64,000 bases of DNA. Origin: Millionella massiliensis. Lineage in GTDB: Bacteria; Bacteroidota; Bacteroidia; Bacteroidales; Rikenellaceae. The first letter of the stretch is position 1, and every line of letters begins with the position of its first letter. Positions 1-64,000 of the stretch are shown piece by piece. Location: NCBI RefSeq assembly GCF_900104655.1, contig NZ_FNWD01000002.1, positions 124,001-188,000 of the forward strand, read 5' to 3'. Made by a program: the position numbers and the translations under genes. Under the pieces are notes generated by a model. The model was not told the DNA's origin. It worked only from the letters and a program-made list of their open reading frames with translations, and ran no database searches.

Positions 1-1134
1 CAAACGCTGGTGCAGGTCGTTGAAAACAACGGCCGTGAAGTCCTGTGTCGCGTCGGCCGGCAGGGTGAAGGTGTAGAACGGGCTGGTGGCCGTACCGCCG
101 AAAATCTTTTCGTAGCCGCCGTAGTAGAGAATCTCGCGCGAGTGGATTCGATAGTAGTATGTTTGGCCCGGTTCGAGGTTGGTCAGTCGGATTTTGTTCA
201 GTTCGTTACCTGCCATGGCCTGTCCGTCGACCAGCGTGCGGGCCAGGGTCAGGGCGGTCGTGTCGGCGCCGTATTCCACCCAGCTGTAGGCCGGCGTGTT
301 GGTCAGCCAGGTGACGGTGATGCCCCCTTCGGTGGGGTTCTGGAGGTAGGGATCGGTGCGGAGAATCTTGCCGTAGGTTACCTTGGCATATACGGGTCGG
401 TGGTCAGACTGATATGGTGCGTCGATCACTCCGCGGTCGCTGACCTGATAAAAATGGTCACTGCCGATGTAGCCCCATATATAGTCGATGGCAGCGTCGG
501 GGGTGTCGGCCGGGCAGGTGAGACGTTTTGTGTCGGTCAGCGGCACGAAGGTTTTCCGCATGGCCTTGAAGGGTTCCGAGTCGGGGGTGAAGTTCAGGTC
601 GCCGGCCAGGTAGACCGCTTTCGTGGGGTAGCTGGCTGCCAGACTGTCGACGATCCGTACGGAGGTCAACTGGTCGGCTTCGGTCAGCGAAAAGTGGGTG
701 GCCATGAAGACGTAGTCGGGATATTCGGCCACGATCAGTGCGCGGGCCTCTTCGCGGCCGGGCAGGGCATAGCGTTTGATCGCCAGCGGCTCTTCTTTGT
801 ACAGCAGGCCGATGCCGTAGGCGCCGCCGTCATAGTCGATGGCCTTGGCAAAGGTGCCTTTCATACCGGTGCGGGCGGCAAACTCGCGGAGCGCGTCTGT
901 GCGGCCGTTGCGTCCGGTGAGGCTGTCGAGCTCCTGCAGGGCGCAGATGTCGGGCGCCTGGGCGCGGATCACGGCCGAGGCCCGTTCGTAGTTGCGGCTT
1001 CCGTTGATACTCATCCCGCCGCGAACGTTGTAACTCATGATACTCAGTTTGCCGGGGACATTTTCGGCTTGTGCGGCGGGCAGTGCGCCCATCAGCATAA
1101 ATAAGGATAGCCATCCTTTCAGTCGAATACGCAT
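1..1134 (-). CDS. Exported endonuclease/exonuclease/phosphatase protein with a second phosphatase module (3' end outside window)
   Basis: The frame is open from an ATG at 1134 to the window edge (378 codons). Residues 1-23 form a signal peptide (basic start, hydrophobic core, Ala-rich cleavage region). The EEP nuclease/phosphatase fold follows: a SYNVRGG strand near residue 35, LQELDS with the metal-binding Glu, AGDLNFTPDS, and the closing SDHRP motif. After it comes a fibronectin-like segment with PGQTYYYRI, as in the N-terminal domain of purple acid phosphatases. The last visible residues (VVFNDLHQR) look like the first motif of a calcineurin-type phosphoesterase. The protein is therefore probably a two-enzyme fusion acting outside the cytoplasm on phosphoesters or nucleic acids; the substrate is unknown. 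A -7 box (TATCTTTG) lies at 1195-1188. Confidence 0.8.
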   Translation of the reverse strand, partial: MRIRLKGWLSLFMLMGALPAAQAENVPGKLSIMSYNVRGGMSINGSRNYERASAVIRAQAPDICALQELDSLTGRNGRTDALREFAARTGMKGTFAKAIDYDGGAYGIGLLYKEEPLAIKRYALPGREEARALIVAEYPDYVFMATHFSLTEADQLTSVRIVDSLAASYPTKAVYLAGDLNFTPDSEPFKAMRKTFVPLTDTKRLTCPADTPDAAIDYIWGYIGSDHFYQVSDRGVIDAPYQSDHRPVYAKVTYGKILRTDPYLQNPTEGGITVTWLTNTPAYSWVEYGADTTALTLARTLVDGQAMAGNELNKIRLTNLEPGQTYYYRIHSREILYYGGYEKIFGGTATSPFYTFTLPADATQDFTAVVFNDLHQRL

Positions 1135-1187
1135 ACTCGTTTGGGGTTAGGTTATTTTGTCGGTTATTGTGTTGTCGTTTTAACTTT

Positions 1188-1195
1188 CAAAGATA
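1188..1195 (-). promoter_or_regulatory. -7 element of the EEP/phosphatase gene
   Basis: TATCTTTG on the minus strand is an exact match to the Bacteroidetes TAnnTTTG, about 53 bases before the ATG. It sits back to back with the catalase promoter. Confidence 0.6.
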
Positions 1196-1220
1196 GAAAA
1201 ATAGTGGTGTAAATTTTTTG

Positions 1221-1250
1221 AAATAGAATTATTCTAATTTAAGAATAATT
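1221..1250. promoter_or_regulatory. Palindromic Fur/PerR-like operator ahead of catalase
   Basis: TAGAAT-T-ATTCTA (1224-1236) is a perfect 6-1-6 palindrome, with additional flanking AA/TT matches. A second view of the same stretch is the 9-base inverted repeat AATTATTCT (1227-1235) / AGAATAATT (1242-1250). The 6-1-6/7-1-7 layout and AT-rich sequence are those of Fur-family, especially PerR, boxes. It lies directly upstream of the catalase -7 box, where a peroxide-responsive repressor would sit. Which regulator binds is inferred. Confidence 0.5.
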
Positions 1251-1252
1251 AT

Positions 1253-1260
1253 TATTTTTG
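1253..1260 (+). promoter_or_regulatory. -7 element of catalase promoter
   Basis: TATTTTTG matches TAnnTTTG exactly, 31 bases before the catalase ATG. No clear -33 TTG is seen; the palindrome occupies that space. Confidence 0.6.
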
Positions 1261-1291
1261 TCGTGTAAACCAAAACCAAATCTACTGCCCT

Positions 1292-2770
1292 ATGGAAAAG
1301 CAACAATCAACTCGTCTGACGGCAGCAAATGGTCGTCCGGTGGCCGACAATCAGAATGTGCAAACGGCCGGTCCGCGTGGTCCGATGGTGATGCAGGACC
1401 CGTGGTTTATCGAAAAACTGGCCCATTTCGACCGGGAGGTGATTCCCGAACGGCGTATGCACGCCAAAGGTTCGGGAGCTTACGGCACGTTCACCGTGAC
1501 GCACGACATCACTCGGTACACGCGTGCTTCGATCTTTGCCCAGGTGGGCAAACAGACCGACTGTTTCGTCCGTTTCTCGACCGTGGCCGGCGAACGCGGC
1601 GCCGCGGATGCCGAACGTGATATTCGCGGTTTTGCGATCAAGTTCTACACCGACGAGGGTAACTGGGACCTGGTCGGGAACAACACCCCGGTCTTCTTCC
1701 TGCGTGACCCGCTGAAGTTCCCCGATCTGAATCACGTGGTCAAACGCGATCCGCGTACCAATATGCATAGTGCCAATGCCAACTGGGACTTCTGGACGCT
1801 GCTGCCCGAAGCACTCCATCAGGTGACCATCACGATGAGCGACCGCGGCATCCCCGCTTCGTATCGCCACATGCACGGCTTCGGAAGCCATACGTACAGC
1901 TTTTACAACCGCGATAATCAACGGACCTGGGTGAAGTTCCACCTCGAAACGCAGCAGGGGATCCGCAACCTGACCGATCAGGAGGCGGCCGAGATCATTG
2001 CCCGCGACCGCGACTCGCATCAGCGCGACCTTTACGAGGCGATCGAGCGAGGCGACTACCCGCGCTGGACGTTCCGTATCCAGGTGATGACCGAAGAGCA
2101 GGCCCGCACTTACCGCATCAACCCGTTCGACCTGACGAAGGTGTGGCCCCACAAGGATTTCCCGCTGATCGACGTCGGGGTGCTGGAGCTCAACCGCAAT
2201 CCCGACAACTATTTCGCCGAGGTGGAGCAGGCGGCCTTCAATCCGCAGAACATTGTTGAGGGGATCGGTTTCTCGCCCGACAAGATGCTTCAGGGACGCC
2301 TCTTCTCATACGGCGATGCGCAGCGTTATCGGCTGGGGGTCAATCACGACCAGATCCCGGTCAACCGGCCGCGTTGTCCGTTCCACGCCTACCATCGCGA
2401 CGGGGCGATGCGGGTCGACGGTAATTACGGCTCGACGATCGGTTACGAACCCAACAGCTACGGCGAGTGGCAGGAGTCGCCTCATACCAAGGAGCCACCG
2501 TTGTCCGTGTCCGGCGATGTCTACAATTACGATGCGCGCGAGTACGACGATGACTACTACTCGCAGCCGGGCGACCTGTTCCGCCTGATGAGCCCCGAAC
2601 AGCAGCAGGTGTTGTGCGAGAATACGGCCCGAAACATGGGTCCCGACACCGAGCTCTTCATCAAACAGCGCCACGTCCGGAACTGTTACAAGGCTGATCC
2701 GGCCTATGGCGAGGGGCTGGCCCGTGCACTGGGTATCGATCTGAACGAAGCGTTGCAGGCTACCCGTTAA
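1292..2770 (+). CDS. katA: Heme catalase (monofunctional, small-subunit type)
   Basis: Converts hydrogen peroxide to water and oxygen in the cytoplasm. At 492 residues it has the usual length of clade 3 small-subunit catalases. The catalytic His57 lies in [14 protein letters not shown], the distal Asn in [12 protein letters not shown] (about residues 129-140), and the heme-ligating Tyr340 in [14 protein letters not shown]. There is no signal peptide. It stands alone, with its own operator-promoter (1221-1260) and a strong terminator (2857-2906). The palindrome upstream suggests peroxide-controlled expression, consistent with oxygen defence in a gut anaerobe. Family assignment is near certain; regulation is inferred. 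Confidence 0.97.
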
Positions 2771-2856
2771 TCGGTGTGCAACGCAGGTCGCACGCCGGAG
2801 AGCATGTGTCTGGTACGGATTCGGGCACGGTTCTCCGGCCGGAGCGGCCGGATTGG

Positions 2857-2906
2857 AATGCCGTGAAAAGTGGTGCGCCGTGTGCGGACTTTTCACGGCA
2901 TTTTCG
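2857..2906 (+). terminator. Catalase terminator
   Basis: Perfect 15-base stem, 2857-2871 with 2888-2902 (AATGCCGTGAAAAGT arm), 16-base loop, then TTTT. Confidence 0.75.
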
Positions 2907-2938
2907 TAAATTTACGCATTGTTAAACCTGTCATTCGT

Positions 2939-3280
2939 ATGATGGAATTTCTTCAGGATTATCGATTGCTCGGGCTGTTGATCGGTATCTGCACCTTTCT
3001 GATTATCGGCCTGTTCCATCCGGTGGTCATCAAAGCCGAATACTACTGGGGAACGCGCTGCTGGTGGCTGTTCCTGGTTCTGGGAGTGGTCGGAACAGTC
3101 GGCTCGCTGCTGACCGAAAATGTGCTCCTGTCGGCACTGCTGGGCGTGTTCGCCTTTTCGTCGTTCTGGACCATCAAAGAGGTCTTTGAACAGCAGGACC
3201 GTGTGCTGAAAGGGTGGTTCCCGATGAACCCCAAACGTAAGGCCTATTACGAGGCAATCAGAAACAAGGAAAAACGCTAA
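2939..3280 (+). CDS. DUF4491 family small membrane protein
   Basis: About 113 residues. The start is placed at the paired ATGs at 2939/2942, because an upstream extension to 2870 would run through the catalase terminator. Three hydrophobic helices are visible (about residues 8-28, 37-58 and 60-80), then a charged tail with GWFPMNPKRK. This matches the Bacteroidales DUF4491 family, whose role is unknown. The DUF2461 gene starts 8 bases after its stop, so the two are probably cotranscribed. Confidence 0.75.
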   Translation: MMEFLQDYRLLGLLIGICTFLIIGLFHPVVIKAEYYWGTRCWWLFLVLGVVGTVGSLLTENVLLSALLGVFAFSSFWTIKEVFEQQDRVLKGWFPMNPKRKAYYEAIRNKEKR

Positions 3281-3288
3281 ACTCAACT

Positions 3289-3966
3289 ATGATAGCTCAA
3301 GCGACACTCGATTTTCTGGACGATCTGCGCCGGAACAATTACAAAGAGTGGTTTCATGCCAACCGCAGCCGTTACGAGGCTGCGCGTGAGGATGTGTTGG
3401 AGAACGCTTCCTGCCTGATCGAGGGAATCAATGAGTTCGACCCGTCACTCGGTTATCCGGACGTCAGCCGGGCGATCTACCGCATCAACCGCAATCTGCG
3501 CTTCTCGGCCGACAAACGACCCTACAAAACCCATTTCGGGGTGGTGATGAATGCCGACGGGGATCGTCACAGCCCGCTGTCGGGCTACTATATGCACATC
3601 GAGCCGGGCGGCATGTCGGTCGCCTCGTGCGGCATATACATTACGGAGGACAAGGCCGCGGTGCTGCCGCTGATCCGCCGGGCGATCGATGAACGCTGGG
3701 ATGAGTTCTCGGCCATTGTCGACAATCCGGAGTTCCGCGAGAAGGTGGGCGACCTGTCGCGCGAGGATCGGGTGCTGAAGCGGGTGCCGCGGGGCTTCCG
3801 GGCCGATTCTCCGGCGGCGGAGTATCTGAAACTGAATCACTTTTATGTCTGGACGGAACTGCCCGATGCGTTGGTCACAAGTCCGGATTATATCCCGCGT
3901 GCGTTGGAGCTCTACCGGTTGATGAAGCCGCTGAACGATTTTCTGAACCGGGCGATTCGTCCTTAG
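3289..3966 (+). CDS. DUF2461 (TIGR02453) family protein
   Basis: A 225-residue cytoplasmic protein. The family signature is clear: FLDDLRRNNYKEWFHANRSRYEAAR at the N-terminus, RINRNLRFSADKRPYKTHFG in the middle, and YMHIEPGGMSVASCGIY. The family is widespread but biochemically uncharacterised. It is full length and lies 8 bases after the DUF4491 gene. Confidence 0.88.
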   Translation: MIAQATLDFLDDLRRNNYKEWFHANRSRYEAAREDVLENASCLIEGINEFDPSLGYPDVSRAIYRINRNLRFSADKRPYKTHFGVVMNADGDRHSPLSGYYMHIEPGGMSVASCGIYITEDKAAVLPLIRRAIDERWDEFSAIVDNPEFREKVGDLSREDRVLKRVPRGFRADSPAAEYLKLNHFYVWTELPDALVTSPDYIPRALELYRLMKPLNDFLNRAIRP

Positions 3967-4024
3967 TCATACGGGGTGCTGGCTGTGGGTACCGGACTGG
4001 ACGGTTCGGCCGAATTGTCTGAAT

Positions 4025-4068
4025 CAGCCGATGCAGCCGATGCAGCCGATGCAGCCGATGTGGCCGAT
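4025..4068. repeat. 9-base tandem repeat (GCAGCCGAT), five units
   Basis: Four near-perfect copies of CAGCCGAT spaced by G, then a fifth copy with CA changed to TG. The repeat is in the gap between the DUF2461 gene and the histone-like gene. It reads as Ala-Ala-Asp or Ser-Ala in various frames, but no convincing gene contains it. Confidence 0.8.
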
Positions 4069-4093
4069 TCGGCTGAGGGTCGACCGGTAACGA

Positions 4094-4142
4094 TGAAAAA
4101 AGCGAAGGGCCTTTTCTTACACAATGTAAGAAAAGGCCCTTC
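4094..4142 (-). terminator. Terminator of the histone-H1-like gene
   Basis: Perfect 18-base stem (4104-4121 with 4125-4142), 3-base loop, followed on the minus strand by GCTTTTTT. Confidence 0.9.
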
Positions 4143-4165
4143 GGTGTATACGTCGAGAAACGAAA

Positions 4166-4342
4166 CTATTTTTTTGATTCTTCGAGCGATACCTGGCGGA
4201 ACTCTTTCATCAGTTTGGTCAGTTCCAGCGTAGCTTTGCGGGCACGGGTGCCGGCAGCTTTGTTTCCTTTTTCGAGTTGCAGAGCAGCGTTTTCCTGGAA
4301 ATTGGCGATCTCTGCGTTGATTTTTTTGAGCAATTCTTCCAT
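4166..4342 (-). CDS. Histone H1-like small basic protein
   Basis: 58 residues from an ATG at 4342. It begins MEELLKKINAEIANFQENAA, then a basic stretch GNKAAGTRARKATLELTKLMKEF. This matches the short Hc1/H1-like nucleoid proteins common in Bacteroidetes, thought to bind DNA through the Lys/Arg-rich part. The predicted structure is one long helical hairpin with no membrane segment. A strong terminator follows directly. The longer upstream open frame (to 4564) is ignored because it has no coding character. Confidence 0.85.
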   Translation of the reverse strand: MEELLKKINAEIANFQENAALQLEKGNKAAGTRARKATLELTKLMKEFRQVSLEESKK

Positions 4343-4640
4343 AATTTGTGCGTTTAGTTTTCGCGCTCCAAAAGTAATAAAAACCTTGTAAAAACAAATT
4401 TCTCGGGCCCCCTCGGGCGAAAAATAAATGCATGTTTGCGAAAAAATGAACAATGGAGGTGACGTATGCCTGTGCTCGGTACAGAGGTGCAGTGTGACGG
4501 TGGCGAGAATGAAGGGGTGCGGCGTGGAGGTGATGTGGCGGGAGGGGATTACAGCGGTGGGCACCCTGGAAAGATTGTGAGTGGGCGAAGTCTTTCTCTA
4601 TGCCCGGTTATCCGATTATCTGAATGTTTCGTATCGGTAT
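4343..4640. other. Intergenic, no gene recognised
   Basis: Starts of the histone gene leader and otherwise featureless sequence up to the tRNA-Leu terminator. No convincing reading frame was seen. Confidence 0.6.
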
Positions 4641-4682
4641 GAAATAAAAACAGCAAGACAACCGCACAAGGTTGTCTTGCTG
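4641..4682 (-). terminator. tRNA-Leu terminator
   Basis: 13-base perfect stem (4651-4663 with 4670-4682), 6-base loop, then TTTTTATTTC on the minus strand. Confidence 0.85.
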
Positions 4683-4687
4683 TTTCG

Positions 4688-4770
4688 TACTCCGGGCGGG
4701 ACTTGAACCCGCACAGCCAAATGGCCAAAGGATTTTAAGTCCTTCGTGTCTACCATTCCACCACCGGAGC
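4688..4770 (-). tRNA. tRNA-Leu (anticodon TAA)
   Basis: Reading the minus strand, a 7-pair acceptor stem (one G-U) starts GCTCCGG and closes CCGGAGT with discriminator A. The anticodon loop CTTAAAA gives TAA. A long variable arm (GGCC/GGCT) marks a class II tRNA, and GGTTCAAGTCC is the T arm. Length is 83 bases; CCA is not encoded. Confidence 0.95.
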
Positions 4771-5296
4771 CCGTGTCGGTCAATCCCCCGTGCTGGGGAA
4801 TTGTAGCGGCGAAGATAGTGATTCCCGGTCGAATGCCCAAATTTATCGGGAAAAGAATCGCCCGTGTCGCGGGGCGAGGCTGTGTCGGCAAGGGGTGGAT
4901 CGGGATGTTTGAGCGGGCAGTCGGCCGTCTGGGGCTGGTGAGGACGGCGAATGGAGAGGGCGGTGAATAAAGGCTCCTGGCGATTGTTGCGTGCGGGCTG
5001 TTCTGAATTGGGTGTGTGGGCAGGAAGCGCATAGCCAAATCTTGTCCATCGACGGTGGTGGATTTGCGCATGTGTGAAGGGTGGGGTAGAGAGCGGATGT
5101 TGGTGAAATACCGCTGCTGTTGAGTGGCTATTGGTGAACGTCCGCTCGATCTGTTACTCTCATTGATGAGGGGGCGGGGGTAGGGAGGGTGAAAGGTAAA
5201 TCGTAGAATTATCCATGCTTATATCGGTTTTGTCTATTCCCGAACCGAGGCGAAGTCGTTTTCTTTGTAAGCAGAAAGATCTAAATCCCTGGCAAT
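4771..5296. other. Intergenic, no gene recognised
   Basis: About 525 bases with only short unconvincing frames. It must hold the promoter of the sugar porter, but no exact TAnnTTTG was found; TTTTCTTTG near 5259-5267 is the nearest look-alike. Confidence 0.5.
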
Positions 5297-6670
5297 ATGA
5301 AACAGACATCCGTTTACTTAATGCTGATTTGTTTGGTCTCGGCCATGGGCGGCCTCCTGTTCGGCTACGATTGGGTGGTCATCGGTGGAGCCAAAATATT
5401 CTATGAACCCTTCTTCCAACTTGGCGACTCTGCGGCCCTGAGGGGCTGGGCCATGAGCAGCGCTCTGGTCGGCTGTCTGGTCGGCGCCTTGCTCTCCGGT
5501 GCGTGGAGCGACCGCTATGGACGTAAGAAAATGTTGATCGTCGCGGCTTTCCTCTTCGTCGTCTCCGCTATCGGAACCGGTGCTGTGGATACCTTCTGGC
5601 CGTTTGTGATCTACCGTATTGTCGGCGGCTTCGGGATCGGGATCGCTTCCAACGTCTCGCCCGTATATATTGCAGAGGTGTCGCCCGCAGCGGTCCGTGG
5701 GAAATTCGTCTCGCTCAATCAGCTGACCATCGTGCTCGGTATTCTGATGGCGCAACTGGTCAACTGGCGCATCGGCGAACACTTTACGGCCGGCTCCGAA
5801 GCCCTCAGTGCCTACAGCATCGAGTGGGCCTGGCGCTGGATGTTCTGGGCAGAGCTGGTGCCTGCCGGTCTCTTCTTTGTGCTGGCCTTCCTGATTCCGG
5901 AGAGCCCCCGCTGGCTGGCTGCGGTGGGGCGTACGGACGAGGCCGGTAAGATTCTGACGTGCGTTGCCGGCAGCGAATATGCCTCGACCACGCTTCGCGA
6001 GTTGCAGCAGGTGACCGGCAACAAGACCGAACGCGCCGGATGGAAAGACCTGTTGCACCCCCGACTGAGAACCGTGTTGGTGATCGGTATCGTGCTGGCG
6101 GTTTTCCAGCAGTGGTGCGGGATCAACGTGATCTTCAACTATGCTCATGAAATCTTCTCGGCGGCCGGTTATGAAGTCTCCGAGGTGTTGATGAATATCG
6201 TCGTGACCGGGGTGACCAACGTGATCTTTACCTTCGTGGCCATCTACACGGTCGATCGCTGGGGACGGCGCACGCTGATGCTGGTCGGTGCGGCCGGGCT
6301 GGCTGTGATCTACGCCGTGTTGGGGCTGGGCTACTTCTTTGGACTCCACGGCTGGCCGATGCTGCTGCTGGTGGTGCTGGCCATCGCCTGCTACGCCATG
6401 TCGCTGGCGCCGGTGCTGTGGGTAGTGCTTTCCGAGATCTTCCCCGTCCGCGTGCGCGGTATGGCCATGGCCCTCTCCACCTTCTTCCTCTGGACCGCCA
6501 GCTTCCTGCTGACCTACACCTTCCCCATCCTGAATGATTCGATTCAGGCGTCGGGCATCTTCTGGCTCTACGGGGCGATCTGTCTGGCCGGTTTCCTCTT
6601 TATCCGTGCGAAGCTCCCCGAAACCAAGGGAAAAACCCTCGAAGAACTGGAACAGAAATTAACGAAATAA
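5297..6670 (+). CDS. Sugar porter family MFS transporter
   Basis: 457 residues, about 12 membrane helices, inner membrane. Sugar-porter signatures are present: SDRYGRKK in the loop after TM2, PESPRWL before the central loop (about residues 197-203), GRR repeated after TM8 (VDRWGRRTLML), and PETKGKTLEELE at the C-terminus, as in XylE and GalP-type sugar/H+ symporters. QQWCGINVIFNY in TM7 is the sugar-binding motif. The substrate cannot be read from the sequence. The DUF5107-TPR gene begins 16 bases downstream, implying an operon for oligosaccharide use. Confidence 0.92.
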   Translation: MKQTSVYLMLICLVSAMGGLLFGYDWVVIGGAKIFYEPFFQLGDSAALRGWAMSSALVGCLVGALLSGAWSDRYGRKKMLIVAAFLFVVSAIGTGAVDTFWPFVIYRIVGGFGIGIASNVSPVYIAEVSPAAVRGKFVSLNQLTIVLGILMAQLVNWRIGEHFTAGSEALSAYSIEWAWRWMFWAELVPAGLFFVLAFLIPESPRWLAAVGRTDEAGKILTCVAGSEYASTTLRELQQVTGNKTERAGWKDLLHPRLRTVLVIGIVLAVFQQWCGINVIFNYAHEIFSAAGYEVSEVLMNIVVTGVTNVIFTFVAIYTVDRWGRRTLMLVGAAGLAVIYAVLGLGYFFGLHGWPMLLLVVLAIACYAMSLAPVLWVVLSEIFPVRVRGMAMALSTFFLWTASFLLTYTFPILNDSIQASGIFWLYGAICLAGFLFIRAKLPETKGKTLEELEQKLTK

Positions 6671-6686
6671 CCCTTCTATATACGCA

Positions 6687-9600
6687 ATGGCAGAAAATGT
6701 AAAAGTATGGGAGGAGGATGTGCTCCTGCCGACCTACGGTATCGGAAAACCCGAAAAGAACCCGATGTTTCTCGAAAAACGGGTCTACCAGGGTAGCAGC
6801 GGAGTGGTCTATCCCTACCCCGTGATCGAACGTATCGAAGATACCTGCAAAGAGCAGTCCTACCACGCGATTTTTCTCGAAAACGAGTACCTCAAGGTGA
6901 TGATCCTGCCCGAGCTGGGCGGACGCGTCCAAATGGCATACGACAAGATCAAACAGCGCCATTTCATCTACTATAACCATGTGATCAAACCCGCTTTGGT
7001 GGGGCTGACGGGGCCTTGGATCTCCGGCGGTATCGAATTCAACTGGCCCCAGCACCACCGTCCCAGCACCTTCCTGCCGGTCGATTACTCGATCGAAAAA
7101 CGGGCCGACGGCAGTGCCGTTGTCTGGGTGAGCGAGCGCGAACGGATGTTCCACCAGAAGGGGATGGCCGGTTTCACGCTGCGTCCCGGTCGTGCCGTGC
7201 TCGAAATCCAGGGCAAGGTCTATAACCCCACGCCCATCCCGCAGACCTTCCTGTGGTGGGCCAATCCCGCCGTGGCCGTCAACGATGCCTATCAGTCGGT
7301 CTTCCCCGGCGACGTGAACGCCGTTTTCGACCACGGGAAACGCGACGTCTCGCGCTATCCCATCGCCACCGGCACCTACTACAAGATGGACTACTCGGCC
7401 GGTGTCGATATTTCGCGCTACAAGAATATCCCCGTGCCCACCTCCTACATGGCCATCCGGTCGAAATATAACTTCGTGGGCGGTTACGAGAATGATACCC
7501 GTGCCGGTGTGCTCCACGTGGCCAACCACCACATCTCGCCCGGCAAGAAACAGTGGACCTGGGGTAACGGTGACTTCGGGCAGGCCTGGGACCGCAACCT
7601 GACCGACTCCGACGGCCCCTATATCGAACTGATGACCGGCGTCTTCACCGACAACCAGCCCGACTTTACGTGGCTCCAACCCTACGAAGAGAAGACCTTC
7701 ACGCAATACTTCATGCCCTACCGCGAGCTGGGTGTTGTCAAAAACGCCTCGGCCGACCTGCTGATGAACATAGAGCCGGCCGGCGAGGGGGCTCGTCTGA
7801 AAATTTTTGCCACCTCGGCTCAGTCCGGGCTGCGCATCCGCGTGACGCAGAACGGCGAAACGAAGTTCAACGAGGTGCGTGATGTGTGCCCCGAAGAGAT
7901 CCTCGACGAGATGGTTCCCGTAGCCGATCTGAAGGGTATCAATGTAGAGATTCGTCGCGCCGACGGCAAACTGCTGCTCGGCTGGGAACCGGAGCCCGAC
8001 GCGATCAAAGAGGTGCCCGAGCCTGCCAAAGCCGCTCTCGATCCGAAGGATGTGGCGACCACCGAACAACTCTACCTGACCGGGCTCCACCTCGAACAGT
8101 ATCGCCATGCCACCTATCAGGCGACGGATTACTACCTCGAGGCGCTGCGCCGCGATCCGAGCGACGTCCGCAACAACAACGCCATGGGGCTGTGGCTCAT
8201 CCGCAAGGGACAGTTCGCCCAGGCAGAACCCTACCTGCGTCGCGCCGTGGCCACCCTCACCGAACGCAACCCGAACCCCTACGACGGCGAACCGCTCTAC
8301 AACCTGGGCCTTTCGCTGAAATTCCAGGGGAAACTCGACGAAGCCTACGACTACTTCTACAAAGCCTGCTGGAATGCCGCCTGGCAGGATGCCGGATACT
8401 ATGCGCTGGCCCAGATCTCGGCCTCGAAAGGCAACTGGGAAGACGCCCTCTATGAAATCGACAAATCGCTGCTCCGCAACTGGCACAATCTGCGCGGACG
8501 CCACCTGAAGGCTGCCGTTCTGCGCCACCTGGGGCGTGCCGACGAAGCACTGGCGCTGATCCGCGCCTCGCAGGCCATCGACCGGTTCAACTTCGGTTGC
8601 GGTTTCGAAGAGTACCTGCTGACCCGCAAGAGCGAAATTCGCGACGAGTTGCTCGCCCGGATGCGTTCCGAAGGGCACAACTATGCCGAACTGGCCCTGG
8701 ACTACGCCTCGGCCGGTTGCTGGGACGAGGCCCTCGAAGTGGTCGACATGGCATGCAGCGCCGCCCAGACCGAACGTACGCTGCTCTATTATTATAAGAG
8801 CTGGTTCCTGCTGGAGGCAGGTCGCACGGCCGAAGCTGAGGCTGCCATCCGCGAAGCCGAACAGCAGCCCGCCGACTACTGTTTCCCGAACACGCTGGAG
8901 GCTATCCTTGCCCTGCAGGCCGTGATTGCCGCTGCCGGAGGAAAGGCACCGAAAGCGCATTATTACCTCGGCAACCTCTGGTACGACAAGCGTCAGTATC
9001 CGGAAGCCATCGCCGAGTGGGAGGCCTCGGCACGCGAAGACGATCGGTTTCCGACCGTGTTCCGCAACCTGTCGCTGGCCTACTTCAACAAGCTCGGACG
9101 ACGCGACGAAGCGGTGGCCCTGCTCGAAAAGGCCTTTGCGCTGGATACGACCGATGCCCGCATCCTGATGGAGCTCGACCAACTCTACAAACGGCTGAAT
9201 CGTCCGCATGCCGAGCGGTTGGCTTTCCTCGACCAGCATCGTGACGTCGCCTTCACGCGCGACGACCTCTATCTGGAGTACGTGACGCTGCTCAACCAAC
9301 TGGGCCGCTATGCCGACGCGATCCGGATGATTGACGAACGACGCTTCCACCCCTGGGAGGGCGGTGAAGGCAAGGTGCCGGCCCAATACCAGCTGGCCCG
9401 TGTCGAAGTGGTCAAGGTGTTGCTCCGCGACGGTGAGTATGAACAGGCGCTGAACCTCATCGACGAGTGTTTCGTCTATCCCCACAACCTGGGTGAGGGC
9501 AAACTCCACGGTGCGCAGGAAAATGACTTCAACTACTACAAGGCTTGTGCCCTGCAGGCGCTCGGTCGCGAGGATGAGGCCCGGGCGTTGTTCCGTGCAG

Positions 9601-9989
9601 CCAGCGTCGGGAACAGCCAACCCGCTGCGGCCATGTACTACAACGACCAGAAACCGGACAAAATCTTCTACCAGGGTCTTGCGCTGCGCAAACTGGGCGA
9701 GGAGGCCGAAGCTCGCGGTCGCTTCAACCGACTGATCGATTTCGGTGAAAAACACCTCTTCGATACCTTCAAAATGGACTACTTCGCCGTATCACTGCCC
9801 GACCTGCAAATTTGGGAAGACGATATGGACAAGAAAAACCGTATCCACTGCAACTACCTCATGGGCCTGGGCCATCTGGGGCTCGGCGATCTCGACAAGG
9901 CGAAACGCTACTTCGACATCGCTGCTTCCATGGACAATAACCATCAGGGGGTGCAGATCCATCGCCAGATGGCAGAAAACGGGCTATAG
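6687..9989 (+). CDS. DUF5107 domain protein with tetratricopeptide repeats
   Basis: 1100 residues. Residues about 30-330 form the DUF5107 region, a sugar-hydrolase-like beta-sandwich module with VMILPELGGRVQMAYDK, GPWISGGIEFNWPQHHRP and WWANPAVAVND. From about residue 455 to the end runs a long array of TPR-like helical pairs (YYLEALRRDPSDVRNNNAMG, LYNLGLSLKFQGKLDEAYDYF, PKAHYYLGNLWYDKRQYPEAI and others). No signal peptide is visible, so a cytoplasmic location is likely. Its coupling to a sugar porter (16 bases) points to carbohydrate metabolism, possibly binding or cleaving an imported sugar; activity is unknown. A terminator follows. Confidence 0.85.
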   Translation: MAENVKVWEEDVLLPTYGIGKPEKNPMFLEKRVYQGSSGVVYPYPVIERIEDTCKEQSYHAIFLENEYLKVMILPELGGRVQMAYDKIKQRHFIYYNHVIKPALVGLTGPWISGGIEFNWPQHHRPSTFLPVDYSIEKRADGSAVVWVSERERMFHQKGMAGFTLRPGRAVLEIQGKVYNPTPIPQTFLWWANPAVAVNDAYQSVFPGDVNAVFDHGKRDVSRYPIATGTYYKMDYSAGVDISRYKNIPVPTSYMAIRSKYNFVGGYENDTRAGVLHVANHHISPGKKQWTWGNGDFGQAWDRNLTDSDGPYIELMTGVFTDNQPDFTWLQPYEEKTFTQYFMPYRELGVVKNASADLLMNIEPAGEGARLKIFATSAQSGLRIRVTQNGETKFNEVRDVCPEEILDEMVPVADLKGINVEIRRADGKLLLGWEPEPDAIKEVPEPAKAALDPKDVATTEQLYLTGLHLEQYRHATYQATDYYLEALRRDPSDVRNNNAMGLWLIRKGQFAQAEPYLRRAVATLTERNPNPYDGEPLYNLGLSLKFQGKLDEAYDYFYKACWNAAWQDAGYYALAQISASKGNWEDALYEIDKSLLRNWHNLRGRHLKAAVLRHLGRADEALALIRASQAIDRFNFGCGFEEYLLTRKSEIRDELLARMRSEGHNYAELALDYASAGCWDEALEVVDMACSAAQTERTLLYYYKSWFLLEAGRTAEAEAAIREAEQQPADYCFPNTLEAILALQAVIAAAGGKAPKAHYYLGNLWYDKRQYPEAIAEWEASAREDDRFPTVFRNLSLAYFNKLGRRDEAVALLEKAFALDTTDARILMELDQLYKRLNRPHAERLAFLDQHRDVAFTRDDLYLEYVTLLNQLGRYADAIRMIDERRFHPWEGGEGKVPAQYQLARVEVVKVLLRDGEYEQALNLIDECFVYPHNLGEGKLHGAQENDFNYYKACALQALGREDEARALFRAASVGNSQPAAAMYYNDQKPDKIFYQGLALRKLGEEAEARGRFNRLIDFGEKHLFDTFKMDYFAVSLPDLQIWEDDMDKKNRIHCNYLMGLGHLGLGDLDKAKRYFDIAASMDNNHQGVQIHRQMAENGL

Positions 9990-10037
9990 CAGGGGCGGAG
10001 CCCTCTCCGACAGGCTCCGAACCGCTGTACTCCGATC

Positions 10038-10082
10038 GAACCGAGACGTCTCGCCGTGCAGGCCGGACGTCTCGGTTCTTTG
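10038..10082 (+). terminator. Terminator of the porter-DUF5107 operon
   Basis: 13-base stem 10038-10050 (GAACCGAGACGTC) with 10066-10078, then TTTG. Confidence 0.75.
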
Positions 10083-10193
10083 TTGCAAGGGGGGGGGGGA
10101 TGGAATCGGTTGCAAAGAGCGTGGAATCGTTACGAAATGTAGCTCCGTTCTGAAAAAGTACAGGAAGGCTGCGGTTCGACACCTCAAATTGTG

Positions 10194-10201
10194 TATCTTC
10201 G
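10194..10201 (+). promoter_or_regulatory. Possible -7 element of fucosidase gene
   Basis: TATCTTCG differs by one base from TAnnTTTG. The same variant precedes the OsmC gene at 37171. It lies about 133 bases before the ATG. Confidence 0.35.
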
Positions 10202-10333
10202 TCTTCTGTCTGTCGGCACTTGGTTTTGCCGATGGAGACGGCTTCGGACGGAGACCCGTTGCGATACCGCGGCGGAGTTCCGATAGTCGGTTGCCAAATG
10301 CGATGCTAACCCCAATCTAACCCTAATATACCG

Positions 10334-11383
10334 ATGAAAAAATCACTCTTTACGTTGTGTCTGACCCTCGGGGTCGCACTCGCGGCACAGGCCGGACCCC
10401 GGAAGCTCTACCTGCCGACCCCTTCGAAAAGCCCCAGTGAGGCGCAGCAAAAACAGATCGAACGCCGTTACGGCATGTTTATCCATTTCGGGATCAATAC
10501 GTTCCACGATCAGGAGTGGACCGACGGCTCGAAACCGGCCTCTTCGTATGCTCCCACGCAGATCGATGCCGAGCAGTGGATCCGCACGGCTCGCGATGCA
10601 GGTATGAAATACGTCATTCTGATTACCAAACACCACGACGGTTTCTGCCTGTGGGACAGCAAATACACCGAGTATGATGTGGCCAGTTCGCCTAACCCCA
10701 CCAATGTGGTCGAAGAGGTGGCCAAAGCCTGCCGCAAGTATGGCGTGGGGCTTGGGCTCTACTATTCGCTATGGGACCGCAAGGTCAACGGTAATGTCGA
10801 GGATCCCAGCAGTGACGAAGCCTACAACGAATACATGCTGGCCCAGCTCGACGAACTGATCCGTAGCGTGCGGAAATACACCCCGATTGTAGAATTCTGG
10901 TTCGACGGCGGTTGGGTAAAACAGAATTATCGCTGGCCGGTGATGGACATCTACCAGGTCATCAAATCGCAGGAGCCCGATTGCCAGATCGGAATCAACT
11001 GGAGCATCGGCGCGCCCGAGAATGTAGACAAGCACCCCGTACTGCCCGACCAGCAGCAGAACGGCTATCCGATCCGTTATTTCCCGAGCGATTTCCGGCT
11101 GGGCGACCCCTATCTTCCTGTGGACAACGATCCGAAAATCTTTGTGCACGATGGGAAGAGCTACTATATGCCGTGGGAATCGACCGTCTGCATCAGCCAG
11201 CGGTGGTTCTACAATACGCAGGACAATACGTTCAAATCGGTCGATGAACTGGAAAAACTCTATCGGCAGTGTACCAAGAACGACAATATTCTGATTCTGA
11301 ACTGTCCGCCCGGTCGCGACGGGAAACTGCGCGACAAGGATGTCGAAATCCTGAAGCAGTTGCGCGAACGGTTAGGTCTTTAG
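10334..11383 (+). CDS. Alpha-L-fucosidase, GH29 family, exported
   Basis: 349 residues with a clear signal peptide (MKKSLFTLCLTLGVALAAQA). GH29 landmarks: RRYGMFIHFGINTFHDQEW near residues 43-61, ITKHHDGFCLWDS with the substrate-binding His pair, and VEFWFDGG near residue 185, whose Asp is the family nucleophile. It would release alpha-linked fucose from host glycans or plant polymers in the periplasm. It is shorter than typical fucosidases (about 440+), lacking the C-terminal beta-sandwich, but many Bacteroidetes GH29 proteins are like this. It is followed by its own terminator. Confidence 0.9.
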   Translation: MKKSLFTLCLTLGVALAAQAGPRKLYLPTPSKSPSEAQQKQIERRYGMFIHFGINTFHDQEWTDGSKPASSYAPTQIDAEQWIRTARDAGMKYVILITKHHDGFCLWDSKYTEYDVASSPNPTNVVEEVAKACRKYGVGLGLYYSLWDRKVNGNVEDPSSDEAYNEYMLAQLDELIRSVRKYTPIVEFWFDGGWVKQNYRWPVMDIYQVIKSQEPDCQIGINWSIGAPENVDKHPVLPDQQQNGYPIRYFPSDFRLGDPYLPVDNDPKIFVHDGKSYYMPWESTVCISQRWFYNTQDNTFKSVDELEKLYRQCTKNDNILILNCPPGRDGKLRDKDVEILKQLRERLGL

Positions 11384-11405
11384 GAACAGCGTTTTGTGAA
11401 GTCCG

Positions 11406-11444
11406 GCCCGGCTATCTCGACCCTGAGGTGGCTGGGCTTTTTTT
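11406..11444 (+). terminator. Fucosidase terminator
   Basis: 12-pair stem with several G-U pairs (11406-11417 with 11426-11437), followed by TTTTTTT. Confidence 0.75.
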
Positions 11445-11852
11445 CGGGTTGGGGTAAATGGTTGCGGGCGAGTGGGGGTGAAACGGCCGGTGGCAGGGCT
11501 TTGCCTGAGTGACACGTGACAGACGGAAACGAGGGAGGTTATCCGGGAAGTAAGGGTAGGGGAGATGCGAAGAGCGACGGATATTTCGCAAGGCGAATGG
11601 CATCAAAAGCAAACCCCGTTCATTCCCCGGCGGATGGGTAATTTCAAGGCTGGATGGAGTGACAACCGGGCGAAAGCAGACCGGTGGGCTCGGGTTGAGC
11701 CGACTGGGGGAAAATCATGACATGCTTTGGGTGATGGTGAGAGGTTCGCAATGGAACGCGCCGCTGTTTGGGCGGGGTTAGTGTGTAATTTGGTTTTATT
11801 CCTGTCATTTTATCCTTATCTTTACCCCGAACGAAAACCCTATTCCAGTAGC
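11445..11852. other. Intergenic upstream of GH2 gene
   Basis: No gene recognised. A possible -7 element TATCTTTA (about 11817-11824) lies 29 bases before the GH2 ATG. Confidence 0.45.
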
Positions 11853-14375
11853 ATGAAAAAGAAAAATTATCTGTTTTTAGCCTTGGGCTTATTGTTTTTC
11901 GGGGCCCTTTCGGCGCAGGTGCGGCGCGAGTTTCTGCTCGAAAAAGACTGGAAATTCACCCGCACGGACGACTCGCTGGCCATTCGTCCCGACTATGACG
12001 ACGCGGCTTGGCAGTCGGTCACCGTCCCGCACGACTGGGCCATCTACGGACCCTTCAATCCCAACAACGATAAACAGAACGTGGCCATCGTACAGGACGG
12101 TCAGGTGGAACCCAGCGAACACGCCGGTCGTACCGGCGGTCTGCCCTTTGTCGGCACCGGTTGGTACCGTACTCGGTTCAGCGTGCCGGAGGTGGCCGAC
12201 CGGAGCGGAAAGCGGGTTACGCTTCAGTTCGACGGTGCCATGAGCGATGCGCACGTTTGGGTCAACGGCCGGCTGGTCGGTGTCTGGCCCTACGGATACA
12301 ACACGTTTTATTTCGACGTGACCCCCTATCTGAATCCTGACGGACAAGATAACGTGCTGGCTGTTCGGCTGGAAAACCTGCCCGAATCGTCACGCTGGTA
12401 CCCCGGTGCCGGGCTCTATCGCAACGTCCATGTGATTGTGAACGAAGCGGCCCACATTCCCGTGTGGGGAAGCCATGTGACCACCCCCGTCGTGGAAAAG
12501 GAGTTCGCGAAGGTGAACCTGAAAACCGAAGTGGTGCTGCCCGAGGGGGCCTCCGTGGAGCGTTTCCGCCTGGAGACCGAGATCCTCGACAGTGCTGGCA
12601 AAGCGGTGGCTCGCGCGGTGTCGAAACTCACGCCGTTCGATCGGCAGACCTTCACGCAGGAGCTGGTGGTCGAGCATCCCGCCCTGTGGGATCTGGAGAC
12701 GCCGACCCTCTATACCGCAGTCTCGCGGCTCTATGAAGATGAACAGTTGAAAGACGAGTATGTCACCCCGTTCGGTATCCGTACGATCGAGATTCGTCCG
12801 GACGACGGCTTCTATCTGAATGGTCGGAAAACGGTCTTCAAGGGCGTCTGCAACCACCACGACCTGGGGCCGCTCGGTGCGGCTGTCAATGACGCCGCCA
12901 TCCGTCGCCAGGTGCGCATCATGAAGGATATGGGCGTCAATGCCATCCGCACGTCTCACAACATGCCGGCTCCGGAGCTGGTACGGGCCTGCGACGAGAT
13001 GGGGATGATGCTGATGGTCGAAACGTTCGACGAATGGAAGTCTCCCAAATGCCAGAACGGTTACAACCGCCTCTTCGACGAGTGGGCCGAACGGGATCTG
13101 GTGAACGTGGTGCGCCACTACCGCAACTCGCCCAGTGTGGTGATGTGGTGCATCGGCAACGAGGTGCCGGAACAGGGAACCCAACACGGTGCGAAGGTGG
13201 CCCGCTGGTTGCAGGACATTGTCCACCGCGAGGATCCGACGCGTCCCGTGACGCAGGGGATGGATAATCCCGGTGCGGTGATCAACAACAACTTTGCGGC
13301 CGTGATGGACGTTCCGGGGTTCAACTACCGTCCGTTCATGTATCCCGAAAACTACCGAAAACTGCCGCAGCAGATCGTGCTGGGGAGCGAAACGGCTTCG
13401 ACGGTCAGCTCGCGCGGGGTTTACAAATTCCCGGTCGTGCGGGCCGCGATGAAGACCTATCCGGACCATCAGGCCTCGTCGTACGACGTAGAACACTGCG
13501 GCTGGTCGAACCTGCCCGAGGACGACTTCATCCAGCACGAGGATCTGCCTTACACCATCGGCGAATTTGTCTGGACCGGCTTCGACTACCTCGGTGAACC
13601 GACGCCGTACTACACCAACTGGCCCAGCCACAGTTCGCTGTTTGGGATTGTCGATTTGGCCGGTATTCCGAAAGACCGTTATTATCTCTATCGCAGCCAC
13701 TGGAACCCGTCGGTCGAAACGCTCCACATCCTGCCTCACTGGAGTTGGCCCGAAGAGCGGATCGGCGATACCATTCCGGTCTTCGTCTACACGAACTACC
13801 CCTCGGCTGAACTCTTTATCAACGGGGTGAGTCAGGGCGTCCGTACCAAGGATACGACCGTTCGGCTCGAGGGCTCCTATACGCCGGAAGCGCAGGCCGC
13901 TTTCGAACGCCAGAAACGTTACCGTCTGATGTGGATGGATACGCGCTACGAACCGGGTACGATCCGGGTGGTGGCCTACGACTCGACGGGTCGGGCGGTG
14001 GCCGAACGCGAGGTGCATACGGCCGGCAAGCCTCACCACATCGAACTCACGGCCGACCGTACCGTGCTCGATGCGACGGGCAAGGACCTTTCGTTCATCA
14101 ACGTGCGTGTCGTGGACCGCGACGGAAACCTATGCCCGGACGATACGCGTGAGATCAGTTTCCGCGTGAAGGGTGCGGGGAGCTATCGTGCAGCGGCAAA
14201 CGGTAATCCGGCGTCGCTCGAGCTCTTCCACCTGCCCCAGATGAAACTTTTCAGCGGCCAGTTGACGGCCATCGTACAGAGCGCTGACGAACCGGGTGAG
14301 ATTGTTTTCGAGGCTTCGGCTCCCGGCGTGCGCGGTGCCAAACTGGTACTGAAATCGGTAGAGGCCGAAAAATAA
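11853..14375 (+). CDS. Glycoside hydrolase family 2 protein, DUF4982 type (probable beta-galactosidase)
   Basis: 840 residues from the ATG at 11853, chosen because MKKKNYLFLALGLLFFGALSAQ is a signal peptide; the frame extends 42 codons upstream without coding character. Domains in order: sugar-binding jelly roll (about 25-210, with PHDWAI and GGLPFVGTGWYR), immunoglobulin-like domain, TIM barrel (KGVCNHHDLGPLG, then MWCIGNEVPE whose Glu is acid/base, and IVLGSETAST whose Glu is the likely nucleophile), then DUF4982 and a C-terminal Ig-like domain. It acts in the periplasm on beta-galactosides or related sugars; exact specificity is unknown. It sits beside the GH29 fucosidase, suggesting host-glycan degradation. 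Confidence 0.92.
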   Translation: MKKKNYLFLALGLLFFGALSAQVRREFLLEKDWKFTRTDDSLAIRPDYDDAAWQSVTVPHDWAIYGPFNPNNDKQNVAIVQDGQVEPSEHAGRTGGLPFVGTGWYRTRFSVPEVADRSGKRVTLQFDGAMSDAHVWVNGRLVGVWPYGYNTFYFDVTPYLNPDGQDNVLAVRLENLPESSRWYPGAGLYRNVHVIVNEAAHIPVWGSHVTTPVVEKEFAKVNLKTEVVLPEGASVERFRLETEILDSAGKAVARAVSKLTPFDRQTFTQELVVEHPALWDLETPTLYTAVSRLYEDEQLKDEYVTPFGIRTIEIRPDDGFYLNGRKTVFKGVCNHHDLGPLGAAVNDAAIRRQVRIMKDMGVNAIRTSHNMPAPELVRACDEMGMMLMVETFDEWKSPKCQNGYNRLFDEWAERDLVNVVRHYRNSPSVVMWCIGNEVPEQGTQHGAKVARWLQDIVHREDPTRPVTQGMDNPGAVINNNFAAVMDVPGFNYRPFMYPENYRKLPQQIVLGSETASTVSSRGVYKFPVVRAAMKTYPDHQASSYDVEHCGWSNLPEDDFIQHEDLPYTIGEFVWTGFDYLGEPTPYYTNWPSHSSLFGIVDLAGIPKDRYYLYRSHWNPSVETLHILPHWSWPEERIGDTIPVFVYTNYPSAELFINGVSQGVRTKDTTVRLEGSYTPEAQAAFERQKRYRLMWMDTRYEPGTIRVVAYDSTGRAVAEREVHTAGKPHHIELTADRTVLDATGKDLSFINVRVVDRDGNLCPDDTREISFRVKGAGSYRAAANGNPASLELFHLPQMKLFSGQLTAIVQSADEPGEIVFEASAPGVRGAKLVLKSVEAEK

Positions 14376-14430
14376 TAGATTGTGAGCTCAGGGCGCCCAT
14401 GTGGTGCAAATAAGATCATTCGAATCGTAT

Positions 14431-14483
14431 CCGCCCGGATCGGCAGCCCTTGTGGGGGATGCCGGTCCGGGCGGGTTCTTTTT
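14431..14483 (+). terminator. GH2 terminator
   Basis: 15-pair stem (14431-14445 with 14460-14474, one G-T pair) then TTCTTTTTC. Confidence 0.8.
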
Positions 14484-14581
14484 CGGGGGAATCGGGTATA
14501 AATAAGGGTGTGACGCGGTACACGGAGTCGACTTCGTTGACGCACTGTGGGAACGAAGCGCTGGACCTGTCTCCGTGTGTG

Positions 14582-14624
14582 GAAAACAGAGAGGGCGGTC
14601 CCAATCGGGAACCGCCCTCTCTGT
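14582..14624 (-). terminator. gdhA terminator
   Basis: 14-base perfect stem 14586-14599 with 14611-14624 (ACAGAGAGGGCGGT), an inner CCC/GGG extension across a one-base bulge, then TTTTCC on the minus strand. Confidence 0.75.
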
Positions 14625-14659
14625 CATTTATGTCGGTTGTGGCCGGGGAGTGCGCCGGA

Positions 14660-16015
14660 TTAAACGATCCCCTGTGCCAGCATGGCGTTGGCTACCTTGC
14701 GGAAACCGGCGATGTTGGCGCCTTTCACGTAGTTTACGTAGCCGTCGGGTTCGGTCCCGTACTCAACGCAAACAGCGTGGATGTTCTTCATGATCGAGTG
14801 GAGTTTTTCGTCGACCTCTTCGGGACTCCATTTCAGTCGTTCGGAGTTCTGGGTCATCTCCAGGCCGGAGGTGGCTACACCGCCGGCGTTCGATGCCTTA
14901 CCGGGCGAGTAGAGCAGTTTGTGCTGCTGGAAAGCGTGTACGGCCTCGGGGGTCGAGGGCATGTTGGCACCTTCGGCCACGCAGATACAACCGTTGGCGA
15001 TCAGTTTGGCAGCATCTTCGCCGTCCAGTTCGTTCTGGGTGGCGCAGGGCATGGCGATGTCGCATTTCACGCCCCAGGGACGTTCACCGGGGTAGTAGGT
15101 TGCGCTCGGGTAGCGGTCGGCGTACTCTTTGATGCGGCCGCGGTAGATGTTCTTCAGCTCGAAGATGTAGTCCAGTTTTTCGGCGTCGATGCCGTCCGGG
15201 TCGTAGATGTAGCCCGACGAGTCGGAGGCCGTAACGACTTTGGCACCAAGCTGGGTCATCTTCTGGATGGCGTATTGAGCCACGTTACCCGAACCGGAGA
15301 TGGCTACGATCTTGCCTTTGGGGCTGTCGCCTCGGGTGGCGAGCATCTCCTGAGCGAAGTAGCTTACGCCGTAGCCGGTGGCTTCGGGACGCAGCGGGCT
15401 GCCGCCCCAGTCGAGACCTTTGCCTGTGAAAGTGCCGGTGAATTCGTTGCGCAGGCGTTTGTACTGGCCGAACATGAAGCCGATTTCGCGGGCGCCCACG
15501 CCGATGTCGCCGGCAGGAACGTCAGTGTCGGCACCGATGTGGCGCTGGAGTTCGGTTACGAAGCTCTGGCAGAAGCGCATCACTTCGTTGTCCGATTTAC
15601 CTTTGGGGTTGAAGTCCGAGCCGCCTTTGCCGCCGCCCATGGGCAGGGTGGTCAGGGCGTTTTTGAAGGTCTGTTCGAAGGCGAGGAACTTCAGAATGCT
15701 GAGGTTTACCGACGAGTGGAAACGGATACCGCCTTTATATGGGCCGATGGCGCTGTTCATCTGCACGCGGAAACCGCGGTTGATCTCCACTTCGCCCTTG
15801 TCGTTGACCCACGGTACACGGAAGATGATGACGCGTTCCGGTTCGGCGATGCGTTCCAGCACTTTCATCTTCATCAGTACGGGGTTTTCTATGATGTACG
15901 AGGCGAGGCTTTCCACCACTTCCTGGACGGCCTGGTGGAACTCGGGCTCGTTCGGATTCTTTGCCTTGATGCGCGACATGAAGTCGCTCACATACTGTTG
16001 TGCTTGTTTTTCCAT
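14660..16015 (-). CDS. gdhA: NADP-specific glutamate dehydrogenase
   Basis: 451 residues, the size of the hexameric NADP enzyme. It interconverts 2-oxoglutarate plus ammonia with glutamate and is the main ammonia-assimilating enzyme in Bacteroidetes. Visible motifs: GPYKGGIRFH at 91-100, LPMGGGKGGSDFNPKGKS at 124-141 (substrate-binding and catalytic lysines), and a Rossmann loop ISGSGNVAQYA near 240. The open start is an ATG at 16015, 43 bases downstream of a well-formed promoter (16087-16058). Confidence 0.97.
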   Translation of the reverse strand: MEKQAQQYVSDFMSRIKAKNPNEPEFHQAVQEVVESLASYIIENPVLMKMKVLERIAEPERVIIFRVPWVNDKGEVEINRGFRVQMNSAIGPYKGGIRFHSSVNLSILKFLAFEQTFKNALTTLPMGGGKGGSDFNPKGKSDNEVMRFCQSFVTELQRHIGADTDVPAGDIGVGAREIGFMFGQYKRLRNEFTGTFTGKGLDWGGSPLRPEATGYGVSYFAQEMLATRGDSPKGKIVAISGSGNVAQYAIQKMTQLGAKVVTASDSSGYIYDPDGIDAEKLDYIFELKNIYRGRIKEYADRYPSATYYPGERPWGVKCDIAMPCATQNELDGEDAAKLIANGCICVAEGANMPSTPEAVHAFQQHKLLYSPGKASNAGGVATSGLEMTQNSERLKWSPEEVDEKLHSIMKNIHAVCVEYGTEPDGYVNYVKGANIAGFRKVANAMLAQGIV

Positions 16016-16057
16016 CTACTGCTTGAAATTTAGGTCCAAATTCTTTTCCTGAAGTTG

Positions 16058-16087
16058 CAAAAATAGTACTCAGATCGTTTCTTGCAA
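16058..16087 (-). promoter_or_regulatory. gdhA promoter
   Basis: TTG (16087-16085), 19-base spacer, TATTTTTG (16065-16058): a textbook Bacteroidetes -33/-7 arrangement. Confidence 0.75.
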
Positions 16088-16161
16088 CGGTTTGTTGGAT
16101 TTTAAACATCAGTAGAAAAATTTGAACGTATTTTGTCGTTCACTTTACGTCCTCTTTACCG

Positions 16162-16169
16162 TATCTTTG
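16162..16169 (+). promoter_or_regulatory. -7 element of lrgAB operon
   Basis: TATCTTTG ends only 4 bases before the lrgA ATG at 16174, so transcription would begin at or next to the start codon. Confidence 0.6.
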
Positions 16170-16173
16170 CACC

Positions 16174-16557
16174 ATGAAATTCTTGGTTCAGTCTTTCTGG
16201 CTGCTTTTCTTCTATCTGTTGGGCCTCGGCCTGAGTATGCTCATCGGCGGCATTATCCCCGGAAGCGTGCTGGGAATGGTACTCTTGTTCATGGCGCTGG
16301 CCTTCGGTTGGCTCTCACCCGATAAGGTGAGCCGCGTGTCGGAACTCCTGATCGACAACATGGTGCTCTTTTTTCTGCCGGCGGCCGTCGGGCTGATCAC
16401 CTCGGCCAGCCTGATCTCGGCCAATCTGGTCGCCATTCTGGTGGCAGCGGCCGTCAGTACGGTGCTGATCGTGGCGGCGGTAGCCATCACCCAACAACGC
16501 ATGGAAATCCATAAACGTAAACGTAAAATCCGGGAGGGGGGACATGAAACTCGATAG
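16174..16557 (+). CDS. lrgA: CidA/LrgA family membrane protein
   Basis: 127 residues, four hydrophobic helices, and the family motif GSVLGMVLLFMALAFGWLSPDKV. LrgA/CidA proteins are holin-like small membrane proteins implicated in murein hydrolase control and in pyruvate or glycolate-type transport, always paired with LrgB. Here lrgB follows with a 14-base overlap. The C-terminus is basic and cytoplasmic. The start codon almost abuts the -7 box, implying a leaderless message. Confidence 0.88.
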   Translation: MKFLVQSFWLLFFYLLGLGLSMLIGGIIPGSVLGMVLLFMALAFGWLSPDKVSRVSELLIDNMVLFFLPAAVGLITSASLISANLVAILVAAAVSTVLIVAAVAITQQRMEIHKRKRKIREGGHETR

Positions 16558-17260
16558 TACACTGGATGCGCTGGGCGTCCTGGTTGGCTCGCAGATCTTT
16601 CTGCTGACCTTCACCATCGGAATTTATGTGTTGTCGCTGTGGCTCTTCCGACGCACGCGGGTGGGGCTGCTGCATCCGCTGATTACCTCCGGAGCCGTCA
16701 TTATCGTATTTCTGCTGGCGACAGGCATCTCTTATGAACAGTACCACAGTGCCACGGCGCTGATCGATTTTATGCTGGGTCCGTCGGTTGTGGCGCTTGG
16801 TTATGCGCTCTATCGGCAGGTGGAGCAGCTCAAGGCCAATGCGGTTTCGATCGTTACGTCGGTCGTGGTGGGGAGTGTGGTTGGTATCGTGAGCGTAATT
16901 CTTATCATCCGTCTCTTCGGTGCGGGCCATACGATCGAGGCTTCGCTGGTGCCGAAGTCGGTCACCACGCCCATTGCCATGTCGATCTCGGAGCGTTCGG
17001 GCGGTATCGGCTCGCTGACGGCCATTGTGGTGATTCTGACCGGGATCTTCGGTAGCATTGTGGGACCTTTCGTGCTCCGCAAACTGAACATTACCAGCAA
17101 AATCGCGAAGGGACTGGCGCTGGGTTCGGCGGCCCACGGGGTCGGAACGGCCAAAGCGATGGAGATGGGGGCGGTCGAAGGGGCTGTGAGCGGTCTGGCG
17201 ATCGGTCTGATGGGGCTGGTGACGGCATTGCTGGTGCCGGTGATCGAAAAGATTTTGTAG
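16544..17260 (+). CDS. lrgB: LrgB/CidB family antiholin-like membrane protein
   Basis: 238 residues, about 7 membrane helices, full family length. Conserved LrgB blocks: LLHPLITSGAVIIV, LGPSVVALGYALYRQ, PKSVTTPIAMSISERSGGIGSLTA and GLALGSAAHGVGTAKAMEMG. It acts with LrgA in the inner membrane. The start overlaps lrgA by 14 bases, so translation is coupled. Confidence 0.93.
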   Translation: MKLDSTLDALGVLVGSQIFLLTFTIGIYVLSLWLFRRTRVGLLHPLITSGAVIIVFLLATGISYEQYHSATALIDFMLGPSVVALGYALYRQVEQLKANAVSIVTSVVVGSVVGIVSVILIIRLFGAGHTIEASLVPKSVTTPIAMSISERSGGIGSLTAIVVILTGIFGSIVGPFVLRKLNITSKIAKGLALGSAAHGVGTAKAMEMGAVEGAVSGLAIGLMGLVTALLVPVIEKIL

Positions 17261-17301
17261 GTGTTTGATAGGTCTGTATTGCCGATAATCAGATAGAAAC
17301 A

Positions 17302-18048
17302 ATGAAACAATTATTAACTGATTATCTTGAAATATGTTTGAAATACCGAAAGGAATATCTTAGTAAGCCGGAAAGGAAACAACGGTATATTCTTTTAGCG
17401 GAATGGGCTAAGGCTCAATATGCGGAGGAGAATCCGACTATCCCTGAATTATATGAGTTTTGGGATAAATATAAAGATGTTAGCTATAATAAAATTTTTA
17501 TCGAAAAGGCAGTAGTCCCAACGGTCAATGAGGACTTTCAAAACGGAGGCGTAGACGGATTGAAGTTCCTATTCTACTGTTTGCGTGGTAGGGATATGAT
17601 TGAATATTTATCAACTACAAGTCCTGTGTTTATATTTTCTGGTGGGAATAATTACAAATACGGTTCGGTTCAGTTGGCTGATTTGGTTCTTGAAAAAGAT
17701 CCGAATAATGAAGATGCGTTAAAAGCAAAGTATTTCATAGAGAAAGAGTATTTGCGGAATTCAATACATGAAATCCCTTTTGGAGTTTTGAACGGCATGA
17801 ATGGAGCAAGTATCTCGGATATACCGAATATGTTAAGCGCGGTTGACAACTTCGAAGTTATTTCAGACAAACTGAAAATCTATAATGACGAAATACTTAT
17901 AGAGGATTGTAGAAAATTTTATGTTGCATACAGAGAATATCTGAAGCAACAGAGTCAGTACAATAATTTTGAAGATTATTTAAATCAGAATGACATTCCA
18001 TATGAACGATATTGTGGTATATACTGCTATGATAAGGATAATCAGTAA
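17302..18048 (+). CDS. Hypothetical protein, AT-rich and probably acquired
   Basis: 248 residues, unrecognised. It is soluble, acidic and rich in Asn, Tyr, Lys and Ile, with no signal peptide or clear motif. The C-terminus reads NQNDIPYERYCGIYCYDKDNQ. Three sampled 60-base lines give 37%, 38% and 25% GC, far below the neighbouring genes, and codons end mostly in A/T. It starts 41 bases after lrgB and is followed by a bidirectional-looking terminator. The N-terminus (helical, Trp/Tyr-rich) and overall size resemble cargo or immunity proteins found singly in accessory loci, but that is only a guess. Confidence 0.8.
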   Translation: MKQLLTDYLEICLKYRKEYLSKPERKQRYILLAEWAKAQYAEENPTIPELYEFWDKYKDVSYNKIFIEKAVVPTVNEDFQNGGVDGLKFLFYCLRGRDMIEYLSTTSPVFIFSGGNNYKYGSVQLADLVLEKDPNNEDALKAKYFIEKEYLRNSIHEIPFGVLNGMNGASISDIPNMLSAVDNFEVISDKLKIYNDEILIEDCRKFYVAYREYLKQQSQYNNFEDYLNQNDIPYERYCGIYCYDKDNQ

Positions 18049-18114
18049 ATATAGACAATAGGCGGCTCAACCTTTTTTGAAAGGTCGATGACTCACCAAA
18101 TATATTAGAGAAGG

Positions 18115-18155
18115 CTCGGGCCGACTGGAACAGTTCCAGTCGGCCCGAGTTGTGT
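18115..18155. terminator. Terminator between convergent genes
   Basis: Perfect 16-base stem (18115-18130 with 18134-18149) with loop CAG. The downstream plus strand is TTGTGTTT and the minus strand is CCTTCTCTAAT, so either direction is possible. Confidence 0.65.
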
Positions 18156-18193
18156 TTGGACGGTCGTTGGGTGTGAATCGGCCGTAGCGGTTT

Positions 18194-20500
18194 TTACAGG
18201 GTCATTTGTACCGGATGGCCTTTGCGGGTGACGATCTCCCACACGCCGTCGTGGTTCGATACGGATTCGGCGCCGCTGATTTTGGGCGTCGTGCCGGTCG
18301 GGAAGGGATCGGCGAGCCGGATGGTGCCGCCCATGGTCGGATCGATTTCGACCGTGGTGACTTTGCCCTGTTCGCGGGTGGCCGAGATCAGGAAGGCACC
18401 CTGTGCGCGGAGCTGTCGGAACGAGGCGTCTTGCCACGAGGCAGGGATGGCCGGGAAGATGCGGACGGTGCCGGTGTGGCTCTGGAGCAGCATCTCCTGC
18501 ACGCCGGCTGCAAAGGCGAAGTTGCCTTCGAGGGTGAAGGGACGGTAGGTGAAGTTGCTTTTGCCGGTGCCGCGCTGTTGGCCATTGGCGTGGAACGAGT
18601 TGGAGAGGCAGAAGTAGTCGGCAAAGTCGCGCAGGGCGGCAGCAGCTCCTTCGCCGTCGAGGGCACGGGCTTTCATGTTGCCGAGCCAGCTGTACGAATA
18701 GCCGGTCCACCAGGCGCCGCCGTATTGGTCGAGGCGGGCGATGGTGGCGCGCACGGTGCGGGCCTGATCTTCATCCCCGGTGACGTCGAGCAGCGAGAGC
18801 GGATGGACGGCCATGGCGTTCGAGAAGTGGCGGTGCGATTCGTTGTAGGGGTGTCCGTGGGCGAAGGTCAGCGCGCCGATCGAGTCGAGGTCGAAGGCGG
18901 GCAGCTCTTTTTCCAGTGCGGCCCAGTGGGCAGATTCATCGCCCAGTTCCAGTGCGGCAGCCATCTCGGTGGCTTCGCGGAAAGCGCTTTTGATGAGGGC
19001 CAGGTCGAAGTTGGTGATGGTCGGGAACCACGCTTTCGGGCTGTTGTCATAGATTTCGGGGCTGGAGCTGATGCGCAGCGTGCGTTGCCCTTGCTCGTTC
19101 TTGATGGTGATCTGCTCGAGGAAGGTGGCCACCTCTTTCAGGTAGGGGTAACCCATCTCGCGCAGGAAGTCGGGGTCGGCCGAGTATTTCCAGTGGAGGT
19201 AGAAGTGGTGGGCCAGCCAGGCGGAGATGGTGGGCGAGAGCGAGTACTGGATCCAGCCGCCCATCGGTTCGCCGGTGAGGGTCGCTACGCCCGGCACGGC
19301 GAGCCCGTCGCAGCCGAAATAGGCGCGGGTGTAGGTACGGTTGGTCTCGCGCTGGTTCCAAAGGGTCCGCAGATAGCCGAATCCTTCGTCGAGGTAGTTA
19401 CCGGTGTAGCAGGGCCAGTAGCTCAACTGGGTGTTAAGGTCGTGGTGCACGTCGCCTTTCCAGGGCGGCAGCAGACCGTTGTCGGCGGTCCAGACGCCCT
19501 GCAACGGAATGATGGGCGAGTTGTGGCGCGTAACGCAGCCGAGCTTGTAGATTTCGCTGGCGTACTGGCGTTCCAGCACTTTGTCGGGCAGGCTGATCGA
19601 GGATTTGTCCCAATACTGCTGCCACCATTGACGGTGCTCCTTGTAGTCGCGGCTGATGGAACGGGCGATGGCTGCTGCGGCGAGTTCCTGTGCCTTCTCG
19701 GGTACGAGTGACGAAGTGACGGACCATACGCCGATCAGCCGTCCCTTGGCGATGCGGTACTCGATGGCTACGTCGTAGCTGAAGTCGCCGTAGCCGGGCT
19801 GGTGGTAGGTGATTGTTCCGCCGTCGGCACGACGCTGGTGGTCGACCTGCCCCTGTTTGTAACCCAGACGGCGCAGATCCTGACCGCTGACGGGGTCGGC
19901 TCCGGCAATCGCGCTGGTCGACTGGTAGCGGGGGGTGATCAAGTTGGGCAGCATGTCGGCCGACACGCCGTTGAACTCAAACCAGCCGATCGGCTGGGTA
20001 GCGCTGACGAAGCTCTGGAGCGTAGCGCCGTTCTGCCACTCGACCTCGGCCAGTGCACCGGAGAGGGTGAGACGGGCCGAACGGACCGGACCGAGGGTGC
20101 TGATGTCGAATTCCAGGGCGGCGCCGGGAATCTTGGACGGGGCGGGCAGTTGGTCGTAAGGGGCGTCGAGTTTGCGTTGTACGGCGCCATACGTGCCGTT
20201 CTTCCACTGTTGGTAGACCCATTCATAGCTGAATCGGTCGCCCGAAAGGCTGTCGGTGGGGCGCAGGTCCCAGAGGTCGATCCGGTCGAGCGACATGCGC
20301 AGGGCAGAGTCGCGCTGCCAGATCAATGAACCGACAAAAGCGTTGCCTAATGGCAACGCTTCGTCCCAGCTGTGGGCTAATTGTTCGAATACAAAGTCGT
20401 TGGGTGTTCGTTCGGCTTTCAGACTCTGGGCCGAGGCGGGGAGCGATCCGCTCAGCAGCAGGGTCGCCAGACCAACGAATAGGGTGGCTTTGGGGTGCAT
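18194..20500 (-). CDS. Exported glycoside hydrolase, GH95-like
   Basis: 768 residues with a signal peptide ending near ASAQ (residue 25). The N-terminus carries AHSWDEALPLGNAFVGSLIW, the standard opening of GH95-type (fucosidase/galactosidase) beta-sandwich domains. The middle has LLPPWKGDVHHDLNTQLSYWPCYTGNYLDEG, matching the (alpha/alpha)6-barrel segment where GH95 enzymes carry catalytic Asn residues. The likely role is periplasmic release of alpha-L-fucose or alpha-L-galactose; specificity is not certain. Its start is 6 bases after the stop of the upstream GH2 gene, so the two form an operon. Confidence 0.75.
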   Translation of the reverse strand: MHPKATLFVGLATLLLSGSLPASAQSLKAERTPNDFVFEQLAHSWDEALPLGNAFVGSLIWQRDSALRMSLDRIDLWDLRPTDSLSGDRFSYEWVYQQWKNGTYGAVQRKLDAPYDQLPAPSKIPGAALEFDISTLGPVRSARLTLSGALAEVEWQNGATLQSFVSATQPIGWFEFNGVSADMLPNLITPRYQSTSAIAGADPVSGQDLRRLGYKQGQVDHQRRADGGTITYHQPGYGDFSYDVAIEYRIAKGRLIGVWSVTSSLVPEKAQELAAAAIARSISRDYKEHRQWWQQYWDKSSISLPDKVLERQYASEIYKLGCVTRHNSPIIPLQGVWTADNGLLPPWKGDVHHDLNTQLSYWPCYTGNYLDEGFGYLRTLWNQRETNRTYTRAYFGCDGLAVPGVATLTGEPMGGWIQYSLSPTISAWLAHHFYLHWKYSADPDFLREMGYPYLKEVATFLEQITIKNEQGQRTLRISSSPEIYDNSPKAWFPTITNFDLALIKSAFREATEMAAALELGDESAHWAALEKELPAFDLDSIGALTFAHGHPYNESHRHFSNAMAVHPLSLLDVTGDEDQARTVRATIARLDQYGGAWWTGYSYSWLGNMKARALDGEGAAAALRDFADYFCLSNSFHANGQQRGTGKSNFTYRPFTLEGNFAFAAGVQEMLLQSHTGTVRIFPAIPASWQDASFRQLRAQGAFLISATREQGKVTTVEIDPTMGGTIRLADPFPTGTTPKISGAESVSNHDGVWEIVTRKGHPVQMTL

Positions 20501-20506
20501 AACGAT

Positions 20507-23395
20507 TTATTGTAGTTGAAAGGTTAGTTTCCCTTTGAGGGTGTCGCCCTGTTTGATCCGGATGCGTCCGTCGGTGAAGGGCGATGAGTAGAAGGGTTCC
20601 GAACCGCCGTTGTTGTAGTCGGCTACGAGCATCTGGATGCAGCCGTCCTGCTGCCAGCAGCGCAGTGCCTGGCTGCCGTTGCCGATCAGGGCGATGCCGT
20701 GGCCGTTGCCGTCGGTCAGCGAAGCGGTGAGGATGCCGGTGCGGGTCGAACGGAAATCGACCGAACCCATGGTGTTGGCGTCGTCTTTCCATGCGCCTTG
20801 CGGAATCTCGCGCCAGGCTTCCACTTCATACTGTTTGCGGGCATTCAGGCGTGCCGTTCCTTTCGGGCGGGCGATGTCGTCGTCGGGGTAGACGGTGAAT
20901 TCGGCTTTGCGATCCCAGTTCAGCGTCTCCATGGTGCGGGGCAGCTGGAGCACCAGACCGTACTGACGCGGATCGACCTCTTTGGCTGCGGTGATTTCGT
21001 AGCTGACTTCGATTCGGCCGTCAGGTTGGAAACGGTAGGAGACTTTCCCTTTGTCGCCGCCGAGGTAGGCGAGTTCGGTGTCGACGCGGACCTCACCGTC
21101 GGCGGTCGTGTTGTGGTTGAAGGTGGTGGCGTACAGCACGAGGCTCGGATAGCTCTTCTTGGGGTAGAGCTCGTTCTGATAGGTCTCGTTGGCCACGTGG
21201 GGTTTGTCGCCGTTGTCGGCGTTCATCGGCACGAGGCTGAAGGCCGGACCCTGAAGCAGCAGGGCGGTGGTGCCGGCTGCGGCTTTGGTCATCAGACCGG
21301 TGGTTTTGCTGAAGACGACGGTGTACGGGGTTCCGTTGTCGGCCGTACCGGTGATGGTCAGCGCACCGGGAGTCTCGTTGCTGTTCCAGCGTACGGAGCG
21401 GCTCGGGGCTGCGGCGGCCGGCGTTTCGGCGGCGAAGAGTTCTTCGGCGCAGACGTGTCCCTGCGGGCCGGTCACGCGCAGATAGATGCTCTGGTCCGGA
21501 GTGGCGGGGATCACGATTTTACCTTTGCCGCGGGCGGGAATATCGGAGGTGATGGGTTGAAGCGCACCGTCGGGTTGGCCGGCTTCGATGGTGATCTGGT
21601 CGAAGTCGGTGAAGTCATAGCGGTTTTCGACCGTCAGTTCGATCCCTTCGGGGGTACGCTGCTGAGCAACGATGCGGAAGGGAGTATAGGCGCGTTTCAT
21701 CGCGGTGTATTCGGGTTTCGGGCGGCGCCATCCGTCGATCGGGCCCCAGGGACCGTAGCCGACGATGCGTCCGTCGGGCAGGTGGAAGGTGTCGTCGATG
21801 CCGCTCCACAGTGCTCCGCCCAGACAGCCGGGATGGTAGTACATGGTGTCGTAGAGTTGCACGAGGGGCTGGCCGAAGGCGGCGCGGATGCCGGGGTCGG
21901 TAGCCAGTTCGGTGCGGTTGTAGCAGCTCAGGTGGGCATATTCACCGAAGAGTACGGGGCGTGACATGGTGTCGCAGGCGGCGACGGCGCTCAGCCACGG
22001 GTAGTGGTAGTTCCAGATGTCAGCTTGGTTGCCGCCATTGTTGTAGCCGCCCCAGCACTGGTCGTGGAAACTGAAGGGACGGGTCGGGTCGAGGCTCTTG
22101 ACGGAGTCACGTACCTGCTGCCACAGCGGCGACCAGTAGGATTCGTTGCCCATTGACCAGAGGATGATCGAGGGGTGACGTCGGCCGGCCAGGATGTTGT
22201 CGACGTTGGCGCGGAGCATGAAAGGCAGGTATTGCTCATCCTGGTAGTTCCATTTGCCCCAGATGGGCGAGGCGCCGTGCTGGATCCAGCAGAGGGCGGC
22301 TTCGCATTCGACGAAGAGACCCAGTTCGTCGCAGGCGTCGAGGAACTCTTCCGAGGCGGGATAGTGCGACGTGCGGATGTAGTTGCAGTTGCCGGCCTTG
22401 AAGATTTCGGCATCGCGGCGGCAAAGCTCGGGGGTGAGGCTGCGGCCGCGCAGCGGGTGAACTTCGTGATGGTTCACGCCGTGCAGTTTGACGGGGCGTC
22501 CGTTGACGAACAGTTGGTTGCCGCGGACTTCGACCTGACGCAGACCGACGCGCTGGCGGTTCTCCTGAACGCTCTTGCCGTCGACTTTCAGTCGGGTGGT
22601 CAGTGTGTAGAGGTAGGGCGATTCGGGGTTCCACAGGTGGGCGTTGCGCACGGTGAGCCGGGTGGACGCCGGACTGCCGTTGACGGTCTGGCGTGCCGTG
22701 GCAACGGTCTTGCCGTCGCGGTCCTGCAACTCGTATTCGAGGGTGGCGGGCTGCGAGGTGCCGTTTTCGCAGGCTACTTCAGCAATGGCTTCGAGCGTGG
22801 CGTTACGGTAGCTCTTGTCGAGGGTCGTGCGCAGGTCGAGCGAGGCGATGTTGGTCTGCGGCAGGGCAAAGAGGGTTACTTTGCGGAGCAGGCCTCCCAC
22901 GGTGTGGGCAGCGTATTGCGACAGGCAACTGAGCCGGTCGCTGACGGTCAGTGCCTGAACGTCGACGCTCAGTGTGTTGCTGCCGCTGTGGACAGCGCCG
23001 GTGATGTCAAACTCGAAGGGTACCATGCTCCCCTCGTGCTGGCCGATCTCCTGGTCATTGACGCGGACGGTGGCGTGCGAGCTGACGCCGTCGAAATGGA
23101 TCTTGATCCGCTGGCCCTGCCAGTCGGCCGGCAGGTCAAAGGTGGTGGTATAGGTGGCGGTTTCGCCTTCGCCGACATGGAAACCCTGCATGGTCCATTC
23201 GCCGGGCACCTCGATGGGGGTGGGGGCGGTAGTCGGGGTGCGGAAATTCCACGTTCCGTTCAGACTTTGCGAGGGGGTGGTGGTCCCGGCCACGGTGTGC
23301 GGACGGGGCGACAGACGCGGCAGGCTGTTTGCCTGTGCGTGGAGCGTGAGGCTGGCCACGGCGGCCAGCAGCAGACTGGTGACTCTTTTTTTCAT
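20507..23395 (-). CDS. Glycoside hydrolase family 2, LacZ-type beta-galactosidase
   Basis: 962 residues from the ATG at 23395, chosen because MKKRVTSLLLAAVASLTLHAQA is a signal peptide; 12 upstream codons lie in the leader. Domains: jelly roll with GTWNFR and PGEWTMQGF, two Ig-like domains around a TIM barrel (KLHGVNHHEVHPLRGRSLTPE, YIRTSHYP, ILWSMGNESYW with acid/base Glu, VLFGEYAHLSCY with nucleophile Glu), and a C-terminal beta-galactosidase small-chain domain (LSLVPMNADNGDKPH region onward). It cleaves beta-galactosides in the periplasm. Cotranscription with the GH95-like gene suggests joint attack on a galactose/fucose-containing glycan. Confidence 0.93.
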   Translation of the reverse strand: MKKRVTSLLLAAVASLTLHAQANSLPRLSPRPHTVAGTTTPSQSLNGTWNFRTPTTAPTPIEVPGEWTMQGFHVGEGETATYTTTFDLPADWQGQRIKIHFDGVSSHATVRVNDQEIGQHEGSMVPFEFDITGAVHSGSNTLSVDVQALTVSDRLSCLSQYAAHTVGGLLRKVTLFALPQTNIASLDLRTTLDKSYRNATLEAIAEVACENGTSQPATLEYELQDRDGKTVATARQTVNGSPASTRLTVRNAHLWNPESPYLYTLTTRLKVDGKSVQENRQRVGLRQVEVRGNQLFVNGRPVKLHGVNHHEVHPLRGRSLTPELCRRDAEIFKAGNCNYIRTSHYPASEEFLDACDELGLFVECEAALCWIQHGASPIWGKWNYQDEQYLPFMLRANVDNILAGRRHPSIILWSMGNESYWSPLWQQVRDSVKSLDPTRPFSFHDQCWGGYNNGGNQADIWNYHYPWLSAVAACDTMSRPVLFGEYAHLSCYNRTELATDPGIRAAFGQPLVQLYDTMYYHPGCLGGALWSGIDDTFHLPDGRIVGYGPWGPIDGWRRPKPEYTAMKRAYTPFRIVAQQRTPEGIELTVENRYDFTDFDQITIEAGQPDGALQPITSDIPARGKGKIVIPATPDQSIYLRVTGPQGHVCAEELFAAETPAAAAPSRSVRWNSNETPGALTITGTADNGTPYTVVFSKTTGLMTKAAAGTTALLLQGPAFSLVPMNADNGDKPHVANETYQNELYPKKSYPSLVLYATTFNHNTTADGEVRVDTELAYLGGDKGKVSYRFQPDGRIEVSYEITAAKEVDPRQYGLVLQLPRTMETLNWDRKAEFTVYPDDDIARPKGTARLNARKQYEVEAWREIPQGAWKDDANTMGSVDFRSTRTGILTASLTDGNGHGIALIGNGSQALRCWQQDGCIQMLVADYNNGGSEPFYSSPFTDGRIRIKQGDTLKGKLTFQLQ

Positions 23396-23428
23396 CGGTA
23401 GTTGAATTCGGTCTTTGTTTGGGTAGTG

Positions 23429-23436
23429 CAAAGATA
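23429..23436 (-). promoter_or_regulatory. -7 element of GH2-GH95 operon
   Basis: TATCTTTG on the minus strand, 33 bases before the GH2 ATG. No -33 TTG at the expected distance, which is compatible with activator dependence. Confidence 0.6.
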
Positions 23437-23660
23437 CGGAACCGATTTTGGATGATTCACGTGTCGGGCCTCCTTATTCGGGTCGGATTGGGACACGCTA
23501 CCGGCTAACATGTGTACAAAACGGAACTACCCTTCGGACGGGGGCTTCCTGTATTTCGGAGGGTATGGTTTTCCGGGTCGTTCGCGGAACCGTATGGAGT
23601 GCGAAACGGCGATGGTGGCAGAAGAACTGGCGGGTCTGAAACATGGGGTGTGACGGGGGG

Positions 23661-24512
23661 TTAGCGGGTCAGGTTTTTGGGTGAGCGGCCGGTCTGCCGG
23701 CGAAAAACGCGCGAAAAGTATTGTGGCGACTGGAATCCGCAGGCAAAGCAGACCTCCTTGACGGAGAGTTCCGTGTGACGGAGCAGTTCGATGGCCCGGT
23801 CGATGCGTACCTGTGTAAGGTATTCCAGCGGCGAGAGGCCGAGGTAGCGGTCGAACAGTTTGCGCAGGTAGCGGCTGCTCACGCCTGCCGTGGAGGCCAC
23901 TTCGATCATGGTGATGTCGTTGGCGAAGCGGTCGCGGATGCACGATATGGCAGCCTGCATGGCCGGGTCGGTGCAGAGCGGAAGATAAGTCTGGTTCAGG
24001 TAGCGGCGGAGCAGGATCAGCAGCTCGGTGTAGTAGAGGAGTACCAGCTGGGGGTAGTACTCGCGGCGTTCGTCGAGTTCGTTGACGATCTGCTGTACGG
24101 CCTGGGTGATGCGCAGGTTGTTGGCGATGCGGACCAGGCGGTTGGCTTCGGGATTGTCGGCCGAAAAGAGGGTGTGGGCGGCGCTTCCGGGCGGCACGAG
24201 GATGTCGGGCTGGAATTCGAGCTGGATCAGGGTAGCTCCTTCGGGGCCGGCTTCGAAACGATGGTCGGTGTCGGAGCCGATAATCATCATTTCGTCGCGT
24301 TTGAAGCTGGCGCTTTCGTTCTCCAGCCGCAGGATGCAGTTCCCCTTCTTGACGTAGTTGATCTCGATGCGGCGGTGGCGGTGCGGGCCGTAGGTCTCGT
24401 ATGGACGGAAGGAGATGATGCGCGATACTTCGGCCAGCCGCGTGTGTTGCGGGTCGTCCGTGATCGTTTTGAGCAGTTCCCAGATGGATTGTGCCGATGG
24501 TGTCTCCTTCAT
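23661..24512 (-). CDS. AraC family transcriptional regulator
   Basis: 283 residues. The N-terminal half is a cupin-type sensor (YGPHRHRRIEINYVKKGNCIL). The C-terminal half has two helix-turn-helix motifs (TMIEVASTAGVSSRYLRKLFDRYLG and LSVKEVCFACGFQSPQYFSRVFRRQTGRSP). It lies just upstream of the GH2-GH95 operon on the same strand, so a sugar-responsive activator of those genes is the simplest reading. A -7-like TAACTTTA is at 24549-24542, between it and the metallophosphoesterase gene. Confidence 0.92.
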   Translation of the reverse strand: MKETPSAQSIWELLKTITDDPQHTRLAEVSRIISFRPYETYGPHRHRRIEINYVKKGNCILRLENESASFKRDEMMIIGSDTDHRFEAGPEGATLIQLEFQPDILVPPGSAAHTLFSADNPEANRLVRIANNLRITQAVQQIVNELDERREYYPQLVLLYYTELLILLRRYLNQTYLPLCTDPAMQAAISCIRDRFANDITMIEVASTAGVSSRYLRKLFDRYLGLSPLEYLTQVRIDRAIELLRHTELSVKEVCFACGFQSPQYFSRVFRRQTGRSPKNLTR

Positions 24513-24555
24513 CCCGATTGATGGTGTGTGTAAATCGGGACTAAAGTTAATCTTT

Positions 24556-25707
24556 TTACTCGGATTTGCGATGCAGGGTCAGAAGATTGATCTCGGGCCA
24601 TGCGCCGAACCGGAACGGGACGGTGCCGCCGGCTCCGAGCGAAACGTACAGGGTCTGCTTGTTCTCACGGTAGGTGCCTCCCCATTCGGGGTAGCTCCAG
24701 CGGGCGGGCGTAAAGGAGCCGATCTTGAATTGCATGGCGTGCGTATGGCCCGACAGGGTCAGCTGGATGTCGGTTCGGGGAAGCACTTCGCGACGCCAGT
24801 GGGTGGGGTCATGGCTCAGCAGAATCTTGAAAGTGCCGTCGGGCACTCCGCTCAGGGCGCGCGGAAGGTCACCGCGTGAGGGGAAGGGTGGGCGGCCGCT
24901 GTTTTCGACGCCGATCAGGGCGATGCTGTCCGTGCCGCGGCGAACGATCCGTGATTCGTTGAGCAGCAGGTCCCATCCGAGGGCACGCTCCCGGTCCTTG
25001 AGCTCCGTGAGGCTGCGGGCGGCACCGTCGGGCGAGTCGTAGTGGCGGTAGGTGCAGTAGTCGTGGTTGCCGAGGACGGAATAGACACCGTCGCGGGCGT
25101 GAAGGCGCGAAAGGGTCTCCATAAAGGGGGCCAGTTCGTCGGGCGAACTGTTCACCAGGTCGCCGGTGAAGACGATCAGGTCGGGATCGGCCTGTAAGAC
25201 TGCGTCGACAATTCGTTGCAGGTGGGCGGTGTCGCTGCCGAAGGTTCCCACGTGCAGGTCGGAGAGCTGGACGATGCGGTAGCCGTCGAAGGTGGCAGGG
25301 AGTCCTTCCGAAACGATGGCGGTCTCCCGGATGCGTACGTCTTTCCAGCCGCGGACGAATCCGTAGGCGAAGGCTGCGCAGGTGACAAGGGCCACCAGCC
25401 CGCCGAGGATGTTGCCGACCCATGCGGCGTGGGGAACCGCCAGCCCGATGCCTCGTCCCAACAGCGATACGAGGGTGAAGCAGAGTTTCGGGGCCGACAC
25501 GCAGAGCAGCAGTCCGAAGAAGAGTCGGATCAGCCACTCCTGGTGGCCGCCGAGCATCCACAGCCCCATCGAGGCGAGTGCCGCGGCCGTGGGTAGCCAG
25601 TAGACGATGTTCCAAAGCAGGGCCGTGTTTCCGCGTACGAAGGTGAGCCAGATATACAGGTCGGGAAGCAACAGCAGCAGTAAAAAGAGGATCAGAAACA
25701 GGGTCAT
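24556..25707 (-). CDS. Membrane-anchored metallophosphoesterase (YaeI-like)
   Basis: 383 residues. Four hydrophobic helices fill residues 1-130. A calcineurin-like phosphoesterase domain follows with all metal motifs: QLSDLHVGTFG, FTGDLVN, LGNHDYC, LLSHDPTHW and LSGHTHAMQFK. Relatives such as YaeI hydrolyse phosphodiester bonds in lipid-related substrates at the cytoplasmic membrane. The AraC gene begins 43 bases after its stop, possibly in the same transcript. Confidence 0.9.
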   Translation of the reverse strand: MTLFLILFLLLLLLPDLYIWLTFVRGNTALLWNIVYWLPTAAALASMGLWMLGGHQEWLIRLFFGLLLCVSAPKLCFTLVSLLGRGIGLAVPHAAWVGNILGGLVALVTCAAFAYGFVRGWKDVRIRETAIVSEGLPATFDGYRIVQLSDLHVGTFGSDTAHLQRIVDAVLQADPDLIVFTGDLVNSSPDELAPFMETLSRLHARDGVYSVLGNHDYCTYRHYDSPDGAARSLTELKDRERALGWDLLLNESRIVRRGTDSIALIGVENSGRPPFPSRGDLPRALSGVPDGTFKILLSHDPTHWRREVLPRTDIQLTLSGHTHAMQFKIGSFTPARWSYPEWGGTYRENKQTLYVSLGAGGTVPFRFGAWPEINLLTLHRKSE

Positions 25708-26300
25708 GGCTAAGGGTCGGGTATCGAGTTATGAGTGATAAACGGTTTTCGTTGGGTTTTTATTGGGTTGCATCGCGGCGTGTGCGCTGTCGGTGTTGCA
25801 TCTGACCGAAGATTTATTCGCTGTTGATGGTTCAGTTCCCCTTTGGTGAAAGCCGTAGGGCACGGGTCTGATGAATAGCCTCAGGCTGATTGAGCGGTTT
25901 GTGGTAATCATCGTTGGCTGTCTGTCGATGCAAGGCTGCAACGGATTGCAAAAATAGGTTTTAGGATGAAAACCGGTGTGGTGGAGTGCCGCGGAAGTGC
26001 CCCGATGAGTGCCGGGAACTTCTAAATAACGCGTTGGGGACAATGGTTGCAGGGCTGAGTGCAAAGACAATGATAGCTGAAGCTTCCTGGGCCTCAGCTA
26101 TCGCAGTGTTGTAACGGCCGTCGTTTATGGTAGGTGTTATGGAATCCGCGGAACTCGATGCCGGTTCTTGTGAGGGTGCTTTACAGACGGTGTATCGCTT
26201 TCATGCGAGCCGTCGTGCGCGTGAGGAACAGAGAACAAGAGCATTAGGAAGGTTCCGACTGTAATGTCAGCTGCGAAAGCGATGCTTTATGTAAAAGGTG
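25708..26300. other. Gene-free stretch with one hairpin
   Basis: About 590 bases without a convincing frame. An inverted repeat GATAGCTGA (26072-26080) / TCAGCTATC (26094-26102) has extra GC pairs toward the loop but no U tract. Nothing else recognised. Confidence 0.5.
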
Positions 26301-26843
26301 CTATTCTATATGTAAACCAGTCTGATAAGCCTGCTCCATGGCGGGAGATCCTTCGATGTCGCCGATCTGCCAGGCGCCGACCCCATAGATGGTTTCACGT
26401 TCGATCGGGTTTTCCAGGCAGTCGAGGAAGCCTCGAAAGGCGTCGATCGTGCGCTCCATGTCGGCCACGTTTTGTTCGGCCGCAGAGATGATGAAGTAGA
26501 AGATCTTGTTTTTCATCTCCAGATAGCGGGCACAGGCCCGGTCGATCAGGGTCTTCATCTGTGCGCTGACGGTGTAGAAATAGACCGGGGTGGCCATGAC
26601 GATCACGTCGGCAGCGACCATCTTTTCCAGTACGGCTGCCGCGTCGTCGTGCTGGGGACACGGCCGCTCGCCGTTGTAACAGGTGCCGCATCCGGTGCAG
26701 TAGTGGATGTTGAGGGTGCGGAGGGTTATTTTCTCGACCTGATGGCCGGCTTCGAGCGCACCGGCCATGAAACGGTCGCACAGACGGTCGGAGTTGCCGC
26801 CTCGCCGGGGCGTGGAGGAGATAATCAGAACGCGTTTGCTCAT
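26301..26843 (-). CDS. Flavodoxin-family NAD(P)H-dependent oxidoreductase
   Basis: 180 residues from the ATG at 26843. The upstream open frame to 26936 is leader, because VLIISSTPRRGGNSDRLCDRFM, the FMN phosphate-binding loop, must lie at the N-terminus. YCTGCGTCYNGERPC (about 48-62) is the Cys-rich insertion seen in iron-sulfur flavoprotein-like reductases; MATPVYFYTVSAQMKTLIDRAC follows. It likely transfers electrons from NAD(P)H through FMN. It is divergent from an AraC gene and preceded by operator copy A and a TACCTTTG -7 box, so it is a probable target of that regulator. Confidence 0.88.
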   Translation of the reverse strand: MSKRVLIISSTPRRGGNSDRLCDRFMAGALEAGHQVEKITLRTLNIHYCTGCGTCYNGERPCPQHDDAAAVLEKMVAADVIVMATPVYFYTVSAQMKTLIDRACARYLEMKNKIFYFIISAAEQNVADMERTIDAFRGFLDCLENPIERETIYGVGAWQIGDIEGSPAMEQAYQTGLHIE

Positions 26844-26933
26844 AGAGGGTTTTGTTGAGGGTGGAACACTGGGCGTTTCGCTTCGGACGGCACGTGGCAC
26901 GGGGCGTGGCAGTGGGTCGAAACGGAAACACGA

Positions 26934-26941
26934 CAAAGGTA
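26934..26941 (-). promoter_or_regulatory. -7 element of flavodoxin gene
   Basis: TACCTTTG on the minus strand; its upstream edge is 31 bases from the proximal half-site of operator A. No -33 TTG. Confidence 0.65.
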
Positions 26942-26971
26942 CGGAGTCGGTCGTTGCGGCGGCGTAGATGG

Positions 26972-26999
26972 ATTACGGATTCTGTTACCTGAATTACGG
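26972..26999. promoter_or_regulatory. AraC-type operator, copy A
   Basis: ATTACGG (26972), TTACC (26985), ATTACGG (26993). The half-sites are a direct repeat with a 21-base period, two helical turns, as AraC-family dimers require. Confidence 0.75.
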
Positions 27000-27168
27000 G
27001 TGAGGGGAACCGGCATGCGTAGGGGTACGGGGGGATTGTGGGAGAAAGAGGTTCTCCGCGGGTATTCTCGCCGCGGGTTTGAAATGGTGGGATGCAAGGC
27101 AGGGGGCTGCGGAAGAGAGGGTGGTGTGGCGATGGCGGGCAGTGTCTGGTGCCCGATAAGGTATATCG

Positions 27169-27196
27169 ATTCCGGATTCTCTTACCCGAATTACGG
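27169..27196. promoter_or_regulatory. AraC-type operator, copy B
   Basis: ATTCCGG (27169), TTACC (27182), ATTACGG (27190), same 21-base period. It lies 20 bases upstream of the -33 element of the AraC gene, so autoregulation is likely. Confidence 0.75.
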
Positions 27197-27215
27197 ATTC
27201 CGCCCGGAACTGGGG

Positions 27216-27244
27216 TTGGAAACGGCTGAAAGCGTGTATCTTTG
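27216..27244 (+). promoter_or_regulatory. Promoter of AraC regulator gene
   Basis: TTG (27216-27218), 18-base spacer, TATCTTTG (27237-27244); ATG 24 bases further on. Unlike its targets it has a -33 element. Confidence 0.65.
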
Positions 27245-27267
27245 TTCAGAATGCTATACGAACGATT

Positions 27268-28170
27268 ATGGAAAAGGAGATTCTGAACGTCGACACGGTC
27301 GATGCGTACAATAAATTGCTGGGGGTCGAGACGCTCCATCCGCTGGTGAGTGTGATCGATATGTCGCAGTGTCCGCCGATGCGCCACATGCGCTACTCGT
27401 TTGGGGTGTATGCGATTTATCTGAAAGAGGTCAAGTGCGGAGACCTGCGCTATGGGCGTCACTATTACGATTACCAGGAAGGAACGGTGGTCTGTATTGC
27501 GCCCGGACAAGTGGTGGGAGGCGAGGATACGGGCGAAATGTTCCAGCCGAAAGGGTGGGCGTTGCTGTTCCACCCCGACCTGATCCGTGGCACCTCGCTG
27601 GGACAGCACATGAAAGAGTATACGTTCTTCTCGTATGAGTCCAACGAAGCGCTCCACCTTTCGGAACGTGAGCGGACCATGGTAGTCGAATGTTTTCTGA
27701 AGATCCGTCACGAACTGGAACATGCCATCGACCGTCACAGCAAACGGTTGATTGCCATCAATATCGAAATGCTGCTGGACTACTGCCTGCGGTTCTACGA
27801 ACGGCAGTTTATCACGCGTGCAGAGGTGAATCGCGACGTGCTTACGCGTTTCGAGACGCTGCTCGACGACTATTTTGCCGGAGACCGTGCGCTGCGTGAC
27901 GGTTTGCCATCGGTGCGCTACTGCGCAGGTGAATTGTGCCTCTCGCCCAACTATTTTGGGGATTTGGTCAAAAAGGAGACCGGCAAAACGGCTCAGGAAT
28001 ATATCCAGCTGAAGCTGATCGGTGTGGCCAAGGAGCGGGTCATGGATCCGGCCAAAACGATCAGTCAGGTGGCCTACGAGTTGGGCTTTCAGTATCCCCA
28101 GCACTTCACACGTCTGTTTAAAAAGGTGACGGGCTGTACGCCCAACGAATATCGAACGCAACGCAATTAG
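27268..28170 (+). CDS. AraC family regulator, proposed master of the redox/TonB regulon
   Basis: 300 residues. The N-terminal half (1-170) is a cupin-like sensor with GVYAIYLKEVKCGDLRYGRHYYDYQEGTVVCIAPGQ. The C-terminal 100 residues hold two helix-turn-helix units, including CAGELCLSPNYFGDLVKKETGKTAQEYI and KTISQVAYELGFQYPQHFTRLFKKVTGCTPNEYR. AraC/flavodoxin divergent pairs are frequent in Bacteroidetes. Operators A and B flank its promoter region, and matching copies lie ahead of the aldo/keto reductase and TonB operons. The effector is unknown; the sensor domain suggests a small molecule. Confidence 0.92.
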   Translation: MEKEILNVDTVDAYNKLLGVETLHPLVSVIDMSQCPPMRHMRYSFGVYAIYLKEVKCGDLRYGRHYYDYQEGTVVCIAPGQVVGGEDTGEMFQPKGWALLFHPDLIRGTSLGQHMKEYTFFSYESNEALHLSERERTMVVECFLKIRHELEHAIDRHSKRLIAINIEMLLDYCLRFYERQFITRAEVNRDVLTRFETLLDDYFAGDRALRDGLPSVRYCAGELCLSPNYFGDLVKKETGKTAQEYIQLKLIGVAKERVMDPAKTISQVAYELGFQYPQHFTRLFKKVTGCTPNEYRTQRN

Positions 28171-28336
28171 TTTTGTGTGCTGCCCTATAGCGTTGACGGA
28201 ATAACTCCGGGCTGTTCGCGAAGGTGCGTTTTTTACTTGATTGTTTATTGGTTTATGCGGGTCATCGGTCGCTGTATGGAGGCGACCGGTGACCTGTTTT
28301 TTTAGACGAAAATGTGTAGAAAATTTCGGATGGAAA

Positions 28337-28368
28337 TTGGGTAAATGATATTTTTAGTACTATATTTG
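28337..28368 (+). promoter_or_regulatory. Promoter of beta-propeller lipoprotein gene
   Basis: TTG (28337-28339), 21-base spacer, TATATTTG (28361-28368), leaving a leader of about 90 bases. Confidence 0.7.
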
Positions 28369-28465
28369 AAAGTAAACAGGAGTGGGAAGTAGGTGATGTG
28401 GGATCCTGTAAGGTTTAAAGTCGTGCTTTTGATTATCAGGTATAAATCATAAAAATCAAGAAAAT

Positions 28466-29590
28466 ATGAAATCGAAATTTACCTGGAGCCTCTTAGGCTT
28501 GTCTCTGTTTTTTGGAATGGTCGGCTGTTCCTCCTCGAAGCAGGAGACGACAAAAATCCCTGTTATCACGATCGATCCCGGCAAGCAAATGACCGCGGAG
28601 GAGATGGCTCAATACTTTACGAACGATCGGCTGGTCATCCTGCGCGGAGCCATGCTGGGCCGGATCGACCGGATTATCGACTGGGGTGACCGTTTTGTGA
28701 TTTTCGACGGCAAGGAGCAGCAGGCGGTGATCTTCGATACGACCGGGAACTGCATTGTGCAAATCAAACGGCAGGGGAAGGGCCCCGGTGAATATGTTCA
28801 TGTGGGGGATTGTGCGGTCGATCCGTCGACCGACGAGCTGGTGCTTCTTGCAGACCAGCCCGGCAAACTGCTCTGGTTCGACCGTGACGGGAAATACCTG
28901 CGGGAGAAAAGGGTATCGGCCTGTATGATGGAGCTTGCGGGGTCGGGCGAGACTTGGTATGGATTGAATTGTGAAGTGTCCGGGAATACTTTGACCCGTA
29001 TCGCTCCATCCGGAGAGGAGACCCCGATGCTCCCCCACCTGCCCGGTCTGCCGAATGCGAATGCCGGGAAATCACTGCACTCGAATGGCAAAACAGTATT
29101 ATTGAGCCGGCCTTTCGACTATACGATCTATGCCCTGAATGAAGAGTCCGGCGAGTTTGAACCGTTGTATAAATTGGATTGGGGGAACGAAGGGCTGTCC
29201 GAGGCCCAGTTGACCGAGAGTCTGGATATGGATCAGATTCGCCGCGACCAAAAGACCTATCATGTGGCCCCCGTGGGGCAGGTGGGGCCGTATCTTTTTG
29301 TGAGGGGGATCTCTTTTCATGTGTCGTTTGGGCTGATGATCAATCCGCAGACGGGTGAGATGAAAAGTCTGGGCTGGACTACTCCGTTCGAGTCGCTGGA
29401 CTGCTCAATAGGTGGGTACAATCTGGTGGAAAATCAAGACCGGTATATCGCACATGAGATTTTACCGATCATACTGGAATCCTGGAGCGAGACGTTGAAA
29501 AGCAAAGGCGAACGGAATGCCCAACTGGATTCGGTGATGGCGGCCAATACGGAACAGAATCCCGTACTGCTATTCCAGGATGTAAAATAG
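28466..29590 (+). CDS. 6-bladed beta-propeller lipoprotein
   Basis: 374 residues. Signal peptide with lipobox GMVGC (acylated Cys21) puts it on a membrane surface. The body matches the Bacteroidales 6-bladed beta-propeller family: RIDRIIDWGDRFVIFDGKEQQAVIFDTTGNCI, GKGPGEYVHVGDCAVDPSTDELVLL and KLLWFDRDGKYLREKRV are repeated beta-blade units. Members often accompany small secreted peptides or peptidases; their biochemical role is unknown. It stands alone with its own promoter. Confidence 0.85.
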   Translation: MKSKFTWSLLGLSLFFGMVGCSSSKQETTKIPVITIDPGKQMTAEEMAQYFTNDRLVILRGAMLGRIDRIIDWGDRFVIFDGKEQQAVIFDTTGNCIVQIKRQGKGPGEYVHVGDCAVDPSTDELVLLADQPGKLLWFDRDGKYLREKRVSACMMELAGSGETWYGLNCEVSGNTLTRIAPSGEETPMLPHLPGLPNANAGKSLHSNGKTVLLSRPFDYTIYALNEESGEFEPLYKLDWGNEGLSEAQLTESLDMDQIRRDQKTYHVAPVGQVGPYLFVRGISFHVSFGLMINPQTGEMKSLGWTTPFESLDCSIGGYNLVENQDRYIAHEILPIILESWSETLKSKGERNAQLDSVMAANTEQNPVLLFQDVK

Positions 29591-30009
29591 GAGGGGCGAG
29601 GCGAGGTTTCATCTGTTCCAACGAAGTGGCCGCAGATTTGTTGGGCCGCCAGCTTCCCGATAGTTGCAAGTATTGGATGAAGAAATTAACTTAAAACAAA
29701 TGAAAGACAGTGCTTTGGTGAAGTAGATCGTCATAGGATTGTTAACCAATGCAATATGAAGAGAATCCGGCTGGAGTAGCGTGGAGCACAGCTGGGGGGG
29801 GCGAACAGACAGCGCGTCCGGTTCTTTCGAGTAAAAGAACCGGACGCGCTGCTTTGGGGAGCGCCGGGGCGGAAACTCGGTTGAGACGGTCAGCCTGGAA
29901 TCCGACCGCGGCGGGCCTGGGGCGGCGGTGCTTTGGGGGCCGCAGAGCCCGCTCGCCAGAATCTGCTCGGCAGGGGCCGTGGAGCCGGGGACGCGGCACG
30001 AGGTACGGC
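29591..30009. other. Gap with a strong hairpin and a short cysteine-containing frame
   Basis: No firm gene. A +1 frame relative to the preceding gene reads GFICSNEVAADLLGRQLPD and continues to a stop at about 29692, without a good start codon; it may be a decayed small gene. The rest is GC-rich sequence with an 8-G run near 29794. Confidence 0.4.
29811..29850. terminator. Terminator between convergent genes
   Basis: Perfect 17-base stem (29811-29827 with 29834-29850), 6-base loop. No long U tract on either strand, but position suits a shared terminator. Confidence 0.6.
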
Positions 30010-30582
30010 TTATGCGTTTTGGATGGCGGCTCCGTCGTGGAACGCCTGGCCGACCACTTCGCCCAGGACACGATAAGTGTGGGTAGCCGAGTCGAACGAA
30101 AGGGGGCGGAGCTTGCCCAGATCGATCGTACCGGCCTCGTCGAGAATCGACTCGTCGGCCTGCATATTGACCACTTCACCCACAATGCGCATCTCGCCGA
30201 GGGAGGTTTCCTGCATCTCGACCACTTTGCACTCCAGGGTCAGCGGAAATTCGTCGATCACGGGCGCGTCGACGAAGGCGCTCGGGGTGACGTGTACGCC
30301 GGCGCGTTCGATTTTGTTCTCTTTCCGGCCCGACACCAGCCCGAAGTAGTCGGCCACGGTCAGGTGGTCGGCATCGGCGACGCTCACGGTGAAGGAGCCT
30401 TTGAGTTGGATGTTCTCGGTTGTTTTGTGTTTCGGGGAGAGGTTCAGGGCTACGTGGTGGGGACCGCATTGGCCGCCCCAGGCTGCGTTCATGGCATCCG
30501 GAGTGCCCTGTTCGTCGTAGGTGGCGATGATCAGTACGGGCAGCGGGGCCAGTACCGTTTTGGTGCCGAAATTCTTTTTCAT
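30010..30582 (-). CDS. Flavin reductase family protein
   Basis: 190 residues. The flavin reductase (split-barrel FMN-binding) fold is shown by PLPVLIIATYDEQGTPDAMNAAWGGQCGPHHVALNLSPKHKT at the N-terminus and FTVSVADADHL. It likely reduces free flavin or uses bound FMN with NAD(P)H. It starts 12 bases after the aldo/keto reductase stop, so it is the second gene of an operon under operator C. Such reductases pair with redox partners rather than acting alone. Confidence 0.9.
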   Translation of the reverse strand: MKKNFGTKTVLAPLPVLIIATYDEQGTPDAMNAAWGGQCGPHHVALNLSPKHKTTENIQLKGSFTVSVADADHLTVADYFGLVSGRKENKIERAGVHVTPSAFVDAPVIDEFPLTLECKVVEMQETSLGEMRIVGEVVNMQADESILDEAGTIDLGKLRPLSFDSATHTYRVLGEVVGQAFHDGAAIQNA

Positions 30583-30594
30583 GTCGATCGGTGT

Positions 30595-31434
30595 TTATCT
30601 CCAGTTCATAAACATTTTGACCGTCTCGGGATCGTGGTGGTCGAAGAACAGGCTCTTCCCGGTGTCGAGCGTCGCGATGGCCGCCATATCTTCGTCGGTC
30701 AGTTCGAAGTCGAAGATACGCATATTTTCCTGCATTCGTTCCGCATGGGTCGATTTCGGAATGATAATGACGTCGCGCTGGAGCAGCCAGCGCAGCGCAA
30801 CCTGTGCCGTGCTCTTGCCGTAACGTTGTCCGATCTGGCTCAGCAGCGGATTGGTAAACAGTTGGTTGCGTCCCTCGGCAAAGGGCCCCCACGACATGAT
30901 GCGGGTGCCGAATTCCGCCAGATATCGCTGGGCCTGGGTTTGCTGGTCGAATACGTGTGTCTCGACCTGATTGACGGCCGGGACGACCTCGACGTTGCTG
31001 GCCAGGTCGATGAAGTGGTCGGGGTAGAAGTTGCTGACTCCGATTGCGCGCAGTTTGCCTGCCCGATAGGCCTCTTCCAGTGCACGGTAGGCGCCGTATC
31101 GGTCGCAGAAGGGCTGGTGGAGCAGCATCAGGTCGATGTGGTCGGTTTGCAACTTGCGCAGGCTCTCGTCGATCGATGCCCGGGCTTTCTCGTAGCCGTA
31201 GTTCGATATCCAGATTTTGGAAACGAGGAAAATGTCGTTGCGGTCGATCCCGCTTTTGCGGATGGCGTTGCCGACCTCCGTTTCGTTGTGGTAGGCCTGG
31301 GCTGTGTCGATCATGCGGTAACCGATCCGCAGTGCGTCGCTGACGCAACGTTCGCACTTGGCGGGGCTGACTTGGTAGACGCCGTAGCCGATCTGAGGCA
31401 TCTCGACGCCGTTGTTCAGGGTGATTGTTTTCAT
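30595..31434 (-). CDS. Aldo/keto reductase
   Basis: 279 residues from the ATG at 31434; the open frame up to 31749 is leader and carries the operator. AKR landmarks: GYRMIDTAQAYHNETEVGNAI with catalytic Asp and Tyr, LVSKIWISNYGY (Lys), LMLLHQPFCDRY (His), AIGVSNFYPDHF, and the NADPH-binding IIPKSTHAERMQENMRIFDF. It reduces carbonyls with NADPH in the cytoplasm. Full family length; first gene of the operon with the flavin reductase. Confidence 0.93.
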   Translation of the reverse strand: MKTITLNNGVEMPQIGYGVYQVSPAKCERCVSDALRIGYRMIDTAQAYHNETEVGNAIRKSGIDRNDIFLVSKIWISNYGYEKARASIDESLRKLQTDHIDLMLLHQPFCDRYGAYRALEEAYRAGKLRAIGVSNFYPDHFIDLASNVEVVPAVNQVETHVFDQQTQAQRYLAEFGTRIMSWGPFAEGRNQLFTNPLLSQIGQRYGKSTAQVALRWLLQRDVIIIPKSTHAERMQENMRIFDFELTDEDMAAIATLDTGKSLFFDHHDPETVKMFMNWR

Positions 31435-31550
31435 GGCGCTGACGTTGGGTTGGTGGAGGCTGGATGGATGGAACGACCCGTGCCGAACGGGTGGAAGCGA
31501 TCCGTGGCAGAGAATCGGCCCAATGGGGGGCGATTCTTTCACTCCACCAA

Positions 31551-31558
31551 CAAAGTTA
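31551..31558 (-). promoter_or_regulatory. -7 element of AKR-flavin reductase operon
   Basis: TAACTTTG on the minus strand; upstream edge 31 bases from the proximal half-site of operator C. No -33 TTG. Confidence 0.65.
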
Positions 31559-31588
31559 CCGGAATTGAGGCCGTTTCTGCTTACGTGA

Positions 31589-31616
31589 ATTACGGGTTCG
31601 TTTACCCGAATTGCGG
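31589..31616. promoter_or_regulatory. AraC-type operator, copy C
   Basis: ATTACGG (31589), TTACC (31602), ATTGCGG (31610), 21-base period. A partial extra copy TTACGTGA (31581) sits closer to the promoter. Confidence 0.75.
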
Positions 31617-31780
31617 GAAGTGCGGAGGGTGGGCTGAAGGGTGGGGGCGTGTCGGCTACAGATAATGTCTGATAATCGGGAAATCCGGATGTAAAATTTT
31701 GAAATTCAGCTCTCTGTTTCTTTAGTTTGGCTTGGTTTTTGCCCCGCACTCTTGTTATTAACCTTTAATCCTTGATCGAG

Positions 31781-32464
31781 ATGAAAAAGTATATCGCAGA
31801 ATTGATCGGGACGATGGTGCTTGTCCTGATGGGGTGCGGTAGCGCCGTCTTTGCCGGAAGCGTCGCCGATTCGGTCGGCGCAGGGGTCGGTACGATCGGT
31901 GTGGCACTGGCCTTCGGTCTGTCGGTCGTCGCCATGGCCTATACGATCGGTAACATATCGGGTTGTCATATCAATCCGGCCATTACGCTGGGAGTCCTGC
32001 TCTCGGGGAGGATGAGCGGCAAGGAGGCGGCCGGATACATGGTCGCTCAGGTGGTTGGCGCTATCCTCGGATCGGCCATTCTCTATGTGCTGGTCGCCAC
32101 CGGCGGGCACGGTGGACCGACCGCTACCGGTGCTAACAGCTTCAGTGAGGGCATGATGTGGCAGGCTTTTGTGGCCGAAGCTGTGTTTACGTTTATCTTT
32201 GTTCTGGTGGTCCTCGGCTCTACGGACGAGAAACGCGGGGCCGGGAATCTGGCGGGGCTGGCCATCGGGTTGACGCTGGTGCTGGTTCACATCGTCTGCA
32301 TCCCGATTACGGGAACTTCGGTGAATCCGGCGCGGTCGATTGGTCCGGCTCTTTTCGAAGGCGGAGCGGCACTGTCGCAACTCTGGCTCTTCATCGTGGC
32401 TCCGCTGGTGGGGGCCGCACTGAGTGCCGCCGTGTGGAAAGGAATCGCCGGCAATCAAAAGTAG
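31781..32464 (+). CDS. aqpZ: Aquaporin, MIP family
   Basis: 227 residues from MKKYIAELIG (three upstream codons skipped). Six membrane helices and both half-helix motifs are present: HINPAITLG (about 64-72) and SVNPARSIGPAL (about 180-191). The residue after the second NPA repeat is Arg, as in all aquaporins. Length and AELIGTMVLVLMGCGSAV opening are typical of bacterial water channels (AqpZ type). It stands alone with a strong terminator. Confidence 0.92.
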   Translation: MKKYIAELIGTMVLVLMGCGSAVFAGSVADSVGAGVGTIGVALAFGLSVVAMAYTIGNISGCHINPAITLGVLLSGRMSGKEAAGYMVAQVVGAILGSAILYVLVATGGHGGPTATGANSFSEGMMWQAFVAEAVFTFIFVLVVLGSTDEKRGAGNLAGLAIGLTLVLVHIVCIPITGTSVNPARSIGPALFEGGAALSQLWLFIVAPLVGAALSAAVWKGIAGNQK

Positions 32465-32778
32465 TGTCCCTTCGCAGTCGATAAATTTATGTTAAACAGG
32501 CAGCCTTCTCTTTGAAGAGAAGGCTGCCTGTTGTGTGTTGATTGGTCTGTCGAACGTTTTAAGGCAATGCCCGTGGGTGTTTCGTAGCTCCAGCAAGTTA
32601 TCTGGACGACGAATGCAGGGTGGAGCAGGGGTGGTTGTTCTTAACGATTAAGGTAACCGGATGAGTTGATGTCTTATGCAGTTCATGCCTAAAGTCTCTG
32701 CGCTTTCCCTGCCGAGTGAGTGCTTTGGAGGTAGATACAAATTCGTTTCGCGGCTGGGAGTATCTCCGAAATGCACCG
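32465..32778. other. Intergenic, no gene beyond terminator
   Basis: Terminator at 32495-32535, then about 240 bases with no convincing feature. Confidence 0.5.
32495..32535 (+). terminator. Aquaporin terminator
   Basis: Perfect 18-base stem (32495-32512 with 32515-32532); the two-base gap means a larger real loop. GTGTG follows rather than a long U tract. Confidence 0.7.
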
Positions 32779-34980
32779 TTATTTCATTACGCTCACTTCG
32801 TCCACAAAGAACCAGGAGGGGTGGCCGATCCCGTAATGCCACGAAGGACAGGTCTTGGTGCCGACAATGTCGACCCGAATATATCTCGCTTTGACGGGCT
32901 GATCCTTGTGGGCGGTGATTTGAACGAATTTGACTTTCGGAGTGCGGTCTTCGGCAATCTCCTGCTCGCCGAAGAATTCGTAATGCTGGTTATCGCTGGA
33001 GGTGGAGTAGGTCACTTTCTCGGGCAGCAGAATCCAGGCTCCCAACTGATGCAGAAAGTCGCTTTCGACGGTGGTGAACTCCATCTCCTGGCCCAGATCT
33101 ACGATGAAACTTCCGTCAACGCCTTCCCAGCCGACCCAACTTTCGACGAAGGTCGTGCCGCCAAACAGGCCGTCGGTCAGCGCCGTCTCGCCGAGTTGCC
33201 GGTATCTGGGAGCCGGGGCATTGATCCAGATGATCTTCGCTCCTTTGGCCAGGTTGACTTTTTTGCTGGGCATATACCGTTCGCGATAGAGCTGGCAGTA
33301 TTCCGCCGGGGGATTGCTTCGTTCGTTGAGTGTCCGTACGTTGAAGTGGGTGCAGCGTTGTTCGAACAGGTCGAGTTTGGCTGCGGTTGCTGCAGCATCT
33401 TTTACCCCTTCGGCCCGAATGATCTCCAACTCTGCGTACTGAAGCGGAAGACGCGACAGACGTACCCGTTCGAGCAGCGTGGAGTCGTCGCATACGGCCT
33501 CTTCGGCCTGGTCGAACAGCTCGTTGTAACGTTTGCGGCAGTTGAAGTTGAGCATACCGTCTTTGTGGGTGACCGGCGAGTCGTAGATCCACAGCTCTTT
33601 CTGACTGGCCAGCAGGCCGCCTTCGAGCAGTTTCTCATATTGGTAGAGGTAGGGGGCTGCGGCGCCGTAGTAACCGTTCATGAAACTGCGCATCAGCGAG
33701 TCGCTGTTCTGATCGGGGTTCCACATCAACTTGCTGACCATGTAGGCGCGCATCTCGGGGAAACAACTCCCTTTGGAACCTCCGATCTGCGAAAAGTGCA
33801 TGGTTGCGTGGTGTTTTTTGAACAGCTGGATGTTCTTCTGAAGAATCGGGAAGTTGGGAAACGGGGCGACCATATTGTCGAAGTTGATGCCGTAGTCCCA
33901 GATAAACAGGTTGTTGCTGATGGCTGACCAGCCTTCGAGCGCCCGGACGAAATCGCGTCCCGAGGCGTTGTCGGTCAGGGGCACTTCGCGTTTGCAGTCA
34001 ATGTCGCAGAGCATGATGTTCACGTTGGGCAGGGGTTTGACCTCCCGCGGCGGGTGCATCGTAAAGAGGTAGGCCAGCGTCGAGAACTCTTTGTCGGGGA
34101 AACGCTCGGCCAGTCGGTTCATAAAGTGAATCAGACTGCCCGACGGGCCGCCTTCGCGTTGGTCGAGCTCCTTGCAGGCGGGGCAGCTGCAGTTGGTGAA
34201 GTTGCCGTCATTCTGGCTCACGGAGATCATCTTCATGCCGGGGTTGGCCTTGAAGATCGAATCGATCTTGGTGCATACGACTTCGAAAAGTTCCGGATTG
34301 GTCAGACACCACTGGCTGGCTTTGCCGGGGCGGCGTTCCCCTTTGATGAGGGAGTAGAACTCCGGATGACTTTTGCCGTAAACATCCGATGGCAGGATCC
34401 GTTCAAAGGTGTGTACCCAATATCCGCCGGCGAAGGTCTCCTGGGGCTCTTCGAACCGGAACCAGTCTTTGTATACGGGGTCTTCGGCCATGGCGTAGCA
34501 TTGGCTCTGACGGTAGCGGAATGCCGGATTTTCGGCCAGGTCGATTGCGGGGAGGTGCACATCTTTGCTCTCGGTCAGGGTATAGGCGTTGGCTCCGTAG
34601 TAGGAGACTCCGAGATAGCGTTCGAGCAGGGTCACGACACCGTAGATCGATCCTTTGTCGCCGCCGCTGCTGATGTACAGACGGCCGTTGTCGGTTTTGA
34701 GGCGGAATCCGTCTTCGGTCAATCCTTGCTGATTGCCGTCACCGATCAGGATGTCGCCTTTTCGGGGCTGGTCAGTATCCGTTATTTCGAGTCGGGCACC
34801 GCTGATGCGTTGGACGAAATCCTGCAACAGTTCGGCGGCTCGCATGTCGGTCGGGATCGCCGGGTCTGCAATGATGCGGGCGGCGGGCTTGCCGTTTTGT
34901 ACGATTTTCATCTGGGCTGACAGTGGAGTGATCGAAATCAATGCTCCGCCGAGCAGACACAACCATTTGGAGGCTTTCAT
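32779..34980 (-). CDS. DUF4838 domain protein with discoidin-like C-terminus (glycoside hydrolase-like)
   Basis: 733 residues with signal peptide MKASKWLCLLGGALISITPLSAQ. Residues about 24-140 resemble the alpha-glucuronidase/hexosaminidase N-domain (AAELLQDFVQRISGARLEIT, GDILIGDG, RYLGVSYYG). The DUF4838 region follows with VSQNDGNFTNCSCPACKELDQREGGPSGSLIHFMN. The C-terminal 150 residues form an F5/8 type C (discoidin) carbohydrate-binding domain with LAKGAKIIW, DGLFGG and VDLGQEMEFTTVESDF. Probably acts on extracellular glycans; the reaction is unknown. Confidence 0.87.
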   Translation of the reverse strand: MKASKWLCLLGGALISITPLSAQMKIVQNGKPAARIIADPAIPTDMRAAELLQDFVQRISGARLEITDTDQPRKGDILIGDGNQQGLTEDGFRLKTDNGRLYISSGGDKGSIYGVVTLLERYLGVSYYGANAYTLTESKDVHLPAIDLAENPAFRYRQSQCYAMAEDPVYKDWFRFEEPQETFAGGYWVHTFERILPSDVYGKSHPEFYSLIKGERRPGKASQWCLTNPELFEVVCTKIDSIFKANPGMKMISVSQNDGNFTNCSCPACKELDQREGGPSGSLIHFMNRLAERFPDKEFSTLAYLFTMHPPREVKPLPNVNIMLCDIDCKREVPLTDNASGRDFVRALEGWSAISNNLFIWDYGINFDNMVAPFPNFPILQKNIQLFKKHHATMHFSQIGGSKGSCFPEMRAYMVSKLMWNPDQNSDSLMRSFMNGYYGAAAPYLYQYEKLLEGGLLASQKELWIYDSPVTHKDGMLNFNCRKRYNELFDQAEEAVCDDSTLLERVRLSRLPLQYAELEIIRAEGVKDAAATAAKLDLFEQRCTHFNVRTLNERSNPPAEYCQLYRERYMPSKKVNLAKGAKIIWINAPAPRYRQLGETALTDGLFGGTTFVESWVGWEGVDGSFIVDLGQEMEFTTVESDFLHQLGAWILLPEKVTYSTSSDNQHYEFFGEQEIAEDRTPKVKFVQITAHKDQPVKARYIRVDIVGTKTCPSWHYGIGHPSWFFVDEVSVMK

Positions 34981-35107
34981 ATGTCAGGTGGGTTAGGGTG
35001 AGGAAGGTTGGGTTTGTCGTGGATAAAATTAGTAATTTTTTTGATACTGCCGGGGCTCTTCTGTCTGATTTGTTTGCGCGTGTATGAAATAATGATCCGC
35101 TGTTCCG

Positions 35108-35148
35108 AGTACAAAAAGGGCTGCATCCCTAACAGATGCAGCCCTTTT
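35108..35148 (-). terminator. Terminator of secreted hypothetical 35215-35901
   Basis: Perfect 14-base stem (35114-35127 with 35135-35148) followed on the minus strand by CCCTTTTTGT. Confidence 0.8.
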
Positions 35149-35214
35149 GTTGGAGGTAATGATGGATGGTGAAGAATGGCCTGTTCGGTCGCGACGTGGG
35201 GGAACGGGCTGTCT

Positions 35215-35901
35215 TTATTGGGCAGCCTGTTGTGCCAGGTAGGCATCGTACATGTCGAGTATCCAGGCGTCGTTTTCCTCAGCCTCTTTTTTGTGTACCT
35301 TGCCTTCGGGGCCCTTGAACCATTTTTTGCAGAAATCTTTCAATCCGGGATATTTCGGGTCCATGAGTACGGAGTTCACCAGGGTGTAGGGGTAGACAAT
35401 GCCGTCGGGGTCGCTGTGAAAACGAACTCCAAAGTAGGTGACCAGTTGTCTTCGCGCCATGTTCGGGCCTGTGGCAGCCCAGACTTTCCACCAATATACG
35501 GTTGCGTTTTCCCCCACCTTGTCGACGCAGAACAGTCGCTGGAGGGTGTGGTAGCGGTCGGCAAAGTTGGGCTTGGCCAGCGGATGTGACTCCCAGCGGA
35601 TACCGTCGGGGTTGTCCTCGGTTACTTCGGTGTATTCGATGCTCTCGACATCGTCAGCCGTGTATTCGATCGGCTCTTTGTCGTCGGGTGTCTTGGTGAT
35701 TTTGAACGAGAAGTTCTCGGTCTTGAATACCGAACTCTCGGCGTGCCATCCGCGACGGATATAGCCGTCGACTTTCTCTCCCGATTTGAGGGTGACGATT
35801 ACGTGTTGCGATTCCGGGTCTTTCTCTTTGGCCTCTGCCGGGATCAGAGTGCTGAAGGCCGCGAATAATGCTGCGGCACACAGAATAATGTGTTTCATCA
35901 T
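35215..35901 (-). CDS. Exported hypothetical protein
   Basis: 228 residues, unrecognised. Signal peptide MMKHIILCAAALFAAFSTLIPAEA. The mature N-terminus has HVIVTLKSGEKVDGYIRRGW and YTADDVESIEYTEVTED, a pattern (metal-free beta strands with a D-x-x-S-I turn) partly shared with the upstream neighbour (35919-36563: CIYLKNGSVIECG, RLNDIDSIVCWH). Both look like members of one secreted family. Stop to start gap is 17 bases, so they are one operon. Confidence 0.8.
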   Translation of the reverse strand: MMKHIILCAAALFAAFSTLIPAEAKEKDPESQHVIVTLKSGEKVDGYIRRGWHAESSVFKTENFSFKITKTPDDKEPIEYTADDVESIEYTEVTEDNPDGIRWESHPLAKPNFADRYHTLQRLFCVDKVGENATVYWWKVWAATGPNMARRQLVTYFGVRFHSDPDGIVYPYTLVNSVLMDPKYPGLKDFCKKWFKGPEGKVHKKEAEENDAWILDMYDAYLAQQAAQ

Positions 35902-35918
35902 GTGTTTGTTTTTGAGGG

Positions 35919-36563
35919 TTAGTGATCCGGATGAGTCGGGACATAATCTCGAAGCATCAGGATCGTCTTGTTGCGGTTGGTATGTGTTTGGCGAATGTGG
36001 CTTGATAGTTCAGGGTCGTCTTGAATGTAGTCGGCGATGCGCTCGCGAAAGGTGTTTTTGGCATTGCGACTGGCGGAGCCGACGCTTTGAAACGTCTGTT
36101 CTCCGTGTTTTCGCAGGTAGTAGGCCGTGCGGGATTGGCTGAGCATGCCTTGTCGGTGCCAGATTTGTATCCCTCCGTTATTGTCGATGCCGTAGCCCTT
36201 TTTCGAATAGACGCCCACGCAGATGTATGGGGTCTCGAAATAGATCCATAACCAACCGGCTTCGGCCGAGGGGATGAATTTGCGTCGATGTTCCGGGGTA
36301 GTGGCGTGCCAGCAGACAATCGAATCGATGTCGTTCAGTCGATATATCTCTTTGGTTTGTTCTTTGCGGTAGGCTTCGCGAAATAATTTTACAGAGCCGA
36401 ACCGTTTCGGCAGTTTGATGCGGTCGTTTTTCCCGCATTCTATGACGGATCCGTTTTTCAGATAGATACATCCTTTGACAAAGGATGCGGCATGAACGGC
36501 TCCGAGTGTTGCAACACACAGTAGGGCTAGGAAAACAACTTTTATTGCTGACGAATGTTTCAT
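35919..36563 (-). CDS. Exported hypothetical protein, related to its downstream neighbour
   Basis: 214 residues, unrecognised. Signal peptide MKHSSAIKVVFLALLCVATLGAVHA. It shares the layout of the next gene: an early strand with a Gly-containing turn, a DIDSI motif, then an aromatic-rich segment (AGWLWIYFETPYICVGVYSKKG) and a basic helical tail. A -7-like TATCTTTA lies at 36599-36592. Confidence 0.8.
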   Translation of the reverse strand: MKHSSAIKVVFLALLCVATLGAVHAASFVKGCIYLKNGSVIECGKNDRIKLPKRFGSVKLFREAYRKEQTKEIYRLNDIDSIVCWHATTPEHRRKFIPSAEAGWLWIYFETPYICVGVYSKKGYGIDNNGGIQIWHRQGMLSQSRTAYYLRKHGEQTFQSVGSASRNAKNTFRERIADYIQDDPELSSHIRQTHTNRNKTILMLRDYVPTHPDH

Positions 36564-36824
36564 ATACAGTTGTTTGTCTATGTGTTGTCCGTAAAGATAA
36601 ATAATAATTGTTGGAAATCAAAGAAATATAGGTGTTGCGTCTATTGAAATTATGGATATTGCCGGATGTGGCCAGCTGATCTCATGGATTTGTGTGAAAC
36701 TATCTGTGAAACATTTTGGGTCGAAACAGCTTTTTGGGGGAAAATTATTGTGGGTTTTCAGCGGGATGAATTGTACTCCGAGCCAGTAGAATAAAGGTTT
36801 GGCACCGGATTTAACTTACTGATA

Positions 36825-36861
36825 CACAAAATAAGAAGGCAGTCTTTTCGGACTGCCTTCT
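36825..36861 (-). terminator. tRNA-Gly terminator
   Basis: 11-base stem (36834-36844 with 36851-36861), then TTATTTTG on the minus strand. Confidence 0.8.
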
Positions 36862-36865
36862 GAAG

Positions 36866-36938
36866 AGCGGAAAACGAGACTCGAACTCGCGACCCCAACC
36901 TTGGCAAGGTTGTGCTCTACCAACTGAGCTATTTCCGC
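36866..36938 (-). tRNA. tRNA-Gly (anticodon GCC)
   Basis: 73 bases. Acceptor GCGGAAA/TTTCCGC with discriminator T, D arm AGCTCAGTTGGTAGAGC, anticodon loop TTGCCAA, T arm GGTTCGAGTCTC-like (GAGTTCGAGTCTC). All stems pair. Confidence 0.95.
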
Positions 36939-36991
36939 AATAAATCTTTATTTACCAAGGTTGGGTCTGTCTTCAAACGTCTTCTCTCCGT

Positions 36992-37028
36992 TTCGAAAGG
37001 CTGTGTTTTATCAACTGAGCGTTTCCCG
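36992..37028 (-). pseudogene. Degenerate tRNA 5' half (relic beside tRNA-Gly)
   Basis: AAAGGCTGTGTTTTATCAAC and the following TGAGC closely match the D-arm and 5' part of the adjacent tRNA-Gly (AAGGTTGTGCTCTACCAAC, TGAGC), then diverge in the acceptor (GTTTCCCG versus TATTTCCGC). The 3' half is not recognisable. It may be a remnant of tRNA duplication or of an integration event at the tRNA. Confidence 0.55.
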
Positions 37029-37170
37029 TTTGTTTGCCGCGACATTTCCTTGGCTTGCGGGTACAAATGTAGAAGGAAAATCTGAATCTGCAAAATCTCT
37101 ACCGTGAAAAATGTTGGGCTGCGGAGGTAACGTGCTCACACTGAGTTGTGGTTTGATGTGTAATTTTTTG

Positions 37171-37178
37171 TATCTTCG
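37171..37178 (+). promoter_or_regulatory. Possible -7 element of OsmC gene
   Basis: TATCTTCG, one mismatch to TAnnTTTG, 24 bases before the ATG. Confidence 0.4.
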
Positions 37179-37202
37179 TTCTGAATCCTTATTAAATCGA
37201 TT

Positions 37203-37631
37203 ATGGAACAGGTTAAATTGGAATGGAAAGGCGGCATGCAGTTCGATGCTCAGGTCGGAGATCATACGATTGTACTGGATGCACCCGAAGAGCTGGGCGG
37301 AATGAATGTCGGGGCCAGACCCAAACCGCTGCTGCTGGTGGCCTTGGCCGGATGTACCGGGATGGATATTGCGTCGCTGGCCCGAAAAATGCGTGTTGAA
37401 TTCGAGAAAGTCGAGATCGAAGTTGAAGCGCAGAAAAGTGAAGAGATTCCGGTGGTGTATACCGAAATGACCTTGCGCTATAAGTTTGTCGGGCAGGGAG
37501 TGGATCCGGCCAAACCGCTGAAAATGGTGAGCCTCTCGCAGGAACGCTATTGTGGAGTGGCGGAGATGCTGCGTAAAGTGGCTCCGATACGTGTGGAGGT
37601 GTTTTTAAACGGCGAACGAATTGATGGGTGA
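37203..37631 (+). CDS. OsmC family protein
   Basis: 142 residues, cytoplasmic, about the usual family length. LLVALAGCTGMDIASLARKMRVEFEKVEIEVE carries the conserved first Cys and the central helix of OsmC/Ohr peroxidases; the second Cys lies in LSQERYCGVAEMLRK. Members reduce organic hydroperoxides with thiols. It fits with the catalase as part of oxidative defence, though the two are not linked. Confidence 0.9.
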   Translation: MEQVKLEWKGGMQFDAQVGDHTIVLDAPEELGGMNVGARPKPLLLVALAGCTGMDIASLARKMRVEFEKVEIEVEAQKSEEIPVVYTEMTLRYKFVGQGVDPAKPLKMVSLSQERYCGVAEMLRKVAPIRVEVFLNGERIDG

Positions 37632-37769
37632 TTGAATCGGTATTCTGTTTGTTTACGGTTGCGGGGCGAGGTGTGAGGCCCGTTTAGAGCACTGGTTTGA
37701 GATCGAGCACACGTGGAAGTGTGGCACTTGCACATTGCAGGGTTGTGGCGGCTCGGCGGTGCGTGTGGG

Positions 37770-38426
37770 TTAGTGGGTTTTGGTGTAGATCGAGTTGCCG
37801 GAGAAGATCAGGCGCGGTCCCTGCCAGTCGATGGTGGCGAGCAGGTCGTTCCCTTCGGGAAGCATAATGACCATCACCGATTTGCTGAGTCGTCCCCAAT
37901 AACCTTCGGTCACGTGGTAGGAGTCCGTCGCGATGTTGTGGGTGGTTTGCTTGTAGCTGTAGTCGCTGTGCAGTTCGAGAATGATGCGTTGCGTGGCGGT
38001 ATCGGCGCTGCTGCCGACGTAACGCCCCGTAAGCCGCTGTTGTGGATTGCATTGGCGGGTGGGGTCGAAACGTCCGAAATGGGTGATGACCAGTTCGGCT
38101 GGTGAGTTCTCTGTTTCCGGATCGCGCGGGCGCAGGTAACCTTCGAGTGTAGCGTAGCAGGGTTGCATATCATCACCGGCCATGGCGGTGTAGCGTCTCT
38201 CGGCATTGAGGTTATCGCCTGTCGAGGCGATCGGCAAAATTTGGCCTGTGGCGCAGTCAGTCAGTACGGCGGCGTCGGTGTAGTAGACGTATTCTCCGCT
38301 AAAATAGAAGTCTTTGTAGGCCAGCATCGGGTCGCTGATGGTGTTGTCGGAGTTGTCCTGTGTCTTCATCAGCCCGTTGCATGCGGTGGTCAACAAAAGG
38401 GGAAGCAGAAGCAGGGATCTTTTCAT
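37770..38426 (-). CDS. NlpE-like lipoprotein
   Basis: 218 residues from the ATG at 38426 (MKRSLLLLPLLLTTAC). Lipobox LTTAC, so acylated at the Cys. The middle part YYTDAAVLTDCATGQILPIA, DNLNAERRYTA and YATLEGYLRPR is the signature of the C-terminal-type domain of NlpE-like copper homeostasis lipoproteins; the later part (LTGRYVGSSADTATQRIILELHSDYSY) resembles the NlpE N-domain. The domain order thus looks swapped. Probable outer-membrane lipoprotein sensing or buffering stress; function not proven. Confidence 0.65.
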   Translation of the reverse strand: MKRSLLLLPLLLTTACNGLMKTQDNSDNTISDPMLAYKDFYFSGEYVYYTDAAVLTDCATGQILPIASTGDNLNAERRYTAMAGDDMQPCYATLEGYLRPRDPETENSPAELVITHFGRFDPTRQCNPQQRLTGRYVGSSADTATQRIILELHSDYSYKQTTHNIATDSYHVTEGYWGRLSKSVMVIMLPEGNDLLATIDWQGPRLIFSGNSIYTKTH

Positions 38427-38670
38427 TGAGCGGAGATCAGAAATCATTCATAAAGGTAAGAAGATCTGATCGATTTTCAAACGCCGTGGGAAAAATGTCG
38501 GGGATCTCTGTGGTGAAAGCGACGTAAATGAGTGCCGGTGAAACCTTCGGGTGAGATGGCGTGGGGGAAAAGTGGGACTGTTGATGCTGATCATTCTGGT
38601 GTCTTCGGGTCTTTTGCGCTGATGAGAAAAGTCTTGGGGGATGCGTCGAAAATCAGTTGGGTAGAAATAA

Positions 38671-38704
38671 AAAGAGCGGTTCTTTATTCAAAGAACCGCT
38701 CTTT
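38671..38704. terminator. Hairpin, probable terminator
   Basis: AAAGAGCGGTTCTTT (38671-38685) with its complement 38690-38704, loop ATTC, then TTG on plus and TTATTTC on minus. Confidence 0.55.
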
Positions 38705-38810
38705 TGTATGGAATTCCCATGAGGGATTGTAACGTCAGGAAATATTGGGGCTCCAAAGGTTCCTGTGCCGATCGGGTAGCGGGGCTTATGGCTATAGACT
38801 CAAAGAGTAA

Positions 38811-38848
38811 CGCAAAAAGGGTAATCACAATGCATTACCCTTTTTGCG
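38811..38848. terminator. Hairpin with A/T-tracted arms, probable bidirectional terminator
   Basis: CGCAAAAAGGGTAAT (38811-38825) with 38834-38848, loop of 8. Each arm ends in a run of five A or T. Confidence 0.6.
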
Positions 38849-39181
38849 TACTTCCACTCTCTGTGACTTTGGGGCTTCCGTTTGTGGGCTAGTAGTTCTT
38901 CGTTTTGTGGTCTAAACTTTGGTCTTGGCCGTAACTCGCCGGTTTTGTTGGCTTCGGTTGTTATTTCAACCTTGGCTGTTTCGGCAGGGCTTTGTGACCT
39001 TCGTCTTAACCTTTACAAGGGATGCCTTCGGTTTGCCTCGGGGCATTGGCTCTTGTTCATCGGACTACGCTCCACTTTTTGGGGGCGCATGTCTTTTCCT
39101 TTTTCTATCAGGCTTTTTTGCTGGCCTTTATCTTTTCTTTCCTCTCTCGCGCTCTTTGCCCCCCCCGTTTAGGTCACGGAG

Positions 39182-40654
39182 TTAGTCTTGACGGCTGTAG
39201 TTCGGAGCTTCGCGGGTGATGGTCACGTCGTGGGGGTGACTTTCCTGCATGCCGGATGCAGTGATGCGAACGAACTTGGCGTTTTTCAGGGCTGCGATGT
39301 CTTTGGCGCCGCAGTAGCCCATGCCGGCACGCAGACCGCCGACGATCTGGTAGATGACTTCGGCGAGGCGGCCTTTGTAGGGTACACGAGCAGCGATACC
39401 TTCGGGAACGAGTTTTTTGATGTCGTCTTCGGCATCCTGGAAGTAGCGGTCTTTCGAACCGTTCTGCATGGCTTCGAGCGAACCCATACCGCGGTAGGTT
39501 TTGAATTTACGGCCGTTGAAGATGACGGTTTCTCCGGGCGATTCTTCGACGCCGGCGAACATCGATCCGGCCATAACGCAGTCGGCTCCGGCGGCGATGG
39601 CTTTGACAACGTCACCGGTGTAACGGATACCGCCGTCGGCGATCACGGGCACGTCGCTGCCTTTCAGGGCCGATGCCACGTCGTACACGGCGTTGAGCTG
39701 GGGTACGCCGACGCCGGCAATGATGCGGGTGGTGCAGATCGAGCCCGGGCCGATACCGACTTTCACGCCGTCGGCTCCGGCTTCGACGAGCATTTTGGCT
39801 GCGGCTGCGGTGGCTACGTTACCCACCACGACGTCGAGGTCGGGATATTTGGCTTTGACTTCCTTCAGTTTTTCGATCACGCCGCGGGAGTGACCGTGGG
39901 CGGTGTCAATAACGATGGCGTCGGCTCCAGCCTCATAGAGGGCGGCTACGCGGTCCAGGGTGTCGTGGGTGACGCCCACGCCGGCAGCTACGCGCAGACG
40001 GCCTTTGGAGTCTTTGGCTGCGTTGGGGTTGTCCTTGACTTTGGTGATGTCTTTGTAGGTGAGCAGGCCGACGAGTTTGCCGTCGTTGTCGATGACGGGC
40101 AGTTTTTCGATCTTGTTGTTGAGCAGGATCTTGGCTGCTTCGGTCAGGTCGGGGTTGTGGGTGGTGACCAGGTTGTCTTTGGTCATCACTTCGCTGATTT
40201 TTTTGCTGTAGTCGGTCTGGAAGCGCAGGTCGCGGTTGGTGACAATGCCGATCAGTCGGTTATCGTCGTCGATCACGGGGATACCGCCGATCTTGTTTTC
40301 GTGCATGAGCGCTTTGGCGTCGCCTACGGTCCCGTCGGCTTTGATGGTGATGGGGTCGTAGATCATGCCGTTTTCGGCGCGTTTCACTTTGCGAACCTGA
40401 TGGGCCTGGGCCTCGATCGACATGTTTTTGTGGATCACGCCGATACCGCCCTGACGAGCGATGGCGATGGCCAGGTCGGCTTCGGTCACGGTATCCATGG
40501 CGGCCGATACGATGGGGGTGTTGATCGGAACGTTGCGGGAGAAACGTGATGCGACGCAAACTTCGCGCGGAAGAACTTCGGAGTAGGCGGGGACGAGGAG
40601 CACGTCATCGAAGGTGAGGCCCTCGGCTACGATTTTTTCATCTAGGAACGACAT
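39182..40654 (-). CDS. guaB: IMP dehydrogenase
   Basis: 490 residues, full length. It oxidises IMP to XMP with NAD, the committed step to GMP. Two CBS domains lie at about 95-215, inserted into the TIM barrel. The active-site loop [20 protein letters not shown] (about residue 300) carries the catalytic Cys; DGGIRYTGD and [13 protein letters not shown] are IMP-phosphate sites; the flap has GSKDRYFQD with the Arg-Tyr pair. A TATCTTTG -7 box lies at 40688-40681. Confidence 0.98.
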
Positions 40655-40680
40655 AGTGGCTACCGTTTAATAAATTTGAG

Positions 40681-40688
40681 CAAAGATA
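40681..40688 (-). promoter_or_regulatory. -7 element of guaB
   Basis: TATCTTTG on the minus strand, 27 bases from the ATG. Confidence 0.6.
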
Positions 40689-40714
40689 ACATTTTTGCCG
40701 GGATTGCTGGCGGG

Positions 40715-41122
40715 TCAGGCAAAAAATGGTGCAAGTTTTTCGAGCAGGGCGCGGGGCGGACGGCAGGCGGTCTTCGTGTCGGCGTGCATAAAGGCCAGTG
40801 TCACAGCGCCTGTGGTGATGAGTTCGTTGCCGGGCCGGTAGACTTCGTATTCGAAGCGGATCTTGACGCCGGGCATCTCTCGCAGGGTGGTGCGCACGGT
40901 GAGCAGGTCGTCGTAGTAGGCGGGATTCTTGTAGTTCACCTCCACCTTCAGGACGGGAAGCATCACACCATTGGCTTCGATTTCGGCGTTCGGGAGGCCG
41001 ATGCTGCGCATGAGTTCTGTGCGTCCCATGTCGAACAGTTCGACGTAGTGGGAGTGGTAGAAGAAGCCCATGCGGTCGACATCGCCGTAGGGTACGCGGA
41101 ATTGCGTGTCGTAGGTAATCAT
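40715..41122 (-). CDS. Acyl-CoA thioesterase, YbgC/FadM type
   Basis: 135 residues, hotdog fold. TQFRVPYGDVDRMGFFYHSHYVELFDMGRTELMRSIGL carries the 4HBT motif with Asp17-type active residue and the helix that follows; NPAYYDDLLTVRTTL and IRFEYEVYRPG are typical. It hydrolyses acyl-CoA thioesters in the cytoplasm. A TATCTTTG -7 box (41164-41157) gives it an own promoter. Confidence 0.9.
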   Translation of the reverse strand: MITYDTQFRVPYGDVDRMGFFYHSHYVELFDMGRTELMRSIGLPNAEIEANGVMLPVLKVEVNYKNPAYYDDLLTVRTTLREMPGVKIRFEYEVYRPGNELITTGAVTLAFMHADTKTACRPPRALLEKLAPFFA

Positions 41123-41156
41123 GGTGCGGGGTCGGATTTTCGGTTCACTTATACTA

Positions 41157-41164
41157 CAAAGATA
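41157..41164 (-). promoter_or_regulatory. -7 element of thioesterase gene
   Basis: TATCTTTG on the minus strand, 34 bases from the ATG. Confidence 0.6.
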
Positions 41165-41434
41165 GGGAATGACGGGTGCAGAAAAAACAGATCAGCATAA
41201 TTTTTAGAGGGTCGGAAGGGACTGTTGGTAAAAAAAATGACGGGCGACATCCAAAACGGAGCGTTGCTGCGTCTATGTAAACGGAAAGGCCTTTCATTTG
41301 TAACCTTAGTTTGTAATGTTGTTTCAAAAGTGGGTTCCGGATCGATGGAGGGGTGAATGCCTATGTCTGCCTGTCGGACAAAACTGAAAATACCTCTTGG
41401 AACATACTGATTGAAACGTAATTTCGATGAAAGT

Positions 41435-42640
41435 ATGAAAATACGAAATTTACTCTGTGTGGCGGCGGCTGTCGGCGTCTGCTGCGGAACGGGCGTGGCC
41501 CGTGAGACCGGTAAACGGGTTGAAGTCGAGCTGCAAAATGCAGGCGACAGTGTTGTGGCGATCTGGTATGCCGTCGGTGGGAGGGTGCCGCGCAATGGCG
41601 ACATGAAGCCAATAGCGATGCGGAACGGGTGCTTTGCGCTCGATGTCCCGGATTCCGATTCGGTCTATGAAGTGTTGTTTTACCCGGCGGTGGCCGCAGA
41701 GAACCATGGACGTAGGCCGGGAAGGGGCTGGGTGGCTGAAACGAAGTTGTGTCGGTTCTATCTGTTCCCTCACGAGCGGGCTCGAGTGCAGGGCGAATTG
41801 AGTGATTCGATCCTGCGCTGGAGCGTCAATACCCCTTTGTATGAACGAAAGCACGCTGTTGAGCGGGGCGAGTATACGGAACTTCGGTTAAAGGAGTTTT
41901 GGATTGAGCGGGAGGCAGAGCAGCTGCTTGCGGCTGGCGCCTCGAAAGATACGATCCGAGAGGCGTTTGCCCGGTCGAGACGGTGGCAGAATGCGAAAAG
42001 GGATTGGGAACGGGCGTGGTTCGAACAGCATCCGAATGAAGATTTGGCGGCTCTCTATCTACTGCGGGCAGGTGGAGACGGTTCGTTCGATTCGCTGTAT
42101 ATGCAGCTCGGCGTGGAGGTGCGCAACGGACGGTTGAAACCGCTGTTGGATCGCCGGATGGCGGCCTATCGGCAAAGGGTGGCCTCCGAAGAGGCGCGTC
42201 GACGGATGATGGAAGCGAAAGAGATGCAGGCGCCGGATTTTACTCTGCCGGACGTGACAGGCAATCCGTTTAGGCTCTCTTCGATGTTTGGCGGCGCGAA
42301 GTATGTCGTGCTGGACTTCTGGGGGACGTGGTGCGGCTGGTGTGTCAAGGGGCTGCCGCAGATGAAAACCTGTTATGCGAAATATAAGGAGCGGGTGGAG
42401 TTTGTCGGGGTGGACTGTAACGAGCCGGAACAAGCCTGGCGCCAGGGGCTCGAACGTTATCAAATCCCGTGGCTCGGTGTGTGGGTTGGTGAGAACCGAA
42501 CGGTTCAAACGGCCTATGGCATCGAAATGTATCCGACCAAAATCGTGATCGATCCGTCGGGACGGATCCTCAAACGGTTCGAAGGCGAAAGCGAGGAATT
42601 TTACCGCTATCTGGACGAACTGTTGGGCGGAACCCGGTAG
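41435..42640 (+). CDS. Exported thioredoxin-like (TlpA/AhpC-TSA) protein
   Basis: 401 residues from MKIRNLLCVAAAVGVCCGTGVA, a signal peptide; an ATG 8 codons upstream is ignored. Residues about 25-255 are a Bacteroidetes-type N-terminal domain (beta-rich part, then charged helices). The thioredoxin domain follows: APDFTLPDVTGNPFRLSSMFG, then VLDFWGTWCGWCVKGLPQMK with the redox Cys300-Cys303 pair, and IEMYPTKIVIDPSGRIL with the cis-Pro. It likely reduces disulfides in periplasmic or cytochrome-maturation substrates. Its 3' end overlaps the convergent surE frame by 71 bases. Confidence 0.9.
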   Translation: MKIRNLLCVAAAVGVCCGTGVARETGKRVEVELQNAGDSVVAIWYAVGGRVPRNGDMKPIAMRNGCFALDVPDSDSVYEVLFYPAVAAENHGRRPGRGWVAETKLCRFYLFPHERARVQGELSDSILRWSVNTPLYERKHAVERGEYTELRLKEFWIEREAEQLLAAGASKDTIREAFARSRRWQNAKRDWERAWFEQHPNEDLAALYLLRAGGDGSFDSLYMQLGVEVRNGRLKPLLDRRMAAYRQRVASEEARRRMMEAKEMQAPDFTLPDVTGNPFRLSSMFGGAKYVVLDFWGTWCGWCVKGLPQMKTCYAKYKERVEFVGVDCNEPEQAWRQGLERYQIPWLGVWVGENRTVQTAYGIEMYPTKIVIDPSGRILKRFEGESEEFYRYLDELLGGTR

Positions 42641-43493
42641 TCCCGCAGGAGGGTCTGTGGTCGGTGCTTAGCTGCCTCAGCGATAGCGGCGGTGGGGGGG
42701 GGGGGTAGCGCTCCATATGGCCGCGCAGCAGGGCGAGGCGCGCGGAGTCGGTCAGGTCCATCTGCACGGGCACGATGGCGACGTAGCCGTTGCGCAGGGC
42801 CCATTCGTCGCTCTCCTGTGCATCCTGCTCGAAGTTGTAGAAGCGTCCGGACATCCAGTAGTAGTCGCGGTTGTTGGGGTCGGTGCGGTGGATGAAGTCT
42901 TCGCGCCAGTTGCCGCGGGTCTGGCGGCAGACCCGTATGCCCTGGATCTCGTCCAGCGGAATGTTGGGTATGTTGACGTTCAGACACAGACCGGCAATCC
43001 GTTCGGCAGGCATTTCCAGCACCCGGGCGATGATCTCCCGGCCGTAGTGGACTGAAGCGGTGAAGTCGGCGGCCGGTGAATGGTCGGTCAGCGACAGCCC
43101 GATCGAGGGGATGCCGTATAGGGCGGCTTCCGTGGCGGCGCCCATGGTGCCGGAGTAGATGACGCTGACGTTGGCGTTCGAGCCGTGGTTGATGCCCGAG
43201 AGAACCAGGTCGGGGACGCGGTCCTTCAGCACTTCGTCGAATCCGATCTTGACGCAGTCGACGGGCGTGCCGGTGCAGGAGTAGATCTCGATGCCGGGTT
43301 CGCAACTGACGGTGTTGACGAACAGCGGTCGGTGCATGGTGATCGAGTGCGACATGCCGGAGTAGCTCTCGTTCGGAGCTACGGCTACCACGTCGCCGAA
43401 TTCGGCGGCCAGTCGGATAAGGGCGGCGATGCCGGCGGCTTGATAGCCGTCGTCGTTCGTAACGAAGATCAGGGGGCGTCCGGAAGTTTTCAT
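42570..43493 (-). CDS. surE: 5'/3'-nucleotidase SurE
   Basis: 307 residues as read. SurE dephosphorylates nucleoside monophosphates. Metal and active-site motifs are present: IFVTNDDGYQAAG (Asp14/Asp15), APNESYSGMSHSIT (Ser), SGINHGSNANVSVIYSGTMGAATEAA. SurE proteins normally end near residue 255; here a Pro-rich tail follows a C12 tract (G12 on the plus strand, 42694-42705). In a neighbouring frame of the tract the tail ends at a TGA near 42676, which would give a near-normal length and avoid overlap with the TlpA gene. Either the tract is misread or length variation tunes the C-terminus. Confidence 0.92.
   Translation of the reverse strand: MKTSGRPLIFVTNDDGYQAAGIAALIRLAAEFGDVVAVAPNESYSGMSHSITMHRPLFVNTVSCEPGIEIYSCTGTPVDCVKIGFDEVLKDRVPDLVLSGINHGSNANVSVIYSGTMGAATEAALYGIPSIGLSLTDHSPAADFTASVHYGREIIARVLEMPAERIAGLCLNVNIPNIPLDEIQGIRVCRQTRGNWREDFIHRTDPNNRDYYWMSGRFYNFEQDAQESDEWALRNGYVAIVPVQMDLTDSARLALLRGHMERYPPPPPPLSLRQLSTDHRPSCGTTGFRPTVRPDSGKIPRFRLRTV
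42694..42705. repeat. G12 homopolymer in surE
   Basis: Twelve consecutive G on the plus strand, inside the 3' part of the surE frame. The frame after the tract decides the C-terminus. Confidence 0.9.
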
Positions 43494-43527
43494 GGCGGTT
43501 GCGTCTGTTGGTTCGGTTTTCGGGAGA

Positions 43528-43535
43528 CAAATTTA
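43528..43535 (-). promoter_or_regulatory. -7 element of surE
   Basis: TAAATTTG on the minus strand, 35 bases from the ATG. Confidence 0.5.
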
Positions 43536-43544
43536 CCCAAAATA

Positions 43545-43576
43545 TTTTGCCTGTTGTGATTTTATCGTTACTTTTG
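43545..43576 (+). promoter_or_regulatory. rplS promoter
   Basis: TTTTG (43545-43549), 19-base spacer, TACTTTTG (43569-43576). The start of transcription would leave a leader of about 140 bases. Confidence 0.7.
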
Positions 43577-43582
43577 CGTCGC

Positions 43583-43724
43583 TTTTGTGTAGGAATCTCT
43601 TATGGAGAGCGGGGAGATAATGGGGCAGTGAACCCCGTTTGTTTTCCGGTAACGGAATATCCTGGCGCTCATCGGACACCGTAACATTCCGCACCTTAAC
43701 CACTTTTAGATTTAGTTCCACACA
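43583..43724 (+). promoter_or_regulatory. rplS leader
   Basis: Untranslated, about 140 bases, with a short GGGG-CCCC hairpin (GGGGCAGTGAACCCC) and CCGGTAACGG. Ribosomal protein mRNAs often carry autoregulatory leaders; no known class was recognised. Confidence 0.35.
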
Positions 43725-44084
43725 ATGAACAATCTGATCGCAGTAGCCCAAGAGGCTTTCAAACAGGAGACCGCCGAAGTCCCCGCATTCAAGGCTGGTG
43801 ATACCATCACCGTAACCATCAAAATCCGCGAAGGTAACAAGGAACGTCTGCAAAACTTCCGTGGCGTCGTGCTGCAGCGTCGTGGTTCGGGCGTGACCGA
43901 AACCTTTACCATTCGCAAAATCTCGGATGGTATCGGTGTTGAACGTATCTTCCCGGTAAACTCGCCGACCATCAGCAAAATCGAGCTGAACAAAGTTGGT
44001 GTCGTTCGCCGTGCACGCATCTACTACCTGCGTGACCTGACCGGTAAGAAAGCACGTATCAAAGAAAAGAAACTCGTTAAATAG
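43725..44084 (+). CDS. rplS: 50S ribosomal protein L19
   Basis: 119 residues, standard size. [35 protein letters not shown] and [19 protein letters not shown] are family hallmarks, with a basic C-terminal tail. L19 sits at the 30S-50S interface. Own promoter and a strong terminator. Confidence 0.98.
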
Positions 44085-44110
44085 TTTCCGATCTGCTGGG
44101 ATACTAATTG

Positions 44111-44150
44111 GCGAGCCTTGCATCCGATGGGTGCAAGGCTCGCTTTTTTT
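44111..44150 (+). terminator. rplS terminator
   Basis: 12-base perfect stem (44111-44122 with 44132-44143), then TTTTTTT. Confidence 0.9.
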
Positions 44151-44239
44151 GTGTCGTCGTCGAAATGGGGGCGTGGGATGTGTGAGGCTGACTGCTCCCG
44201 GAGGTGGTGAGGCGGGTTGGAGGGCTTTATTCGGACGGG

Positions 44240-44668
44240 TCAGTTTGCGGTTTCCATGGAGAACGAGAAGAAGATGTCTTTGGCCGGAGTCAACTGATTG
44301 TTGGTCGGGGCAATGCGAAAGGGGGTAGCTTCGGACGTACTGTCAGGTCTGGGGAGATTGTGAATGTGCGGCAGGTCGTCGCCGGGGTGGAACGATGTGG
44401 CGGGGGCGTGTCGTTCAACGGGCAGATCATACCTGGAGGAGTGTCGGCCCGAAGAGGGGGAATGTTTAGCAACATGGACCGAACTGCGTTTGGGCAGGCG
44501 GGTGATGTCGGTCGTCGTTGGGGAATTTTGGGTAGTTGTGATAGATCGGGCGGGATGCCGAGAGTGTGGAGCTGCCGCTGCGTAATATGGTGTGCTGAAC
44601 GATGAAGTGTGGCAACCGGTCAGAGTTGCCGTTATGCCGAGGGCGAGAAGCAGAAAGGGCTTGTCCAT
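44240..44668 (-). CDS. Putative small lipoprotein of low complexity
   Basis: 142 residues. MDKPFLLLALGITATLTGC is a plausible lipoprotein signal with lipobox LTGC. The remainder is rich in His, Pro, Ser and Thr with no recognisable domain, so the gene could be spurious. It lies 32 bases downstream of the minus-strand attenuator-like RNA. Confidence 0.45.
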   Translation of the reverse strand: MDKPFLLLALGITATLTGCHTSSFSTPYYAAAAPHSRHPARSITTTQNSPTTTDITRLPKRSSVHVAKHSPSSGRHSSRYDLPVERHAPATSFHPGDDLPHIHNLPRPDSTSEATPFRIAPTNNQLTPAKDIFFSFSMETAN

Positions 44669-45365
44669 GGTGTCTTTCGTTTTGTGGCCGGGGGGGCGGT
44701 ATGCACAAATAAAAAGCGTGGGCTTTGAACCTTATTTGCTATCCCGGTATCGCCAAACACCATGCAACCAAATAAGTAAAGCCCACGTGTCACCACGTGA
44801 GCGTTACCGCTTTACTCTTGGTTGCTACGAAAATTGGCGATTTTGGATAGCAAGAAGAAAAGCTAACGCTTCTTTATGTAGTATGTACGTCCGTTCGTCC
44901 TGCAAGCAGACTGTTTCGTGGGGTCTGAACTTTGCGTATCCGTTGCGAAACGAGATTGACCGAGAGAGAATCCTGGGATGGGGGGCTTATCGAGTCGTAG
45001 CGTCACGCTCTTTCGTAGCGAATATGCGTTTGCTGGACGATGTTGTTATGCCATATGCTGTTGGTCTTAATTTGAAACATGCTCCCATTCATTCGGTTTG
45101 TGCGGGCTGTGGAGACCGTGTGGAACTTTTTATTGCATCGTCTCGGTACCGCGTAGTGGATGAAAGGGAGATCGGTCATTCGTCACAACAGGCATGTTAT
45201 GCTGTCGTTTCTAGGGTTAAAGATAACAAAAAAAAGTATTCTTGGGCGTTTTTGCCCCAAAATATAGATGATGCAGGCGGCGAGGGTGACGGGCAATCTT
45301 CTGGAGACAGAGGTTGCCCGTTCGGTCATCGCCGGTCACCGGTGCTCGCCAACGGTGGCGGAGGA
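44669..45365. other. Gene-free stretch with structured RNA candidate
   Basis: All minus-strand frames are interrupted and no gene was recognised. A -7-like TATCTTTA (45225-45218, minus) could start a transcript of about 500 bases ending at the hairpin at 44717-44787. Confidence 0.5.
44707..44853 (-). ncRNA. Terminator/antiterminator-like RNA element
   Basis: Read on the minus strand, a terminator forms from 44787-44778 with 44726-44717 (10 perfect pairs), extended by 44776-44769 with 44738-44731 (8 pairs), and followed by CTTTTTATTT. A competing structure pairs 44853-44845 with 44744-44736, 44841-44834 with 44756-44749, 44825-44818 with 44771-44764, and 44815-44809 with 44782-44776, all perfectly complementary and nested. 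The two folds share bases and exclude one another, as in attenuators. Ligand or trigger is unknown; a standalone structured RNA is the alternative. Confidence 0.55.
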
Positions 45366-46328
45366 TTAGTCCAGCTGGACCAGTTCGTACTGCTGGCTGC
45401 CGAGGCCGATCGTTTCGCCGTATTCGAGCGTGTGCATACCGTGGCGGGAGTCGATGCGTTCGATCAGATGGATCTTGCCGTGATCTTCCGAAGCACGCAC
45501 CAGGTCGGTGCAGGCTTTGTCCAGCGCCACCGGGTCGAGCGAAGCCAGAATGCCGATGTCGCCCATCTTCGGGTCTTCGGGCGAGGAGTCGCAATCGCAG
45601 TCGACCGACAGGTTGTTGGCTACGCTGATGTAGAGAATCCGGTCGCCGCAGTGGTCGGCAACGGCCTTGGCCGCTTCGGCCATCGACTCCAGAAAGTCGT
45701 CCTGCTCGGGGAGGTTGTTCCACATCTCGGCCGTATTTTTGGTTTTGCCGGCCGTGTGGATCCACGCCTTGCCGCTCGACGAGGCGATGCCGATCGACAT
45801 GTTCTTGATGGCGCCGCCGAAACCGCCCATGGCGTGACCCTTGAAGTGCGACAGGATGATCGTGAAGTCGTAGTTCGGGTAGCTCTGTCCGACATAATCC
45901 TCCGTGAGGTGTTTGCCGCCCGTGACCGGCAGGGCGACTTCGCCTTCGGCGTCCATGATTTCGACCGGTGCAATAGCTGTAAAACCGTGCTCTTCGGCGG
46001 CTTTCAGGTGTGCTTCCGTCTGTGAACGTCCGCCCTGGTAGGCGGTGTTACATTCGACGATGGTGCCGTCGACCAGTTGTACGAGGTCCTTGATCAGAGC
46101 GGGTTGCAGAAAGTTGTGGCCGCCGGGTTCGCCGGTCGACACTTTGACCGCTACCTTGCCCTGCGCCTCGCGACCGAGGGCCTTATAGATGTTGACGAGA
46201 TTTTCGGCCGAAATCTCCTTGTACATGTAGACTTTGGGAAGGTCCGTCTCTTTTTGCGCGCAGGAGCTGAGCGTGGTCGCCCCCGCAAACAGCAGACAGC
46301 CGAGTGTCAGTGGGATGATCCGTTTCAT
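45366..46328 (-). CDS. DUF362 domain lipoprotein
   Basis: 320 residues. Lipoprotein signal MKRIIPLTLGCLLFAGATTLSSC (lipobox LSSC). The DUF362 region shows GKVAVKVSTGEPGGHNFLQPALIKDLV, VECNTAYQGGRS, ILSHFKGHAMGGFGGAIKNMSIGIASSSGK and a terminal DSRHGMHTLEYGETIGLGSQQYELV. DUF362 proteins are often fused to or associated with ferredoxins; here no 4Fe-4S motif is present, but CDCD (about residue 235) is a possible metal site. It follows the TonB receptor by 18 bases. As a surface lipoprotein it may work with the receptor under the AraC regulon. Confidence 0.85.
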   Translation of the reverse strand: MKRIIPLTLGCLLFAGATTLSSCAQKETDLPKVYMYKEISAENLVNIYKALGREAQGKVAVKVSTGEPGGHNFLQPALIKDLVQLVDGTIVECNTAYQGGRSQTEAHLKAAEEHGFTAIAPVEIMDAEGEVALPVTGGKHLTEDYVGQSYPNYDFTIILSHFKGHAMGGFGGAIKNMSIGIASSSGKAWIHTAGKTKNTAEMWNNLPEQDDFLESMAEAAKAVADHCGDRILYISVANNLSVDCDCDSSPEDPKMGDIGILASLDPVALDKACTDLVRASEDHGKIHLIERIDSRHGMHTLEYGETIGLGSQQYELVQLD

Positions 46329-46346
46329 GTGGTTGTGGTATTTGAG

Positions 46347-48257
46347 TTAAAAATTCAGTTTGACGCCGAACATGGCGGTGGCGCGGGGCATCGGGAAGCC
46401 GGCGTTGATTTCGTATCGTTGGGCCAGGAGGTTCTCGCCGCGCCCCCACACGGTCAGCCAGGAGTTGATCCGGAAGGATGCTTGCAGGTTCCACAGTGTG
46501 AAGTCTTCGGTTTGTCGCGGGTCGAGCGAGGTGTAGAGGCCGGCAATGTATTGGATACCGGTAGAGAGGTACCACCGTCCGCGCGAGAAGTCGACGCTGC
46601 CGTAGAGTTTATGCTCGGGCGAGGCCAGAACGGGATTCTCCATGTGCAGGTAGCTGTAGTTGGCCGAGAAGGACCAGACGGGCGAGAGACGATAGCCGAT
46701 TTGGGCTTCGACACCGGCGTTTTCGATGCGGCCGGTGTTGATGTTCATTGGACGACCGTCTACCGGTACGCGCATAATCAGGTTGTCGCCGTTGATGTAG
46801 AAAAGGTTGACGCCGTAGCTGAGCCGATTGTCGAGCAGCTGTTGGCTGTATGAAATTTCGTAGCTCCAGAGGCTTTCGGGTTTGAGGTCGGGGTTGGCCG
46901 GGCGGAACATGTACATCTCGCGGATGGTGGGGTAGCGGAAACCCTTGCTGGCCATCAGTTTGAGTTGTGCGTTGTGTGGCAGGGTGAATGACAGACCAGC
47001 CTGCGGGACCCATTCGGTGCCGACATGCGAGTGGTGGTCGAGACGCAGACCGATGTCGAAGGTGAGCCACGAGGCGAGGGTCTGGCGAAAATCCACATAT
47101 CCGGCTACTTCGTCCTGGGTTTTGTCAACCAGCGGCTCTTCCGTTCCGTCGAGGTACCGGTTCCAGGAGCGGCCGCCGAAGTGGAAGTAGTCGACGCCGA
47201 CGGTCAGCCGGTTGCCGCTGAACAGACGCGCGCTCTGGTACCAGGACAGGCCGAACATCTTGTCGCGCGACTCGAACCGGTAGTCAAGCGGCGTTTCGTC
47301 GGGATGGTAGCCGTCGTTGATCCAGTGGTCGCCCCAGTTGGCGAAGAAACTGAGCGACCCGGAGGTGTGCTCGTAGTCGTTCTCGAGGGCCAGCGAGGCC
47401 ATGCCGCGAGTGATCCGTTGGTCGTTGTCGATCAGCGGGTCGAAGGTCTCGCCGGGATTCGATGCGTTGAAGTGGGTCACGCTGACGTCGCCCCACAGGT
47501 TCCAGTGGTCCGAAAATTCGTAGCCCAGCTTGGCGTAGCCGCTGTATTGTTCGAACCCCATGTCGGGTCGGTGACCGTCGGTGCGGTTGTAGGAGGCGCT
47601 GAGGATGCAGGTGAAGCGGCCTTTGCGGATGCGGTTGGTCACTTCGCTCTGGAAGGTGTTGTAGGAGCCGTAACCGAGGTTGGCGTGGGTTTTGACGCCC
47701 TCTTCCTGCATTTTGCGCGTGACGATGTTGATAACGCCGCCCATGGCGTTCGAGCCGTAGAGTACCGATGCGGGGCCGCGCAGCACTTCGACGCGTTCGG
47801 CGATCATGCCCTGGTAGGCGTCGGAGATGGGGTGTCCCATCAGACCGGCGTACTGCGGGTGTCCGTCGATCAGAACGAGCATGCCGGTAGTGGGCAGCCC
47901 GGCCTGAGGTGAACCGCCGACGCCGCGCAGGGAGATCTGTCCGGCCGAACCGCCCGAAACGCCGTAACCCATCAGGCCGCGTCCGGTGATGAACAGGCCG
48001 GGAACCTGTTCGGTCAGCAGGGGCAGCAGCGACGGGGTGTTGCTGCGTTCGATCTTGTCGCGACCGACGATCGATAGGGTCATCGGCAGGTGGCGGATGT
48101 CGGTGCGGTTACGGGTCCCGGTGACGACTACTTGGTCAGTCGTGAGGGTGTCGAGTGTCGGGCCGGCGATCGTTTGCGTCGCGGCTGCGGAGGTCTGTGC
48201 TGCGACGGAACCACATAGGGCCATGCTGGCCAGCAGGAGGAGTGAGTGCTTTTTCAT
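46347..48257 (-). CDS. TonB-dependent outer membrane receptor
   Basis: 636 residues with signal peptide MKKHSLLLLASMALCGSVAAQ. TonB-box-like DQVVVTGTRNRTD (about 42-54), then the plug domain with RVEVLRGPASVLYGSNAMGGVINIVTRK, and a beta-barrel ending in ATAMFGVKLNF with the C-terminal Phe. BtuB/FepA-type size without the carboxypeptidase-like extension of SusC proteins, so a metal chelate, heme, cobalamin or small cofactor is the likely ligand. First gene of the operon with DUF362. The promoter carries operator D. Confidence 0.93.
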   Translation of the reverse strand: MKKHSLLLLASMALCGSVAAQTSAAATQTIAGPTLDTLTTDQVVVTGTRNRTDIRHLPMTLSIVGRDKIERSNTPSLLPLLTEQVPGLFITGRGLMGYGVSGGSAGQISLRGVGGSPQAGLPTTGMLVLIDGHPQYAGLMGHPISDAYQGMIAERVEVLRGPASVLYGSNAMGGVINIVTRKMQEEGVKTHANLGYGSYNTFQSEVTNRIRKGRFTCILSASYNRTDGHRPDMGFEQYSGYAKLGYEFSDHWNLWGDVSVTHFNASNPGETFDPLIDNDQRITRGMASLALENDYEHTSGSLSFFANWGDHWINDGYHPDETPLDYRFESRDKMFGLSWYQSARLFSGNRLTVGVDYFHFGGRSWNRYLDGTEEPLVDKTQDEVAGYVDFRQTLASWLTFDIGLRLDHHSHVGTEWVPQAGLSFTLPHNAQLKLMASKGFRYPTIREMYMFRPANPDLKPESLWSYEISYSQQLLDNRLSYGVNLFYINGDNLIMRVPVDGRPMNINTGRIENAGVEAQIGYRLSPVWSFSANYSYLHMENPVLASPEHKLYGSVDFSRGRWYLSTGIQYIAGLYTSLDPRQTEDFTLWNLQASFRINSWLTVWGRGENLLAQRYEINAGFPMPRATAMFGVKLNF

Positions 48258-48262
48258 CGCAA

Positions 48263-48270
48263 CAAAGGTA
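48263..48270 (-). promoter_or_regulatory. -7 element of TonB receptor operon
   Basis: TACCTTTG on the minus strand, upstream edge 31 bases from the proximal half-site of operator D. It ends 5 bases before the ATG, so the message would be nearly leaderless. No -33 TTG. Confidence 0.65.
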
Positions 48271-48300
48271 TGTCGGTTTATGATGCTATAAGTTACGCAT

Positions 48301-48328
48301 ATTACGGCGAATTTTACCCCGATTCCGG
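48301..48328. promoter_or_regulatory. AraC-type operator, copy D
   Basis: ATTACGG (48301), TTACC (48314), ATTCCGG (48322), 21-base period; same spacing to the -7 box as copies A and C. Confidence 0.7.
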
Positions 48329-48610
48329 TTTTTGCGTGTCTTGCGTGAAAAGTACAGCTCTTCGGGACGTTAATGAAGTGCGTTTCAGATGATGATGATT
48401 AAGGGGGGCCTGTTGATTTCGAGTGCTGTTCCGAGTGTTTGCGAGGGGGGATGTTGTTATTGGTTTGCCTCCGAGATAGTTGAGACGTTTTTCCTCACGC
48501 TGAAGGCGTGTCCGGGAACAATGTTGCTGCCGGGAGCCTCGGTTCACTCGTGCGAGGGCGCGGTCTCGGGGATCGAATATTGGTGATGTGGGGCGGTCTG
48601 AGTATAATAC
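48329..48610. other. Intergenic, no gene recognised
   Basis: About 280 bases between the operator and the tRNA-Asp terminator; only short unconvincing frames. Confidence 0.5.
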
Positions 48611-48645
48611 AATAAAAGAGCCTCTCTTCGGAAAGGGAGGCTCTT
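48611..48645 (-). terminator. tRNA-Asp terminator
   Basis: AAGAGCCTC (48616-48624) with GAGGCTCTT (48637-48645) plus inner pairs, then TTATTG on the minus strand. Confidence 0.75.
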
Positions 48646-48658
48646 GTCGAGATGGTGG

Positions 48659-48732
48659 CGGTGCGGACGAGACTCGAACTCGCGACCCCCTGCGTGACAG
48701 GCAGGTATTCTAACCAGCTGAACTACCGCACC
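48659..48732 (-). tRNA. tRNA-Asp (anticodon GTC)
   Basis: 74 bases. Acceptor GGTGCGG/CCGCACC with discriminator G, anticodon loop CTGTCAC giving GTC, T arm GAGTTCGAGTCTC. Discriminator G is typical of tRNA-Asp. Confidence 0.95.
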
Positions 48733-48797
48733 AGTTTTTCTCGATTGCAGTGCAAAGGTAGTGGTTTTTCTGATTTCTCCAAACCTTCGGCGTAATT

Positions 48798-49343
48798 TTA
48801 TTCCTGATTTTTGAAGAAAGAGAATTGGACGCTGCCGTAACTCCTTCGCTCATAAAAATTTGGGTGGTCGGAAAAATTTTTCTCGGCGGAGTGTTCCAGA
48901 ATGAAAATTCCATCGTCACGGATGAATCCGCCGCCGAGTACCAGGTCGGGCAGACTTTCGACCCCTTCCATGTCGTAGGGTGGGTCGGCAAATACCAGGT
49001 CGAAACTGTCTGCGTGGGCCATCCCTTTCAGGTAGACGAAAACGTTGGTCTTGATGCTTTGAATCTGAGCGAACCCGAGCTCTTTGGCGGTCGATGCGAT
49101 GAATCGTTGGTGGATGGGATTCATCTCGACGGAAACGATGCGCTGTGCGCCGCGCGAAGCAAATTCGTAGCTGATCGAACCGGTGCCGGAAAAGAGGTCC
49201 AGTACCTCGACCTCCTCGAGGTCGTAGAGGTTCTGAAGTACGTTGAAGAGGTTCTCCTTGGCGAAGTCGGTGGTCGGGCGGGCTCTGAAGTTGTGGGGCG
49301 GATTGATCTGTTTCCGCCGGCGGCTGCCTCCTATGATGCGCAT
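48798..49343 (-). CDS. rsmD: 16S rRNA (guanine(966)-N2)-methyltransferase
   Basis: 181 residues from MRIIGGSRRRKQI, the standard RsmD start (RPTTDFAKENLFNVL follows). VLDLFSGTGSISYEFASRGA is the SAM-binding motif and FADPPYD the N6/N2-methylase active-site motif. The longer frame to 49712 is a shadow of the upstream gene. The start overlaps DUF3822 by 13 bases. Confidence 0.95.
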   Translation of the reverse strand: MRIIGGSRRRKQINPPHNFRARPTTDFAKENLFNVLQNLYDLEEVEVLDLFSGTGSISYEFASRGAQRIVSVEMNPIHQRFIASTAKELGFAQIQSIKTNVFVYLKGMAHADSFDLVFADPPYDMEGVESLPDLVLGGGFIRDDGIFILEHSAEKNFSDHPNFYERRSYGSVQFSFFKNQE

Positions 49344-50077
49344 ATCTCGCGGACTCGTTGTTGGTTGTAATAGGTGATTTCGCGTGCGTCGACCTGGTCG
49401 AAGTAGCGGATGAAGAAACTGCGCAGGCGTTCGGCGCCTTCGCCGGTGAGGATCAGCCGGTAGTTGGTGAATCCGTCGTGCTTGATGAGTTTCTGGATGT
49501 AGTAGAGAAGCTCTTCGGGGGTGTCGACGGGGATGGTTTCGGCTGCATACAGACGGTCGTGACAGATGGTCAGGTGTACGAGGTTGCCGTCCAGTATGGC
49601 GTGGATGTGGTTGGGTGGTGTGGCCTCGAGTTCGAGCAGAAGCGGGTGGTAGAACAGTGCCCCGGGGTATAGTTGCAGCAGTCCGGCGACCATGTTGGGA
49701 TCGGCTTGCCATACGGCGGCGGCCTGACCGGAGAGCAGGTTGTTGGTGAGGGTGGTCATGCCGGGGGTGTAGAGGTTGGCTGCCGTCAGGTATTGTTCGG
49801 CGCGCTCGGGCTCGAACAGGGGCTGCGGTATCAGCAGCACCTGGTCCGTGGAGTAGCCGATGAATACGCGGTTGATGGGTGGATTCACGGCAGTTAGCAT
49901 GGGTTCGCGGGTGAGGATCGTTGCCATGTCGCTGTCACGGTAGGTGACGGATCGGAGGATGGCTTCGCTGCCCATGCCGGCGGGCGCGATGTCGAACACG
50001 ACAAAAGAAAATCCATCCAGGCCGACCTGGATGGATAGTTCTCTGCTTCTGGTATAATGCTCGGTTATTTCCTGCAT
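49331..50077 (-). CDS. DUF3822 family protein
   Basis: 248 residues, cytoplasmic. DUF3822 is a Bacteroidetes family with an actin/hexokinase-like fold predicted for it and is habitually encoded next to rsmD. Visible: LSIQVGLDGFSFVVFD, YPGALFYHPLLLEL, IHAILDGNLVHLTICHDRLYAAETIPV. Function unknown; partnership with rsmD is by context only. Confidence 0.88.
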   Translation of the reverse strand: MQEITEHYTRSRELSIQVGLDGFSFVVFDIAPAGMGSEAILRSVTYRDSDMATILTREPMLTAVNPPINRVFIGYSTDQVLLIPQPLFEPERAEQYLTAANLYTPGMTTLTNNLLSGQAAAVWQADPNMVAGLLQLYPGALFYHPLLLELEATPPNHIHAILDGNLVHLTICHDRLYAAETIPVDTPEELLYYIQKLIKHDGFTNYRLILTGEGAERLRSFFIRYFDQVDAREITYYNQQRVREICAS

Positions 50078-50152
50078 TGAAGTGTGTTTCGTTATCGGTG
50101 TTGTCCGGGGTGGATGTGCTCACGCCCCCCCCTGCACCCCCGACGGGAGGGA

Positions 50153-50794
50153 TTATTCGCCGTCCCAGTTACCGGCTTCGTTGGTGGTAGCGGTGAGCGA
50201 ACCGACTTTCAGACCGTCAGCGCGGCTGAGGGTGTTGATCTGGTAGTCGCGGAAGTTGATGAGTTCCTGTTTGTCGAGGTCACCGAGGAAGGTGGGGTAC
50301 TGAGCGAAGGCTTCGAATACGGGAACGACCACTTTCGATTCGGTTTCGATCGAGGCGGTGTCCATTACGAACTGCTGCATCGAGCCGGTAGCTTCGACCG
50401 AACCGGGGATGTAGCGCAGGTTGTTCACGTCTTGGAGAACTTCCGGGCTGATGAACTGGATGGTATCTTTGACAGCCACCTGGAATTTTTCGACGCTCAC
50501 GCGGCCCTGTGCAACGGCCAGCGAGTCGTCGGCCGATCCGATAGCGTGTTCGAAGGTCAGCGAGTCGTATTTCACGAAGGCGATCAGCGAATCGAAACTC
50601 GGGGTGAATTTCAGGTATTTGTTACGGTAGGCACGTTGTGCGGTACGGATGTCTTTGAGGCGTTCAACGACTTTGGCTTCGCGTTCTTTACGCATCCGCT
50701 CGAATTCCAGCGGTGTATTGAACAACGAGTAGAGCCACCACACCAATGCTCCGATCGCTACAAGCAAAATGATTTGAAGAAGAATTTTTTTCAT
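50153..50794 (-). CDS. Single-pass membrane protein, function unknown
   Basis: 213 residues. One N-terminal membrane helix (LLQIILLVAIGALVWWLYSL), then EFERMRKEREAKVVERLKDIRTAQRAYRNKY, a charged helix, and a beta-rich soluble part. Layout recalls pseudopilin-like or divisome-associated proteins conserved in Bacteroidetes; not identified further. Confidence 0.75.
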   Translation of the reverse strand: MKKILLQIILLVAIGALVWWLYSLFNTPLEFERMRKEREAKVVERLKDIRTAQRAYRNKYLKFTPSFDSLIAFVKYDSLTFEHAIGSADDSLAVAQGRVSVEKFQVAVKDTIQFISPEVLQDVNNLRYIPGSVEATGSMQQFVMDTASIETESKVVVPVFEAFAQYPTFLGDLDKQELINFRDYQINTLSRADGLKVGSLTATTNEAGNWDGE

Positions 50795-50808
50795 CTTATG
50801 ATTTTAGT

Positions 50809-50816
50809 TAAGTTTG
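50809..50816 (+). promoter_or_regulatory. -7 element of helicase gene
   Basis: TAAGTTTG, exact TAnnTTTG match, 47 bases before the ATG. Confidence 0.5.
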
Positions 50817-50863
50817 TTAGCGGTTAGCAGCAACAGCGAGCCGTCCGACTCTGATAAATCCCG

Positions 50864-52315
50864 ATGGAATCCATGTCTTTGAGCAGCCATATTGCGACCC
50901 AAATATACGGCAATTTCTCTTTCACACCAACTGCTGAGCAAAAAAAATTGATTGAGGCGCTGGGCGACTATCTTGCTTCGGGCGATGAGAGTGCCCTTTT
51001 TCTGATTAACGGCTATGCCGGGACGGGCAAAACGACCGTCATCGGGGCACTGGTCCGCACCCTGCATCAGATGGAGCTGCCTTGTGTGCTGATGGCTCCG
51101 ACGGGGCGTGCGGCCAAGGTGATGAGCCTCTATGCCGGGGCCGAGGCGCGGACGATCCACAAGACGATTTATCGAGAGCGGACGATCGGCGGGGCCGAAG
51201 GGTCGCATTTCGACCTCAATTTCAACAAGGCTCACGATACGCTCTATATTGTGGACGAGGCGTCGATGCTGACCGGTCGCTCCTCTTCGTTCAGCGGCGA
51301 ATCGTCCATGTTCGGGACGGGTGACCTGATCGAGGACATGTTCGACTACATCCGCCTCGGACGGCACAACAAGGTGATCCTGGTGGGTGACCAGGCGCAG
51401 CTGCCGCCGGTCGGGTACTCCTATTCGCCGGCCCTGAACCCCGAATATATGACCAAATACGGGGCGGTCTGGAATTTTAATCTCTCCGAAGTGGTGCGTC
51501 AGCAGAGCGATTCGGGGATACTCTTCAACGCCACGCAGATTCGGGCCATGATCGAGGCCGAGTTTGCCGACATCCCGGGGTTTGACCTGGCGTTTCCGGA
51601 TATTCGGCGGATCGACGGGCGGGATCTGATCGACGAGATCGATTCCTGCTACGGACGTTACGGGCAGGCCGAAACGGCTGTTATTACGCGTTCCAACAAA
51701 CGTGCCAACCACTATAATCAGGGGATCCGGCGCACGATTCTGGATTATGACGAGGAGATCGGTTCGGGCGACATGCTGATGGTGGTCAAGAACAACTACC
51801 ACTATGTGGAGCGTGATCCGAATGCCAAGATGGATTTTATTGCCAACGGCGACATTGCTCGGGTTCACAGAATCTACAAAACGCGCGAAAAGTACGGTTT
51901 CCGCTTTGCCTATGCCGAGTTGGAATTTCCGGACTATGATTATACGATGGAGTGCTGGCTGCTGCTGGATGTGCTCTATTCCGAGGCTCCGTCGTTGACG
52001 CGCGAACAGCAGTCGCAGCTCTTTCTGGCCGTGGAGCAGGAGTATGCCGATATCAAGCAGAAGGGCAAACGTTACAAGGCGGTGATGGGAGACGAATTTT
52101 TCTGTGCGCTGCAGGTCAAGTTCGCCTATGCGATTACGTGCCATAAGGCACAGGGGGGGCAGTGGTCGGCCATCTTCCTGGATGTGATGCTTTTCGGGAA
52201 CGAACTGATGACGCTCGACCTGCTGCGGTGGTTATACACGGCGGTGACTCGCGCCACGGAGCGGCTCTATCTGGTTAATTACGATGATCGTTTCTTCCTC
52301 GAAAACGACGAGTAG
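50864..52315 (+). CDS. ATP-dependent RecD-like DNA helicase (SF1B)
   Basis: 483 residues. Walker A GYAGTGKT at 50-57, motif II YIVDEASML, motif III ILVGDQAQLPPVG, and a C-terminal UvrD/RecD domain with ITCHKAQGGQW and RWLYTAVTRATERLYLVN. It unwinds DNA 5'-3'. It lacks the N-terminal OB and helix-hairpin modules of RecD2, as in the compact Bacteroidetes version. Confidence 0.93.
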   Translation: MESMSLSSHIATQIYGNFSFTPTAEQKKLIEALGDYLASGDESALFLINGYAGTGKTTVIGALVRTLHQMELPCVLMAPTGRAAKVMSLYAGAEARTIHKTIYRERTIGGAEGSHFDLNFNKAHDTLYIVDEASMLTGRSSSFSGESSMFGTGDLIEDMFDYIRLGRHNKVILVGDQAQLPPVGYSYSPALNPEYMTKYGAVWNFNLSEVVRQQSDSGILFNATQIRAMIEAEFADIPGFDLAFPDIRRIDGRDLIDEIDSCYGRYGQAETAVITRSNKRANHYNQGIRRTILDYDEEIGSGDMLMVVKNNYHYVERDPNAKMDFIANGDIARVHRIYKTREKYGFRFAYAELEFPDYDYTMECWLLLDVLYSEAPSLTREQQSQLFLAVEQEYADIKQKGKRYKAVMGDEFFCALQVKFAYAITCHKAQGGQWSAIFLDVMLFGNELMTLDLLRWLYTAVTRATERLYLVNYDDRFFLENDE

Positions 52316-52346
52316 ACTCTTCGTTTAACCATATAATATAAGTGCA

Positions 52347-52397
52347 AGCAGCCCTTCGACCTTCCTGCTTTAAGGGATTGGTCGAAGGGCTGCTCCG
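52347..52397. terminator. Terminator between convergent genes
   Basis: Perfect 15-base stem (52347-52361 with 52380-52394). U-rich tail is weak on both sides. Confidence 0.65.
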
Positions 52398-52417
52398 TAT
52401 AGGACTGGCGCGCCGGC

Positions 52418-53476
52418 TCAGGATGGGTCTGTTTCAGTCGGCTTGTCCGATTCGGTCGGCGGATCGAGCAGGTGGTACTCGATGTAGTAGATTTTGATGA
52501 GCAGCAGGAAGCCGGAGATCAGCAGCGGCCCGAAGATAATGCCCCAAAATCCGAACAGCGGGATGCCCAGGATGACGCCGAAGATGACCACCAGCGGATG
52601 GGTATCGGCCGCCTGTTTCATCAGGATGATGCGGCAGAGGTTGTCGACGTTGGCAACCACGAGGACGGCTCCGCCCAGCAGGACGATCCCCTGCCAGATG
52701 GCGCCGGTCGAGAGGAGGTAGATACTCAGCGGAATGGTGACCAACGCAGTGCCCAGCATCGGGACGAGGCCGAAAACGCCGGTCAGGAAGGCCCAGAACA
52801 GGATGTTGTGGATGCCGACGATCCAGTAGAGCAGGGCTGCCGTGGCGGCCTGGGCGATCATGATGACGGGGATGCCGATGGCGTTGCTGAAGATGGTGGT
52901 TTTGGCTTCGCGGCGGATCAGCCGGAGGCTCTCTCCGCTGAAGGGAACGTAGCGGTAGAGGTGGCTCTCCATGTTGCGTCCGGCGGAGAGCATGAAGTAG
53001 AGCAGCACCAGCATCAGCAGGATGTTGGCGGCGAAACTGTAGGTGGTATTGATCAGCATCGAAACGAAGCCGGTGAAGAAGCTTCGGTATTCGGCGAGCA
53101 GTTTGGCGGGTACGATCTGGTAACCGGTGGTGTCGTTGATTTTGGAGATCAGGCGATCGAAAGTGTCAATGATTCGGGAGGTGTCGACACGCGGGATTTC
53201 GGAGGCGATGACTTCGAAGACGACGTATCCTATGCCCAGCAGAATAACACAGGTGGCTCCGACCAGCAGGAGCGAAGCGGCCCATTTCTTCCAGTGGCGT
53301 TTTTCGGTGAGGAAAAACAGCGGTGGACGCAGCACGACGTAGAGGGTCGTGGCGCCGAGGAATGCACCGACGAAGAAGTTGAGTTGCCAGAAGATGATGA
53401 TTCCGAGGGTGACCAACACTCCGAGGAACAGCAGCTGGCGAAAAAACGGGTTGTTGTGTGAGGCACTTTGCGGCAT
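52418..53476 (-). CDS. AI-2E family transporter (PerM/YdiK type)
   Basis: 352 residues, about 8 membrane helices. Family elements: a long first soluble region between helices 2 and 3, VLLYFMLSAGRNMESHLYRYVPFSGESLRLI, then GIPVIMIAQAATAALLYWIVGIHN, LVPMLGTALVTIPLSIYLL and HPLVVIFGVILGIPLFGFWGIIFGPLLISGFLLL. Members export or regulate diverse solutes. Orientation is convergent with the helicase. Confidence 0.92.
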   Translation of the reverse strand: MPQSASHNNPFFRQLLFLGVLVTLGIIIFWQLNFFVGAFLGATTLYVVLRPPLFFLTEKRHWKKWAASLLLVGATCVILLGIGYVVFEVIASEIPRVDTSRIIDTFDRLISKINDTTGYQIVPAKLLAEYRSFFTGFVSMLINTTYSFAANILLMLVLLYFMLSAGRNMESHLYRYVPFSGESLRLIRREAKTTIFSNAIGIPVIMIAQAATAALLYWIVGIHNILFWAFLTGVFGLVPMLGTALVTIPLSIYLLSTGAIWQGIVLLGGAVLVVANVDNLCRIILMKQAADTHPLVVIFGVILGIPLFGFWGIIFGPLLISGFLLLIKIYYIEYHLLDPPTESDKPTETDPS

Positions 53477-53504
53477 GGCGGGGGTGTTTGGCGTATCGCA
53501 CGAA

Positions 53505-55598
53505 TTAACCGAGCAGCAGCGAGGGGTTGTTCAGATCGCCCGTGTGGGGATCGTTCTGCTGGAGCGGGTAGATCAGGATGAAGCTGTTGTCGTGGGCGTA
53601 CTTGTTCAGGTATTCGGGCACGGCGTTCATGTTTTTGTCGTAGGAGAGGCCGCCGCGCCGGCTCATCACGGCCAGAATGATGTCATTGGCCTTGATCTCG
53701 CGGAAGAGGATCAGGAAGTCGTTCCAGTCATTGAATTCGTTGAACTCGGCTTCGATCGGATTCTGGGCATGGATGGCGCGGATGCGTTCCAGCGTGTGGG
53801 CGGGGGCGTAGAAGACGACTTTGGTGTTGGTATTGCGCCCCATGTTCCACACTTTCAGCATCCACAGGGCAAACCCGAGCTCATATTCGGCACGTTCCGG
53901 AACGAATACCAGCAGGCGTTGGGCGGTCGAAAGGGGCTGGACGGGCTTATATATAAGTGTGGTGATGTTGTTCCGGGTCAGGATGGTTTCGGTGGTGGCG
54001 CTGGGGAAATGTGAGGTGTCGTCCCGGGGGTCCAGGCCGAGGATCAGGTCGCTGATTTTCTGTTCGTGGATGATGCTGATAATGGCATTGGCCGTGTCGG
54101 AGTCGTAGCGCAGCAACTCCTGCATGACGCTGTCGGTGGCGGCGGCGGTCATGACCGATTTTTCCAGCAATCGACGGCCCTGTCGGTCGGCGGTATCGTT
54201 GGATGCCCGGTCGTTGGTGACCACGTGTAGGGCGTAGAGTCCGTTCCGGTTGTGTTTCGACTTGACGGTGACGCTCAGGTGAACCAACTCTTCGGCGGTC
54301 TCGGGGTGGCTCACGGGGATCAGAATCCGTTCGTCGAGGGCGTCCTTGCCCGAATCGGAGTTCGACTCGTGGGTCTCGAGCAGAGCGATGTTCCGGGCTC
54401 CGCGCTGGGTCACGAACGAAGCGATGGTGCAAGTGATCAGGATCATCAGAATCGTACCGTTCAGCACGCTCTCGTTCAGCAGGCGGATCGGTTCGCCGGT
54501 CTCGGTATGGCCGGTGATGACGTTGTAGCCGACCATCACGGCAGCCAGTGTGGCGGCGGCCTGGGCGTTGCTCAGACCGAAGATCAGACGGCGTTGGTCG
54601 ATGCTGTATTTAAAGGATTTCTGCGTGGCGTAGGCGGCCAGGAATTTGGCTACGGTGGCCACAACGGTCATGACGAGGGCGACCTTGATGGTCTCGAAGT
54701 CCTTGAAGAAGGCGCGGTAGTCGATCAGCATCCCCACGCCGATCAGGAAGAAGGGGATAAAGATGGCGTTGCCCACGAACTCGATCCGGTTCATCAAGGG
54801 CGAGGTGCGGGGGATGAGGCGGTTCATCGAGAGGCCGGCCAGGAAGGCGCCAATGATGGGTTCGATGCCGGCGGCCGATGCCAGAAAGGCCCCCAGAAAG
54901 ACGATGGCCAGCACGAAGATGTATTGCGAGACGTTGTCGTGGAAGCGTTTGAAGAACCACCGTCCGAGCAACGGGAAAAGAATCAGGATGATGCTGGCGA
55001 AGAGTACGAGCGAGATGCCGAGGCGGATCCAGAAGCTGTTGTCGACCGATCCGGCCGAGAGTCCGACGATGATGGTGAGCACCAGCAGGGCCAGGGTGTC
55101 GGTGATCATGGTGCCGCCGACGGTGATGGTCACGGCCGGGTTTTTCTGTACGCCGAGTTTGCTGATGATCGGGTAGGTGATGAGCGTATGGGAGGCGAAC
55201 ATGCTGGCCAGCAGAATGGAGGTCAGTATGTTGAAGTCCAGCAGGTAGATGCCGGCCGCGATGCCGATCCCCATCGGGATACAGAAGGTGTAGAGGCCGA
55301 AGATGAGGCTTCGCCAGCTGTTTTTCTTGAAGTCGGCGATGTCGATCTCTAGTCCGGCCAGGAACATGATGTAGAGCAGGCCGACGGTGCCGGACATGAT
55401 GATGCTGCTGTCGCGCTCGATCAGGTTGAAACCGAACGGGCCGACGACGGCTCCGGCGATGATGAGTCCCAGTAGTGACGGGATGCGTATCTTGTTGAGG
55501 ACCAGCGGCGCGAAGAGGATGATGATCAGGATCAGCAGAAACTTCAGCACCGGGTCGGTCAGCGGCAAGGTGAAATCGGGCAGGGTCAAGGGTAACAT
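53505..55598 (-). CDS. Cation:proton antiporter (KefB type) with C-terminal USP domain
   Basis: 697 residues from the ATG at 55598; the open frame continues upstream through the divergent promoter and is not coding. Residues 15-410 hold about 12 membrane helices of the CPA2 family (IPSLLGLIIAGAVVGPFGF, LYIMFLAGLEIDIADFKK, FLGAFLASAAGIEPIIGAFLAGLSMNRLIP, FFLIGVGMLID). Residues about 430-697 are cytoplasmic and resemble universal stress protein modules (RILIPVSHPETAEELVHLS). Likely K+/H+ or Na+/H+ exchange at the inner membrane. Confidence 0.92.
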   Translation of the reverse strand: MLPLTLPDFTLPLTDPVLKFLLILIIILFAPLVLNKIRIPSLLGLIIAGAVVGPFGFNLIERDSSIIMSGTVGLLYIMFLAGLEIDIADFKKNSWRSLIFGLYTFCIPMGIGIAAGIYLLDFNILTSILLASMFASHTLITYPIISKLGVQKNPAVTITVGGTMITDTLALLVLTIIVGLSAGSVDNSFWIRLGISLVLFASIILILFPLLGRWFFKRFHDNVSQYIFVLAIVFLGAFLASAAGIEPIIGAFLAGLSMNRLIPRTSPLMNRIEFVGNAIFIPFFLIGVGMLIDYRAFFKDFETIKVALVMTVVATVAKFLAAYATQKSFKYSIDQRRLIFGLSNAQAAATLAAVMVGYNVITGHTETGEPIRLLNESVLNGTILMILITCTIASFVTQRGARNIALLETHESNSDSGKDALDERILIPVSHPETAEELVHLSVTVKSKHNRNGLYALHVVTNDRASNDTADRQGRRLLEKSVMTAAATDSVMQELLRYDSDTANAIISIIHEQKISDLILGLDPRDDTSHFPSATTETILTRNNITTLIYKPVQPLSTAQRLLVFVPERAEYELGFALWMLKVWNMGRNTNTKVVFYAPAHTLERIRAIHAQNPIEAEFNEFNDWNDFLILFREIKANDIILAVMSRRGGLSYDKNMNAVPEYLNKYAHDNSFILIYPLQQNDPHTGDLNNPSLLLG

Positions 55599-55625
55599 AA
55601 CGGTTCGGGTTTGGACAGGATTCGT

Positions 55626-55650
55626 TACATTTGCAATATAACCAAAATTA
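55626..55650. promoter_or_regulatory. Divergent overlapping promoters of ArsC-like and antiporter genes
   Basis: TACATTTG (55626-55633, plus strand) and TAATTTTG (55650-55643, minus strand) lie within 25 bases, facing away from each other so that each -7 sits in the other's upstream region. Confidence 0.5.
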
Positions 55651-55658
55651 CAACAAAA

Positions 55659-56018
55659 ATGAAGCCATTGTTTGTACATTATCCCAAATGTGGCACTTGT
55701 CGCAAGGCGGCGAAGTGGTTGGTCGAGCATGGGGTCGATGTGGAAGCGCGTGATATAGTGATCGATAGACCGACGGCCGGGGAACTTGCCCGGTGGCAGG
55801 CCGTGAGCGGGCTGCCGGTGCGGAAATTTTTCAATACGAGCGGCCTTTTGTACAAAGAACTGGGGCTGAAGGATAAACTTCCCACGCTCACGGATGAGGT
55901 GATGATCGAGCTGCTGGCCAGTGACGGTAAACTGGTCAAACGCCCCGTGCTGGTGCTGGCCGACCGCGTGCTGGTCGGATTCAAAGAGGAGGAGTGGAGC
56001 GAGGCGCTGGCTCGGTAG
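55659..56018 (+). CDS. ArsC/Spx family reductase-like protein
   Basis: 119 residues from MKPLFVHYPKCGTCRKAAKWL, with the CxxC motif of ArsC/Spx/MgsR proteins at 11-14. RKFFNTSGLLYKELGLKDKL and DGKLVKRPVLVLADRVLVGF match the Spx-like family. It may be a glutaredoxin-linked reductase or a redox-sensing regulator; the arsenate activity is not implied. Confidence 0.88.
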   Translation: MKPLFVHYPKCGTCRKAAKWLVEHGVDVEARDIVIDRPTAGELARWQAVSGLPVRKFFNTSGLLYKELGLKDKLPTLTDEVMIELLASDGKLVKRPVLVLADRVLVGFKEEEWSEALAR

Positions 56019-56064
56019 ATACATACTTTGTGACAGTAGGAAATACCAAACCCAAACGATAGAT

Positions 56065-56895
56065 ATGATGAAACAAGCAAATTTGTATGACCTCTCGGGG
56101 CGCGTAGCGGTCGTGACTGGCGGCTACGGCGTGTTGGGAGGTAGTATGGCCCTGTTCCTCTCCGAACAGGGAGCCAAGGTGGCCATCCTGGGGCGTAATG
56201 CCGAGAAAGGCGGGGCCAAGGCGCGTGAGATCGCTGCGGCTACCGGCGGGCAGACCCTCTTCCTGCAGGCCGACGTGCTCGACAAGCCGGCTCTGGAACG
56301 TGCCTGTGAAACGCTGATGAACCAGTGGGGCGCGGCGGATATTCTGCTCAACGCGGCCGGCGGCAACCAGGCCGGAGCGACGATCGCCCCGGATCAGACC
56401 ATTTTTGACCTCAATACCGACGCGATGCGCGGCGTGGTGGATCTCAATTTTATGGGAACCGTGCTGCCGACGCTCGTATTCGGTAAGGCGATGGCCGACG
56501 CCGGACGCAAGGGGAGCATCATTAACATCTCGTCGATGGCGGCGCAGGGGGTGATTACCCGCGTGGTCGGGTACTCGGCCTCGAAGGCGGCGATCGACAA
56601 CTTCACCCGCTGGATGGCGGTCGAGATGGCCAAGAAGTTCGGCGAAGGGGTGCGGGTCAACGCCATTGCCCCCGGTTTCTTCCTGACCGAACAGAACCGG
56701 ACGCTGCTGACCAATCCCGACGGGTCTCTGACTGACCGCTCGCGCGACATCATCGCCGCCACGCCATACGGACGCTTCGGCGAACCCGAAGAGCTGAACG
56801 GAACGCTCGGCTGGCTGGCTTCGGATGCTTCGGCTTTCGTGACCGGGGTCGTGGTGCCCGTCGATGGCGGATTCTCGATCTTTAGCGGAGTCTGA
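56065..56895 (+). CDS. uxuB: SDR oxidoreductase, D-mannonate (fructuronate) reductase type
   Basis: 276 residues from paired ATGs at 56065/56068. NAD-binding [14 protein letters not shown] (about 17-30), AAGGN, and the catalytic Ser-Tyr-Lys set in [25 protein letters not shown]. The C-terminus [18 protein letters not shown] is that of SDR-type D-mannonate oxidoreductases, which convert fructuronate to mannonate. Location ahead of mannonate dehydratase and hexuronate isomerase supports this. The gene symbol is by function; this SDR is not homologous to E. coli UxuB. Confidence 0.85.
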
Positions 56896-57140
56896 TCGTT
56901 TTTTTGCGAATCAAAAGTTTTATTATTGGCCGATGGCCGCTCTGCCCGGGAATACCGAGCCGGAAATATCTGCCCGGATATATCTGTACGGAGGCCCGGA
57001 AAGATGTGTCTGGACAGGTGAGTGGGGAAAGAGTGCGTTCGGCGTGGGACGAGCGGGGGAAAACCTCGTTCGCATCCGGCGAGAACGGACCAGCAAGTAG
57101 GGCGTGCAGCTGTCGGCAGTCGTTACATTCAGGTAAAATC
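56896..57140. other. 245-base gap inside the hexuronate cluster
   Basis: No gene; the uxuA frame is open through part of it, but the family start lies at 57141. May contain a second promoter or processing site. Confidence 0.5.
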
Positions 57141-58376
57141 ATGGAACAGAATAGAATACGGTTCGAGCAGACCATGCGTTGGTACGGCCCGAACGACCCC
57201 GTGTCGCTGGCGGACATCCGTCAGGCCGGCGCCGTGGGAGTGGTCAGTGCGCTGCACCACATCGCACCCGGCGAGGTGTGGACGCTCGACGAAATCGAAC
57301 GATACAAGGCGCGGATCGAAGCGGCGGGCCTCACGTGGCACGTGGTGGAGAGCCTGCCCGTGAGCGAGGAGATCAAAACCCGTCGTGGCGACTATCTGCG
57401 CCACATCGAAAACTACAAGGTGAGCCTGCGCAATCTGGCTGCGGCCGGGGTGCCTGTGGTGACCTACAACTTCATGCCGGTGCTGGACTGGACGCGTACC
57501 AATGTGGCGTACGAATTGCCGGACGGTTCGCGTGCGCTGCGCTTCGAACGCGCCGCCTTCGTGGCTTTCGACCTCTATATTCTCCAGCGTCCCGGTGCCG
57601 AAAAGGATTACAGCCCCGATGAGGTGAACCGGGCACGGGCGCGGTTCGAACGGATGACGCCCGAAGAGATCGACACCCTGACGGCCAGTGTGCTGATGGG
57701 ATTGCCCGGTGCCGACGAGAGCTTCACGCTCGAAAATATACGTGCCGGACTGGAACTTTATCGCGATATTACGGATGCCCGGCTGCGCGAGCACTTGATC
57801 CTGTTTCTGCAGGAGGTGGCTCCGGTGGCCGACGAGGTCGGTGTGCGGCTGGCGATCCATCCCGACGACCCGCCCTATCGGTTGCTGGGCCTGCCGCGCA
57901 TCATGAGCTGCGCCGAGGATTTCGCCCGGCTGGCCGAAGCGGTGCCCAATCGCTCCAACGGGCTCTGTTTCTGTACCGGATCGCTCAGCATTCGGGCCGA
58001 CAACGACCTGCCGGCCATGGCCGAACGGTTCGGGAATGCCGGCCGGATCCATTTCGCCCACCTGCGGAGCACGGAGCGTGATGCCGAGGGAAATTTCTAC
58101 GAGGCGAACCACCTCGAAGGGAGCATCGACATGTATGCGATCATGCGGGCGCTGGTCGAGGCGATGCAGCGCACCGGGGCGTCGATCCCGCTCCGTCCGG
58201 ACCACGGTCATCAGATGCTCGACGACCTGAACAAAAAGACCTACCCCGGCTATTCGGCCATCGGGCGGCTCAAGGGGCTGGCCGAGTTGCGCGGACTGGA
58301 GCTGGGGATCGGGCGGACGCTCTATCCCGACACCGCCGCTTCGGACTGTCGAACCGATAAAACCGATAAAAAGTAA
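57141..58376 (+). CDS. uxuA: Mannonate dehydratase
   Basis: 411 residues from [23 protein letters not shown], the standard start; upstream codons in the open frame are excluded. It dehydrates D-mannonate to 2-keto-3-deoxygluconate. [54 protein letters not shown], and [15 protein letters not shown] with metal-ligand Cys/His are all family motifs. It precedes uxaC by 5 bases. Confidence 0.96.
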
Positions 58377-58381
58377 CGGCG

Positions 58382-59800
58382 ATGGAACGGGAATTTATTC
58401 ATGACGATTTTCTGCTCGGCTCCGATGCGGCCCGCGAACTCTACCACGGCCATGCCGAACGGATGCCGATCCTCGACTACCACAACCACCTGTCGCCCCG
58501 GCAGGTGGCCGAGGATTACCGGGCTGATAACATTGCGCAACTGTGGCTCGGCGGCGACCATTACAAATGGCGGGCCATGCGTGCTGCCGGCGTCGATGAA
58601 CGTTACGTAACGGGCGATGCGTCGGACTGGGAAAAGTTTGCCCGCTGGGCCGAAACGGTACCCCAGACCCTGCGTAATCCGCTCTACCACTGGACGGCAC
58701 TCGAACTGAAACGTTATTTCGGCGTCGATACGCTGCTCAAACCCGCGACCGCCCGCGAGATCTACGACCGTTGCAACGCCATGCTGGCCGACGACCCGGA
58801 TTCGTTTTCGGCGCGCGGTCTGCTGCGCCGGATGCACGTCGAAGTGATCTGTACGACGGACGATCCGGTCGATTCGTTGGAGTATCACATGGCTTATGCG
58901 CGGAGTCGCGGGGCGGGTGATCCGCAGATGTTACCCGCCTGGCGGCCTGATAAGGTGGTGGCCGTGGAGTCGCCCGATGCCTGGAACGGGTATGTGGATC
59001 GTTTGTCGGAGGTGGTCGGCCGTCCGGTCGATAGCTTTGGGGCGTTGCTGGAGGCGTTGCGCGAACGTCAGCGTTTCTTTGCCTCGGCCGGGTGCCGCGT
59101 GTCGGACCATGGGCTCGATACGTTCTACGGCGAAGAGTTTACCGACGCCGGGCTGGAGTCGCTCTTTACCGCCCTGCGTGAGGGCGAGGCGCTGTCGGCC
59201 GAAGAGCAGCGGGTGTTCAAGTCGGGTCTGCTGTACCACCTGGCGGTGATGAATGCCGAACAGGGGTGGGTGCAGCAGTTCCACGTCGGCCCGCTGCGCA
59301 ATAACCGTACGGTGCTGATGCAGAGCTACGGACCCGATGCCGGAGCCGATTCGTTGGACGACCAACCGGTGGCGCGTGCCATGGGGCGACTCTTCGACCG
59401 ACTCGATCGCGAAGGCATGCTGGCCCGCACGATCGTCTACAACCTCAATCCGAAAGACGGTGAGGTGATGGCGGCCATGGCGGGAAACTTCCAGGATGGA
59501 ACGGTTCCCGGCAAAATGCAGTACGGTGCGGCGTGGTGGTTCTCCGACCACCTGAACGGTATGGAACGCCAGATGGACATCCTTTCCAATTACGGTCTGC
59601 TGAGCCGTTTCGTGGGGATGCTCACCGACTCGCGCAGTTTCCTCTCCTTCCCGCGGCACGAATATTTCCGCCGATTGCTTTGCGACATGTTGGGACGCGA
59701 CATCGAACGCGGTCGCATCCCGTTGTCGGAGATGGACACCGTGGGACAGATGGTCGAGGCGATCTGTTACGGAAACGCCAAGGCTTATTTCGGTTTCTGA
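58382..59800 (+). CDS. uxaC: Glucuronate isomerase
   Basis: 472 residues. It isomerises D-glucuronate to fructuronate (or galacturonate to tagaturonate). LDYHNHLSPRQVAEDY at 31-46 carries the first metal-binding His pair (His34, His36); CTTDDPVDSLEYH is a family hallmark; the C-terminus has SYGLLSRFVGMLTDSRSFLSFPRHEYFRR. Together with the SDR and uxuA it completes glucuronate to KDG conversion; a kinase and aldolase are not in this window. Confidence 0.96.
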   Translation: MEREFIHDDFLLGSDAARELYHGHAERMPILDYHNHLSPRQVAEDYRADNIAQLWLGGDHYKWRAMRAAGVDERYVTGDASDWEKFARWAETVPQTLRNPLYHWTALELKRYFGVDTLLKPATAREIYDRCNAMLADDPDSFSARGLLRRMHVEVICTTDDPVDSLEYHMAYARSRGAGDPQMLPAWRPDKVVAVESPDAWNGYVDRLSEVVGRPVDSFGALLEALRERQRFFASAGCRVSDHGLDTFYGEEFTDAGLESLFTALREGEALSAEEQRVFKSGLLYHLAVMNAEQGWVQQFHVGPLRNNRTVLMQSYGPDAGADSLDDQPVARAMGRLFDRLDREGMLARTIVYNLNPKDGEVMAAMAGNFQDGTVPGKMQYGAAWWFSDHLNGMERQMDILSNYGLLSRFVGMLTDSRSFLSFPRHEYFRRLLCDMLGRDIERGRIPLSEMDTVGQMVEAICYGNAKAYFGF

Positions 59801-60025
59801 GGTCTTTGAGGTTTCTGAGCCGGGATGTGTCGCAAATTGCACGATTTTTGCTAGCCTATCCTTAAGTTTAATGTCGTTCGATGATGTATCGTTTCCGCGG
59901 CGGAAACGGGGAAGATGGGGAGCGGAAGGTCGCCGTATGTAGAGGAAGTGGGGAACTTGGCAAACCTGTTCCGCGGATTCTTGATAGATCATTCGAAAAA
60001 TGTGTAATATGCAGATCTTCCGATC

Positions 60026-60463
60026 ATGAAGGTTTCTCAATCGAACCGTTGGGTGAGCTTCCTGCTCTCCGACCGATACGCCAACCTGGCCCTGTTGTTG
60101 TTGCGCCTGTTTGTGGGAGGCATGATGCTGACCCATGGGGTGGCCAAAATTCAGAATTTCGAAGCACTGCGTGCCGCCTTCCCCGATCCGATCGGGTGGG
60201 GGGCGGGTATCTCGCTCGTGATGATTATTCTGGTGGAGGTGGGGTGTTCGCTGCTGGTGCTCGCCGGACTGATGACACGTTTCGCGACGCTTCCTCTGAT
60301 CTTCTCGATGATTATGGCCATCAGCGTTCATCCGGATATGAGTCTGGCGAGTATCGAGTTGCCGATGCTCTATGCCGGGTTGTTCCTGGTAATTTTGGTT
60401 GCGGGACCCGGCAAATGTTCGGTCGATTACCTGATCGGCAAGATGTTCGAGCGTCCGGAGTAG
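60026..60463 (+). CDS. DoxX family membrane protein
   Basis: 145 residues, four membrane helices. LLLLRLFVGGMMLTHGVAKIQNF and VEVGCSLLVLAGLMTRFATLPLI are DoxX motifs. Members are quinol-related or redox-linked membrane proteins, of uncertain role. The window's redox genes make it of interest, but it has no operator copy. Confidence 0.88.
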   Translation: MKVSQSNRWVSFLLSDRYANLALLLLRLFVGGMMLTHGVAKIQNFEALRAAFPDPIGWGAGISLVMIILVEVGCSLLVLAGLMTRFATLPLIFSMIMAISVHPDMSLASIELPMLYAGLFLVILVAGPGKCSVDYLIGKMFERPE

Positions 60464-60997
60464 TTGGGACCGGTTGTTCACCCGGTGAGCGGCAGACGTT
60501 GTGACTTGTGTCGTCGGGAGAATCATCTCCCAATGGCTTGGGGTGAACAAAAAGGAGGCTATGTAATGAATAGAAGGGGAGGGTAAATCAATTTGGTTTA
60601 CCCTCCCCTTATTCCTACTGCAATGTAGATTCTAATTTATTGTCAAATTCCAGTTAACAGTTGTTTACAGGTGTAATTTGAATCTCTGCTTTATATGAGG
60701 CGTGTCTTGATAGCAATCTGTTTTTACCCGAGAGGGAAAGTTTCTCAAAGGAGAGCAGTCGGTGAACCGGTGTATGTACGGACTGAAAGCTAAAGCTCTT
60801 TTGGCAGTGTCACTATCCTGCTAAAACTGTCTCGGAGCTGGTGCCGTGTATCCATACGGGACGTGTTGTTCTGCTTTTCGCAGCTCTTCTCTGCGGAAGG
60901 TGGAGGCGTCTCTTGCTCGGGTCGGTATGTTGGCAGGGCTTGCAAGGCGCACTTTTGCTGTTTTCCCCTTTAACGGCTTTGTGTGCCTGGGTACACG
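60464..60997. other. Gene-free stretch
   Basis: About 530 bases with a terminator-like hairpin (60574-60610) and nothing else firm. CAGTC...GACTG around GGTGAACCGG (about 60757-60784) is a modest hairpin. Confidence 0.5.
60574..60610. terminator. DoxX terminator
   Basis: Perfect 14-base stem (60574-60587 with 60597-60610). Followed by ATTCC on plus and TATTC on minus. Confidence 0.6.
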
Positions 60998-61645
60998 TTA
61001 GCGGGCGGCCGCCGTGGCGATGGCTATGCGCTGTTCGACGTAATGGCGAAGCAACTCGGCGGTCCGTTCGATTCCCAGTACCGAGGAGTCGATGCAGATG
61101 TCGTAGGTGGTGGCGGCTCCCCACGTGCGGTCGGTGTAGAAGTTGTAGTATCCGGCTCGTTTCCGGTCCGTTTTCCGCATCATGTCCAGCGCCTCTTTGG
61201 GACTCTTGGCGCCGTGGCAACGCATGACCCGTGCAATGCGGTCGTCGTCCGAAGCGTAGATGAAGGTGCTGATGCAGACCGGTTCGTTGCGCAGGATATA
61301 GTCGGCACAGCGGCCCACAATGACGCATGAACCGGCGTGGGCTACATCCCGAATGACGTCGGACTGGAATTTGAAGATATTTTCACCGGCCAGCGCATTT
61401 TCGGCTCCGAGGCTTCCGCCGTAGAGGGTGAGGTTGGCGGTCAGGGCACGAAGCAGGTTGACGGGACCTTGTTCTTCGGCCTTTTCGAAGTATTCTGAGT
61501 CGATGCCGCTCTCTTTAGAGGCGGCCGAGATCAACTCTTTGTCGTAGTAGGGAATGTCGAACATTTCGGCCAGTTTGTGGCCCAGTTCGCGACCGCCGCT
61601 CCCGAACTGGCGGCCGATGGTGATGACAAAACGGGGTGTATCCAT
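60998..61645 (-). CDS. Cytidylate kinase-like family protein
   Basis: 215 residues. FVITIGRQFGSGGRELGHKLAE carries the P-loop (GxxGSGGRE) of the cytidylate kinase-like family; DIPYYDKELI and VIVGRCADYIL follow. It is distinct from the housekeeping Cmk and of unknown substrate. No operon partner other than the MATE gene 24 bases upstream. Confidence 0.9.
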   Translation of the reverse strand: MDTPRFVITIGRQFGSGGRELGHKLAEMFDIPYYDKELISAASKESGIDSEYFEKAEEQGPVNLLRALTANLTLYGGSLGAENALAGENIFKFQSDVIRDVAHAGSCVIVGRCADYILRNEPVCISTFIYASDDDRIARVMRCHGAKSPKEALDMMRKTDRKRAGYYNFYTDRTWGAATTYDICIDSSVLGIERTAELLRHYVEQRIAIATAAAR

Positions 61646-61669
61646 GGGTGGTGGAGTGTGTTTACGGGG

Positions 61670-63043
61670 TTATTGGTTGTTGGCGGTTTCGAGGGTGTGC
61701 ATCCGGCGGAACGTGCGGAATTGTCTCCAGAGCAGGATGGCTGCCAGGGTGGTGGCGGCCGTGTCGGCCAGCGGCATGCTCATCCAGACGCCGTTCGGTC
61801 CGAAAAATTCGGGCAGGATCAGCAGGAACGGTAGCAGGAAGATCAGTTGTCGGGTGAGCGACAGGAAGATGGCCTTGGGTGCCATGCCGATCGACTGGAA
61901 GAAGTTGGAGGTGACCATTTGGAAACCCACAACGGGGAACATGGCCAGCACGATCCGCAGGCCGTGGCTCGAGATGGCGATCAGTTCGCTGTCGTTCGTG
62001 AAGAGCATGGTGATATACTCAGGGAAGATCTGGCAGACCAGAAAGCCGGTCGTAGTGACGCTCACGGCGCAGAAAATCACGTATTTGAGTGTTTTGGTGA
62101 CGCGGTCGAACTTGCGGGCTCCGAAGTTGTAGCCGACGATTGGCTGCATTCCCTGATTCAGCCCCATGACGACCATTACGAAGAGCATGGCGATACGGTT
62201 AACGATGCTGTATCCGCCAATATAAAGGTCGCCACCGTGGTGCATCAGCGATTTGTTGATGAGGATCACGATGACGCTGGAGCAGACGTACATCAGGAAG
62301 GGGGCCATACCGATGGAAAGGATCCCCTTGACGATGGTCCGTTTGAGGCGGATGGTACCGCGGGTGAAGTGGATGAGATACTTTTTGTTGAGAAAGTGTT
62401 TCAGTTCCAAACTCATCGCAACGACTTGGGCGATGACGGTAGCCCAGGCGGCACCTTCGATTCCCCAACCGAATCCAAAGATGAAAATGCCGTTCAGAAT
62501 GCAGTTTAGCACCACGGCCGTGAGCATGATGCCCATGGCGCGTCCAGGGTATCCCGATGCACGTAGCATGTCGTTCAGTCCCAGGTAGATGTGTGTCACC
62601 ACGTTGCCGGCCAGGATGATGAGCATGTAGCTGCGGGCATAGCTGATGGTGTTGTCGCTGGCACCGAAAAAGTAGAGGATGGGATCCAGCAAGGGCAGAC
62701 AGATGGCAGTGTATATCAGACCGATCAGGGTGTTGAGGATGATGACGTTGCCGAGAATCATCAGGGCGCTTTTGTGGTCGTTCTGTCCCATGCGGATCGA
62801 GAGTTGTGTCGAGGCTCCGATCCCCACCAGCGACCCGAAAGCAGCTGCCAGGTTCATCAGCGGCATGGTGATTCCCAGTCCGGAAAGTGCCAACGGGCCG
62901 ACGCCGTGGCCGATGAAAATGCTGTCCACCAGGTTGTAGAGCGACGATGCGGTCATGGCGATGATGGCCGGAATGGCGTACCGCAGCAGCAGGGAGGGTA
63001 TCTTTTCGGTACCCAACAGTAGGGGAGAGGCTTGTTGAGGCAT
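61670..63043 (-). CDS. MATE family efflux transporter
   Basis: 457 residues, 12 membrane helices, inner membrane. MATE features: YAIPAIIAMTASSLYNLVDSIFIGHGVGPLALSGLGITMP, symmetric LGINDM-like LGLNDMLRASGYPGRAM, NQGMQPIVGYNFGARK. It exports cationic drugs or toxins using Na+ or H+. Its -7 box is at 63105-63098 and a hairpin spans the expected transcription start. Confidence 0.92.
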   Translation of the reverse strand: MPQQASPLLLGTEKIPSLLLRYAIPAIIAMTASSLYNLVDSIFIGHGVGPLALSGLGITMPLMNLAAAFGSLVGIGASTQLSIRMGQNDHKSALMILGNVIILNTLIGLIYTAICLPLLDPILYFFGASDNTISYARSYMLIILAGNVVTHIYLGLNDMLRASGYPGRAMGIMLTAVVLNCILNGIFIFGFGWGIEGAAWATVIAQVVAMSLELKHFLNKKYLIHFTRGTIRLKRTIVKGILSIGMAPFLMYVCSSVIVILINKSLMHHGGDLYIGGYSIVNRIAMLFVMVVMGLNQGMQPIVGYNFGARKFDRVTKTLKYVIFCAVSVTTTGFLVCQIFPEYITMLFTNDSELIAISSHGLRIVLAMFPVVGFQMVTSNFFQSIGMAPKAIFLSLTRQLIFLLPFLLILPEFFGPNGVWMSMPLADTAATTLAAILLWRQFRTFRRMHTLETANNQ

Positions 63044-63058
63044 ATCAGAAATGGTTTA

Positions 63059-63097
63059 CAAGCCGGAATGTTGTGGAGAATCACACCATCCGGCTTG
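63059..63097. promoter_or_regulatory. Inverted repeat at the MATE transcription start
   Basis: CAAGCCGGA (63059-63067) and TCCGGCTTG (63089-63097) are perfect complements separated by 21 bases, with extra internal pairs (TGTG/CACA). It lies directly downstream of the -7 box, so it is either an operator or a 5' leader hairpin. Confidence 0.5.
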
Positions 63098-63105
63098 CAA
63101 AGATA
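63098..63105 (-). promoter_or_regulatory. -7 element of MATE gene
   Basis: TATCTTTG on the minus strand. Confidence 0.6.
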
Positions 63106-63131
63106 GGGCTAATTTTTCAGTTGTTTTCTGT

Positions 63132-63908
63132 TCAATTTCGGAGTTGTTTAAGCAGATTTGCGACTGCCTGCGGCAGGTTGTCGGACGAGGCGGCGAGTGC
63201 TTTGATGAAGCCGCTCCCGACGATCACCCCGTTGGCGGCGCTTTGTGCTGCCGTACAGGTCGCGGCGTTCGAAATGCCGAAGCCGATCAGGCGGGGATTC
63301 CGCAGGCCCATTCGGTCGATGCGGTGGAAGTAGGAGAGGGTGGCGTCACTGAAACTGTGTTGGGTGCCAGTGGTGGCGGCTGTCGATACCATGTAGATGA
63401 AGCCGTCGGTGTGCTCGTCGATCAGCCGGATACGCTCTTCGGAGGTCTCGGGCGTGATGAGCATGATGAATTTCAGTCCGTAGCGGTCGGCTAGCGGCTT
63501 GTAGTCACGCAGATATTCGGCAAAGGGGAGGTCGGGGATGATCACGCCATCGATGCCTGTCGAAGCGCAATCGCGGCAGAAGTTCTCTACGCCGTATTGC
63601 ATGATGGGGTTCAGGTAACCCATCATAACAAGCGGAATATCAATTTTCTGTCGAATATCTTTCAGCTGTTCAAACAGTTTGCTGAGCGTCATGCCGTTCT
63701 TCAGGGCAATCTGGCTGCTGTTTTGGATGGTGGTGCCGTCGGCCATCGGATCGGAGAAGGGGATGCCGATTTCGGCCATGTCGACACCTTGTGCGGCCAT
63801 CGCTTCGAGAATCGGCACTGTGTCGTCGATGTCCGGATAGCCGGCCGTGAAGTAGAGCGAAAGTATGTTGTGTTGTTTCTGGCTGAAAAGTTGGTTGATG
63901 CGGTTCAT
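63132..63908 (-). CDS. trpA: Tryptophan synthase alpha chain
   Basis: 258 residues. It cleaves indole-3-glycerol phosphate to indole and glyceraldehyde 3-phosphate, passing indole to TrpB. Catalytic Glu47 and Asp57 lie in MAEIGIPFSDPMADG; GVDGVIIPDLP, VSTAATTGTQ and GFGISNAA complete the barrel. The start overlaps the trpF stop by 4 bases (ATGA), so it is translationally coupled. It is the last gene of a trp operon entering from the right edge. Confidence 0.97.
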   Translation of the reverse strand: MNRINQLFSQKQHNILSLYFTAGYPDIDDTVPILEAMAAQGVDMAEIGIPFSDPMADGTTIQNSSQIALKNGMTLSKLFEQLKDIRQKIDIPLVMMGYLNPIMQYGVENFCRDCASTGIDGVIIPDLPFAEYLRDYKPLADRYGLKFIMLITPETSEERIRLIDEHTDGFIYMVSTAATTGTQHSFSDATLSYFHRIDRMGLRNPRLIGFGISNAATCTAAQSAANGVIVGSGFIKALAASSDNLPQAVANLLKQLRN

Positions 63909-64000
63909 GATCGGAGGATTTTGATAAACGGTTCGAGTAAGTTGAGGTCTTTGATGCCGGCTTCTATCTCGAAGCGGCTATTGAGGTCCATGCCGTAAAG
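63905..64000 (-). CDS. trpF: Phosphoribosylanthranilate isomerase, C-terminal end (truncated by window edge)
   Basis: 32 codons to a TGA at 63905. The peptide LYGMDLNSRFEIEAGIKDLN and what follows match the C-terminal Asp-x-Asn-Ser-x-x-E motif of TrpF. It overlaps the trpA start by 4 bases, the normal order F-A. Confidence 0.85.
   Translation of the reverse strand, partial: LYGMDLNSRFEIEAGIKDLNLLEPFIKILRS

Follow-up and report, generated by a model that had tools for sequence, protein, structure and literature searches.

A directly repeated operator and a two-sided promoter geometry point to a candidate AraC-family redox-defence regulon in Millionella massiliensis and its relatives

Results

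An AraC-family gene and four operator copies in the window

The window, the whole stretch of DNA analysed here, comprises 64,000 nt of the Millionella massiliensis genome. It holds a gene for an AraC-family regulator (araC), with a putative operator at its promoter, and further operator copies upstream of genes for a flavodoxin-fold FMN reductase, an aldo/keto reductase (AKR) and a TonB-dependent receptor:

26301..26843, minus strand: NADPH-dependent FMN reductase/flavodoxin-fold protein, 180 aa (PF03358, E 6.5e-25; PF02525, E 3.6e-16)
26934..26941, minus strand: -7 box TACCTTTG of the flavodoxin/FMN-reductase gene (spacing scan)
26965..26999, minus strand: operator of the flavodoxin/FMN-reductase promoter, two direct repeats (motif scan)
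27162..27196, minus strand: operator at the araC promoter, reversed relative to araC (motif scan, geometry)
27237..27244, plus strand: -7 box TATCTTTG of araC, 40 bp beyond the operator (spacing)
27268..28170, plus strand: AraC-family regulator, 300 aa (C-terminal HTH_18; N-terminal AraC/RhaR-like fold in a model)
30595..31434, minus strand: DkgA-like AKR, 279 aa (37% identical to E. coli DkgA over 266 columns)
31551..31558, minus strand: -7 box TAACTTTG of the AKR gene (spacing scan)
31582..31616, minus strand: operator of the AKR promoter (motif scan)
45366..46328, minus strand: DUF362 protein, directly downstream of the TonB gene (PF04015, E 2e-50)
46347..48257, minus strand: TonB-dependent outer-membrane receptor, 636 aa (PF00593, E 2e-41; PF07715, E 1.4e-18)
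48263..48270, minus strand: -7 box TACCTTTG of the TonB receptor gene, lying 5 nt before the start codon
48294..48328, minus strand: operator of the TonB receptor promoter (motif scan)

NCBIfam DkgA was the best model for the AKR, at 243 bits, below its cut-off of 425. The TonB and DUF362 genes presumably form one operon. Since the TonB start codon lies 5 nt past the -7 box, the message should be nearly leaderless; the same distance from TAnnTTTG was seen in three genomes (window 48257-48270, L198 and L200). Next to a metallophosphoesterase gene, 23661-24512 encodes another AraC-family regulator, which is unrelated to the first and has a Pfam AraC_binding domain.

The operator motif matched at 26972 without mismatch and at 27169, 31589 and 48301 with one mismatch each, the four positions given in the original prediction, and was absent from all 100 dinucleotide shuffles. 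Read in the sense of the regulated gene, the operator is a direct repeat, CCGTAATnnnGGTAA-N6-CCGTAATnnGTnTA, of two units of about 15 bp with the 21-base period that had been proposed. Three of its four blocks had been recognised correctly, while the second block of the promoter-proximal repeat, GTnTA, had been overlooked. The description of a four-copy element also proved too narrow, as the genome has at least seven candidate sites. Across all 2,888,820 bases, allowing up to three mismatches, we found ten matches as against one for the reversed pattern. The six copies outside the window have three mismatches each: C1:118139, C1:212767 and C1:1903891 have a -7 box at 29-30 and look real, C1:1102797 and C1:2400905 have no -7 box at this spacing, and C1:2404178 is a repeat of C1:2400905.

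A genome-wide scan for the operator together with its spaced -7 box returned five promoters, with no control match: those of the flavodoxin/FMN-reductase, AKR and TonB genes, C1:118139, and C1:1903918 (the same promoter as motif match C1:1903891). The operon at C1:118139 encodes a cyclophilin-like protein (PF18050) and then an alpha/beta hydrolase; that at C1:1903918 encodes a cupin and then a Flavodoxin_4 protein. The sixth promoter, at C1:212767 (three mismatches, spacing 29), precedes genes for an alpha/beta hydrolase and a CMD-family protein, and the operator of araC itself is the seventh candidate site. By eye, signal-peptide-like N-termini are present in the cyclophilin-like, cupin and CMD proteins and in one of the two hydrolases.

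Spacing of the operator and the -7 box at target promoters

The promoter consensus deduced for B. fragilis is TAnnTTTG at -7 with TTTG near -33 (PMC7366714). At the flavodoxin, AKR and TonB promoters the TAnnTTTG box begins 30 bp past the 28-base operator core. The 31 bases reported before are a coordinate difference and correspond to these 30 bases between the near CCGTAAT (ATTACGG) and the box at all three targets; the reported lack of a -33 TTG also held, with TTG in none of the three spacers. The identical promoter geometry named in the original prediction did not extend to araC, where the operator is reversed relative to the gene and ends 40 bp before its -7 box.

The spacing was assessed at 113 distinct sites with up to three mismatches (L001-L110), reduced to 112 by one site near a contig end and to 92 when made non-redundant. 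TAnnTTTG stood at offset 29-31 in 54 of the 92 family sites, at exactly 30 in 42 of them, and elsewhere in the 120 downstream bases only at 18 (once) and 103 (twice). Over 1000 shuffles of the downstream DNA, the mean number of sites with a -7 box at 29-31 was 0.056 and the maximum was 2. The spaced box was missing from 38 of the 92 sites, some of which are recurring coding matches in ORFs of 736-770 codons (L052, L053, L055, L057, L058, L060). When 51 promoters chosen for exact spacing were aligned, every position between operator and -7 box carried at most 0.25 bit, indicating that these promoters have no -33 motif. The aligned copies shared no sequence beyond the operator, the -7 box and short A-rich edges.

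At the targets, 23 bp separate the end of the proximal repeat from the -7 box, which places the repeat roughly at the position of a -33 box. Among MarA-type sites, those of class II overlap -35 in forward orientation, and those of class I lie reversed, upstream of -35 (PMC12052159). The forward site at the -33 position, with the box at 29-31 in the 54 sites above, would thus resemble a class II arrangement.

The operator at araC promoters across the phylum

Loci around araC were compared in 30 family stretches (the window and 29 others, among 116 matching genomes) and in the best 80 of 589 confirmed phylum stretches; because they were taken as best or listed matches, both sets favour close relatives. 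The phylum loci include Chryseobacterium, Flavobacterium, Pedobacter, Mucilaginibacter, Chitinophaga, Hymenobacter, Bacteroides, Parabacteroides and Dysgonomonas. An operator with at most three mismatches lies upstream of araC in 73 of the best 80; in the opposite orientation the best match in these 80 has 5-9 mismatches, compared with 0-3 in the 73. The pooled set of 110 loci became 102 on removal of 8 exact duplicates (a further pair, L040/L131, is probably one contig) and was scanned in the orientation reversed to araC only, both orientations having been compared in the best 80 of 589. Among these 102 araC genes, 94 have the canonical operator, six have a variant, and two (L148 and L177) have neither. 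Relatives with the AraC gene, in this set of best matches, therefore keep an operator at its promoter, as the proposed regulator-operator pairing had implied.

In 90 of the 100 pooled best-match loci that have either operator type, the araC -7 box lies 38-41 bp past the operator; in two it is at 28 or 29 bp, about one helical turn nearer, and eight have no exact box. A reversed site upstream of the core promoter, as in these 90 loci, is class-I-like. On the divergent side, a -7 box at 29-31 was exact in 37 of the 100 loci and present in 77 when one mismatch was allowed. In the phylum loci, araC promoters have a conserved AA 5-6 nt upstream of the -7 box (52 and 40 of 60), which was not seen at the 51 aligned target promoters.

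The araC region of the Rikenella group has two operators, 98-99 bp apart in L012-L015 and 197 bp apart in the window, and many relatives outside that group have one. The variation of these distances among species gives no indication of a fixed loop between the araC-region operators.

We also searched an even sample of 296 phylum genomes for a strict operator (one mismatch), which gave 29 matches in 19 genomes, with 7 matches for the control. Five of the 29 came from the window genome, and 14 of the other 24 lay within 120 bp upstream of an AraC match. The regulator was matched at E<=1e-60 in 57 of the 296 genomes, and the strict operator was present in 16 of the 57; many of the AraC-bearing genomes without it have only paralogues of 36-48% identity, so the operator belongs to the regulator's close relatives. 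The system is widespread in the phylum, not universal.

Co-occurrence in the family and comparison within the genus

A match to the regulator at E<=1e-30 was found in 116 of 268 family genomes. The composite pattern (site plus spacing) matched 224 times in 101 of the 268, and its control matched once; the motif without the -7 box occurred in 87 genomes and its reversed control in 13. Both regulator and composite site were present in 94 genomes, the regulator only in 22, the site only in seven and neither in 145 (Fisher p 1.4e-41, a value that treats as independent genomes that share ancestry). The seven site-only genomes include G008, which has four composite sites yet no AraC match at E<=1e-30. 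The regulator-only genomes are explained in part by the variant operator (G007, G010) and by a spacing of 29 (G172 and G175; L030, L031). The spaced motif greatly exceeds its control frequency, with five matches against no control match in the genome and 224 against one in the family. Chance as the source of the motif, already deemed unlikely in the original prediction, was rejected on these counts, on the 0 of 100 dinucleotide shuffles, and on the shuffled downstream DNA (mean 0.056 against 54 sites).

The window genome is in the same genus as G221, and its TonB gene was matched in four other members (G222-G225). The operator is present upstream of the gene in G224 (L198) and G225 (L200). In G223, a genome 91% complete, the TonB gene is 78% identical and lacks an operator at up to four mismatches (L199); the gene there follows a cupin-like coding sequence, and the genome has no close AraC (best E 2.5e-6). 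The G222 stretch (L201) starts inside the TonB gene at a contig end and is uninformative on the operator. G224 has the TonB operator, yet just one AraC match at E<=1e-30, of 55% identity.

The other window targets are arranged variously. In R. microfusus (L116), the AKR and FMN reductase genes both run divergently from araC; the operators detected there were those on the araC side only, and the fetched AKR flank (L205) has no operator. The flanks fetched for three FMN reductase matches (L212-L214) likewise contain no operator. L117 and L118 have the FMN reductase on the divergent strand, behind a hydrolase gene; their AKR follows a cupin/CMD gene on the opposite side of araC. G225 has a two-mismatch operator, with no exact -7 box, upstream of a cupin/CMD-AKR pair (L203).

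Co-variation of operator and regulator

Six loci (L039, L127, L129, L130, L132, L134) have, at the same place, the variant operator CnGTGnnTnnGTGAAG...CnGTnTTTTGTATA, with the araC -7 box 39-40 bp beyond it. We compared regulator residues across the 110 loci before de-duplication (the window, 29 family loci and the best 80 of 589 phylum loci). All six variant regulators have V283 and lack Q243, while the 102 canonical loci have Q243 in 95 and V283 in six; one canonical locus has S243 with V283, the same pair as variant locus L134. A scan of the family with the variant pattern gave five matches with no or one mismatch, all adjoining an AraC gene with an N-terminal KNCDL signature; two of these (G007, and G137 by identical sequence) are loci used to build the pattern. 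Two three-mismatch matches had no such gene, and the control matched once. The co-variation of operator and HTH may be one evolutionary event, and for that reason it supports, and does not prove, direct recognition.

Target genes in relatives

Target genes were tallied from a sample of 40 stretches, 37 of them hand-chosen around motif matches, among the matches listed; the tally, like the 51-promoter alignment, covers only sites preselected for a spaced -7 box, and cluster names come from one representative each. The spacing test on the 92 sites was made without that preselection. The first genes at the 65 spaced sites encode alpha/beta hydrolases (19), cupin/CMD proteins (7), TonB receptors (6), flavodoxins (4), NapH-like polyferredoxins (4), metallo-beta-lactamase-fold proteins (3) and DUF1893 proteins (3). 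FMN reductase, DkgA-like AKR, AKR-ferredoxin, Fe-ADH, flavin reductase-ABM and SDR account for two each, and six proteins occur singly; some are doubtful short ORFs.

Relatives of the window targets that carry an operator include TonB genes in L043, L095, L099, L105 and L106, an AKR in L101 and an FMN reductase in L093. In L164 and L186 the TonB gene is directly divergent from araC, its -7 box at 29-30 of a three-mismatch operator, and in L186 the TonB-DUF362 pair is again beside araC. Around araC in the best 80 of 589 phylum loci, AKR_3-type AKR genes occur in 33, DkgA-like AKRs in 23, cupin/CMD genes in 22 and flavodoxins in 19 (by best BLAST label), and SDR genes recur. These predicted functions suggest electrophile or redox defence.

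The regulator protein

The protein encoded at 27268 has a C-terminal double-HTH AraC domain (PF12833, E 2.4e-20; PF00165, E 5.2e-17). No Pfam domain matched its N terminus, and AraC_N (PF06719) was absent at E<=0.1. An N-terminal regulatory domain was recognised by fold only, in a model with pLDDT 84.6 and pTM 0.63: the target TM score was 0.71 for the RhaR regulatory domain (5u93) and 0.52-0.65 for AraC (1xja/2arc). The best E-values went to full-length AraC-family regulators (Rns, CsvR, ToxT), at TM of about 0.3-0.4. Of 52 aligned proteins, 44 retain Cys57, 47 Cys142 and 50 Cys173, a pattern that would allow thiol sensing. At position 57 the variant-operator group and three canonical loci have Asn, so the system does not depend on Cys57.

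The same genome has a paralogue at C1:280569-281447 (L110:2070-2948), 46% identical to the 27268 protein and divergent from two AKR genes. Nearby is a degenerate operator-like repeat (eight mismatches) followed at similar spacing by a TAGCTTTG box.

Discussion

We propose, with a probability of about 0.82, that the AraC-family protein encoded at 27268 is an activator that drives its targets in a class-II-like manner and its own gene in a class-I-like manner. The interpretation of the operator as that of an AraC regulon was already part of the original prediction, and it is supported by the co-occurrence of site and regulator, the conserved operator at araC and the comparison with the G223 TonB gene; the activating role is deduced from the class-II- and class-I-like geometry and the missing -33 box. 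The protein, presumably as a dimer, would bind the two direct half-sites. With the proximal half-site at the -33 position, 23 bp before the -7 box, the bound protein would replace the missing -33 contact at the flavodoxin, AKR and TonB-DUF362 promoters and at those of three further operons in the genome. At araC, the reversed operator about 40 bp before the -7 box has a class-I place and orientation, and the regulator probably activates itself too. The signal would be read by the N-terminal domain, possibly through the conserved cysteines; that it is a reactive electrophile or redox stress (aldehydes, quinones, oxidants), as the target functions hint, we rate at about even odds.

The operator might instead serve repression, the protein shutting off itself or its targets until an inducer relieves it. 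Divergent AraC-type proteins can repress their own gene, and in many relatives a single operator is common to the araC and target promoters, but the operator leaves the -7 box uncovered on both sides, lies clear of the araC core promoter (with 38-41 bp between it and the -7 box in 90 of 100 loci), and faces target promoters that have no -33 motif, as activator dependence would predict; we hold repression to be distinctly improbable. It also seems improbable that some of the sites are in truth controlled by another AraC protein, either the C1:280569 paralogue or the unrelated regulator at 23661-24512. A 54%-identical paralogue with similar upstream sites (G225:C37, L107) and the TonB operator in G224, with its 55%-identical AraC match, speak for such a division; against it, the best match to the full operator in the DNA fetched around C1:280569 has eight mismatches, the canonical operator recurs at promoters of 27268 relatives in 94 of 102 best-match loci, and operator and HTH residues co-vary. 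That the copies are a dispersed repeat (mobile or REP-like) with no regulatory role has a probability close to nil. Several similar copies do lie within 22 kb, but they share only the operator, the -7 box and short A-rich edges; the site keeps its place beside araC in distant relatives, and G223, which has no close AraC, has no operator at its TonB gene. A dispersed repeat was rejected because the alignment contains no long shared flanks.

The regulon could also serve nutrient uptake or catabolism, for instance of the TonB receptor's substrate: the TonB-DUF362 pair belongs to the predicted regulon, the sensor domain as modelled is similar to those of RhaR and AraC, both sugar regulators, and proteins of the dienelactone-hydrolase-like, CMD and cupin types are known from aromatic catabolism as well. 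The recurring targets, however, do not make up one pathway but a varying assortment of oxidoreductases (AKR, Fe-ADH, Zn-ADH, SDR, flavin reductase, flavodoxin), and we consider the nutrient explanation rather unlikely. Returning to the activator proposed above, its asymmetric operator, conserved next to the regulator's close relatives in genera from Flavobacterium and Chryseobacterium to Hymenobacter and Bacteroides, may be a two-faced switch. In one direction it would give class-II activation of redox defence and in the other class-I autoactivation, both at a fixed distance. In Rikenellaceae it would have spread to scattered operons, forming a partly envelope-directed electrophile-defence regulon that includes TonB, and operator and HTH would have changed together at least once. 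This broader scenario has, in our estimate, an even chance of being right.

Within the known AraC kind, the predicted system is notable for its breadth and two-sided geometry. MarA binds one asymmetric marbox as a monomer and has no sensor domain, whereas the present system combines two direct repeats with a sensor domain, and many genomes have one operator with a -7 box at a fixed distance on each side. In terms of the MarA-type site classes introduced above (PMC12052159), the target side would fit class II and the araC side class I. E. coli AraC acts at araI1-I2, two direct half-sites with a 21-bp period and the proximal one at -35. The system described here shares the 21-bp direct repeats and a modelled N-terminal fold like the AraC/RhaR regulatory domains; unlike E. 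coli AraC, it has no sugar-catabolic targets in view and no sign of looping.

E. coli YqhC is an AraC-family activator whose gene is divergent from yqhD-dkgA, which encode an aldehyde reductase and an aldo/keto reductase, and it responds to glyoxal and furfural (PMC5297802). A likeness may lie in the predicted targets: the window AKR is 37% identical to DkgA, and an Fe-ADH is a candidate target in relatives (L046). The regulators differ, with only the HTH region aligning well (26% over 80 columns), and YqhC has Pfam AraC_N (E 1.5e-40) while the 27268 protein does not; on the absence of AraC_N (PF06719) we rejected membership of the YqhC group. Here the predicted targets are also dispersed, and among them are a TonB receptor, flavodoxins, cupin/CMD proteins and hydrolases. 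The Bacteroides hybrid two-component (HTCS) proteins are polysaccharide sensor-kinase hybrids, whereas the 27268 protein is of the one-component type. The accessible main text of the HTCS paper (PMC3878776) lacks the words flavodoxin, keto reductase and aldo, and neither its accessible portion nor that of PMC10434189 describes this regulon. Among the papers listed in our search of the open-licence PMC literature we found no description of it, which is weak evidence of absence.

With operator, two-sided spacing rule and regulator defined together, targets can be predicted directly in gut and environmental Bacteroidota, and the operator offers a ready reporter for finding the signal. The regulator family was matched at E<=1e-30 in 116 of the 268 family genomes and at E<=1e-60 in 57 of the 296 phylum genomes sampled. 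Several close operator-like sites, mostly of the CTGTAATTGGGGTTAT type, also lie near tandem AraC paralogues at G018:C1:4125-9454 and G153:C1:2438104-2442695, suggesting a paralogue with its own local regulon.
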